A program made the position numbers and the translations under genes. Positions 1 to 43,392 of a DNA stretch of 43,392 nt are shown in pieces. The notes under the pieces are model-generated. The model did no database searches and was not told the DNA's origin. It saw nothing but the letters and a program-made list of their open reading frames with translations. Source of the DNA: Flavobacteriales bacterium (lineage in GTDB: Bacteria > Bacteroidota > Bacteroidia > Flavobacteriales > BACL11); assembly GCA_002696275.1 (NCBI GenBank), contig NZRO01000052.1, forward strand, positions 31,493-74,884, in the 5' to 3' direction. Position 1 is the first letter of the stretch; the number at the start of each line of letters is the position of its first letter.

Positions 1-624
1 CAGAAGAGACATTTAGTTGACTCTATAGGATCTCTTAAAAAAACATTCAGAGATGTGATTAAATACAGAACAATTTTAAAATTCTTAATATCAAGATTGT
101 TTTACAATGATGGTCTTATTACCATTTTTGCTATGGGAGGTATATATGCTGTAGAGACCTTAGATTTTACGTTTGAGGAGGTAATGATTTTAGGGATTGT
201 TTTAAATATTGCTGCAGGTGTAGGTTCTTTTGTGTTCGGGTTTTTAGAAGATAAAATAGGAGTTAAGAGAGTTATTAATATCTCCTTATATGTTCTAATT
301 ATTGCAACTCTTATTGCTTTTTTTTCTCCAGAAACAAATTTTTCTAAAGAATATTTTTGGTTTGCTGGAATATTAATTGGGCTAATGATTGGTCCAAATC
401 AGTCCAGTAGTAGATCTTTGATGTCTCAATTAACTCCTAAAGAAAAGCAAAATGAGTTTTTTGGATTTTTTGCATTAACTGGTAAAGCAACATCATTTTT
501 AGGGCCACTAATTTTTGGAGTTATTACAAATTTCTATTCACAGCAGCTAGCTCTTTGGGTTGTGATAGTTTTTTTTCTAATAGGACTATTTCTTTTTAAT
601 AGAATTGATTTTACTGAAGAATAA
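1..624 (+). CDS. MFS transporter, UMF1/Atg22-like (5' end outside window)
   Basis: Integral membrane transporter of the major facilitator superfamily. The reading frame is open to base 1 (QKRHLVDSIGSLKKTF... precedes the GTG chosen by the ORF track at 55), so this is the C-terminal part of a longer gene. The segment FLISRLFYNDGLITIFAMGGIYA and the following run of hydrophobic helices (about six) match the second half of UMF1/Atg22-like permeases. The loop LEDKIGVKRVI resembles the MFS inter-helix loop. The substrate is unknown; related proteins are only generically annotated. The stop codon at 622-624 is followed within 5 bases by a promoter box for the next gene, so the YceI gene probably has its own transcript. 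Confidence 0.85.
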   Translation, partial: QKRHLVDSIGSLKKTFRDVIKYRTILKFLISRLFYNDGLITIFAMGGIYAVETLDFTFEEVMILGIVLNIAAGVGSFVFGFLEDKIGVKRVINISLYVLIIATLIAFFSPETNFSKEYFWFAGILIGLMIGPNQSSSRSLMSQLTPKEKQNEFFGFFALTGKATSFLGPLIFGVITNFYSQQLALWVVIVFFLIGLFLFNRIDFTEE

Positions 625-628
625 TTCT

Positions 629-636
629 TAATTTTG
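629..636 (+). promoter_or_regulatory. -7 box of the YceI-gene promoter (leaderless spacing)
   Basis: TAATTTTG matches the Bacteroidota -7 consensus TAnnTTTG exactly. It ends 4 bases before the ATG at 641 (spacer aagt), so transcription should begin at or within a base of the start codon. No convincing -33 TTG was found at the usual distance. Confidence 0.6.
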
Positions 637-640
637 AAGT

Positions 641-1183
641 ATGAAAAAGTTTTGGTTAATTCTTGCAGTATTATTTTATGTAAATTGTTTGTCTCAGGAT
701 AAATATATTACAAGAAATGGAATGATTCAGTTTAATGCGTCTACTCCTTTAGAGACTATAAGTCCTATAAATAATCATGTCTCTTGTATATTAGATCCTG
801 AAACAGGAAAAATAGCTTTTCAATTAAAAATGATTTCATTTAAATTTGATAAAGCATTAATGGAGGAACATTTTAATGAGAAATATGTTGAATCTGAAAA
901 ATATCCTAAATCAACTTTTGTTGGAGAAATAATTAATTGGAATGAGTTGAGCACTAGTAAAGAAAAACAAAATGTGATATCTAAAGGAATCTTGACAATT
1001 CATGGAGTAGAAAAAGAAGTTGAAGTTTCAGGAACAATTAATTTAAGAAGGAACGATATTAAGATTAACTCAGAATTTAGTGTTTTAGTTTCTGATTTTG
1101 ATATTAAAATTCCAAAATTAGTTAGAGATAAAATTTCTAAAGAAGTAAGAGTTATATTAGAAATGAACTTACAATCAAAATAG
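641..1183 (+). CDS. YceI family protein
   Basis: Secreted lipid/polyisoprenoid-binding-type protein. Residues 1-19 (MKKFWLILAVLFYVNCLSQ) form a signal peptide. The rest has the YceI lipocalin-like pattern: FNASTPLETISPINNHVSCILDPETGKIAFQLKMISFKF, then MEEHFNEKYVESEKYPKSTFVGEI, then a strand giving LTIHGVEKEVEVSGTI. Length (180 aa) is normal for the family. It is followed after one base by a DUF5777 barrel gene, a combination I recognise from other Bacteroidota. The periplasmic function of Bacteroidota YceI proteins is not well established; binding of an isoprenoid or fatty-acyl ligand is inferred from the fold. Confidence 0.88.
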   Translation: MKKFWLILAVLFYVNCLSQDKYITRNGMIQFNASTPLETISPINNHVSCILDPETGKIAFQLKMISFKFDKALMEEHFNEKYVESEKYPKSTFVGEIINWNELSTSKEKQNVISKGILTIHGVEKEVEVSGTINLRRNDIKINSEFSVLVSDFDIKIPKLVRDKISKEVRVILEMNLQSK

Positions 1184-1184
1184 T

Positions 1185-2063
1185 ATGAATAGAGTATTAA
1201 ATATTTTTATTCTTGTCTGTATTTTCACAAATTCATTTGGTCAAGAAAACCTATTATCATTTTTTGATTCTGATGAAGATATGTTAACTTTTGCTACTTT
1301 TAAAGCAACAAAGATCATTAATCTTGAATCGATAGAACAACCCGCTGAAAAAGAACTTGATTTTATTATTTCGCATAGGTTTGGAACATTAAATTCTGGT
1401 ATTACGAACTTATATGGACTTGATTATGGGAATATTAGAATGAGTTTTAATTATGGTCTTACGGATAATCTAACTCTTGGAATTGCTAGAAGTTCTACAT
1501 TTAAAGTTATTGACGCTTCTGTAAAACTAAAGTTAATAAATCAGGGAAAGGATAAATTTCCTCTAACAATATCTATATATTCTTCGTTAGTATATGATAC
1601 TTTGACTGCTGCATTTTCAACAAATGATAAGTTTTTAGATAATTTCAGTTACATATATCAATTATTAATTGCTAGAAAAATAAATTCTAATCTGTCATTA
1701 CAGTTATCTCCCACTGTTACACAATATAATTTTGTGTCTCCTTTTTTGGATTTGAATAATACAATGTATTCTTTAGGGATTGGAGGAAGATATAAATTGA
1801 ATAAAAGTGTTTCTGTTAACTCTGAATGGATTCCAATTATTAAAAGTGGAGCGGATTTTATCCACCCTATTCACAATGAAAAGTACATAAATTCATTTTC
1901 ATTTGGATGCGATATAGAGACAGGAGGACATGTTTTTCAATTGTTTTTATCTAATTCAACCGCTATGTTTGAAAGAGGATTCATTAATGAAAATTTTGAA
2001 AATTGGAAAGATGGTGGCGTTCATTTTGGATTTAATATTTCAAGAGTTTTTAATTTTAACTAA
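1185..2063 (+). CDS. DUF5777 family beta-barrel protein
   Basis: Predicted outer-membrane beta-barrel. A signal peptide (MNRVLNIFILVCIFTNSFGQ) is followed by ATKIINLESIEQPAEKELDFIISHRFGTLNSG and alternating amphipathic strands (DYGNIRMSFNYGLTDNLTLGIARSS), the hallmark of the DUF5777 group. The C-terminal strand ends in FGFNISRVFNFN, with aromatic residues at the tail as in barrel proteins. The start codon lies one base after the YceI stop, and the next gene overlaps its stop (ATG within taATGA), so YceI, barrel and OB-fold genes are probably one transcript. Function unknown. Confidence 0.82.
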   Translation: MNRVLNIFILVCIFTNSFGQENLLSFFDSDEDMLTFATFKATKIINLESIEQPAEKELDFIISHRFGTLNSGITNLYGLDYGNIRMSFNYGLTDNLTLGIARSSTFKVIDASVKLKLINQGKDKFPLTISIYSSLVYDTLTAAFSTNDKFLDNFSYIYQLLIARKINSNLSLQLSPTVTQYNFVSPFLDLNNTMYSLGIGGRYKLNKSVSVNSEWIPIIKSGADFIHPIHNEKYINSFSFGCDIETGGHVFQLFLSNSTAMFERGFINENFENWKDGGVHFGFNISRVFNFN

Positions 2064-2437
2064 TGAAAAAAATTAAAAAAATTATTTTTTCTGCGTTGAT
2101 AATTGGAATTTTATTCTTCTTTTATATTTCAATGCCTTCAACCAATTATCTTTTAACAACCTCAGAAAAGTCGTTTAGTTCTACTAGTCAATTTGAGGTA
2201 ATTCAATCTGAATATATTGGAAAAGTTATAGATATTAAAGGAGTTATTACAGATCTAACTTTGGGGTCCCCTTATATAAGCGTTGTTTTAGATAGTAATT
2301 TATATTTTTCTTTTGAATCGAAAAAAACTCAAGACGAATTTAGTATTAGTGATACATTGACTATTAAGGGAAGGTTTGAAGGGTATGATGATTTATTCTA
2401 TCAATATACTTTTACTGATTGTAGTATTTTAAAATAA
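2063..2437 (+). CDS. Small secreted/membrane-anchored OB-fold protein (tRNA_anti-like)
   Basis: 124-residue protein with one N-terminal hydrophobic segment (IIFSALIIGILFFFYISM) that is either an uncleaved signal anchor or a signal peptide. The rest resembles the tRNA_anti-like OB-fold domain of small Bacteroidota exported proteins: YIGKVIDIKGVITDL, ISVVLDSNLYFSFE, DTLTIKGRFEGYDD. It is translationally coupled to the barrel gene upstream. In this setting it is more likely a periplasmic binding module than a nucleic-acid protein; this is inference. The stop codon lies inside an AT-rich inverted repeat. Confidence 0.65.
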   Translation: MKKIKKIIFSALIIGILFFFYISMPSTNYLLTTSEKSFSSTSQFEVIQSEYIGKVIDIKGVITDLTLGSPYISVVLDSNLYFSFESKKTQDEFSISDTLTIKGRFEGYDDLFYQYTFTDCSILK

Positions 2438-2452
2438 TTTCATAAAATACTA
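2422..2452 (+). terminator. AT-rich inverted repeat, possible terminator
   Basis: TAGTATTTTA and TAAAATACTA form perfect 10-bp arms around an 11-base loop. The hairpin covers the last codons and stop of the OB-fold gene. It has no GC core and no clear U-tract, so termination is only a guess from its position before the lhgO promoter. Confidence 0.35.
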
Positions 2453-2474
2453 ATTATAGATAAATGGATAATTC

Positions 2475-2482
2475 TACTTTTG
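2475..2482 (+). promoter_or_regulatory. -7 box of lhgO promoter (leaderless spacing)
   Basis: TACTTTTG is an exact TAnnTTTG match ending 4 bases before the GTG start at 2487 (spacer tatt). It supports both a separate lhgO transcript and the GTG start codon. Confidence 0.55.
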
Positions 2483-2486
2483 TATT

Positions 2487-3707
2487 GTGAAAGAATTCAA
2501 ATATGATATTTCAGTGATTGGTGGAGGAATTGTAGGTTTGGCAGCAGCTTATAAATTGCAAAAAAAATATCCGTATTTAAACATAGTAGTTCTAGAAAAA
2601 GAAAATGAACTTGCCTTTCATCAAACTGGAAGAAATTCTGGGGTTATTCATTCAGGATTGTATTATAAACCAGGATCTTATAGAGCAAAGAATTGCGTAG
2701 ATGGAAGAAAACAATTAGTTTCATTTGTAAAGAAATATTCTGTGAAACATGATATATGTGGAAAGATAGTTTTAGCAACTAATCATAAGGAGAAAGAAAA
2801 ATTATCTGAATTGAAGCAAAGAGGAGAGCAAAATGGCTTAATTAATTTAGAAATTATTGGTCCTGAGAAAATACAGGAGATTGAACCATTTGCAAAAGGG
2901 ATTGCTGCACTACATGTGCCAGAATCTGGTATTGTAGATTTTAAAGGAGTTACGAACAAACTTGCAGAGTTAATTACAGAAATTAATCCAAAAAGTAAGA
3001 TCCTAACCTCATGTGAGGTGTTAGATGTAAATGAAGAAAGTTTAATTACTACAATTGGAACAATTAATACATTTCATTCTGTTTTTTGTGCAGGTTTGTT
3101 TTCAGATAGATTATCTGAAAAAGATAAAATGAATCCTGATTTGAGAATTATCGGATTTAGAGGAGATTATTATGATTTAGAAGATCATGCAAAAGAAAAA
3201 GTAAAACATTTAATTTATCCTGTTCCTAATCCTGAATTTCCGTTTTTAGGAGTTCATTTTACAAGAATGACGGATGGTAGTATAGAATGTGGACCAAATG
3301 CTGTTTTTACTTTTAAAAGAGAAGGTTATGGAAAAACAGATTTTAACTTAAGAGATACATTAGAAGCGTTAACTTTTTCAGGAACTTGGAGATTGTTCAT
3401 AAATCATTGGAAATTTGGTTGGAATGAATATAGGAGAGCATTTTCAAAAAGATTATTTTTGAAAGAACTTAATAAAATGTTACCTGATTTAAAGATGAGT
3501 GATATAAAAGTAGGTAGGTCAGGGGTTAGAGCTATGGCTTTAGGAAAAGATGGTGAAGTTATAGATGATTTTAAAATTGTCAAGAATAAAAATAATATTC
3601 ATGTCCTAAATGCCCCTTCACCTGCTGCAACAGCTTGTTTGTCAATAGGAGATGAGATTGTAAAACAAGCTACAAAGAGTTTTAATTTAAAGAAGAATAA
3701 ATGTTAA
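2487..3707 (+). CDS. lhgO: L-2-hydroxyglutarate oxidase/dehydrogenase
   Basis: FAD-dependent enzyme of the DAO family that oxidises L-2-hydroxyglutarate to 2-oxoglutarate, a metabolite-repair step. The N-terminus carries the dinucleotide-binding motif VIGGGIVGLAAAYKL (residues 10-24). It is followed by HQTGRNSGVIHSGLYYKPGSYRAKNCVDG, the signature of LhgO proteins, and a C-terminal VGRSGVRAMALGKDG segment near the flavin site. Its 406 residues fit the family. The start is GTG; the -7 box directly upstream leaves no room for an earlier start. The downstream unknown gene overlaps its end by 7 bases, so the two are likely co-translated. Confidence 0.9.
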   Translation: MKEFKYDISVIGGGIVGLAAAYKLQKKYPYLNIVVLEKENELAFHQTGRNSGVIHSGLYYKPGSYRAKNCVDGRKQLVSFVKKYSVKHDICGKIVLATNHKEKEKLSELKQRGEQNGLINLEIIGPEKIQEIEPFAKGIAALHVPESGIVDFKGVTNKLAELITEINPKSKILTSCEVLDVNEESLITTIGTINTFHSVFCAGLFSDRLSEKDKMNPDLRIIGFRGDYYDLEDHAKEKVKHLIYPVPNPEFPFLGVHFTRMTDGSIECGPNAVFTFKREGYGKTDFNLRDTLEALTFSGTWRLFINHWKFGWNEYRRAFSKRLFLKELNKMLPDLKMSDIKVGRSGVRAMALGKDGEVIDDFKIVKNKNNIHVLNAPSPAATACLSIGDEIVKQATKSFNLKKNKC

Positions 3708-4252
3708 AGTTTTTTGGTATTTCAAAAAAAGATAAAATTACAGTCAAAGATACTTCTAAGATTTTTACAGTTGCTTTAAATAAAGTGGTAAACGATGGAT
3801 ATCCTGAAATTCAATCTTTTTTAAATAAGAATAATAATCTGGAGCGAAGCCCTAATATTTCTGAAGAGGATATTAAGTGGTTCAGATTAATAATATTCAT
3901 AGGAAACTTACATATTATGTCTACAAAATTTGAAGAAAATGAATCATTAGAGTTAAGAAATGAAATTGTAGATAAGTTGCTCCAATATTTAGACAGTGAT
4001 TCTGAAGTTGCAATGGATTTATTCCTAAATTACGAATCTTATTTTAATGATTTGTTAGTAAAACAAATTGACCCAGTTGAAGCAATGTCTTTAGCGGTTT
4101 TTGATAAATACAATATTAATGATTATCAGTCAGAATTATTGAAGCGTAAAAATGAACCAAATCCTGTTTTATTTAACGAGTTGATAAAGTATTTATCACA
4201 CTTTGTTTGGAATTGGGAAGAGTTTCAAGAGAAATGTAAAGTTACATTTTAA
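3701..4252 (+). CDS. Hypothetical protein (183 aa)
   Basis: Not recognised. A soluble protein with no signal peptide or membrane segment, rich in acidic residues and predicted helices (FRLIIFIGNLHIMSTKFEENESLELRNEIVDKLLQYL). It overlaps the end of lhgO by 7 bases (ATG inside aaATGTtaa) and so is probably translated from the lhgO message. Its stop codon interlocks with the purB stop on the other strand in the tetranucleotide TTAA. No catalytic motif is visible. Confidence 0.75.
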   Translation: MLKFFGISKKDKITVKDTSKIFTVALNKVVNDGYPEIQSFLNKNNNLERSPNISEEDIKWFRLIIFIGNLHIMSTKFEENESLELRNEIVDKLLQYLDSDSEVAMDLFLNYESYFNDLLVKQIDPVEAMSLAVFDKYNINDYQSELLKRKNEPNPVLFNELIKYLSHFVWNWEEFQEKCKVTF

Positions 4253-5592
4253 ATTCCTGTATAGTTATATGGGCTAATTTTTTGTAACTCTTCTTTAACT
4301 TCATCACTTACATCTAGACCATTAATAAAGTTCGAAATACTTTCTTCGTTTATTGTGGAATTAGTTCTTGTTAAATCTTTTAAGGCTTCATATGGGTTTG
4401 GGTATGATTCTCTTCTTAATATGGTCTGTATAGCTTCAGCACAAACTGCCCAATTTTTATTCAGATCTTCATGTAGTTTTTCTTCATTTAAAACTATTTT
4501 ACCAAGACCCTTATTCAAAGAGGAAAATGAAATTAAATTATGTGAAAAAGGTACTCCAATATTTCTTAGTACAGTACTATCTGTTAAATCTCTTTGAAGT
4601 CTAGATATAGGAAGTTTAGAGGATAGAAATTCGTAAACAGCATTTGCCATTCCTAAATTTCCTTCAGCGTTTTCAAAATCTATAGGATTTACTTTATGTG
4701 GCATCGCAGATGATCCTACTTCTCCTTTTGTTATCGATTGTTTAAAATAGTCCATACTAATATAAGTCCAAATATCTCTTGATAAATCAATTAGAATATT
4801 ATTGATTCTTTTAATACAGTCCATTAAAGCAGCAAGGTAGTCATAATGTTCAATTTGTGTGGTTGTTTGTTGCCTTATTAATCCTAATCTATTATTAACA
4901 AAATCATTTCCAAATTTAATCCAATTAAATTCTGGGTAGGATACATGATGGGCGTTGAAATTTCCAGTTGCGCCTCCAAATTTAGCAGAGAATGGGATAT
5001 TGTTTAACAATTTGATTTGGTTTTCAATTCTCTCAACAAAAACAAAGATTTCTTTTCCTAATTTTGTTGGTGATGCAGCTTGTCCATGTGTTCTTGCTAG
5101 CATTGGTACATTTTTCCACTCATTGGAAAGTTCATTTAATTTTTCTTTTACCTTTTTAAGTTCTGGAAAAAATATATTGTTGAACGCTTCTTTAATTGAA
5201 AGCGGGACAGCTGTGTTGTTAATATCTTGTGATGTTAAGCCAAAATGAATAAATTCTTTAAAATCAGAAAGTCCTAATTTGTCAAATTCTTCTTTAATTA
5301 AATATTCCACTGCTTTTACATCATGATTTGTTACACTTTCAATTTCTTTGACCCTTATAGCAGTATCAATTGAGAAATCTTTGTAAAGTTTTCTTAAATT
5401 TTCAAACTCATCTTTTGGAAAGTCTTTCAATTGAGGTATAGATGCTTCACATAAACTGATGAAATATTCAACTTCTATTAATATTCTGTATTTAATTAAT
5501 GCTGCCTCAGAAAAATAATCTTTTAATTTTTCTGTTTTTGAAGCGTACCTTCCATCAATAGGAGAAATTGCAGTAAGTCTGTTTAAAGACAT
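4249..5592 (-). CDS. purB: Adenylosuccinate lyase
   Basis: Cytosolic enzyme of purine synthesis that cleaves SAICAR to AICAR and adenylosuccinate to AMP, releasing fumarate. It belongs to the fumarase/aspartase superfamily. The superfamily signature GSSAMPHKVNPIDFENAEGN starts near residue 293; TNHD (88-91), TSQD (120-123) and THGQ (168-171) are the other active-site blocks. Length (447 aa) is normal. Its own promoter box lies at 5618-5625, divergent from the DUF456 gene. The 3' end overlaps the convergent unknown gene by 4 bases. Confidence 0.97.
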   Translation of the reverse strand: MSLNRLTAISPIDGRYASKTEKLKDYFSEAALIKYRILIEVEYFISLCEASIPQLKDFPKDEFENLRKLYKDFSIDTAIRVKEIESVTNHDVKAVEYLIKEEFDKLGLSDFKEFIHFGLTSQDINNTAVPLSIKEAFNNIFFPELKKVKEKLNELSNEWKNVPMLARTHGQAASPTKLGKEIFVFVERIENQIKLLNNIPFSAKFGGATGNFNAHHVSYPEFNWIKFGNDFVNNRLGLIRQQTTTQIEHYDYLAALMDCIKRINNILIDLSRDIWTYISMDYFKQSITKGEVGSSAMPHKVNPIDFENAEGNLGMANAVYEFLSSKLPISRLQRDLTDSTVLRNIGVPFSHNLISFSSLNKGLGKIVLNEEKLHEDLNKNWAVCAEAIQTILRRESYPNPYEALKDLTRTNSTINEESISNFINGLDVSDEVKEELQKISPYNYTGI

Positions 5593-5617
5593 ATTTTATA
5601 TTTTTAAAATAAGAATA

Positions 5618-5625
5618 CAAAATTA
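5618..5625 (-). promoter_or_regulatory. -7 box of purB promoter
   Basis: On the minus strand the sequence is TAATTTTG, an exact TAnnTTTG match, ending 25 bases before the purB ATG at 5592. No purine-regulon operator was recognised. Confidence 0.55.
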
Positions 5626-5668
5626 CAAAATTTGATTAAGAAGATCCTTTTATTATTTTGTTATTTAT

Positions 5669-5676
5669 TACTTTTG
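5669..5676 (+). promoter_or_regulatory. -7 box of DUF456-gene promoter (leaderless spacing)
   Basis: TACTTTTG is an exact consensus match ending 4 bases before the ATG at 5681 (spacer atat). With the purB box it makes the 88-bp intergenic a divergent promoter region. Confidence 0.58.
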
Positions 5677-5680
5677 ATAT

Positions 5681-6187
5681 ATGGACATGTTTTTTATAAT
5701 TATTATAATTCTTCTTCTTTTTATTGGTGTAATTGGAAGTTTTTTTCCTGTAATTCCAGGACCTCCTATTTCCTATGTAGCTTTGTTTCTTTCACACTTT
5801 TATGTCTCCCCTCTAAAAGATAAAAATGATTTGTGGTTATGGGCAATTGTAGTAGTTACAGTTACAATTCTAGATTTTTGGGTACAAATCTATGGGGTAA
5901 AGAAGTTTGGAGGAGGAAAAAAGGCTGTAAACGGTTCAATTCTTGGTTTGATTATTGGTATTTTTTTTATACCTGGTATTGGATTAATAATAGGCCCTTT
6001 TTTAGGAGCATTTATAGGCGCTCTTTTAGATTACTCTGAAGCGAAAACGGAGGGGGTAAATGTAAATAATGCTGTTAAAATTGCTTTAGGAGCTTTTGCT
6101 GGTTTTCTTCTAGGAACACTTTTAAAATTAATTGTTTCTTTATATATTATATATATCATTATTGATTCAATACCTTCTGTATGTTAA
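5681..6187 (+). CDS. DUF456 domain-containing membrane protein
   Basis: Small polytopic inner-membrane protein of 168 residues with about four to five hydrophobic helices. The opening IGVIGSFFPVIPGPPISYVALFL and the glycine-rich repeats GLIIGIFFIPGIGLIIGPFLGAFIGALL are typical of DUF456. The function of the family is unknown. mqnA begins 7 bases before its stop, so the two are co-translated, although no functional link to menaquinone synthesis is known. The overlapping ORF-track entries at 5632 and 5833 are frame shadows. Confidence 0.85.
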   Translation: MDMFFIIIIILLLFIGVIGSFFPVIPGPPISYVALFLSHFYVSPLKDKNDLWLWAIVVVTVTILDFWVQIYGVKKFGGGKKAVNGSILGLIIGIFFIPGIGLIIGPFLGAFIGALLDYSEAKTEGVNVNNAVKIALGAFAGFLLGTLLKLIVSLYIIYIIIDSIPSVC

Positions 6188-6930
6188 AGTATAGAGTTTC
6201 TGCTGTATCTTATTTAAATACAATTCCATTTACATATGGAATAAAATCTTCTAAAATATATGAAATTATAGATTTACAACTAAATTATCCATCTTTGTGT
6301 GCTCAGAAATTAATAAATGATGAAGTAGACATTGCTCTAGTACCTGTAGCTGTTTTGAGTAGTTATTATTCATTTAAAATTGTTTCTGATTATTGTATTA
6401 GTGCAGATGGATCTGTAGATACTGTTTGTCTGTATTCAAATGTATCACTTAATGACATAGAATATATATATTTAGATTATCAATCGAAAACATCTGTTGA
6501 ACTATTGAAGATTTTATGTAGGGAATATTGGAATATTTCTCCAAATTTTAAAAATTCAAAAATAGGATTTGAAGAGAAGGTAAAAGATAATATTGCTGCT
6601 TTGATTATAGGCGATAGAGCATTTGCAGCAAATGGTAAATACAAATATGTATATGATTTATCTGAATTATGGAAACAATTAACAGGACTTCCATTTGTTT
6701 TTGCATGTTGGATTTCTAATAAGGAAATTGATAAAGCTTTTCTTTATGAATTTAATCAATCTTTAAAATTTGGAATTGAAAATTTAGAAGCGTCAATAAA
6801 AAGTGAGTCTGACAACTATTCGCATTGTGATAATCCAAAAGAATATTTGAATGAAAAAATTTCCTATATTTTAGATGATAAAAAACGAAAAGGAATGGAG
6901 TTGTTCTTAAAGAAAATTAATGATTTGTAG
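6181..6930 (+). CDS. mqnA: Chorismate dehydratase, futalosine pathway of menaquinone synthesis
   Basis: MqnA dehydrates chorismate to 3-[(1-carboxyvinyl)oxy]benzoate, the first step of the futalosine route to menaquinone. The N-terminus YRVSAVSYLNTIPFTYGI is characteristic of the MqnA/MqnD periplasmic-binding-like fold. EVDIALVPVAVL, ALIIGDRAF and GLPFVFACWI are the conserved inner blocks. At 249 residues it fits MqnA. MqnD is a related paralogue, but IGDRA and the opening favour MqnA. It overlaps the DUF456 gene by 7 bases. No other menaquinone gene is in the window. Confidence 0.88.
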   Translation: MLKYRVSAVSYLNTIPFTYGIKSSKIYEIIDLQLNYPSLCAQKLINDEVDIALVPVAVLSSYYSFKIVSDYCISADGSVDTVCLYSNVSLNDIEYIYLDYQSKTSVELLKILCREYWNISPNFKNSKIGFEEKVKDNIAALIIGDRAFAANGKYKYVYDLSELWKQLTGLPFVFACWISNKEIDKAFLYEFNQSLKFGIENLEASIKSESDNYSHCDNPKEYLNEKISYILDDKKRKGMELFLKKINDL

Positions 6931-6954
6931 ATTTTGTATGTATTGATGCAGATA

Positions 6955-7379
6955 CTAATACTCTACTGGTAAAATTATTGAAATTTTATTATATAATTCT
7001 CTTAACTCCTCTGGAGGGTTTTCATTATACTTTACACTATGTTCTTTTATAAGAATAGTTTTTATCTGTAAATCCTGTAATCCACTATTGTAATATTTAT
7101 TACCTATTTCCGAGAATTTTATTTTTTCGGAGTATAAAATTATTTCATCTAAATCAGCTATAGAGTATTTGAAATAATCTTTTCCTTTTTTTGTATTTTT
7201 TATATAGTTAAATACTCCAGTTCCGTCTGAATAGAATGTTACTTTATATACAGGGCAATTTCCCTTGCAAGGGAAATTTTGCATAGATAAAACTATTTTT
7301 TTTTCTGTGTATTTATGTTTTTTAAAAACTAAGCAAGATGATATAGAAAATAAAAGAACTAGTATAATTAGGTTCTTCA

Positions 7380-7380
<1 letters not shown>
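6955..7380 (-). CDS. DUF6438 domain-containing lipoprotein
   Basis: Predicted lipoprotein of 141 residues. The signal peptide ends in the lipobox-like LFSISSC (Cys about residue 16). The mature part has the DUF6438 pattern FPCKGNCPVYKVTFYSDGTGVFNYIKNTKKGK, where the CxGxCPVY segment is the family hallmark. The start codon overlaps the yidC stop by one base (taATG), so it is translated from the yidC message. The function of the family is unknown; the envelope location is inferred from the lipobox. Confidence 0.78.
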
Positions 7381-10851
<3,471 letters not shown>

Positions 10852-10873
10852 TTATTTTTTTATCAGATAATAA

Positions 10874-13108
10874 TTAGAATCTTAAACTAATCCCTCCACT
10901 AGGTAATAGTGGGAGTTGATTAACTCTGTCATGTTCTATTCTATTAAAGTAGAATATATTTTCTCTGTTGTATGCATTAGTCACTGAAGCAGAAATCTCT
11001 AAAATAGTATTTTTAGAAAATTCTATTGTTTTAGATAAAGACAAATCTAATCTGTGGTAGTAAGGAAGCCTTCCTTGATTTAATTCAGCATATATTACAT
11101 CTAACTCTCCATTTTGATTTATATAATCAGTATTGATGCCACCAACAAAAGTTATATTTTCGTAATATCCTTGAGTTTGAGTGAATGGAAATCCTGATCC
11201 AAGATTCCAACGAGCGTCAGCTTTCCAACTATTATTATTACCAAATGTATAGCTACTAACAAAGTTTATATTGTGTCTTCTGTCAAAGTGAGGAAAATAA
11301 ACATTTCCTTCATCATATCTTTGAATGATACCTAATGAATAAACTGTCCATAAATATAATTTCTTGTTTTTATATTTTAGTAAGAAATCTGCTCCTTTTG
11401 ATATACCTCTTTCGACAATAAATTCATTATCAAAATTAGAAATCATTTCTCTATTGATATTTGTTAGTTGGGTAAAATCTTTAATATAAGCTTCAATTTG
11501 AAGGTCCATTTTTAGATTAATATCATATTCTCCCCCCACTATAATGTGCTTTGCTTTTTGTATTTTATGCTTGTATTCATTTCCATTCTCATCTAATGGC
11601 AAATCATCAGGACTTGTAAGAAATCCATAAAATAGATTTACAACATCTCTATCTGATATGGTACTTATTATATTTTGAGAATAAATTCCTGTAGCAAGTT
11701 TAAATCTTAATACATCAGAGGCTAAATATTTTATTCCAAACCTAGGTTCAGCAGAATTTTCTAGATTATATCTCTGTAACCTAAATCCAGGTTCAACAAT
11801 AAATCTATTTGCATTATATTGATAATTTACATATGCAGAAAATTCAGAGGTGTTTTCATCTTGTTCAATTATAGCGTTGGCTGAGTTGTAAGTCTTAAAT
11901 TTTGTAAGAAAACTATACACATCAAATCCATATTTTACTTTACCTTTTGGTTGAAAAGAAGTGAAATCAAAACCCATACTCCCACCAGCGATAGAACTTT
12001 CTCTTAATGGTGAGGATTTTTCTTCAAGTGTGATATGATATTTTGAATAAGCAAAATTACCTTCAATTAATACTGGTGAATTTCCAGGGATTAATAAAAA
12101 GTCTGATCCAGCACCAACTGAGTTCCATTGTAAATCAGATACTCCCTGATAATTCACATTATCTTGAAAATTAAACCCAAAAACATTCGCTTTACTTCCG
12201 TTTTGTGATCCAAATGTAAATTTTCCGTATAAATCTGTATACGAATAAGGCATTGGAAAATTATAAATGATCTCAGAAGTTTTGTCTAGATAAGAAGTTT
12301 TGCCTGAAAAAAGAAAGGAACTATTTCCGTCAACTTTAAATGGTCCTTCTAATAACAACTTACTTCCAAAAGTATTAGAAGATAATTTCCCTTGAATTCT
12401 TTTTTTATTTCCATCTTTTGTTTTTATGTCCATAATTGAAGAAACTCTACCTCCATATTCTGCAGAAAAACCTCCAGTATAAACATCAGTCGCCTTTATA
12501 ATATCTGCGTCAAATACTGAGAATAATCCAATAGAATGGAAGGGGCTATAAACAGTCATACCGTCTAATAACACTTTGTTTTGAACTGGAGAACCTCCCC
12601 TGATGTATAGCTGTCCTCCTTGATCTCCTGTAAAAATAACTCCAGGAATAATTTGCATGTATTGAGCTAAATCAGATTCCCCACCAATAGTAGGTACCAA
12701 ATCTAGATCTTCATTTGTAATTTTAATAGAAGCAGCCTTTACATCAGTTTTCATTTCTAACCTATCTGCTGAAATTTCAATTTCGTCAATTTTTACAGTA
12801 GAAGTTTCTAACTCAATTTTTATATTTAAAATTTCTCCACTTTTTAGAGATATATTTTCTGTATATTTTTTATAACCAACAAATGTAACTACTATTTTGT
12901 GGTTGCCTTCAGGAACTTGAGAAAGATTATACATTCCATTTAAGTCTGTTTGCGAACCAAAACTTGTACCATCAATTGTAACATTACAAAACATAATTGG
13001 TTCTCCTGAAGATTTATCAGAAACAAAACCTCTAATAGACCCCTTTTGAGAGAAAAGGTTAATATTAAAGAAAATCCCTAATAATAGTAGTAATATCTTT
13101 TTATTCAT
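10874..13108 (-). CDS. TonB-dependent receptor with carboxypeptidase-regulatory-like domain
   Basis: Outer-membrane TonB-dependent transporter of 744 residues. Signal peptide MNKKILLLLLGIFFNINLFSQ, then a CarboxypepD_reg-like beta-sandwich (KGSIRGFVSDKSSGEPIMFCNVTIDGTSFGSQTDLNGMYNLSQVPEGNHKIVVTFVGYK). Next comes a plug domain (GGESDLAQYMQIIPGVIFTGDQGGQLYIRGGSPVQNKVLLDGMTVYSP) and a beta-barrel ending in GGISLRF. The ORF track starts at 13129 on a TTG that lies inside a consensus -7 box; the ATG at 13108 gives a clean signal peptide and is preferred. The substrate is unknown: there is no SusD partner nearby and the receptor stands alone. Confidence 0.92.
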   Translation of the reverse strand: MNKKILLLLLGIFFNINLFSQKGSIRGFVSDKSSGEPIMFCNVTIDGTSFGSQTDLNGMYNLSQVPEGNHKIVVTFVGYKKYTENISLKSGEILNIKIELETSTVKIDEIEISADRLEMKTDVKAASIKITNEDLDLVPTIGGESDLAQYMQIIPGVIFTGDQGGQLYIRGGSPVQNKVLLDGMTVYSPFHSIGLFSVFDADIIKATDVYTGGFSAEYGGRVSSIMDIKTKDGNKKRIQGKLSSNTFGSKLLLEGPFKVDGNSSFLFSGKTSYLDKTSEIIYNFPMPYSYTDLYGKFTFGSQNGSKANVFGFNFQDNVNYQGVSDLQWNSVGAGSDFLLIPGNSPVLIEGNFAYSKYHITLEEKSSPLRESSIAGGSMGFDFTSFQPKGKVKYGFDVYSFLTKFKTYNSANAIIEQDENTSEFSAYVNYQYNANRFIVEPGFRLQRYNLENSAEPRFGIKYLASDVLRFKLATGIYSQNIISTISDRDVVNLFYGFLTSPDDLPLDENGNEYKHKIQKAKHIIVGGEYDINLKMDLQIEAYIKDFTQLTNINREMISNFDNEFIVERGISKGADFLLKYKNKKLYLWTVYSLGIIQRYDEGNVYFPHFDRRHNINFVSSYTFGNNNSWKADARWNLGSGFPFTQTQGYYENITFVGGINTDYINQNGELDVIYAELNQGRLPYYHRLDLSLSKTIEFSKNTILEISASVTNAYNRENIFYFNRIEHDRVNQLPLLPSGGISLRF

Positions 13109-13126
13109 TCTTATAAGAAATGTTAG

Positions 13127-13134
13127 CAAATATA
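13127..13134 (-). promoter_or_regulatory. -7 box of TonB receptor promoter
   Basis: The minus strand reads TATATTTG, an exact consensus match, ending 18 bases before the ATG at 13108. Its TTTG supplies the false TTG start of the ORF-track model. Confidence 0.6.
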
Positions 13135-13160
13135 ATAAGATAGCATTGTTTTTAGTGTAA

Positions 13161-14159
13161 TTAGTGTAATATCTTAAAAGTAAGCTCTTTTAGTAATTCG
13201 CTTTCGTTTGTGGAAGGATTATTTACTCCTTTACTTTTAAGATCATATTCTTTTAAAAAAGTGAATATTTTAAATAATTTACTCATTGAATAGTTTTTAG
13301 CAGCAGTTTGGTATGAATAAACAAAAAATGGATTTATCCCTAGTTTAGCAGCAATATTTTCTTTGCTTTTATCTTTTAAATTATGATAAATCATAATTTT
13401 CTGAAAATAACTAAATAACGAAGAAAGTGTAAGTACAAATGGATGATTTTTCGGGTTTTCTGAAAAATGTTTTATAATTCTATTGGATTTTAGTATATCT
13501 TTTTTTCCTAAAGCGTTTTGAAATTCAAATATGTTATAATCTTTACTAATTCCAATGTTTTCCTCTATAATTTTTGGGGAGATTTGTTCTCCGATCTTTA
13601 TATTTAAGATTAATTTATTTATTTCATTACTAATTTTGGATAAGTCTGTTCCTAGATAATCAGATAATATTTTTGAAGATTTATCATCAATAGAATAACC
13701 TAATTCTTTTATATAGTTTTTTATCCATGAGGGGATTTGATTTTCATAGAGCTTCTTACTCTCAAACAACATTGTTTTTTTAGATAAATTTTTGCCAAAA
13801 GATTTTCTTTTGTCAATTTTTTTGTATTTAAAACAAATAACCAAAATAGTAGAAGGATTAGGATTTTCTAGATATGATTCTAGCTGATCAATAGATCGGA
13901 TATCTTGCGCTTCTTTTATAATCACTACTCTGTATTCCGCCCCAAATGGAAACTGTTTTGCTTCTGAAATAATTGTTGATACATCAATCTCTTTTCCGTA
14001 CAGTATTATCTGATTAAACTCTTTTTCATCTGAATTTAGGGTGTTTTTACAAATATAGTCACATATTTTATCTATATAATAGGATTCTTCACCCATTAGA
14101 AAATAGACTGGTTGAAAAACTTTGTTGTCTATTTGTGTTATGATCTCCTGATATTTCAT
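13161..14159 (-). CDS. holA: DNA polymerase III subunit delta
   Basis: Clamp-loader subunit that opens the beta sliding clamp. 332 residues. The N-terminal block KVFQPVYFLMGEESYYIDKICDYI is typical of HolA and replaces a functional Walker A. FGAEYRVVIIKEAQDI, LVICFKYKKIDKRK, LSDYLGTDLSKISNEINKLIL and the C-terminal helical bundle (ENIAAKLGINPFFVYSYQTAAKNYS) follow the family pattern. It is divergent from a stand-alone HsdR-N-like gene with only 12 bases between start codons, an arrangement I recall from other Bacteroidota. No clear -7 box for holA was found. Confidence 0.93.
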   Translation of the reverse strand: MKYQEIITQIDNKVFQPVYFLMGEESYYIDKICDYICKNTLNSDEKEFNQIILYGKEIDVSTIISEAKQFPFGAEYRVVIIKEAQDIRSIDQLESYLENPNPSTILVICFKYKKIDKRKSFGKNLSKKTMLFESKKLYENQIPSWIKNYIKELGYSIDDKSSKILSDYLGTDLSKISNEINKLILNIKIGEQISPKIIEENIGISKDYNIFEFQNALGKKDILKSNRIIKHFSENPKNHPFVLTLSSLFSYFQKIMIYHNLKDKSKENIAAKLGINPFFVYSYQTAAKNYSMSKLFKIFTFLKEYDLKSKGVNNPSTNESELLKELTFKILH

Positions 14160-14167
14160 TTAATTTG
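14160..14167 (+). promoter_or_regulatory. -7-like box of the HsdR-N-like gene (leaderless spacing)
   Basis: TTAATTTG matches TAnnTTTG at 7 of the 8 positions (T for A at position 2) and lies 4 bases before the ATG at 14172 (spacer atct). It occupies most of the 12-bp gap to holA. Its imperfect match makes it the weakest of the 4-nt-spaced boxes. Confidence 0.35.
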
Positions 14168-14171
14168 ATCT

Positions 14172-14627
14172 ATGAAAAAATTACCAATTTTAAGTATGCC
14201 AATTTACAAACTGAAATTGAAAAAGATTGCTGAAAAAACATATATTTTTGATGTAGTAAGAAAAAAATACTTGATTCTGACTCCTGAAGAATGGGTTCGT
14301 CAAAATTTTATACAGTACTTAAATATAGAGAAGAATTTCCCATTAGGACTTATAGGAGTAGAAAACATGATAAAGTACAATAATTTGAAGACGCGTGCTG
14401 ATATTGTCATTTATAATTCAGATGGACATGCTAATATAATTGTTGAATGTAAAGCTCCAGATGTTAAAATAACACAAGAAACTTTCTATCAGATTGCAAA
14501 ATATAATTCTCAGTTAAAGGTACAATACTTAATTGTGACAAATGGTAGAAAACATTATTGTTGCGAAATGGATTATCTGAATAATGAAATAAGGTTTTTA
14601 AAAGAAATACCTAATAATAAAATATAA
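14172..14627 (+). CDS. Stand-alone type I restriction HsdR N-terminal-like (PD-(D/E)XK) protein
   Basis: 151-residue protein resembling the nuclease domain at the N-terminus of HsdR subunits (HSDR_N_2 family). TPEEWVRQNFIQYL and PLGLIGVENMIKYN precede the predicted PD-(D/E)XK core RADIVIY...ANIIVECKAPD. The candidate active-site residues are Asp77, Glu92 and Lys94, with Glu64 on the preceding helix. TFYQIAKYNSQLKVQYLIVTNGRKHYCCEM continues the fold. There is no helicase domain and no HsdM or HsdS nearby, so it is not part of an R-M system here. It is divergent from holA, and its role is unknown. Confidence 0.8.
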   Translation: MKKLPILSMPIYKLKLKKIAEKTYIFDVVRKKYLILTPEEWVRQNFIQYLNIEKNFPLGLIGVENMIKYNNLKTRADIVIYNSDGHANIIVECKAPDVKITQETFYQIAKYNSQLKVQYLIVTNGRKHYCCEMDYLNNEIRFLKEIPNNKI

Positions 14628-14714
14628 TTTGATTTAATAAATAAGTCATAATAAATGTTAGGAATTTATTTTATATGAATTTATATTTTATTATTAAAAC
14701 AACTTAATGAAAAA

Positions 14715-16982
14715 TTATTTGTTTTCTTTTCTTATTAAATTTAAAGCAGATCCAGCTTTAAACCAATCAATTTGTTGTTGGTTGTAAGTATGATTTAACT
14801 TTATATTGTTTTTTGTTCCATCATTATGAATGATCTCTAAATTTAATTGTTTTCCTTCTCCAAAATCAGTTAAATCAGTAAAGTTAAATGTGTCATCCTC
14901 TTTTATTAAATCATAATCAGATTCATTATCAAAAGTAAGTCCTAACATACCTTGTTTTTTTAGGTTTGTCTCATGAATTCTAGCGAATGATTTTACAATA
15001 ACAGCAATTACGCCGAGGTGTCTTGGTTCCATCGCTGCATGCTCTCTAGAAGATCCTTCTCCATAGTTATGATCTCCAACAACAATTGAAGGTATATTAG
15101 ACGCTTTATATGCTCTTGCAACATTTGGAACTTCATCAATCTTTCCATTAATTTGATTAACTACAGCATTGGTTTGTTCTCCAAATGCATTTACTGCTCC
15201 AATCAAACAGTTATTTGAGATATTATCTAGATGACCTCTGTATCGCAACCATGGTCCCGCCATAGAAATGTGGTCAGTAGTACATTTTCCTTTAGCTTTA
15301 ATTAAAAGTTTTGCTCCTGTTATATTTTTTCCATTCCAAGCTGAGAAAGGCGTGAGTAATTGTAATCTATTAGATTCAGGATTTACAACCACTTCTACAT
15401 TACTTCCGTCTTCTGCGGGAGCTTGATATCCATTATCTTCTACATCAAAACCATTTGGAGGTAATTCATGTCCTGTTGGTTCAGATAATTTAACCTGTTC
15501 ACCATTTTCATTGGTAAGGCTATCTGTAATAGGATTAAAATCTAATCTTCCTGAAATTGCGATTGCAGCTACCATTTCTGGTGACGCTACAAAAGCATGT
15601 GTGTTTGGATTTCCATCTGCTCTTTTTGCAAAGTTTCTGTTAAAAGAATGAACAATAGAATTTTTTTCTTTCTTTTCAGCACCTTCTCTGTCCCATTGTC
15701 CAATACAAGGTCCACAAGCATTTGTAAATATTCTAGTTGATTCAAATTTATTAAAAGTATCTATTAATCCATCTCTTTCTGCGGTGTATCTTACTTGTTC
15801 AGATCCTGGATTAATTCCTAACATTGCTTTTGGTTTTATTCCTTTACTCACCGCGTCTTCAACAATAGACGCTGCTCTTGTTAAATCTTCATACGATGAA
15901 TTTGTACAAGAACCAATCAATGCCCATTCAATATCTAGAGGCCAATCATTTGTAATTGCTTTATCGTGCATTTCAGCTACTGGGGTGGCTAAATCAGGAG
16001 TAAAAGGTCCATTTAAATGAGGAGTTAAATTATTTAGGTTTATCTCAATTACCTGATCAAAATATTGTTCAGGATTTTGGTAAACCTCGGCATCTCCCGT
16101 CAAGTGTTCTTTTATTTCATTAGCTGCGTCCGCTACATCATCTCTGTCTGTAGATCTGAGGTATCTTTCCATACTTTCATCATATCCAAAAGTAGAAGTT
16201 GTAGCTCCAATTTCAGCTCCCATGTTGCAAATTGTTCCCTTACCTGTGCAAGATAAAGATGTTGCACCTTCTCCAAAATATTCAACAATACTTCCTGTCC
16301 CACCCTTTACAGTAAGAATTCCAGCTACTTTTAAAATTACATCCTTTGGAGCAGTCCAACCATTTAGTTTTCCTGTAAGTTTCACCCCGATTAGTTTTGG
16401 AAATTTTAGTTCCCACGGCATTCCTGCCATTACATCCACTGCATCTGCTCCACCAACACCAATTGCTATCATTCCTAATCCTCCGGCATTTACAGTGTGA
16501 GAATCTGTTCCAATCATCATTCCACCAGGGAAGGCATAATTCTCTAAAACTACTTGGTGTATGATACCTGCTCCTGGTTTCCAGAAGCCAATTCCATATT
16601 TATTACAAACTGAAGAAAGAAAATTAAAGACTTCATTATTCTGATTAATTCCTTCTTGTAAATCTTTACTAGCTCCTAATTTCGCTTGAATTAAATGATC
16701 TGCATGTGCAGTTGAAGGTACTGCAACCCTTCTTTTACCTGCTTGCATAAATTGCAACAATGCCATCTGTGCAGTTGCGTCTTGCATGGCAACTCTATCA
16801 GGCGCAAAATCTACATAGTCTTCTCCTCTAACATAAGAACCTTTTGCTATTCCATCCCATAGATGAGTGTAAAGTATTTTTTCCGCGAGAGTAAGAGGTT
16901 TGTTTGTTGCTTTTCTAGCAGCTTTTATTGCTTCAGGGTATTTCTTATATACCTTTCTGATCATTTCAATATCAAACGCCAT
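14715..16982 (-). CDS. acn: Aconitate hydratase, mitochondrial type
   Basis: TCA-cycle enzyme that interconverts citrate and isocitrate through a 4Fe-4S cluster. 755 residues of the mitochondrial-type aconitase seen in Bacteroidota. The opening [33 protein letters not shown], the substrate loop [26 protein letters not shown] and the cluster ligands in [10 protein letters not shown] and [10 protein letters not shown] are all present. The swivel domain carries [19 protein letters not shown]. It is monocistronic, with a consensus promoter box upstream, and separated from the ribosomal operon by a strong terminator. icd, the next TCA step, lies about 6 kb away on the other strand. Confidence 0.97.
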
Positions 16983-17007
16983 ATATGAGTATTTTTAATT
17001 AGGATTG

Positions 17008-17015
17008 CAAATATA
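17008..17015 (-). promoter_or_regulatory. -7 box of aconitase promoter
   Basis: The minus strand reads TATATTTG, an exact TAnnTTTG match, ending 25 bases before the ATG at 16982. It lies just downstream of the terminator of the preceding operon. Confidence 0.6.
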
Positions 17016-17049
17016 GTAAAACTAGAAAAAATAGGTAATTCTAAGCACT

Positions 17050-17074
17050 AAAAAAGCCCGTTAACGGGCTTTTT
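17050..17074 (-). terminator. Rho-independent terminator of the rpsF-rpsR-rplI operon
   Basis: AAAAAGCCCG TTAA CGGGCTTTTT is a perfect 24-bp palindrome with a GC-rich 5-bp core, a 4-base loop and A/T tracts on both sides. It can work on either strand. It lies 20 bases past the rplI stop and upstream of the aconitase promoter, so its natural role is ending the ribosomal-protein transcript. Confidence 0.9.
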
Positions 17075-17094
17075 ATATTCTCATTTAAATCATT

Positions 17095-17529
17095 TTATTC
17101 TGCAATTACTTCAAATGGTATTGTTACCGTCACCTTCCTATGCAATCTAATTGTAGCTTCATATTTTCCTGTTTCTTTGACAGAAGGAATATTTACAAAT
17201 CTTTTATCAATTTCTACATCTCCAATTGCGGACATAAATTGAGCTAATGTTACTTTTCCGAAAAGTTTAGTGCCAGTAGAAATTTTAGCTTTAATTTTAA
17301 TGTCTAATCCTTTTAAAGTTTCTGCAGTTGAGTTAGCATCAGCAATAACCTTTTCTTCTTTACTTGCTTGCTGTCTAAGTTTTTCCTCTAAAACCTTTAC
17401 TGCTGATTCAGTTGCTAAAATTGCTTTTCCTTGAGGTATTAAAAAATTTCTACCATAACCATTTTTAACGGTTACAATTTCATCCTTAAATCCCACTTTT
17501 TCAATATTTTCTAATAATATAATATCCAT
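17095..17529 (-). CDS. rplI: 50S ribosomal protein L9 (bL9)
   Basis: Large-subunit protein that binds 23S rRNA. The 144-residue sequence opens MDIILLENIEKVGFKDEIVTVKNGYGRNFLIPQGKA, the standard bL9 N-terminal domain. A connecting helix (SAVKVLEEKLRQQASKEEKVIADANS) leads to the C-terminal domain ending VTIPFEVIAE. It is the last gene of rpsF-rpsR-rplI, 19 bases after rpsR, and is followed by a strong terminator. Confidence 0.97.
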   Translation of the reverse strand: MDIILLENIEKVGFKDEIVTVKNGYGRNFLIPQGKAILATESAVKVLEEKLRQQASKEEKVIADANSTAETLKGLDIKIKAKISTGTKLFGKVTLAQFMSAIGDVEIDKRFVNIPSVKETGKYEATIRLHRKVTVTIPFEVIAE

Positions 17530-17548
17530 TTTTCTAAGAATTTAAGGG

Positions 17549-17821
17549 TTATTTTAAGTTATCTCCTACATAAGGAAGTAAGGCTAATTGTCTACATCTC
17601 TTTACAGCTGTAGCTAATCTTCTCTGATATTTTAAAGAAGTTCCTGTAATTCTCCTAGGAAGTATTTTACCTTGATCATTTAAAAATCTCATTAAAAAAT
17701 CAGGATCTTTATAATCAATGTACTTTATACCCATCTTTTTAAATCGACAGTATTTTTCTTTTCTTCTTTTGTCGATATCTACAGGAGAGAGATATCTGAT
17801 TTCTGTTTTATTCTTCGCCAT
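17549..17821 (-). CDS. rpsR: 30S ribosomal protein S18 (bS18)
   Basis: Small-subunit protein that binds bS6 on the platform of the 30S subunit. 90 residues. [58 protein letters not shown] is the conserved core. The start touches the rpsF stop, consistent with coupled synthesis of the S6-S18 pair. It has no zinc-binding Cys cluster, as is usual for the Bacteroidota form. Confidence 0.97.
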
Positions 17822-18177
17822 TATTCTGTAGATTTTTTTGTTTCACTTAAATTATTTCTTCTTCTAACGGCATATTCAGCAGCATACTTATCAAGTTTTA
17901 CTGTAAGCCATCTTAATACAGCTTCATCTCTCTTAAACTCGATATCCATTTCTGATAAGATTGCTCCGTTAACTTTATACTCTATCAGGTAATAAAACCC
18001 TGATTTCTTTTTTTGGATGGCATATTTTAATTTTTTTAGCCCCCAGTTTTCCTCAGATACAATCTCGGCTTTATTATTTTTCAGGAAAGATACGTATCTT
18101 TTTACTGTTTCCTTTACCTGATCTTCAGATAAAACGGGATTCATAATGAAAACAGTTTCGTAATGATTCATTGTCAT
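17821..18177 (-). CDS. rpsF: 30S ribosomal protein S6 (bS6)
   Basis: Small-subunit protein partnering with bS18. [29 protein letters not shown] and [36 protein letters not shown] are canonical. Two in-frame ATGs lie two codons apart (18177 and 18171). Most Bacteroidota homologues begin MNHYETV, so 18171 may be the true start. It is the first gene of the operon, with its promoter box at 18211-18218. The 5' leader is about 30 bases; whether it has an S6:S18-binding autoregulatory fold could not be judged by eye. Confidence 0.95.
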
Positions 18178-18210
18178 TTATTTTAATTAATATTTTTTTA
18201 AAAATGTTTG

Positions 18211-18218
18211 CAAATTTA
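18211..18218 (-). promoter_or_regulatory. -7 box of ribosomal operon promoter
   Basis: The minus strand reads TAAATTTG, an exact consensus match, ending 33 bases before the ATG at 18177. Together with the dnaX box it makes the intergenic region divergent. Confidence 0.58.
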
Positions 18219-18297
18219 GTAATTCTATTTAAAATAGAAGTTGTAAATTAAAAATTATTTTTTTTAAAAAAATGATCTCTTTTTTCATCATAAATAT

Positions 18298-18305
18298 TAG
18301 ATTTG
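18298..18305 (+). promoter_or_regulatory. -7 box of dnaX promoter
   Basis: TAGATTTG is an exact TAnnTTTG match ending 25 bases before the ATG at 18331. The following M16 gene is probably on the same transcript. Confidence 0.55.
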
Positions 18306-18330
18306 TAATTCTTAATTTTCAAATTTAAAA

Positions 18331-20043
18331 ATGAGTGATTTTATAGTTTCAGCTAGGAAATATAGACCATCTACATTTAGGGATGTTGTTGGACAGTCTG
18401 TGATAACAAATACATTGTCTAGAGCTATAAAAGACAAACATCTTGCTCAATCATTTTTATTTTGCGGACCAAGAGGGGTTGGAAAAACAACTTGCGCACG
18501 TATTTTAGCTAAAACCATTAATTGTTTAAATTTGTCTGAAGATGGTGAAGCCTGTGATATTTGCGAGTCTTGTATATCATTTAATGAAAATCATTCTTTT
18601 AATATTCATGAATTAGATGCCGCGTCTAATAATTCTGTTGAAGATATTAGGAATTTAGTAGATCAGGTTAGATTTTCTCCTCAGGTAGGAGAATATAATA
18701 TTTATATTATCGATGAGGTCCATATGTTATCTTCTTCAGCCTTTAATGCTTTTTTAAAGACTTTAGAAGAACCTCCAAAACACGCAATATTTATTTTAGC
18801 AACAACTGAAAAACAAAAGATTATTCCAACAATACTTTCGCGTTGTCAAATCTTTGACTTCAAAAGTATTAATATTCAAGATATTATATCTCATCTTGAA
18901 TATGTATCTAGTAAAGAAGGTATACAGTCAGAAAAAGATGCATTACATATTATAGCTCAGAAATCAGGTGGTTCCTTAAGAGATTCTTTATCTATGTTTG
19001 ACAGATTGGTAGATTCTACTGAATTAAGTTTGTCCTATAAAAGTGTAATTGAGAGTTTAAATATCCTTGATCATGATTATTATTTGAAAATTACGGATCA
19101 AATTATATCTAATGATGTTTCTAGCGTAATGTTGACTATAAATGAGATTATTTCTAATGGATTTGATGCTCATCAATTTATTATGGGATTAGCTTCTCAT
19201 TTTAGAGATTTGTTAGTATGTAAGGATATTCAAACAATTGTTTTGTTAGATAAAGGAGAAGATTTGAAACATAGATATTTAGAGCAATCTAAAGACTGTG
19301 AGTTATCTTTTCTAATAAAATCTCTAAATATGTGTAACAAATGTGATGTAGAATATAGAACAAGTAAAAATAAAAGATTGTTAATTGAACTTACGCTCTT
19401 AAAAATGACTACTATTGGCCAATTTCTCTCTGAAAAAAAAAACAATAGTCCAATAAAGACAACTCCAAAAACTTTTCAAAAAGAAATTATAAAGGAAAAA
19501 AGCCATGATGTTATCTTAGAAGACACACATCATAAAGAAGGAATGGTTAAAAATGATATCAAGGAAGAGACTGTTTTTAAAAGAAAAGTCAGGTCTAGTT
19601 CCTTTTCATTAACAGAAATAATGGAAGATAAAAAAGAAAAATTTAATACCACTAACTTCTCAGAAAAAAAATCTAAATCCTTCACTGAACAAGAGATGCA
19701 AAATATTTGGAGAGATTATTCTGAAAATACGCGTAAAGTTGGTAAAACAAATTTATTTGTTACATTAAGCTCTTTTTCCCCAACTTTAGAAAACGAACAT
19801 ATCATAAGATTAAAAATATCTAATGATACTCAACAGAAAATATTGGATGAAAATAAAAGTGAATTAATTAATTTCTTAAAAACAAATCTACAAAATGATT
19901 ATATTGAGATTCATTCAGAATTAACAGAAGAAGTTAAGAATAAAATTCCTTATACTTCTAAAGATAAGTTTAAAAAAATGACTGAAGAAAATCCCTCCTT
20001 AAAAATATTACAACAAAAATTAGGACTTGATCCAGATTACTAA
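18331..20043 (+). CDS. dnaX: DNA polymerase III subunit gamma/tau
   Basis: ATPase of the replicative clamp loader. Walker A GPRGVGKTTC starts near residue 46. The zinc-binding cysteines are in NCLNLSEDGEACDICESC (C65, C75, C78, C81). Walker B IIDEVHMLSSSAFNAFLKTLEEPP and sensor 1 ATTEKQKIIPTILSRCQ follow. After residue about 350 comes a low-complexity lysine-rich linker and then a tau-like C-terminal domain (LSSFSPTLENEHIIRLKISNDTQQKILDEN). At 570 residues it is full length. The M16 peptidase gene starts 15 bases after the stop. Confidence 0.95.
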   Translation: MSDFIVSARKYRPSTFRDVVGQSVITNTLSRAIKDKHLAQSFLFCGPRGVGKTTCARILAKTINCLNLSEDGEACDICESCISFNENHSFNIHELDAASNNSVEDIRNLVDQVRFSPQVGEYNIYIIDEVHMLSSSAFNAFLKTLEEPPKHAIFILATTEKQKIIPTILSRCQIFDFKSINIQDIISHLEYVSSKEGIQSEKDALHIIAQKSGGSLRDSLSMFDRLVDSTELSLSYKSVIESLNILDHDYYLKITDQIISNDVSSVMLTINEIISNGFDAHQFIMGLASHFRDLLVCKDIQTIVLLDKGEDLKHRYLEQSKDCELSFLIKSLNMCNKCDVEYRTSKNKRLLIELTLLKMTTIGQFLSEKKNNSPIKTTPKTFQKEIIKEKSHDVILEDTHHKEGMVKNDIKEETVFKRKVRSSSFSLTEIMEDKKEKFNTTNFSEKKSKSFTEQEMQNIWRDYSENTRKVGKTNLFVTLSSFSPTLENEHIIRLKISNDTQQKILDENKSELINFLKTNLQNDYIEIHSELTEEVKNKIPYTSKDKFKKMTEENPSLKILQQKLGLDPDY

Positions 20044-20058
20044 TCAAATATACAATAC

Positions 20059-22995
20059 ATGAAACCTAAACAACTTTTAACAATTACTTTAATAGTATTA
20101 TCACTATCCTATATGGCAATTAATTTAAATTCAAATGAAAAAATGAAAATTGAAAATAATTACGAATATGTAGAAAACGATCCTTTAAATGCTAGAGTCT
20201 ATACTTTAGATAATGGATTAAAAGTATATTTGACTTCTTATGCTGATGCTCCTAGAGTTCAAACTAATATAGCGGTAAGAGCCGGTAGTAAAAATGATCC
20301 TTCTGAAGCGACTGGTTTAGCTCATTATCTAGAACATATGCTTTTTAAAGGAACAGATATTTATGGCACTTTAGATTTTGAAAAGGAAAAACCATTATTA
20401 GATAAAATTGAGGAATTATATGAAGAATATAGATCCATAGATATGTCAGATGTCAAAAACAGAGATATAGTATGGTCCCAAATAGATTCTATCTCTGGAG
20501 AAGCTGCAAAATATGCTATCGCTAACGAGTATGATAAAATGGTTACTGCACTTGGCGCAAAAGGAACAAATGCTTACACTTCTAACGAAAAGACAGTTTA
20601 TATAAACGATATTCCTTCTAATCAAATTGAAAAGTGGTTAAAATTAGAAGCGGAAAGATTCAGATATCCTGTGTTTAGATTATTCCATACTGAGTTAGAA
20701 ACTGTTTATGAAGAAAAAAATAGAGGTTTAGATAATGATGGAAGAAAAATGTTTGAGGCACTCTTAGATGGATTATTTCCAACACATCAATATGGTCAAC
20801 AAACAACAATTGGTACAATTGAGCATTTGAAAAATCCTTCATTACTTGAAATAAGAAAATATTTTGATAAATATTATGTGCCAAATAATATGGCAATCTG
20901 TTTATCAGGAGATTTTGATTATGATGAGACAATTAAATTAGTAGAAAAGTATTGGGGAGATTTTGAGCAAAAAGATAATCCTGTCTTTGATGTGATTCAA
21001 GAGGCTCCAATTAAAGAAGTCGTTACTAAAGAGGTCTGGGGACCGGAAGCTGAAAGATTATATATTGGCTTTCGTTTTGATGGGGCGAATACGGAACAAT
21101 CACGAATGTTAACAATGATAGATATGGTTTTATCTAATTCTTCTGCAGGGTTAATTGATCTAAACTTAAATCAATCTCAGAAAGTGATAGGAGGTGGTTG
21201 TTTTCCATTGGTAATGAAAGATTACTCTATTCATGGGTTTTATGGTAGCCCAAAACCAGATCAATCATTAGAAGATGTGAAGGATTTATTACTTTCTCAA
21301 ATAGAAGAAGTAAAGGAGGGAAATTTTCCTGATTGGTTAGTTAGTGCTATTATTTCCGATTTAAAATTAACTCAGATTAAAAAGCTGGAAACGAATATTG
21401 GAAGAGCTAATGAGTTTGTGGATGCTTTTATATTAGATATAACATGGGATGAACATCAAAACGAGATGTTGGAGTTAGAGAAAATAACAAAGCAAGATAT
21501 TGTTGATTTTGCGAATGCAAATTATTCTGATAATAATTATGTCGTTGTTTACAAGAGAAATGGTGAGGACACATCTATTCCAAAAGTGGAAAAACCTGTA
21601 ATTACTCCTGTTAATGTTAATAGAGATGATCAAACAGATTTTTTGATTAATTTATCTGAGGAGAAAGTAAAGGATATAGAGCCTGTTTTTCTGAATTTTG
21701 AAGAGGATATTAAAATTTCATCTGTAGGTGATGTAGAGTTATTGTATAAAGAAAATATAGAAAATGAAAGATTCAGATTGAATTATGTTATTGATATTGG
21801 AACAAATCATGATAATAGGCTAAAACTCGCTACAGATTACCTTAAATTTTTAGGCACTTATGAATTATCACCTGCTGAGGTTCAACAAGAGTTTTACAAG
21901 TTAGGTTGTGAAGTTTCTTTTCAATCCGGAAATGATAAAACACAGCTTTCTTTAAGTGGTTTGCAGTCAAATTTTGAGGCTTCTTTACAATTGTTTGAGG
22001 ATATCTTAGCGAACGCAAAGGCAGATAAGGTGGCTCTTGAAAATTTAAAATTAGCAACAATTAAAGAAAGGAATGATGCTAAACTAAATAAACAAACTAT
22101 TTTATGGTCTGCAATGATGAATTATGCTAAACATGGTGAGAATTCTGCTTTTAGAAATAAAATTTCTCAAGAGGAGTTAAATAATGTTACATCTTCTGAT
22201 CTATTAGATTTGATTAAAAATTTAACTTCTTATAGACATAGAATCACCTATTATGGTCCCGAGAAAATAAATGAAGTTTCTAATAGTTTAAATACACACC
22301 ATTCAAGTAATATTAATCTGAAACAAATTCCAGATGGAACAATCTACGAGGAATTACCTTTAGATATTCCTACAGTTTTTGTTGTAGATTACGAAATGCA
22401 ACAAGCTGAAATATTGTTACTTGCAAAAGGAGGAGAATTAAATGTATCAGATATTCCAAAAATAAAATTCCATAATTCTTATTTTGGTGGAGGAATGAGT
22501 TCTATTGTTTTTCAAGATATGAGAGAGTCGAAAGCTCTTGCTTATTCTGTATATAGCACTTACTCTGTACCTAAAGAACCAGGAAAAGCACACTATTCTT
22601 TCTCTTATGTAGGAACTCAGTCTGATAAACTGCAAGAAGCTTTATTAAGTATGACAGATTTGTTAGAAAATATGCCACAAGCTGATGAGAATATGAACAA
22701 TGCAAAGGAGGGTATTGAACAAAAAATCAGAACTGAGAGATTGACAAGATCAAAAGTGTTGTCAGAATATGAAAAAGCCAAAAAAATGGGAATTAATTAC
22801 GATATCAGAGAAGATGTTTATAATGAGGTTCAATCTTTTGATATGAATACACTTATTGATTTCCATAATAACTATGTTGCAGAAAAAAACAGAGTTGTAA
22901 TGATACTTGGTGATAAAGACAGGTTAGATATGGATGTGTTAAATGAGTATGGAGAAATTAAGTTTCTTACTCTTGAAGATATTTTTGGATATTAA
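20059..22995 (+). CDS. M16 family zinc metallopeptidase (pitrilysin-like, two-module)
   Basis: 978-residue predicted exported protease. The N-terminal hydrophobic segment (LLTITLIVLSLSYMAINL) is a signal peptide or anchor. The inverted zinc motif HYLEH (residues 89-93) sits in GLAHYLEHMLFKGT, and the distal glutamate ligand is in TVYEEKNRG around residue 218. The second half (from about residue 540) repeats the M16 fold without a zinc motif, ending SYVGTQSDKLQEALLSMTDLL, as in single-chain pitrilysin-type enzymes with one catalytic and one inactive half. It probably degrades peptides in the periplasm. Co-transcription with dnaX is likely from the 15-base gap and lack of a promoter box. Confidence 0.93.
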   Translation: MKPKQLLTITLIVLSLSYMAINLNSNEKMKIENNYEYVENDPLNARVYTLDNGLKVYLTSYADAPRVQTNIAVRAGSKNDPSEATGLAHYLEHMLFKGTDIYGTLDFEKEKPLLDKIEELYEEYRSIDMSDVKNRDIVWSQIDSISGEAAKYAIANEYDKMVTALGAKGTNAYTSNEKTVYINDIPSNQIEKWLKLEAERFRYPVFRLFHTELETVYEEKNRGLDNDGRKMFEALLDGLFPTHQYGQQTTIGTIEHLKNPSLLEIRKYFDKYYVPNNMAICLSGDFDYDETIKLVEKYWGDFEQKDNPVFDVIQEAPIKEVVTKEVWGPEAERLYIGFRFDGANTEQSRMLTMIDMVLSNSSAGLIDLNLNQSQKVIGGGCFPLVMKDYSIHGFYGSPKPDQSLEDVKDLLLSQIEEVKEGNFPDWLVSAIISDLKLTQIKKLETNIGRANEFVDAFILDITWDEHQNEMLELEKITKQDIVDFANANYSDNNYVVVYKRNGEDTSIPKVEKPVITPVNVNRDDQTDFLINLSEEKVKDIEPVFLNFEEDIKISSVGDVELLYKENIENERFRLNYVIDIGTNHDNRLKLATDYLKFLGTYELSPAEVQQEFYKLGCEVSFQSGNDKTQLSLSGLQSNFEASLQLFEDILANAKADKVALENLKLATIKERNDAKLNKQTILWSAMMNYAKHGENSAFRNKISQEELNNVTSSDLLDLIKNLTSYRHRITYYGPEKINEVSNSLNTHHSSNINLKQIPDGTIYEELPLDIPTVFVVDYEMQQAEILLLAKGGELNVSDIPKIKFHNSYFGGGMSSIVFQDMRESKALAYSVYSTYSVPKEPGKAHYSFSYVGTQSDKLQEALLSMTDLLENMPQADENMNNAKEGIEQKIRTERLTRSKVLSEYEKAKKMGINYDIREDVYNEVQSFDMNTLIDFHNNYVAEKNRVVMILGDKDRLDMDVLNEYGEIKFLTLEDIFGY

Positions 22996-23024
22996 TAAAA
23001 TTGTAAATAAGTAAACGAGAATTG

Positions 23025-25253
23025 ATGAGTAATAATAAATTAAAAATAATTTATACAAAAACGGATGAAGCGCCTATGCTTGCTACTCATTCTTTTTTAC
23101 CGATTGTAAGTGCGTTTGTGAAAAATGCGGGGATTGAGTTAGAAACTAAAGACATCTCTCTTGCCGCAAGGGTGTTAGCTGCATTCCCAGAGTATTTAGA
23201 TGAAGAAGATAGAGTTAATGACGCTTTATCCGAATTGGCAGATTTAGTGAAAGAGCCAGAGGCAAATATTATAAAACTACCAAATATTTCAGCTTCTGTT
23301 CCTCAGTTAAAAGCAACAATCATAGAGTTGCAATCAAAGGGATTGAATGTTCCAGATTATCCAGAATTGCCAAGTTCTGAAGAGGAAAAGAAAATTCAGG
23401 CAAGATATAACAAAGTGAAAGGTTCTGCTGTAAATCCAGTTTTAAGAGAAGGGAATTCAGACAGAAGAGCGCCTAAAGCGGTAAAAAATTATGCAAAGAT
23501 AAATCCTCATTCTATGGGAGAGTGGAGTTCTCATTCAAGAACTCATGTTTCAACTATGACTGAAGGAGATTTTTTTCATAATGAAAAATCTATTTGCGTG
23601 GAGAGTGCTACAACTGTAAAAATTGATTTTATTTCAAAAGAAGGTAAGAATTTTGTATTAAAAGATTCGGTACCACTATTATCAAATGAAATTATCGACG
23701 CATCTGTGATGAGTAAGAAATCTTTACTTTGTTTTTTAAAAAAAGAAATAAAAGATGCTAAAGATTCCGGAATTCTACTTTCGTTACATATGAAGGCGAC
23801 AATGATGAAGGTCTCAGATCCAATTATTTTTTCTTATGCCGTAAAAGTATTTTTTTCTGATTTGATTGAAAAACACTCTAAAACATTTGATGAGATTGGA
23901 GTAGATTTCAAGAATGGTTTTGGTGACTTAATAAGTAAAATTCAAAATCTACCAATTGATACAAAACGACAGATAGAAAGAGATATTGAGATTGCATTTG
24001 AGAATAATGCAAATCTCGCAATGGTAGATTCTGACAAAGGAATAACAAATCTTCATGTACCATCAGATGTAATTATTGATGCTTCTATGCCTGCAATGAT
24101 AAGAAACTCAGGTCAGATGTGGAATAAAGATAATAAAACAGAAGACACAAAAGCAATTATACCTGATAGTTCTTATGCTAGTGTATATTCCGCTACTATT
24201 GATTTTTGTAAAAAGTATGGAGCATTTAATCCAAAAACAATGGGTACGGTACCAAATGTTGGTTTAATGGCTCAAAAGGCAGAAGAGTATGGATCGCATG
24301 ATAAGACTTTTGAAATTGCTGAAAAAGGAACTGTTAGAGTGGTAGATTCATTTGGAGAGATATTGATTCAGCATAATGTAGAAGAGGGAGATATCTGGAG
24401 AATGTGTCAAACAAAAGATGATCCAATTAAAGATTGGGTAAAACTGGCTGTAAATAGAGCTAAAGCTACTAATTGGCCAGCTGTTTTTTGGTTAAATAAA
24501 AATAGAGCTCATGATGCAGAATTAATTAAAAAGGTAAATAATTACTTACAAGATCATGATACTAAAAACTTAGATTTAAGAGTTTTATCTCCATATGACG
24601 CTACGATTTTCACATTACATAGACTTAAAGAAGGTAAAAATACTATTTCTGTATCTGGTAATGTACTAAGAGATTACCTTACGGATTTATTTCCTATTTT
24701 AGAATTGGGCACTTCAGCAAAAATGCTTTCTATTGTTCCTTTAATGAATGGAGGGGGGTTGTTTGAAACTGGCGCAGGAGGATCAGCACCAAAACATGTT
24801 CATCAATTACTTTCAGAAGGGCATTTAAGATGGGATTCTCTTGGTGAGTTCTTAGCTTTAATTGAATCCTTAAGACATCTTGCGGAGGTAAATGGAAATA
24901 ATAAAGCGAAATTAATGTCAGATACTTTAGAAAATGCTACAGAAAAATTACTTAAAACTGGTAAATCACCTAAAAGAAAAGTCGGAGAGTTAGATAATAG
25001 AGGGTCACATTATTATTTAGCGAAATATTGGGCAGAGGAATTGTCCTCTCAGACTGAACAGATTGATTTAAAAGAAATATTTTTATTAGTATCTGATAAA
25101 TTAAATTCCTTTGAAGATGTAATAGTTGAGGAACTTAATAATTCTCAAGGAAATAAAGAAGATATTGATGGCTATTATTATCCTAATACAGATTTAGTGT
25201 ATAGTGTTATGAGACCAAGTAATTCGTTAAATGAAATAGTGAACGACTTATAG
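23025..25253 (+). CDS. icd: NADP-dependent isocitrate dehydrogenase, monomeric type
   Basis: TCA-cycle enzyme oxidising isocitrate to 2-oxoglutarate with NADP. At 742 residues it is the monomeric (about 80 kDa) class, unrelated in length to the dimeric Icd. Opening [52 protein letters not shown]; later blocks [44 protein letters not shown] and [22 protein letters not shown] are family signatures. The ORF track begins at a TTG (23022) immediately before the ATG at 23025; the ATG is preferred. It ends 4 bases from the convergent cdaA. Confidence 0.96.
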
Positions 25254-25257
25254 ATTT

Positions 25258-26049
25258 TTAGTTTATCTTATTAATTATGTTTCTAAGTTGTATTTCGCTT
25301 AAATCTAATTTAATTTTTCCATTTTGAGTACAGGAAATTTTTCCATTCTGTTCAGAAATAATAATTGTTAATGCATCCGAATATTCAGAAATCCCAACCG
25401 CAGCCCTATGTCTCATTCCTAATTCTCCAGGAAAATCGTCATCATTAGTTACGGGTAATATACATCTAGCGGCTACAATTCTATTGTTTCTGATTACAAT
25501 AGCTCCATCATGTAATGGAGAGTTTTTGTAAAAAATGCTTTCGATTAATGGGTAGCTAATTTTACTATCAATTTGAATTGCATTTTCGCAAATAAAACTT
25601 AAATCATCTGTTTGTGTAATAACAATAATTGCTCCAGTTTTTGTTTTTTGAAATTCTCTACAAGCTTTTAAAATTGCTTTAATATTTAAATTTCCTTCAT
25701 TTTCAGAATTGAAGAATTTTAATAGATGTTTGTTTTTAATCAATTTCCCTTTTCCTAACTGACTTAGATATTTTCTTATTTCTTGTTGAAATAAAATTAC
25801 AATAACAATAAAAGTAATACTTATAAATCCTCCTAGGATTTGTGTGATAAATTTCATTCTGAGAACATCAACAAGTTGATATAAAAAGTAAATTGCGATA
25901 AGGCTGAAAAAAATATTGATAGCCGCAGTTCCTCTGGCTAACTTATATAATCTGTAAAGCAAATAGGATACTAAACTCAAATCAATAATATCCATGATGG
26001 AAATATCATATGATCCTATAGTAAAGATTGATTCCCAAATTATATCCAT
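25258..26049 (-). CDS. cdaA: Diadenylate cyclase CdaA
   Basis: Membrane enzyme making the second messenger c-di-AMP from two ATP. Three N-terminal hydrophobic helices (within residues 20-90) precede a DisA_N-type cyclase domain with the catalytic DGA (residues 181-183, in SPLHDGAIVIRNN) and RHR (213-215, in LGMRHRAAVGISEYSDAL). Both motifs are intact, so it should be active. The 263-residue length is normal for CdaA. It follows folP after 3 bases on the same strand, an arrangement seen in other Bacteroidota; no CdaR-like regulator is adjacent. Confidence 0.95.
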   Translation of the reverse strand: MDIIWESIFTIGSYDISIMDIIDLSLVSYLLYRLYKLARGTAAINIFFSLIAIYFLYQLVDVLRMKFITQILGGFISITFIVIVILFQQEIRKYLSQLGKGKLIKNKHLLKFFNSENEGNLNIKAILKACREFQKTKTGAIIVITQTDDLSFICENAIQIDSKISYPLIESIFYKNSPLHDGAIVIRNNRIVAARCILPVTNDDDFPGELGMRHRAAVGISEYSDALTIIISEQNGKISCTQNGKIKLDLSEIQLRNIINKIN

Positions 26050-26052
26050 AAA

Positions 26053-26874
26053 TTATTTGTTTTTTGCGAAATTAGTAATTTTTATGCACTCTACAGCTTC
26101 TTTTACATCATGAACTCTTAAGATGTTAGCTCCTTTTGTTAGAGAAAGAGTATTTGTTATAGTTGTTCCATTTAAAGCGGATTCTGGTTCGCATTCTAAT
26201 AAATTATATATCATACTTTTTCTGCTAGTGCCAATTAATATAGGAACTTTAAGAGATTTAAATTTATCTAAGTTATTAAGAATTTCGTAATTATGGTTAA
26301 TTGTTTTGCCAAAACCAAATCCAGGATCTATAATAAGATTATTGATTCCAAGTTTTTTAAGGATTTTAATTTTCTTTTCAAAGTAGGATAATATATCATC
26401 AACTACATTGTGATATACAGGTTTTTTTTGCATGTTTTTTGGAGTATTTTGCATATGCATTATTATGTAGGGTACATTGTATTTTGCGATGACAGAAAAC
26501 ATTTTTTCGTCTAAATCTCCAGCTGAAATATCGTTAATAATATCTGCTCCATTGTTAATACTTTTTTCGGCAATTTCAGATCTATAAGTATCGATTGAAA
26601 TTAATATATCATTAAACTCATCTCTAAGTGCTATTAAAACATCTTTTAATTTGCCCCATTCTTCTTCCTTTGAAATCTCTTCACTTCCTGGTTTTGAGGA
26701 TTGAGCTCCTAAATCAATTATCCCTGCTCCCTCTTCAATCATTTTTCTAGCTTGTTCAATTGCTTTTTCTGTAGTATTATATTTTTTACCATCAAAAAAA
26801 GAATTGTTGGTAAGATTTAAAATTCCCATTACCATTTTTGTTGATAAGTCTATTTTATTCTGTTTTTTCTTCAT
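26053..26874 (-). CDS. folP: Dihydropteroate synthase
   Basis: Condenses p-aminobenzoate with dihydropterin pyrophosphate in folate synthesis; TIM-barrel enzyme and sulfonamide target. Conserved blocks include SIDTYRSEIAEKSINNGADIINDISAGD, PYIIMHMQNTPKNMQ, LIIDPGFGFGKTINHN, PILIGTSRKSMI and ILRVHDVKEAVE. Loop 1, usually NVTPDSFSDGG, reads NLTNNSFFDGKKY here (residues 20-32): the metal-contacting Asn20 is kept but Pro-Asp is Asn-Asn. Other active-site positions look normal, so it is probably functional. It is 273 aa and forms a two-gene unit with cdaA, divergent from the DUF1599 gene. Confidence 0.93.
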   Translation of the reverse strand: MKKKQNKIDLSTKMVMGILNLTNNSFFDGKKYNTTEKAIEQARKMIEEGAGIIDLGAQSSKPGSEEISKEEEWGKLKDVLIALRDEFNDILISIDTYRSEIAEKSINNGADIINDISAGDLDEKMFSVIAKYNVPYIIMHMQNTPKNMQKKPVYHNVVDDILSYFEKKIKILKKLGINNLIIDPGFGFGKTINHNYEILNNLDKFKSLKVPILIGTSRKSMIYNLLECEPESALNGTTITNTLSLTKGANILRVHDVKEAVECIKITNFAKNK

Positions 26875-26896
26875 TTTGATTACTTGTAAAAAGATG

Positions 26897-26904
26897 TATA
26901 TTTC
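26897..26904 (+). promoter_or_regulatory. -7-like box upstream of the DUF1599 gene
   Basis: TATATTTC matches TAnnTTTG except for the last base and ends 23 bases before the ATG at 26928, in the 53-bp gap divergent to folP. It would drive the DUF1599-BT_3928-permease-tpiA-prmA cluster. Confidence 0.4.
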
Positions 26905-26927
26905 GGCTTTATTATTTAAAAATATTT

Positions 26928-27473
26928 ATGGAAAAAACTATATCCGAATTTGATTCAATAATAAAAAAATGTGAGGACATTTTTGCTAAAAAGATGAAAG
27001 ATTATGGTTCAGCTTGGAGAATTCTTAGAATCAGTTCTCTTACAGATCAGATTTTTATAAAAGCACAACGCATAAGAAGTATTGAAGAAAAAGGTTCTCA
27101 AAGAGTAGCAGAAGGAGTCATGAGTGAATTTATTGGAATAGTAAATTATTCCATAATTGGACTGATTCAATTAGATTTAGGTGTTTCGGAACAATCTGAA
27201 GAATTGAAGTATGATGAAGCTATGAATTTGTTTGAAAAATATGCAATACAAGCTAAAGAATTGATGTTAAATAAGAACCATGATTATGGTGAAGCTTGGA
27301 GAGATATGAGAGTGAGTTCTCTTACAGATTTAATTCTTCAAAAATTATTGAGAGTAAAACAGATTGAAGATAATAAGGGGAATACAATCATTTCCGAAGG
27401 AATTGACGCTAATTATTTAGACATGTTAAACTATTCAGTATTTGCATTAATAAAACTTAAAAAACCATTATGA
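26928..27473 (+). CDS. DUF1599 domain-containing protein (duplicated domain)
   Basis: 181-residue cytosolic protein made of two tandem DUF1599 units. The first has KDYGSAWRILRISSLTDQIFIKAQRIRSIEEKG...VMSEFIGIVNYSIIGLIQL. The second has HDYGEAWRDMRVSSLTDLILQKLLRVKQIEDNKG...DANYLDMLNYSVFALIKL. DUF1599 proteins are often described as nucleotide-modification-associated, but no reaction is established that I can cite. The duplicated form next to BT_3928-type and tpiA genes is a conserved Bacteroidota arrangement. It overlaps the next gene by 4 bases (ATGA). Confidence 0.9.
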   Translation: MEKTISEFDSIIKKCEDIFAKKMKDYGSAWRILRISSLTDQIFIKAQRIRSIEEKGSQRVAEGVMSEFIGIVNYSIIGLIQLDLGVSEQSEELKYDEAMNLFEKYAIQAKELMLNKNHDYGEAWRDMRVSSLTDLILQKLLRVKQIEDNKGNTIISEGIDANYLDMLNYSVFALIKLKKPL

Positions 27474-28423
27474 AAACTACAGAACAAAAAATAATTTTTT
27501 CTTTAAGAATATTAATTTCAGGCTTGTTTTTACTTTCGGCAATTGCAAAATTATATCCAACACCAATTTTTGGAATTACAAAGGTTTTTGAACAAGGACA
27601 ATTAATTCCAATGGGATTTTCAGAATCCTTAGCCCCTTATTTTTCTAGATTTATTATTGGTGCCGAGATATTTTTATCTATTACAATGTTATTTAATAAT
27701 TATTTGAAAAGATTGATTGTTCCTTTATCTTTTGCAATGGTTACGATATTTAGTATTCATCTCTCAACTCAAATTTTTGGAGATTCTGAGAATTGTGGAT
27801 GCTTTGGAGATTTAATTCCTATGACTCCACTACAAGCTCTAATTAAGAATATAATTACTTTGGTAATATTAGCTGTTATTTATAAAAAATCTACTGATGT
27901 TAGAGAGAAGTTTCAAAGATTGGTTATTCTGTTTTTATTAATATCAACCTTAATGTTCTCTTTAATTCCAATATCTTATCAATCAAAATCTTTAGAGGGA
28001 GCAGCTTCTTCTGATGAATTTCTTTTATATGTAGAGAGTGATGAATTTAGTAGAGGTTTAGGCCCAAAGATTCTTTGTTTTTTCGATGCGGGATGTGAAC
28101 ACTGTCAGCATTCAGCAAGAAGTTTGGATTCTCTTTCTAAATTAAATGAGAGTTTTCCACCTGTACATATTGTTTTTTCTGATACAGAAGAAGCAAAGAT
28201 TCCGGAATTTTTTGAAGTAGCAGGAAAAGAATACCCCTATCAAGTTATGCCATTTGCAAATTACGAAACAGATGAGGTGGATAGTTATATGGAGATAACT
28301 TTTCCAGATTATGATAATCCTGTTATTATTTTATATGATGGAAATAGACAAGTTAAGTTGTACGCTGGTACATCAGAAAATGAGTTTAGTGCTGAGGACT
28401 TAAATAGAATTCTATACGAATAA
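27470..28423 (+). CDS. BT_3928-family protein: DoxX/MauE-like membrane domain plus thioredoxin-like domain
   Basis: 317 residues. The N-terminal half has about four helices (IIFSLRILISGLFLLSAIAKL, FIIGAEIFLSITMLF, LIVPLSFAMVTIFSIHLST, ALIKNIITLVILAVIY) and a loop Cys pair in ENCGCFGDL (C109, C111), like MauE/DoxX redox membrane proteins. After a further helix (about 150-170) comes a periplasmic thioredoxin-like domain with the active-site motif CEHC (209-212) in CFFDAGCEHCQHSARSLDSL. This suggests electron transfer to or from periplasmic thiols; direction and partner are unknown. It overlaps the DUF1599 gene by 4 bases. Confidence 0.88.
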   Translation: MKTTEQKIIFSLRILISGLFLLSAIAKLYPTPIFGITKVFEQGQLIPMGFSESLAPYFSRFIIGAEIFLSITMLFNNYLKRLIVPLSFAMVTIFSIHLSTQIFGDSENCGCFGDLIPMTPLQALIKNIITLVILAVIYKKSTDVREKFQRLVILFLLISTLMFSLIPISYQSKSLEGAASSDEFLLYVESDEFSRGLGPKILCFFDAGCEHCQHSARSLDSLSKLNESFPPVHIVFSDTEEAKIPEFFEVAGKEYPYQVMPFANYETDEVDSYMEITFPDYDNPVIILYDGNRQVKLYAGTSENEFSAEDLNRILYE

Positions 28424-28430
28424 ATTATTT

Positions 28431-29519
28431 GTGACAAAATACATTGTTAAAAAAATGTTTTACGGATTCCTTGTATTATGGGGAGTTATAAGTCTTGTTT
28501 TCTTTTTATTTCAGGTAATGCCAGGTGATCCAGCTCGAATGATGCTTTCTCAAAGAGAAGATTCTAAGCAGTTAGAGGTAATTAAAGAGCAATATGGTTT
28601 TGATAAACCAGTATTAATACAATATTTTTTATATCTAAATGACATATCTCCTGTCTCGATTCATGATATTTCAGATGAAAATAGCTATACTTATTTATCC
28701 GAAAGAAAATATAATTTTATCTCAATTCTTTCATTTAAAAATAGAAGTATAGTTGTTAAATTTCCTTATTTAAGAGAATCATTTGTAAAAAGGGGGAAGA
28801 CGGTTAATTCTGTTATTTCTGAAACATTTCCACTTACTATTATTTTAGCACTTAGTTCTATAATTTTTGCAATTATTATTGGTCTGTCATTAGGGGTAGT
28901 GACTGCTTTATATAAAGATACATTTTTAGATAGATCCATATTGTTTTTTTCTGTGTTTGGAATGTCTTTACCTTCTTTTTTCATTTCCATAATAATAGCT
29001 TGGTTTTTTGCATTTATATTACATGATTTTACAGGACTAAGTATGACAGGAAGTTTGTTCGAAGTTGACGATTATGGTAGGGGTACTTATTTAAATTTAA
29101 AGAATTTAATTTTACCAGCACTAACATTAGGGATTAGACCTCTATCTGTAATTATTCAATTAAGTCGAAGCTCCATGTTAGAAGTATTGAAGATGGATTA
29201 TATTCGAACTGCTAGTGCAAAAGGACTTTCTAGATTTATGGTAGTTTTCAAACATGCATTGAGAAACTCATTAAATCCCATTGTTACCGTAGTATCAGGA
29301 TGGTTTGCATCTCTGTTGGCTGGAGCTGTTTTTGTAGAGTACATTTTTGCGTGGAACGGAATAGGAAAAGAACTAGTTGACGCTTTAAATAATCTTGATA
29401 TGCCTATAGTTATGGGTTCAGTTTTGATTATTTCATTAGTTTTTGTTATTATTAATATAATGGTTGATATTACTTATGCTGTTATTGATCCCAGAAATAG
29501 ATTAAATAAAATAAAATGA
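28431..29519 (+). CDS. ABC transporter permease, dipeptide/oligopeptide (DppB-like) type
   Basis: Inner-membrane permease of 362 residues. The opening VKKMFYGFLVLWGVISLVFFLFQVMPGDPARMMLSQREDSKQLEVIKEQYGFDKPVLIQY is typical of DppB/OppB. The cytoplasmic EAA loop is seen in YIRTASAKGLSRFMVVFKHALRNSLNPIVTVVSGWF. Between the first and second helices there is a periplasmic segment of about 80 residues (about 60-135). The start is GTG. The partner permease, ATPases and binding protein of this transporter class are not in the window. It lies 7 bases after the BT_3928 gene and overlaps tpiA by 4 bases, so it is embedded in the cluster. Confidence 0.9.
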   Translation: MTKYIVKKMFYGFLVLWGVISLVFFLFQVMPGDPARMMLSQREDSKQLEVIKEQYGFDKPVLIQYFLYLNDISPVSIHDISDENSYTYLSERKYNFISILSFKNRSIVVKFPYLRESFVKRGKTVNSVISETFPLTIILALSSIIFAIIIGLSLGVVTALYKDTFLDRSILFFSVFGMSLPSFFISIIIAWFFAFILHDFTGLSMTGSLFEVDDYGRGTYLNLKNLILPALTLGIRPLSVIIQLSRSSMLEVLKMDYIRTASAKGLSRFMVVFKHALRNSLNPIVTVVSGWFASLLAGAVFVEYIFAWNGIGKELVDALNNLDMPIVMGSVLIISLVFVIINIMVDITYAVIDPRNRLNKIK

Positions 29520-30271
29520 GAAAAAATATTGTAGTAGGTAATTGGAAAATGAATTTAAAAAGGAAAGAATCTTTAGAGTTGGTTGAAGAGGTGATATCTA
29601 TGCTTAAAAATAATAATGTAGAAGTTGTTTTTGCTCCTTCTTATACTTATTTATATAAAGTAAATAAAATGTGTACTGATTTAAGTTATGTACACACGGC
29701 TTCTCAGAATATTAGTAAAAATAAAAATGGAGCGTTTACTGGAGAGGTTTCTGCAGAAATGATACATTCTTTGGGTGTAAAGTATATAATTTTAGGACAT
29801 TCAGAAAGGCGAGAATATTTTAATGAAACTAATACGGATTTGAGGACTAAAGTCGATCTTTCATTATCTAATAATTTAGATGTGATATTTTGTTGTGGAG
29901 AATCATTAAAACAAAGAGAGTCTGGAGTCCATTTTGATTGGATAAAATCTCAGATTGTTGAAAGTTTATTTCATTTAACAGAAGAAGAGTTTTCAAAAAT
30001 TGTAATTGCCTATGAACCAATTTGGGCTATTGGTACAGGTGTTACCGCAAGTTCATCTCAAGCAGAAGAAATTCATGCATATATAAGATCTGTCATCTCA
30101 GATAAATATGGTGAGAATGTGTCAGCAAACTGTTCTATTCTTTATGGTGGAAGCTGTAAGCCAAATAATGCTAGAGAATTATTCTCAAAAGAAAATATTG
30201 ATGGAGGACTCATAGGAGGTGCGTCATTAGATGCAAATAGTTTTGTAGAAATTATAAAGTCATTTCAATGA
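29516..30271 (+). CDS. tpiA: Triose-phosphate isomerase
   Basis: Glycolytic TIM-barrel enzyme interconverting dihydroxyacetone phosphate and glyceraldehyde 3-phosphate. 251 residues. The substrate Asn-Lys are in VVGNWKMNLK, the electrophilic His in ILGHSERREYFNE, the catalytic Glu in AYEPIWAIGTG, and the phosphate loops in YGGSCKPNN and GGLIGGASL. It overlaps both neighbours by 4 bases (ATGA), so it is part of a tight operon with the permease and prmA. Confidence 0.97.
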   Translation: MRKNIVVGNWKMNLKRKESLELVEEVISMLKNNNVEVVFAPSYTYLYKVNKMCTDLSYVHTASQNISKNKNGAFTGEVSAEMIHSLGVKYIILGHSERREYFNETNTDLRTKVDLSLSNNLDVIFCCGESLKQRESGVHFDWIKSQIVESLFHLTEEEFSKIVIAYEPIWAIGTGVTASSSQAEEIHAYIRSVISDKYGENVSANCSILYGGSCKPNNARELFSKENIDGGLIGGASLDANSFVEIIKSFQ

Positions 30272-31092
30272 ATTACATAGAATTATCATTTGTTCTGCAA
30301 GATAAAGATTTTATCTCTGATATAGTTGCTGCTAAATTAAATGAAATTGAGTTTGAAAGTTATGTAGTAACTGAAGACGGGGTAAATGCTTATATTCAGG
30401 AAAAATTTTATAATAAAGATAAGTTGAATTTAGTTTTATCTGATTTAGAAAACTTATTCTCATTTAATTATTCTATCAAATATATAAATCAAGAAAATTG
30501 GAATTCTAATTGGGAGAAAAATTTTGAACCGGTAGAAATAAATGAGAAATGTGTTATTAGAGCACATTTTCATGAAACAGTAGGCTGCAAGTATGAGATT
30601 GTTATTACACCTAAGATGTCATTCGGAACAGGACATCATGAAACTACTTTCTTAATGATTAATGAAATGTTTTGTTTGAATTTTAAAGGGAAATCAGTTT
30701 TAGATATAGGTTGTGGAACAGGAGTATTGGCAATTCTATCTAAAATGTTAGGATCTGAAGATACTTTAGGAATTGATATTAATGAATGGTCTTATGAGAA
30801 TTCTAAAGAAAATGCTGTTTTAAACAATATAGATTCAATTGAATTTTTACTAGGGGATATTAGTAGGATAAAAGGAGATTTTGATATTGTTTTAGCTAAC
30901 ATAAATAGGAATGTTATACTTTACGATATAGATAAATATTACAAGTCAATGAAAGAAAATTCAGATTTAATTTTAAGTGGTTTTCTTTCAGATGATGTTA
31001 CATTAATTAGAGAAAAAGCAGAAAGTTTAGGGCTTTCTTTAGTTTCTCAAAAAAATAAAGATAAATGGAATTTATTACATTTTATAAAATAA
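30268..31092 (+). CDS. prmA: Ribosomal protein L11 methyltransferase
   Basis: SAM-dependent methyltransferase that trimethylates ribosomal protein L11. 274 residues: an N-terminal substrate-recognition domain (INQENWNSNWEKNFEPVEINEKCVIRAHF) followed by a class I methyltransferase domain. Motifs include MSFGTGHHETTFLMI and the SAM-binding DIGCGTGVLAILSKMLG; motif IV-like FDIVLANINRNVIL is also present. It overlaps tpiA by 4 bases and its last 28 bases overlap the start of the 1480-residue ORF. Confidence 0.95.
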   Translation: MNYIELSFVLQDKDFISDIVAAKLNEIEFESYVVTEDGVNAYIQEKFYNKDKLNLVLSDLENLFSFNYSIKYINQENWNSNWEKNFEPVEINEKCVIRAHFHETVGCKYEIVITPKMSFGTGHHETTFLMINEMFCLNFKGKSVLDIGCGTGVLAILSKMLGSEDTLGIDINEWSYENSKENAVLNNIDSIEFLLGDISRIKGDFDIVLANINRNVILYDIDKYYKSMKENSDLILSGFLSDDVTLIREKAESLGLSLVSQKNKDKWNLLHFIK

Positions 31093-34000
31093 GAAGATCT
31101 TTAGCTTTAGTTTTTATAGTTGGTTTTTCTTTTCAATCTAATTCTCAGAAAATCACTACATTCTCTGAGGAGATTGATATCTTTCTCACAGAATTAGATG
31201 TATATCTAAATAAGTCTCAAAATGATGAGTTAAGACAAATTTCTAAAAATATTTCTAAAAGTTTTAGGAAGTTTAATATATCTGTAAAAGATCAGAAAAG
31301 TATTGTAGATATTTCCAATCTAATGTTAGGGGCAAAGATGAAACCTTCACCTTATTTTAGAGACTTCTTTAGTGTAGTTTTACAGATTAGTTCTGATCCA
31401 ATGAATAAAAGTAAACTGTCTGATTGGCTTCAAGTATCTAAAAATATACTTATAAATTCAAACTCCAAAAAATTGTTAAAGTATTGTGAGTTTACTTCTT
31501 CATTTTTGTCTAATAAAACATTACGAGATAGTAAAACACTTAGATGGACAGCTGATGCAAGTTCATTTAAGTTTAAGGATGAAATGGGAACTCCATATGT
31601 AGAGTTTAATACATTATTAGATTTAAATTGTACAAATAGAAATGGTTCCATAAATATTTATAATACTACCGGTAAATATTGGATTCAGAGTCACACTTTT
31701 CAAGGCTCAAAAGGACAGGTTGATTGGAGAGAAAGATCTTGGCCCTCAGATTCTGTTTATGCGAATTTGTCAGACTATTATATAGATGTAAGGCAGACTC
31801 ATTTTAAAGCTGATTCTGTTAAGTTCTTTAATAATACACTTTTTTCAATCCCTATTATTGGTCAGTTTTCTAATAAAATTGTCTCAGGTTCTGCTACAGA
31901 ACATTTTCCTGTGTTCAAGTCTTACAAAAAGAATATTGTAATTGAAGACATCTTGCCTAATGTCGATTATAAGGGAGGATATACTTTAAGGGGTCGAGAG
32001 TTTATTGCCGATGGTAGAAAGGACGCTTCTGCAAAGATTATAATAAAGAAAAATGGTAAAAACATCTTAGTAGCTAACTCAAGTATGTTTAGTATAAAAA
32101 AGAGTGTAATTTATTCATCATCAACCTCAGTAAAAATTTATTTTGATCAAGATTCTATTTATCACCCCTCTTTACAATTTACATACGAACAATCTGAGAG
32201 AAAGTTAAAACTTTATAGAGATAAAAAGGGCCTTTCTGGTTCTCCAATATATAATAGTTATCATCAACTTACAATGGATTCAGAATTGTTAGAGTGGAAA
32301 ATTGATGAAGATAATATTTATTTAGGGTCTCTTCCAGTTGCATCAGTCTCTACAGTAAATTTTGAGTCCATTTCATCTTATAATGATCAAATGTATCATT
32401 CTTTAAGAGGGATTGATAAGGTAAATCCATTAATGCTTATACATAAGTTTGTAAAAAGAAGTGGTAAAACGAATTTTTCTTCATCTGAATTCGCGGCTTT
32501 CGCAGGTTATCCATTAGAGCAAATTCAACCATATTTAATGAATTTGGCTAACAAAGGGTTCTTATACTATAATGTAGCGACACATAGAGCTACAGTACAG
32601 GAAAAATTAAAAAATTATGTAGATGCTAGGCTTCAAAAAGGAGATTATGATGTAATTATATTTCAGTCAAAGGTTTCTAAATCAGGAAATAACATGCTTG
32701 TAAATTCTTCGTTAAATCTAAATACAAAGGATTTGAATATTCTAGGTGTAAATTTTGTGTCTCTAAGCGATTCTCAGAAAGTATATATTCAACCATATGG
32801 AGGAAAAGTAAGTGTTAAGAAGAATAGAGATTTTGATTTTTCTGGTAGAATTTCTGCTGGAAGAGGTAGGTTTGTGTTGTATGGTAAGGACTTTAATTTT
32901 AAATATGATGATTTTAAGATTGACTTAAATAAAATTGATTCCGTACAGTTAGCAGTTCCGATTATACCAATACAAAGAGATGATTATGGGAATGAAAAGT
33001 TAGTCAGAATTAAAACAGTTATTCAGGCAGTTACTGGTGATTTGAAAATAGATGATCCTAATAATAAATCTGGATTAAAAAAGGATAGTTTTCCAGAGTA
33101 CCCAATATTTAAGAGTTTTGATGACTCTTATGTGTATTATGATAAGCCTTCTACATTTGGGGGAGTTTATAATAGAGAAAAGTTTTCATTTCATTTAGAT
33201 ACTTTTGAAATTGATAGTTTAGAAAGTTTTGCGGGAAAAGGATTGAGATTTCCTGGAACATTTGAGTCTGCAGATATATTTCCTGTTTTTCCAGATACAT
33301 TAACCATGATGGATGACTATTCTCTTGGTTTTATAAGGGAAACTCCAGTTCAAGGTTTTCCATTGTATGGAGGAAAAGCGAAGTATAATAATAAGATATA
33401 TTTGAGTAATGAAGGATTAAAAGGAGATGGAGTGTTAGAATACCTAACATCTAGTACAAAATCTAATGAAATCTATTTTTTCCCTGATTCTATAGCATTA
33501 TTTACACAAGAATTTGTACTAAATAAGGTAAATGAGGGTATTGAATTTCCTCAGGTAGAAAATTCAGAAACTTTTGGATTGTATGAGCCATATAATGAAA
33601 GATATAGGGTTCATAAATTAAAATCAGATTTTAATTTTTATGAAAACCAAGCAGAATTTAACGGAAATATAGTTTTAAAACCAACAGGCCTTACAGGTAG
33701 AGGTATTATGAATTTAGAGAGTTCTAAGATGGAATCCGATTTATTTACATATAATGCAAATTGGTTTGGTGCTGACACAGCTGATTTATCGGTATTTACA
33801 GATTTGGGAGGAATTGCATTTAAATCAAATGATTTAAAAACTCATATAGATTTATCTAGTAGGACTGGAGATTTTTTTTCTAACGGAAAAGGTTCGTTTG
33901 TAGAACTCCCTGCGAATGAATATATATGCTACATTGATATGTTGCATTGGGATATGGACAAACAAATGCTGACATTAGGAGATCAAGATCAGAATTCCAA

Positions 34001-35507
34001 AGGATCTAAGTTTATTTCTGTTCACCCAGAACAGGATTCTCTTTCTTTTGTTGCGAAAACCTCTACCTATAACTTAAGAGATAATGTAATCAATGTTAAT
34101 GGTGTGAATGATATTTTAGTTGCAGATGTAATAATCTATCCATCAAAGGGTTTTGTTGTAGAAAAAGGTGCATTTATACCTACTATTTCAGATGCGAGAA
34201 TTCTTGCTAATAATAGTACTCAATATCATCAGTTTACTAATGCAAGTGTCAATATTGATGGGGGTAAAAAATATACAGCAAGTGGAGATTATACCTATAA
34301 AGACGATCTTGGTGAAGAACAGCGTATTTTCTTTAGTGATATTTCAGTTAATGATGCAAAATCTACTATTGGAAGAGGAGAAGTAGATAACGCGGAACCA
34401 TTTAAAATAGGTTCTAAATTTTTATTTAAAGGGACTGTGAATCTAAAAGCATCACACCGATTGTTAACATTTGATGGTTTTTTCAAGATGAATAGTAATT
34501 GTAATTTGATAAAGGAAGAGTGGGTTGCTTTTTCTTCAGAAATAAATCCTAAACGAATTCAATTTAAGTTAGATTCTGAGTTAAGGAATGATGAAGGTGA
34601 TAGATTAGCTACTGGGATTTTAATGAATTTAGATTCAACTCATATGTATACATCATTTTTGAGTTTAAAGGAAAGACCAATTGATGTAGAAATAATAAGT
34701 GCAAACACCTATTTAAGTTATGATAAAAGAACTTCATCATTCATAATTCAGGGAGAGGATTCTATCTCTAATATATTTACATTAAATGAGAATAATTGTA
34801 AGTCTCAAGCAGAAGGAGTTATGGATATTAATTTGGATTATGGTCAATTAAAAGTTAAAAGTATTGGATTTGCTGATAGGGATGAGAAAAATAATAAAAC
34901 AGAGTTTCAAATGTTTTTAATGCTTGATTTTATGTTTAATAAAGAAGCTCTGTCTATTATGGCTGAAAATATATTTGAAGCTTATGGTGTAACTGATTTC
35001 ACTTTTGGAGAGTTTTACAGTAGAACACTTGCTCGTTTAGTAGGAAAGTCTAGATCAGAAGAATTGATTATTGACATTGAAGCTTTAGATGAATTTAAAG
35101 ATTTTCCAAATGAGTTGAATAAGACATTATGCTTTACGGATATAACTTTGGTTTGGAGCGACAAACATCAGGCTTACATAAATAAGGGAAAAATTGGTGT
35201 TGGTAACATTTATGATAGACAGTTAAATTCTGTAATGGATGGTTGGGTAAGATTAAGTAAAAAGAATGGAAATGATGTTTTGAATATTTTACTTAAAACA
35301 GAATATGGAGATGTATATTTCTTTGAGTATAAAAATAATGTGATGTTTTCTTATTCAACAAATGATGATTATAATAATATACTCATAAATATGAAGGCAA
35401 AAAATAGAAGAGCGGATGAGGGTAAGGGAAAGCCTCCATATCGATATGTGTATTGCTCTGAAGATAAAATGGAGCAATTTGATCGAGAAATTCGTAAAAT
35501 AGATTAA
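31065..35507 (+). CDS. Very large secreted hypothetical protein (1480 aa)
   Basis: Not assigned to a family. MEFITFYKIRRSLALVFIVGFSFQSNSQ forms a signal peptide, which supports the start at 31065 despite a 28-base overlap with prmA. After a helical region (about 30-150) most of the protein is beta-rich and repetitive in character: recurrent pieces such as YTLRGREFIADGRKDASAKIIIKKNGK, FDFSGRISAGRGRFVLYGKDFNFKYDDFKI, LSNEGLKGDGVLEYL and GNIVLKPTGLTGRGIMNLESSKM. This recalls the beta-solenoid or jelly-roll style of periplasmic lipid-transport (AsmA- or OstA-like) proteins, but that is a visual resemblance only. No membrane helix, lipobox or C-terminal sorting signal is obvious. It follows the prmA operon and precedes plsY by 22 bases. 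Confidence 0.8.
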   Translation: MEFITFYKIRRSLALVFIVGFSFQSNSQKITTFSEEIDIFLTELDVYLNKSQNDELRQISKNISKSFRKFNISVKDQKSIVDISNLMLGAKMKPSPYFRDFFSVVLQISSDPMNKSKLSDWLQVSKNILINSNSKKLLKYCEFTSSFLSNKTLRDSKTLRWTADASSFKFKDEMGTPYVEFNTLLDLNCTNRNGSINIYNTTGKYWIQSHTFQGSKGQVDWRERSWPSDSVYANLSDYYIDVRQTHFKADSVKFFNNTLFSIPIIGQFSNKIVSGSATEHFPVFKSYKKNIVIEDILPNVDYKGGYTLRGREFIADGRKDASAKIIIKKNGKNILVANSSMFSIKKSVIYSSSTSVKIYFDQDSIYHPSLQFTYEQSERKLKLYRDKKGLSGSPIYNSYHQLTMDSELLEWKIDEDNIYLGSLPVASVSTVNFESISSYNDQMYHSLRGIDKVNPLMLIHKFVKRSGKTNFSSSEFAAFAGYPLEQIQPYLMNLANKGFLYYNVATHRATVQEKLKNYVDARLQKGDYDVIIFQSKVSKSGNNMLVNSSLNLNTKDLNILGVNFVSLSDSQKVYIQPYGGKVSVKKNRDFDFSGRISAGRGRFVLYGKDFNFKYDDFKIDLNKIDSVQLAVPIIPIQRDDYGNEKLVRIKTVIQAVTGDLKIDDPNNKSGLKKDSFPEYPIFKSFDDSYVYYDKPSTFGGVYNREKFSFHLDTFEIDSLESFAGKGLRFPGTFESADIFPVFPDTLTMMDDYSLGFIRETPVQGFPLYGGKAKYNNKIYLSNEGLKGDGVLEYLTSSTKSNEIYFFPDSIALFTQEFVLNKVNEGIEFPQVENSETFGLYEPYNERYRVHKLKSDFNFYENQAEFNGNIVLKPTGLTGRGIMNLESSKMESDLFTYNANWFGADTADLSVFTDLGGIAFKSNDLKTHIDLSSRTGDFFSNGKGSFVELPANEYICYIDMLHWDMDKQMLTLGDQDQNSKGSKFISVHPEQDSLSFVAKTSTYNLRDNVINVNGVNDILVADVIIYPSKGFVVEKGAFIPTISDARILANNSTQYHQFTNASVNIDGGKKYTASGDYTYKDDLGEEQRIFFSDISVNDAKSTIGRGEVDNAEPFKIGSKFLFKGTVNLKASHRLLTFDGFFKMNSNCNLIKEEWVAFSSEINPKRIQFKLDSELRNDEGDRLATGILMNLDSTHMYTSFLSLKERPIDVEIISANTYLSYDKRTSSFIIQGEDSISNIFTLNENNCKSQAEGVMDINLDYGQLKVKSIGFADRDEKNNKTEFQMFLMLDFMFNKEALSIMAENIFEAYGVTDFTFGEFYSRTLARLVGKSRSEELIIDIEALDEFKDFPNELNKTLCFTDITLVWSDKHQAYINKGKIGVGNIYDRQLNSVMDGWVRLSKKNGNDVLNILLKTEYGDVYFFEYKNNVMFSYSTNDDYNNILINMKAKNRRADEGKGKPPYRYVYCSEDKMEQFDREIRKID

Positions 35508-35511
35508 TTGT

Positions 35512-35519
35512 TATATTCG
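35512..35519 (+). promoter_or_regulatory. -7-like box of plsY promoter
   Basis: TATATTCG differs from TAnnTTTG at one position and ends 10 bases before the ATG at 35530, in the short gap after the 1480-residue gene. Confidence 0.4.
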
Positions 35520-35529
35520 CAAACTCTAA

Positions 35530-36183
35530 ATGATTAATCCAGAACATATATTATTCTTATTCTTAGCCTATCTCACGGGTTCTTTTCCTTCTGCGGTATG
35601 GATTGGAAAAACATTTTATAATAAAGATGTTCGGGAGTATGGCAGTGGAAATGCGGGAGCGACTAATACATTTAGAGTATTAGGCAAAAGAGCCGGAATT
35701 CCAGTGTTGATAATGGATGTTTTTAAAGGGTGGGTTTCAGTAAATTATATCATGTTTGTTTCAAGTGGTTGCAATCCATTTACTGAAACAGTTACGGCAT
35801 CACAATTTGAGATTCAGTTAGCTTTTGGTATCGCTGCAGTTGTTGGTCATTTGTTTCCAATATATACCGGATTTAGAGGAGGAAAAGGGGTCGCAACATT
35901 ATTAGGATTATTGATTGGATTAAGTCCGTTAGCTGCTTTAGCTTCAATGATGGTATTTGTAATTGTGTTTTTTGTTAGTAAATATGTTTCATTAGGGTCT
36001 ATTTTAGCGTCTATAGCCTTTCCTTTAGTAGTTTTTTTTGTTTTAGAAAATACAGATTTAAACTCTTCTTTAGAAATATTCTCTATTTTTGTGCCAATTT
36101 TAACGTTAATAACTCATCAAAAAAATATTGAAAGATTGATTAGGGGAGAGGAAAATAAAACTAAATTTAGAGAAAAGAAATAA
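35530..36183 (+). CDS. plsY: Acyl-phosphate:glycerol-3-phosphate acyltransferase
   Basis: Inner-membrane enzyme that transfers an acyl group from acyl phosphate to glycerol 3-phosphate, the first step of phospholipid synthesis. 217 residues with about five to six membrane helices. The three PlsY motifs are seen: GSFPSAVWIGKTFYNKDVREYGSGNAGATNTFRVLG, GHLFPIYTGFRGGKGVATLLG, and a C-terminal ITHQKNIERLIRGEENK. Length is normal. clpS starts 3 bases after the stop, so the two genes are probably co-transcribed. Confidence 0.95.
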   Translation: MINPEHILFLFLAYLTGSFPSAVWIGKTFYNKDVREYGSGNAGATNTFRVLGKRAGIPVLIMDVFKGWVSVNYIMFVSSGCNPFTETVTASQFEIQLAFGIAAVVGHLFPIYTGFRGGKGVATLLGLLIGLSPLAALASMMVFVIVFFVSKYVSLGSILASIAFPLVVFFVLENTDLNSSLEIFSIFVPILTLITHQKNIERLIRGEENKTKFREKK

Positions 36184-36186
36184 ACT

Positions 36187-36456
36187 ATGGACTACACACA
36201 TGAATTCCCTTATCACAAAAGAAAGACTGATGTAAGAAAAACATCTTTGATTTTACTAAATGATGATGTAAATGATTTTGATTATGTTATAGATTGTTTA
36301 GTCTTGGTTTGTAGTCACACTCCTATTCAAGCAGAACAGTCGGCTGTAATTACACACTATACTGGTAGATGTGTTATAAAAGAAGGTTCGTTTTTAGATT
36401 TAATGAATTTAAAGAAAGATTTATCTTTATATGGTCTTAATTTAGAAATAAGATAA
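36187..36456 (+). CDS. clpS: ATP-dependent Clp protease adaptor ClpS
   Basis: Adaptor that delivers N-degron substrates to the Clp ATPase. 89 residues with a short N-terminal extension (about 17 aa) and the ClpS core: SLILLNDDVNDFDYVIDCLVLVCSHTPIQAEQSAVITHYTGRCVIKEG. The pocket residues Asn25-Asp26-Asp27 and His57, corresponding to the N-terminal-amine-binding Asn/Asp and His of characterised ClpS, are present. It lacks the MeeV-like methionine cluster after NDD seen in proteobacterial forms (here VNDFDYV), as in other Bacteroidota. It is followed by the tRNA-Arg. Confidence 0.92.
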   Translation: MDYTHEFPYHKRKTDVRKTSLILLNDDVNDFDYVIDCLVLVCSHTPIQAEQSAVITHYTGRCVIKEGSFLDLMNLKKDLSLYGLNLEIR

Positions 36457-36502
36457 AAGAAATTCTTAACTTATTTTATACTCTCTTTATTATTGCTTTA
36501 AA

Positions 36503-36510
36503 TATATTTG
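36503..36510 (+). promoter_or_regulatory. -7 box of tRNA-Arg promoter
   Basis: TATATTTG is an exact TAnnTTTG match ending 10 bases before the mature tRNA 5' end at 36521. It would give a very short 5' leader. Confidence 0.6.
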
Positions 36511-36520
36511 TAGAAATTTT

Positions 36521-36594
36521 GGCTCTGTAGCTTAACTGGATAGAGCACCTGACTACGGATCAGGAGGTTAGGGGTTCGAATCCCTTCAGAGTCA
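36521..36594 (+). tRNA. tRNA-Arg (anticodon ACG)
   Basis: 74 nt that folds as a complete cloverleaf. Acceptor stem GGCTCTG/CAGAGTC with one G-U, D stem GCTT/GAGC, anticodon stem CCTGA/TCAGG around the loop CTACGGA (anticodon ACG, read as ICG), variable loop AGGTT and T arm AGGGG-TTCGAAT-CCCTT. The discriminator is A. CCA is not encoded (CT follows), so it must be added enzymatically. A near-copy of the 3' end occurs about 300 bases downstream. Confidence 0.96.
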
Positions 36595-36599
36595 CTATT
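36585..36599 (+). repeat. Direct repeat copy 1 (tRNA-Arg 3' end)
   Basis: TTCAGAGTCACTATT covers the 3' acceptor strand of the tRNA plus 5 flanking bases. It matches TTCAGAGTCAATATT at 36883-36897 at 14 of 15 positions in the same orientation. Confidence 0.5.
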
Positions 36600-36882
36600 T
36601 ATTTTCTAATTTCTATTAATCTTATCTAGTAACTTTAATTTCTTATTATTTGTGTAGGCTCCCTAGACATAATTATATATTACTTTTTAGTTTACTGTCG
36701 TCAATTAGATGAAAAATAATCAATAATAAAATTATTATATTTCTTTTTGAACTTTTTTCTTTTCCAAAGGTTCAAGTTATAAATAATTTAGTAAATATGG
36801 AAAAAATCAACAAAAATGAAATTTTTTTTCTCTTTGTAATCTTACTTACTTATAGATGAAAGATATAAAGGAGATAGAGAGT

Positions 36883-36897
36883 TTCAGAGTCAATATT
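36883..36897 (+). repeat. Direct repeat copy 2 (tRNA 3'-end-like, possible att remnant)
   Basis: TTCAGAGTCAATATT repeats the tRNA-Arg 3' end and flank with one mismatch, 298 bp downstream. No integrase gene remains between or next to the copies. Confidence 0.45.
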
Positions 36898-36918
36898 ATT
36901 CTTTCTTTTAAATAGAAA

Positions 36919-36962
36919 ATACTATAATAGCGATTGAAATTACTATAATTTCAGCTATGTAT
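36919..36962 (+). repeat. Imperfect inverted repeat with 8-bp and 5-bp stems
   Basis: The core TGAAATTA-CTA-TAATTTCA (36935-36953) is a perfect 8-bp stem with a 3-base loop. Outside a 3-base bulge (GAT) a second stem ATAGC/GCTAT forms, and beyond a 4-base bulge ATAC/GTAT can pair. There is no U-tract, so it is not a standard terminator. Confidence 0.5.
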
Positions 36963-37128
36963 TCCGATAATTTAAATTTCATATCTATATAAATTTCATA
37001 ATTTCTGATGTAAATATATATAGAAATCACTTTTTTTGATTTGTATTAAGATAAAGAAATTAAGAAAACCTTGTTAACAAACAGCATAAAGAGAGTGCAA
37101 TCTATCAGAAAATAGTAGGTTTTAATAT

Positions 37129-37136
37129 TAAATTTG
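37129..37136 (+). promoter_or_regulatory. -7 box of the OmpA-CotH operon promoter
   Basis: TAAATTTG is an exact TAnnTTTG match ending 23 bases before the ATG at 37160. Confidence 0.58.
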
Positions 37137-37159
37137 TAATAATCAAAAAATCTTCAATC

Positions 37160-38614
37160 ATGATAAAAAAAGTATTTTTCTTTTCCTTTATTTTCGTTTT
37201 TTCAAGTCTTTTTTCTCAAGATTCAACTATTTCTGATACGAACTCATTGTTACTGAAAAAGTATAATAAATATAAGCTCCTTTATAATGTTAATTGTGTG
37301 CAAGATAAAATAACAGACAACCAAGGAAATGGTTTTGAAAATTTATATGGAACAAGAAATTTTAGAACAATTTTACATGGGGTAGCGTATCGAGGGGGAG
37401 GAAATAATTACTATCATAGGACAAATAAAAGATCTAATAAGAATCCACTTCCAATAGATGGTTTAAACAATCTACTTAATAATGGATTTTCTACATCTGT
37501 ATACTTATATGTTGAGAATTTTGAGACAGCTCCTAGTTTTTTAACTAACGAGAATTCGAACGATACATTAAAATATTTTCAGTTAGGTGGTAACACCTCT
37601 TCAGAACTTGATAGTATATTAATGTTTACTTATAACTCTATCACAAATCATGAATTAGGTCCAGTTTATTTACATTGTTGGAATGGTTGGCATCAATCTG
37701 GTTTTGTTTCAGCTGTTTTGTTGAAACAGTTTTGTGGTTTTTCTACAGAAACTGCTCTTCACTATTGGGAGGATTGTGCTGATAATTGGACTAGAGGATA
37801 TGATAGAATAAGAAATGCTATTAGAGACTTTGAACCTTTAGAAAAATATTCAATATCAGAAGAGATAAGCAATGAAATTTGTCCATGTTATGATGATGAA
37901 AGAGCAAATGATAAAATAATTGTTCAGAATAATAATGATGAGTTAAAATCATTAAAAATAACCGTTCTATTTCCTTCTAATATTTCTGATCTACCACCTT
38001 CTGTTTCTACTTTTTTGGATGAGTACGCTGCAATGTTAAAAGAAAATTCATATTTAGGAGTAGAGGTCTCTGGACATACTGACTCTAAAGGTTCCAAAGA
38101 ACATAATTTAGTTTTGTCTGAAAAGAGAGCTCAAAATGTAATGGACTATCTGATTCTGCAAGGAGTAGACTCTTCTCAATTAAGTTTTAAGGGTTATGGT
38201 GAAGAACTTTTGACTAATGAATGTAAAGATGATGTTTGGTGTTCTAAAGAGCAACATGCTAAAAACAGAAGAATTGATTTTAACATTACAAATATTTCTT
38301 ACCAAATTAATTTTAATAAAAATAGTTCTATTATTAGTCCAAAAGATAAGCTTGTTTTAAATGACATCTTATTAATATTAAATTCAGAAGAGAATATGAA
38401 GATTGAGATTGGAGGTCATGCTGATAAGGGTACAGGAAATGATTTCTTAAATGATAACATTTCCACTTTAAGAGCAGAAAGAATATATAATTATCTGAAA
38501 GAAAATGGACTTGACATGACTAATATTTCTTTTGTAGGATATGGTTCTAGAATAGAAAAATATAAAGATGAAAGAGACAGAAGGATTGAATTTAAGATAT
38601 TAAGAAATGAATAG
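37160..38614 (+). CDS. Periplasmic phosphatase-like protein with two OmpA domains
   Basis: 484 residues. Signal peptide 1-19 (MIKKVFFFSFIFVFSSLFS). Residues about 60-230 resemble a dual-specificity phosphatase: an entry motif VAYRGG then GLNNLLNNGFSTSVYLY, and a P-loop-like VYLHCWNGWHQSG (169-181). The nucleophile Cys173 is kept, but the P-loop Arg of HCxxGxxR is Gln179, so catalysis is doubtful and a binding (pseudophosphatase) role is possible. Residues about 262-375 and 380-482 are two OmpA-C domains with GHTDSKGS...NRRIDF and GHADKGTG...DRRIEF, carrying the Asp and Arg that hold peptidoglycan. It overlaps the downstream CotH gene by 8 bases. Confidence 0.85.
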   Translation: MIKKVFFFSFIFVFSSLFSQDSTISDTNSLLLKKYNKYKLLYNVNCVQDKITDNQGNGFENLYGTRNFRTILHGVAYRGGGNNYYHRTNKRSNKNPLPIDGLNNLLNNGFSTSVYLYVENFETAPSFLTNENSNDTLKYFQLGGNTSSELDSILMFTYNSITNHELGPVYLHCWNGWHQSGFVSAVLLKQFCGFSTETALHYWEDCADNWTRGYDRIRNAIRDFEPLEKYSISEEISNEICPCYDDERANDKIIVQNNNDELKSLKITVLFPSNISDLPPSVSTFLDEYAAMLKENSYLGVEVSGHTDSKGSKEHNLVLSEKRAQNVMDYLILQGVDSSQLSFKGYGEELLTNECKDDVWCSKEQHAKNRRIDFNITNISYQINFNKNSSIISPKDKLVLNDILLILNSEENMKIEIGGHADKGTGNDFLNDNISTLRAERIYNYLKENGLDMTNISFVGYGSRIEKYKDERDRRIEFKILRNE

Positions 38615-40850
38615 AGTATTTTTATTTCTATTCATTTTTTGTAGTTTCTTTTCTATTTCTCAGGAAGTCCATTTTTCTCATGAAGCAGGTTTTTTTGAAC
38701 ATCCATTTTATTTAAAAATTCATGCATCTGATACTAAGGTTTTATACTCATATCAGAATAATATAAATAAGAGAAGTAAGATATATAAAGATTCTATTTT
38801 AATAGATAAAACAACAACTATTGCTTTTGGTTTGTTACGTGGAGATTCGGTTGTAAAATTAGGATCTAATACTTATTTTATTGGATTTAAAACTAAATTT
38901 AATGTTGTTTCTATTTCTGTCTCTGAGAAAGCTTTATATGATTCTATTACAGGAATTTATGTAGAAGGACCTAATGCTTATTATGATACTACTCTAAAAG
39001 TTATGTTAAACTCTAACTATTCAAAAAAAATGGAAAGAGATGTTTATGTGGAAATGTATAATAATTTAGGAGAGAGAATAATAAGTCAAGATGCTGGAAT
39101 AAGAATATTTGGTGGAATGACTATTTATTACCCTGAAAAATCATTGAGATTTATTGCAAGAGATATTTATGGTAACTCTAGATTTAATGCAAATATTTTT
39201 AATTCTGGAGAGAAACCATATAAACAATTTATATTAAGACATTCGGGGAATGATTATTTAAAAACACGATTTAAAGATGTTTTATCTACTACAATAGCTG
39301 CAAAATCTAATATAGATGTACAAGCAAACAATCCATCACATTTATTTGTAAATTCAGAATATTGGGGTGTTTATAATATTAGAGAAAAGATAAATGAATT
39401 TTATATTGACAATCACTACAATTGCGGTACTGAGGGTGTAGATATGCTTCAAGCTTATAATTTTGTAGAAGAGGGTTCAGGAGAGAAGTATGATCTTTTA
39501 TTGCAATATGTAGACGAAAATAATTTGAATGATTCAGAACATTATAATCAGATTAAAAAGATGATGGATGTAGAGAACTTTGCAAATTATTGGATACATC
39601 AAATTTATTTTGGTAATACAGACGCTAGAGGAAATATTAGATTTTGGAGATCTGATTCATTAAATGGAAAGTTTCGATGGATATTATATGATACGGATTT
39701 AGGTTGGGGGAATTATAATAGTAATCTTTTAGAAGATTTTACATCTCCCATAAAAACAAAATGGTATAATCCTACATGGTCTACTTTCTTATTGAGAAGT
39801 TTATTAAATAACAAAGATTTTCAATCCTACTTTATTAACCAATTTTCATTTTTACTATCTACTCATCTAAGTACTGATGTTGTACAAGAAGAAATAAATG
39901 TACTTGAAAATAAGTATAGACTGGAGATGGAATATCATTATAAACATAGAAAAAAATTTCAAAGAAATCAGGGGAGTATTAACAGATGGCAAAAGGCAGT
40001 AGACCAGCTCAATTTCTTTGCTTTAAAAAGAGATAATGTTTTATATAGTCAGTTGAAGCAAAAGTTTGATTTAAACGATAGGTATTTAGTAAGATTAAAT
40101 ATTAGTAATTTTAAAGATGGTAAAGTTTATGTTAACAATAATATAATTCTTTCAGATACTTCAGAACTTTCATTTTATGTGGATTTAAGAGTTCCAATTA
40201 AAATTATACCAAATGTTGGTTTCTCTTATTCTGGCTATGAAAAGAGTTTTATTGTCCCTAATTCTAATAAAGAGCTTGATATTAATATTAATTTTATTCC
40301 GAATAAGAAATCAGATTTCAATGTTATAATTAATGAAATTGATTATAAAAATGATTGTATAGAGATATTAAACTTGGAAAATAAAGATGTTGACTTAAGT
40401 GGTTGGACTATAATAGATAAGAATTCTAATGTTTGTATAATTTCAAAAGGAATTCTTCCTAAAAATAAATTTGCAGTTTTTCATCGGAATGATACAATTG
40501 AATATATTGACTCAGTGGTATATTTTAATATTGGGTTTGGTATTTCCTCTGTTTCAGAAAAACTGGCATTATATGATAGAAAAGGAAATTTTGTAGATAG
40601 TGTTTCTTACACTATTTCGGAACGGAAAACTAGTTATATAAGAAATATACCATTTGATAGTATTTATAATGAGAAATTTCATTGGGAAAATACTATAAAT
40701 GAAAGTATAGGATTACACAACGAACCTTATTTAGTAATACTTGATCAGTTAGAAACAAAAAGATATATTAGGAATATTCTAATAATATCTCTTATTTCAA
40801 TACTTGTAATTATTCTTTTAGTATTTATTTATAGAAAGAAATCTACTTAA
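38607..40850 (+). CDS. CotH-family protein kinase with lamin-tail domain and C-terminal anchor
   Basis: 747 residues. Signal peptide 1-18, then a small beta domain of FN3-associated/chitobiase-like type (EAGFFEHPFYLKIHAS, about 24-95). The CotH kinase domain (about 110-470) carries GIRIFGG, PEKSLRFIAR, FVNSEYWGVYNIREKINEFYI, NTDARGN (337-343) and RWILYDTDLGWG (357-368). The two acidic motifs correspond to the metal-binding aspartates of characterised spore-coat CotH kinases and look intact. A lamin-tail-like domain (about 572-675: VIINEIDY...EILNLENKDVDLSGWTI) and a C-terminal helix (722-743) followed by RKKST anchor it with the kinase outside the cytoplasm. It overlaps the OmpA-phosphatase-like gene by 8 bases; substrate unknown. 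Confidence 0.88.
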   Translation: MNRVFLFLFIFCSFFSISQEVHFSHEAGFFEHPFYLKIHASDTKVLYSYQNNINKRSKIYKDSILIDKTTTIAFGLLRGDSVVKLGSNTYFIGFKTKFNVVSISVSEKALYDSITGIYVEGPNAYYDTTLKVMLNSNYSKKMERDVYVEMYNNLGERIISQDAGIRIFGGMTIYYPEKSLRFIARDIYGNSRFNANIFNSGEKPYKQFILRHSGNDYLKTRFKDVLSTTIAAKSNIDVQANNPSHLFVNSEYWGVYNIREKINEFYIDNHYNCGTEGVDMLQAYNFVEEGSGEKYDLLLQYVDENNLNDSEHYNQIKKMMDVENFANYWIHQIYFGNTDARGNIRFWRSDSLNGKFRWILYDTDLGWGNYNSNLLEDFTSPIKTKWYNPTWSTFLLRSLLNNKDFQSYFINQFSFLLSTHLSTDVVQEEINVLENKYRLEMEYHYKHRKKFQRNQGSINRWQKAVDQLNFFALKRDNVLYSQLKQKFDLNDRYLVRLNISNFKDGKVYVNNNIILSDTSELSFYVDLRVPIKIIPNVGFSYSGYEKSFIVPNSNKELDININFIPNKKSDFNVIINEIDYKNDCIEILNLENKDVDLSGWTIIDKNSNVCIISKGILPKNKFAVFHRNDTIEYIDSVVYFNIGFGISSVSEKLALYDRKGNFVDSVSYTISERKTSYIRNIPFDSIYNEKFHWENTINESIGLHNEPYLVILDQLETKRYIRNILIISLISILVIILLVFIYRKKST

Positions 40851-41685
40851 TAATTGTAATAATAGCAGATTTTCCAACTTCAAGTTGAGTAATTATTGGG
40901 TATTTAGTTCTTGAGTCTACTAATTCAATTCTGCTGGTGTTTGGGGGATTCTCACCAACATTGATAGCTTCAATTTTTATTTTGTTTTCTCCAATTTTAA
41001 GGTTGTGTTTTATTTTTTTTCTTTTTTTTCTTGTTATATAGTCTGATAAAATAGTTTTATCATTAATAGAAAGATTAATTTTATCTCCATCCTCAGTGTT
41101 AGCGTCCCAGATATAGATTGTTAATTTATCAGAATTCCACTGAATATACATGTCATCTCCTTCTTTAAGTACTTTTGTACTAAGGATCTCATTATTTGTT
41201 CGTTTCTTGTTATATTTTTCAATTTTCTTTTCTACTTTTTTTGTGATTTTTTCTAATCTCTCTTTTTCCATTAAAACTATATCTCCATAAGCGCAAGTAT
41301 CTCCATTAGTAAACAATCCTACAAAAGTACCTTCATATCTTTTAAGTTGAAATTTACCTTTTTCTTTTACTTCCATGTTAATATAGCAGAAGGTATTAAG
41401 ATCTGCCTCAGATTTAGTAGATAGCACCTGAGTTTCTTTTAATTTATAGGTTTTAGTATTTCTATTATAAATTCCACTAATATCAGATTTAGTTTCGTTT
41501 TTACCTGCTTTATCTGTGATGGAAAAACCGTTTACTATACCTTTTTCTTGTGTTAAATTTATTTCATAAGCTATTGGTTTTCCATTTTTAATACTAATTA
41601 TTCCACTATAGATGTTTTCTTGAATATTTTGAGAAAAAAGGGAAAATGAAATTAGTATGAATAAAATAGATGAAAAGCTTTTCAT
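40843..41685 (-). CDS. Secreted hypothetical protein with C-terminal beta-sandwich
   Basis: 280 residues. Signal peptide MKSFSSILFILISFSLFSQ. Residues about 25-140 form a beta-rich unknown domain (YSGIISIKNGKPIAYEINLTQEKGIVNGFSITD). A charged helix follows (140-162, ERLEKITKKVEKKIEKYNKKR). Residues about 183-280 match a beta-sandwich common at the ends of exported Bacteroidota proteins: LTIYIWDANTEDGDKINLSINDKTIL...LKIGENKIKIEAINVGENPPNTSRIEL. It converges on the CotH gene with an 8-base overlap of the coding ends. The promoter box at 41690-41697 implies a leaderless message. Function unknown. Confidence 0.75.
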   Translation of the reverse strand: MKSFSSILFILISFSLFSQNIQENIYSGIISIKNGKPIAYEINLTQEKGIVNGFSITDKAGKNETKSDISGIYNRNTKTYKLKETQVLSTKSEADLNTFCYINMEVKEKGKFQLKRYEGTFVGLFTNGDTCAYGDIVLMEKERLEKITKKVEKKIEKYNKKRTNNEILSTKVLKEGDDMYIQWNSDKLTIYIWDANTEDGDKINLSINDKTILSDYITRKKRKKIKHNLKIGENKIKIEAINVGENPPNTSRIELVDSRTKYPIITQLEVGKSAIITIIK

Positions 41686-41689
41686 AATT

Positions 41690-41697
41690 CAAAACTA
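41690..41697 (-). promoter_or_regulatory. -7 box for the 280-aa secreted protein (leaderless spacing)
   Basis: The minus strand reads TAGTTTTG, an exact TAnnTTTG match, ending 4 bases before the ATG at 41685 (spacer aatt). Confidence 0.58.
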
Positions 41698-41710
41698 ATA
41701 AAAAAAATAT

Positions 41711-41718
41711 TATATTTG
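41711..41718 (+). promoter_or_regulatory. -7 box for the 106-aa membrane protein
   Basis: TATATTTG is an exact consensus match ending 27 bases before the ATG at 41746. It is divergent from the box at 41690-41697, with 13 bases between. Confidence 0.58.
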
Positions 41719-41745
41719 TTGAATATTAACCAACACTAAAAAAAT

Positions 41746-42066
41746 ATGAAAAAAATTATATTATTATTTATGACCTTTTTTACTTTTACCACAGTAACTT
41801 TTGCTTCATTCCCTGTAGTTGAGACTGAATCTACTGAGTTCGTATCGAGTAATCAAGCGGAAAGTAAGGCCCCAGACTCTAAAATGATAGGAATTTTATT
41901 AGGAGTTTTTCTTGGGATTTTTGGAGTGTTGATTGCTTATTTAATGGATGATGATGAAATGGTTAGGGGTGCGTGGAGAGGATTTTTATGGGCCATTGCA
42001 ATTTATGTGTTAATTTGGATTTTAGCAATTGCCGTTTTTGCAGGTACTGTTGCTGTTACAGCATAA
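41746..42066 (+). CDS. Small membrane protein (106 aa), unknown
   Basis: Signal peptide-like start MKKIILLFMTFFTFTTVTFASFPVV, a short polar linker (ETESTEFVSSNQAESKAPDS), then two hydrophobic helices (MIGILLGVFLGIFGVLIAYLM and WRGFLWAIAIYVLIWILAIAVFAGTVAVTA) separated by the acidic loop DDDEMVRGA. The layout resembles small exported Bacteroidota membrane proteins, but I cannot name a family. It is monocistronic: a promoter box upstream and a clear terminator 22 bases after the stop. Confidence 0.75.
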   Translation: MKKIILLFMTFFTFTTVTFASFPVVETESTEFVSSNQAESKAPDSKMIGILLGVFLGIFGVLIAYLMDDDEMVRGAWRGFLWAIAIYVLIWILAIAVFAGTVAVTA

Positions 42067-42088
42067 TTTTTAAATGATTTGTTTTTTT

Positions 42089-42118
42089 AAAAAAACCACT
42101 CACTGAGTGGTTTTTTTT
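42089..42118 (+). terminator. Rho-independent terminator after the 106-aa membrane protein
   Basis: AAAAAAACCACTC-ACT-GAGTGGTTTTTTTT: a 6-bp GC-containing stem extended by A-T pairs, a 3-base loop and eight Ts. The A-tract on the other side means it could also end minus-strand transcription coming from the unknown gene at 42186-42605. Confidence 0.88.
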
Positions 42119-42144
42119 ATGATTAATTCGCATAATTACATTTC

Positions 42145-42170
42145 TTAAAATTTTCAGAACTTATCATTAA
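42145..42170 (-). repeat. Degenerate copy of the mpl 3' end
   Basis: TTAAAATTTTCAGAACTTATCATTAA matches 42954-42979 inside mpl at 24 of 26 positions in the same orientation. On the minus strand it reads LMISSENFK against LMMSSGNFN of Mpl. It lies just past the stop of the unknown gene at 42186. Confidence 0.7.
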
Positions 42171-42185
42171 AAATATTTGACTTTT

Positions 42186-42605
42186 CTATTTAACAGACTC
42201 AATTAATTTATTAAGTTTTAAATGTAATTCATTTGGTTTTTTAATAACAATCTTATTAATATCTTCTCCATCAAAGCCTATTGTTTTGTCTAAGCTATTA
42301 TATGTAAATTCTTCAATTTCACCGTTGTTGTAATATACAATTAACTTTCTTCTTTTAACTAAGTTTTTAGACTCAACACATTTACAAGCATCATAAAGAT
42401 CCAATATAAGATATTGATATTTGTTTATGTTTACAGTAACATCTTTAAAAACAATGTTTTTGGTTTTATTTATGATTTTACTATTATAATAATCAAATTC
42501 AAAGTGAATTTTACCGGCTACCATATGACATATTGTGTCAGATGTTTGAGAGTAACAATATCCTGTTACAAATAAACAAATAACTATTAATTTTAATTTT
42601 TTCAT
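42186..42605 (-). CDS. Secreted hypothetical protein (139 aa)
   Basis: Signal peptide MKKLKLIVICLFVTGYCYSQ, then a small domain with cysteines in DTICHM and DACKCVES and strands such as RKLIVYYNNGEIEEFTYNSLDK. Not recognised. The coding region has the same AT-rich style as its neighbours. It sits between mpl (upstream on the same strand) and a degenerate copy of the mpl 3' end directly after its own stop, so it may have arrived with an insertion at that site. No -7 box was found upstream. Confidence 0.65.
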   Translation of the reverse strand: MKKLKLIVICLFVTGYCYSQTSDTICHMVAGKIHFEFDYYNSKIINKTKNIVFKDVTVNINKYQYLILDLYDACKCVESKNLVKRRKLIVYYNNGEIEEFTYNSLDKTIGFDGEDINKIVIKKPNELHLKLNKLIESVK

Positions 42606-42925
42606 TTTTTTAGTTTTAAAAGTTGTACAATTTGTTAATTGAATTGATGAAATAAAACTAGATTGGAAAGTGGCTAAATAATTTACTTACTTCTTTCATT
42701 ATAAATATAATTTATGGATTGTAAGTAAAATTTTAGTCTATATGTATTATTTTTTAGTTTTTATATTTACGAATCAATTTATATTTAGTTACGCAATATT
42801 TAATTTATGTTAAATAAATCTTTTAAGTATTATATTATTCTAATACTTTTTATTTAGAAATATTTGTCATTTTTTTTGAATATAAAAATATGCTTAGATT
42901 ATGGAGTGTTTTATATGATAGTTTT
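42606..42925 (-). other. Gene-free 320-bp spacer with several AT-rich hairpins
   Basis: No coding region is visible. Inverted repeats seen: TTTACTTAC/GTAAGTAAA (42682-42690 and 42721-42729) enclosing ATAAAT-ATA-ATTTAT (42701-42715); TATTTAA/TTAAATA (42797-42816); and AAGTATTA/TAATACTT (42825-42848). The last could be a weak terminator for mpl on the minus strand, but it has no GC core. Confidence 0.5.
42825..42848 (-). terminator. Possible AT-rich terminator downstream of mpl
   Basis: AAGTATTA-TATTATTC-TAATACTT has 8-bp arms and an 8-base loop, 77 bases past the mpl stop. Weak because of low GC and a poor U-tract on the minus strand. Confidence 0.3.
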
Positions 42926-43392
42926 CTAAATAATCGATTCTAAAGAAATTCCATTAAAATTTCCAGAACTCATCATTAATAAATTACTATTTTTCCAGTC
43001 TAAAGATTTTAAATAGTCTTCTAAAGCATTAGAATCTGTAAAGACCAACAAATCCTCTCTTCCAAAAGATGAATGTACTTGTTTTTTTGTAATGGGTCTT
43101 AATTTTTTATGAGTAATAGCTGCCGGGCTAAAATAAACAATGGCAGTATCTGCTCCATCCATACTTCCCTTATATTGGTCTAGAAATTCTTCATTTAAAC
43201 TACTAAAAGTATGCAGCTCTATACAAGCTACAAGTTTTCTGTCGAAAAATTGTTTTTTCATGGCTGATGTGGTTGCTTTTAACTTCGAAGGTGAATGTGC
43301 AAAATCTTTATAGATTGCAGATGAATAGTGTTTTTTTACAAGTTCCAATCTTTTACTCGCCCCCTTAAAGGTAGATATTTTATCTAAGAAAT
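42926..43392 (-). CDS. mpl: UDP-N-acetylmuramate:tripeptide ligase Mpl (5' part outside window)
   Basis: C-terminal portion of a Mur-ligase family enzyme that joins recycled L-Ala-gamma-D-Glu-mDAP to UDP-MurNAc in the cytoplasm. The frame continues to the window edge: FLDKISTFKGASKRLEL precedes the TTG used by the ORF track at 43348. FKGASKRLEL, YKDFAHSPSKLKATTSAMKKQF, LVACIELHTFSSLNEEFLDQYKGSMDGADTAIVYFSPAAI are typical of the Mpl ligase C-terminal domain, where AHSP replaces the AHHP of many homologues. About 154 codons are visible. Its 3' end is the source of the near-copy at 42145-42170. Confidence 0.88.
   Translation of the reverse strand, partial: FLDKISTFKGASKRLELVKKHYSSAIYKDFAHSPSKLKATTSAMKKQFFDRKLVACIELHTFSSLNEEFLDQYKGSMDGADTAIVYFSPAAITHKKLRPITKKQVHSSFGREDLLVFTDSNALEDYLKSLDWKNSNLLMMSSGNFNGISLESII
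42954..42979 (-). repeat. mpl 3'-end repeat, intact copy
   Basis: TTAAAATTTCCAGAACTCATCATTAA encodes LMMSSGNFN near the Mpl C-terminus. It is repeated with two mismatches at 42145-42170, 809 bp away in direct orientation. Confidence 0.7.

Follow-up and report, generated by a model that had tools for sequence, protein, structure and literature searches.

A CotH-type candidate kinase paired with an arginine-less DSP-fold protein in the predicted cell envelope of a Flavobacteriales bacterium

The DNA analyzed here, referred to as the window, is a stretch of 43,392 nt on contig NZRO01000052.1 (GCA_002696275.1) of a Flavobacteriales bacterium from the GTDB lineage BACL11. The locus under study comprises two overlapping genes and a third that converges on them, with the following features:

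37160..38614, + strand: gene 1, a secreted protein of 484 aa with a DSP fold and two OmpA repeats (ORF, Pfam, AlphaFold, and alignment), consisting of a signal peptide (aa 1-20), an Arg-less PTP/DSP-fold domain (aa ~40-243), and the OmpA repeats (aa ~256-484)
37673..37702, + strand: DNA of the P-loop HCWNGWHQSG (aa 172-181), with Gln179 at the Arg position of PTPs and DSPs
38607..38614, + strand: overlap of gene 1 and gene 2, 8 bases, ATGAATAG
38607..40850, + strand: gene 2, a CotH-type candidate kinase of 747 aa, predicted to be secreted and membrane-anchored (Pfam, AlphaFold, and alignment), consisting of a signal peptide, an N-terminal beta domain, the CotH domain (aa 165-478), a lamin-tail domain (aa 572-669), and a C-terminal TM (aa ~723-742)
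40843..41685, - strand: a secreted protein of 280 aa, convergent on the operon, of no known family

An earlier note, made from this DNA alone, had proposed a two-gene system with an 8-base coding overlap, and both open reading frames and the overlap were confirmed. Its description of the products, a PTP/DSP-like protein with two OmpA domains followed by a CotH protein with a signal peptide and a C-terminal anchor, was also accurate (Pfam and hydropathy). The overlap is likewise 8 nt in four congeners and measures 0 to 14 nt in most other OmpA-type pairs. The suggestion that the 280-aa neighbor is a possible substrate or accessory of the pair found no support beyond the genus. No Pfam family matched this protein, and among the loci compared its gene lies beside the pair in the six genomes of the genus only; it is therefore no general part of the system, as the module elsewhere does without it. 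Farther upstream, the window encodes a 1480-aa exported protein without a family match (31065-35507), which several congeners keep upstream, before plsY and a ClpS-like gene, and a tRNA-Arg (acg; 36521-36595) lies between the ClpS-like gene and the pair. On the other side, a Mur-ligase C-terminal fragment (42926-43348) stands at the window edge, and this gene is cut because the window edge is the contig end.

The CotH assignment of gene 2 is clear in Pfam (PF08757, E 1.8e-43, 149.8 bits against a cut-off of 23.8), and the protein also carries a lamin-tail domain (LTD, PF00932, E 3.2e-14). Its hydrophobic N-terminus corresponds to an export signal, and its C-terminus is a strongly hydrophobic segment followed by RKKST. 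Since PDB sequence searches with the window CotH, a CotH profile, and two other CotHs found no CotH structure, the kinase fold rests on structure comparison: the two best PDB matches of the AF2 model of aa 20-518 (pLDDT 90.6) were the B. cereus CotH structures 5jda and 5jd9, determined with and without Mg-AMP (E 1e-13, TM 0.77). In an alignment of 15 diverse CotHs, D339, D362, E260, D216, and R475 are each kept with at most one exception, and Lys178 is invariant within the partner CotH group. The 23-residue spacing of the Asp pair D339/D362 agrees with residues 228 and 251 of B. subtilis CotH, compared by spacing, the latter presumably being its second Asp. For the B. subtilis protein, Asp228 is essential for auto- and trans-phosphorylation (PMC7821199). 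A degenerate kinase was rejected, as the fold is intact and the active-site residues are retained. Gene 2 is thus modeled as a CotH-kinase fold with its catalytic residues kept, which makes it a candidate kinase. The genome of the bacterium itself (G000, 1.79 Mb) has seven CotH copies; the six further genes, on contigs C33, C9, C41, C42 (two), and C16, have no DSP partner nearby, and several have ends like those of secreted sorting-tail proteins.

Gene 1 begins with a hydrophobic N-terminus ending in ..FSSLFSQ, and its OmpA part matches PF00691 in two stretches (E 8e-34) of the peptidoglycan-binding type, for which wall binding is predicted. The match of the remaining domain to Y_phosphatase2 is sub-threshold (E 0.023, 14.7 bits against a cut-off of 27), and in 45 relatives the best E values to curated families, 2.1e-05 (Y_phosphatase2) and 3e-06 (DSPc), do not place it within either family. 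Its AlphaFold model (pLDDT 93.9, pTM 0.92) matched the DSPs CDC14, TpbA, VHZ, Siw14, and PFA-DSP1 with a Foldseek probability of 1.00.

The P-loop of this domain is unusual, as it reads HCWNGWHQSG (H172-C173-W-N-G-W-H178-Q179-S-G) instead of HCxxGxxRSG, that is, C-x5-Q instead of C-x5-R. Arg was found at this position in none of the 66 loci collected in the genome scan described below and in none of five further profile-search genomes; Gln occupies it nearly throughout, with Met or Ala in two relatives. In contrast to this lost residue, Cys173 and both His (172 and 178) are invariant in 66 of 66 loci. The scan of genome contigs was partly seeded with HCWNGWHQ, and the invariance of the motif was rechecked by a profile search in 397 genomes of the order and 395 of the phylum. 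This search recovered the domain in 12 genomes (Gln in 11 and Met in 1), with E values of at most 4e-62 against at least 1e-4 for ordinary C-x5-R DSPs, and the same signature in these 12 genomes ruled out a search artefact. Concerning the general-acid Asp, no Asp or Glu upstream of the P-loop is conserved at a level of at least 85% in the alignment of relatives. Outside the loop, Arg66, Arg78, Cys192, Cys241, and Cys243 are invariant or nearly so, and Arg78 sits in a motif similar to the R-S-x-Q-P that canonical bacterial DSPs ordinarily carry. The three extra Cys (aa 192, 241, and 243), with a CPC end present in 62 of 66 loci, possibly form disulfides or a metal site.

The nearest solved sequence by profile is AtPFA-DSP1 (E 0.023), in which HCkrGkHrtG aligns to HCwnGwHqsG. 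Its activity is reduced 4000-fold in the C150S variant, His155 is catalytically important, and Arg156 binds the phosphate (PMC9038691). The window domain retains this Cys and His and has Gln in place of the Arg. With Cys and His kept and Arg lost, the loop is therefore strongly constrained yet bears no phosphatase signature. A canonical phosphatase was rejected on these grounds, and the partner, as judged from its sequence, is not a standard C-x5-R enzyme.

A scan of 84,980 species genomes yielded 65 loci with the domain, or 66 with the window. The DSP-like domain is single copy in its own genome, and CotH follows it directly in six of six genomes of the genus and in two genomes from a second family (f7) within the order. 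Overall, an OmpA-type protein followed directly by CotH was found at 16 of the 66 loci. A different arrangement occurs at 10 loci (L075, L076, L078, L079, L082, L084, L086, L087, L089, and L091), where a single ORF of ~1060-1185 aa places CotH in front of the DSP-like domain, with LysM and not OmpA as the wall anchor. At one locus, L088, the domain has a separate CotH gene immediately upstream. The domain occurs without CotH in the locus DNA examined at the remaining 39 loci, 32 of which are lone domains, mostly from Ignavibacteria and Kapabacteria, and seven of which are of the LysM type, one of these being cut by a contig end. The unbiased profile search added a third arrangement in G524, where the CotH and DSP genes are adjacent and overlap by 4 bases. 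The CotH of this genome (L112:9066-12101) has an extra C-terminal region past a second hydrophobic segment, without a Pfam match, at the site taken by the DSP domain in other lineages. Furthermore, in G674 and G696, two Ignavibacteria/Kapabacteria genomes of 99% completeness, the domain is present but CotH genes are absent; the domain must therefore have some function independent of CotH and cannot serve solely to reverse CotH phosphorylation. Conserved neighbors of the lone domain reflected local synteny only. Lone domains were also present in MAGs labelled Desulfobulbaceae and Bdellovibrionales (L063 and L072), and for L063 a binning error or transfer is likely because its sequence is nearly identical in the tree to one from Ignavibacteria. 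Many of the loci belong to related MAGs and so do not count as independent, but the arrangements nonetheless differ in order, linkage, and wall anchor. This comparison of genomes indicates that the pairing of the two proteins is real and old.

The CotH proteins of these pairs also differ from other CotHs in their C-terminal ends. A C-terminal TM was assigned to 23 of 26 partner CotHs against 2 of 34 others (Fisher p ~3e-11, uncorrected for phylogeny), none being detectable in the remaining three partners, and a T9SS sorting tail is found in 0 of 26 against 22 of 34 (Fisher p ~5e-8, likewise uncorrected); signal peptides and TMs were assigned by eye and hydropathy. Behind the CotH TM, the fusions carry, in sequence, a short loop with positive charge, a second hydrophobic segment, the DSP domain, and LysM. 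From this order, both enzyme-like parts should face the periplasm. The second hydrophobic segment is often signal-peptide-like (..STGASAQ, ..GKANSQ, and ..VASCNGQ), and because such a segment is kept between both parts, signal peptidase might split one translation product into two envelope proteins.

The tree of the DSP domain groups the OmpA-type pairs in a single clade (support 100/94, or 100/99 when set against the remaining labelled groups) near the lone domains, with a 100/99 branch separating them from the fused and LysM-type proteins. In the CotH tree, built with a quick method, all 26 partner CotHs are on one side of a branch with a support of 100, apart from related unpaired CotHs. 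The simplest reading of these trees is that the link to CotH is old in the partner CotH clade and persisted while gene order and wall anchor changed; alternatively, the domain may have been recruited independently from its lone form. The DSP-like domain evolves more slowly than CotH. The two proteins show correlated pairwise distances (overall r 0.92; 0.83 and 0.88 inside the two groups), for which shared species history alone could be a sufficient cause.

Most of the earlier note's expectations were therefore borne out. The pair is conserved in relatives (six congeners, other families, and recurrent fusion), structure prediction gave the OmpA protein a PTP-type fold, the ATP site of CotH appears intact in sequence (D339, D362, E260, and K178 kept; best PDB match B. 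cereus CotH), and the shared compartment that had been proposed is supported by the sequence features described above. In contrast, the idea that the partner reverses the phosphorylation as a canonical phosphatase failed on the C-x5-Q loop, the absence of a conserved Asp, and the domain in two CotH-free genomes.

The overlap, the conserved order, and the fusion in other lineages show that the two genes are coupled. We propose that they form a conserved envelope modification module, in which CotH modifies an envelope target and its partner acts by non-canonical Cys chemistry, and we give this proposal slightly less than an even chance. Close to the inner membrane, CotH would attach a phosphoryl (or nucleotidyl) group to a protein or glycan of the envelope, and its DSP-fold partner on the wall would act on the same modified target through such Cys chemistry, a role as a phospho-reader being the closest rival. 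A non-canonical Cys enzyme is likelier than a dead domain because Cys173, His172, His178, Arg66, Arg78, and the three Cys are invariant or nearly so, and because the domain is the slower-evolving of the two. On the other hand, the lost P-loop Arg and the missing upstream Asp argue against catalysis of a known type, and the occurrence of the domain without CotH in Ignavibacteria and Kapabacteria and as lone LysM proteins means that it is not strictly bound to CotH. ATP is normally unavailable in the periplasm, which also counts against a periplasmic kinase. The wider claim, that Bacteroidota possess an extracytoplasmic system of phosphorylation or nucleotidylation and that it pairs or fuses a membrane-anchored CotH kinase with a wall-anchored DSP-fold enzyme using Cys/His chemistry without a P-loop Arg, is possible, if doubtful on balance.

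In the window and in almost every relative, Gln stands in for the catalytic Arg, and no general-acid Asp is conserved. Both facts would also suit a pseudophosphatase that attaches to the phosphorylated target, or to CotH, and localizes or holds it at the wall without any chemistry, and fusion to OmpA or LysM anchors fits such tethering. However, a would-be nucleophile (Cys173) and two His that are invariant in 66 of 66 loci exceed the needs of binding alone, and the domain is also present where CotH is absent, so that we consider this role unlikely, while taking it seriously.

It is quite improbable that the partner is an active phosphatase after all, reversing CotH phosphorylation with a relocated Arg66 or Arg78 as the substitute for the P-loop Arg. 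Both residues are invariant, the His equivalent to His155 of AtPFA-DSP1 is kept, and the close fold relatives AtPFA-DSP1 and Siw14 are active though they have no general acid (PMC9038691). The residue lost, however, corresponds to Arg156 of AtPFA-DSP1, which is the phosphate contact itself (PMC9038691), Arg78 may be structural given the resemblance of its motif to the ordinary R-S-x-Q-P, and CotH-free genomes have the domain. Alternatively, CotH could act on a glycan, a lipid, or a small molecule (or AMPylate, among other reactions), with the partner working separately as an enzyme on that metabolite. AMPylases and glutamylases belong to the kinase-like superfamily (PMC10870513), and a FAM20/CotH cluster has been suggested to contain lipid kinases (PMC9758233); inositol-pyrophosphatases are among the closest DSP folds, and the lone domain of Ignavibacteria requires no protein kinase. 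The experimentally known CotH nevertheless acts on proteins (PMC7821199) and no metabolite is indicated in the present data, which makes such a target distinctly unlikely as well. Finally, although most pairs are from related marine MAGs and hence non-independent, a neighborhood due to chance or shared contig ancestry, without a functional link, is hardly credible in view of three arrangements including fusion, two wall anchors, and one CotH clade.

Separately, an anti-phage defence system was rejected, since PADLOC defence models gave only a generic OmpA/MotB match and a weak LTD match.

A literature search, mostly outside subscription journals, found no description of a phosphatase-like partner for CotH and none of a role for CotH in Bacteroidota. 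The parts are each of a known kind; to our knowledge, they are new in this combination, as is the Arg-less loop. Bacteroidota commonly carry CotH-type proteins, and the module provides one CotH clade with a partner and a compartment, as well as a reaction that can be tested. An active module would represent protein modification outside the Gram-negative cytoplasm, raising the question of the phosphate donor, and its DSP-fold member would add a novel kind of Cys site to the PTP fold.

Several known systems can be compared with this module. B. subtilis CotH functions in spore-coat assembly, and the window CotH shares with the spore-coat kinases of B. subtilis and B. cereus (5jda, 5jd9; PF08757) the fold, the Pfam domain, D339/D362, and Glu260. 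It differs from them in being exported, usually of a membrane-anchored type, with an N-terminal beta domain, a lamin-tail, and a DSP-fold partner, and no CotB/CotG-like Ser-rich substrate was seen beside it. Fam20C and CotH are distantly related (PMC7821199). The Fam20C-type eukaryotic secretory kinases likewise target proteins of the secretory route and not of the cytosol, but are not known to have a DSP partner of this type. Fam20C operates in the Golgi, with imported ATP. On the side of the partner, TpbA, a periplasmic DSP of Pseudomonas aeruginosa (4r0s/4r0t) that was among the top Foldseek hits, has the DSP fold and the periplasm in common with it; unlike the window partner, TpbA has a canonical C-x5-R loop, and we know of no CotH partner for it. 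The start motif YRGG of the partner resembles the YRSxQP of ordinary DSPs. The plant and fungal atypical DSPs AtPFA-DSP1 (At1g05000) and Siw14 share with it the fold, the His-Cys-x-x-Gly-x-His part of the P-loop, and the absence of a general-acid Asp. In contrast to these enzymes, the partner has Gln at the equivalent of Arg156, is exported, is linked or fused to OmpA or LysM, and carries four invariant or nearly invariant Cys, including the CPC end.
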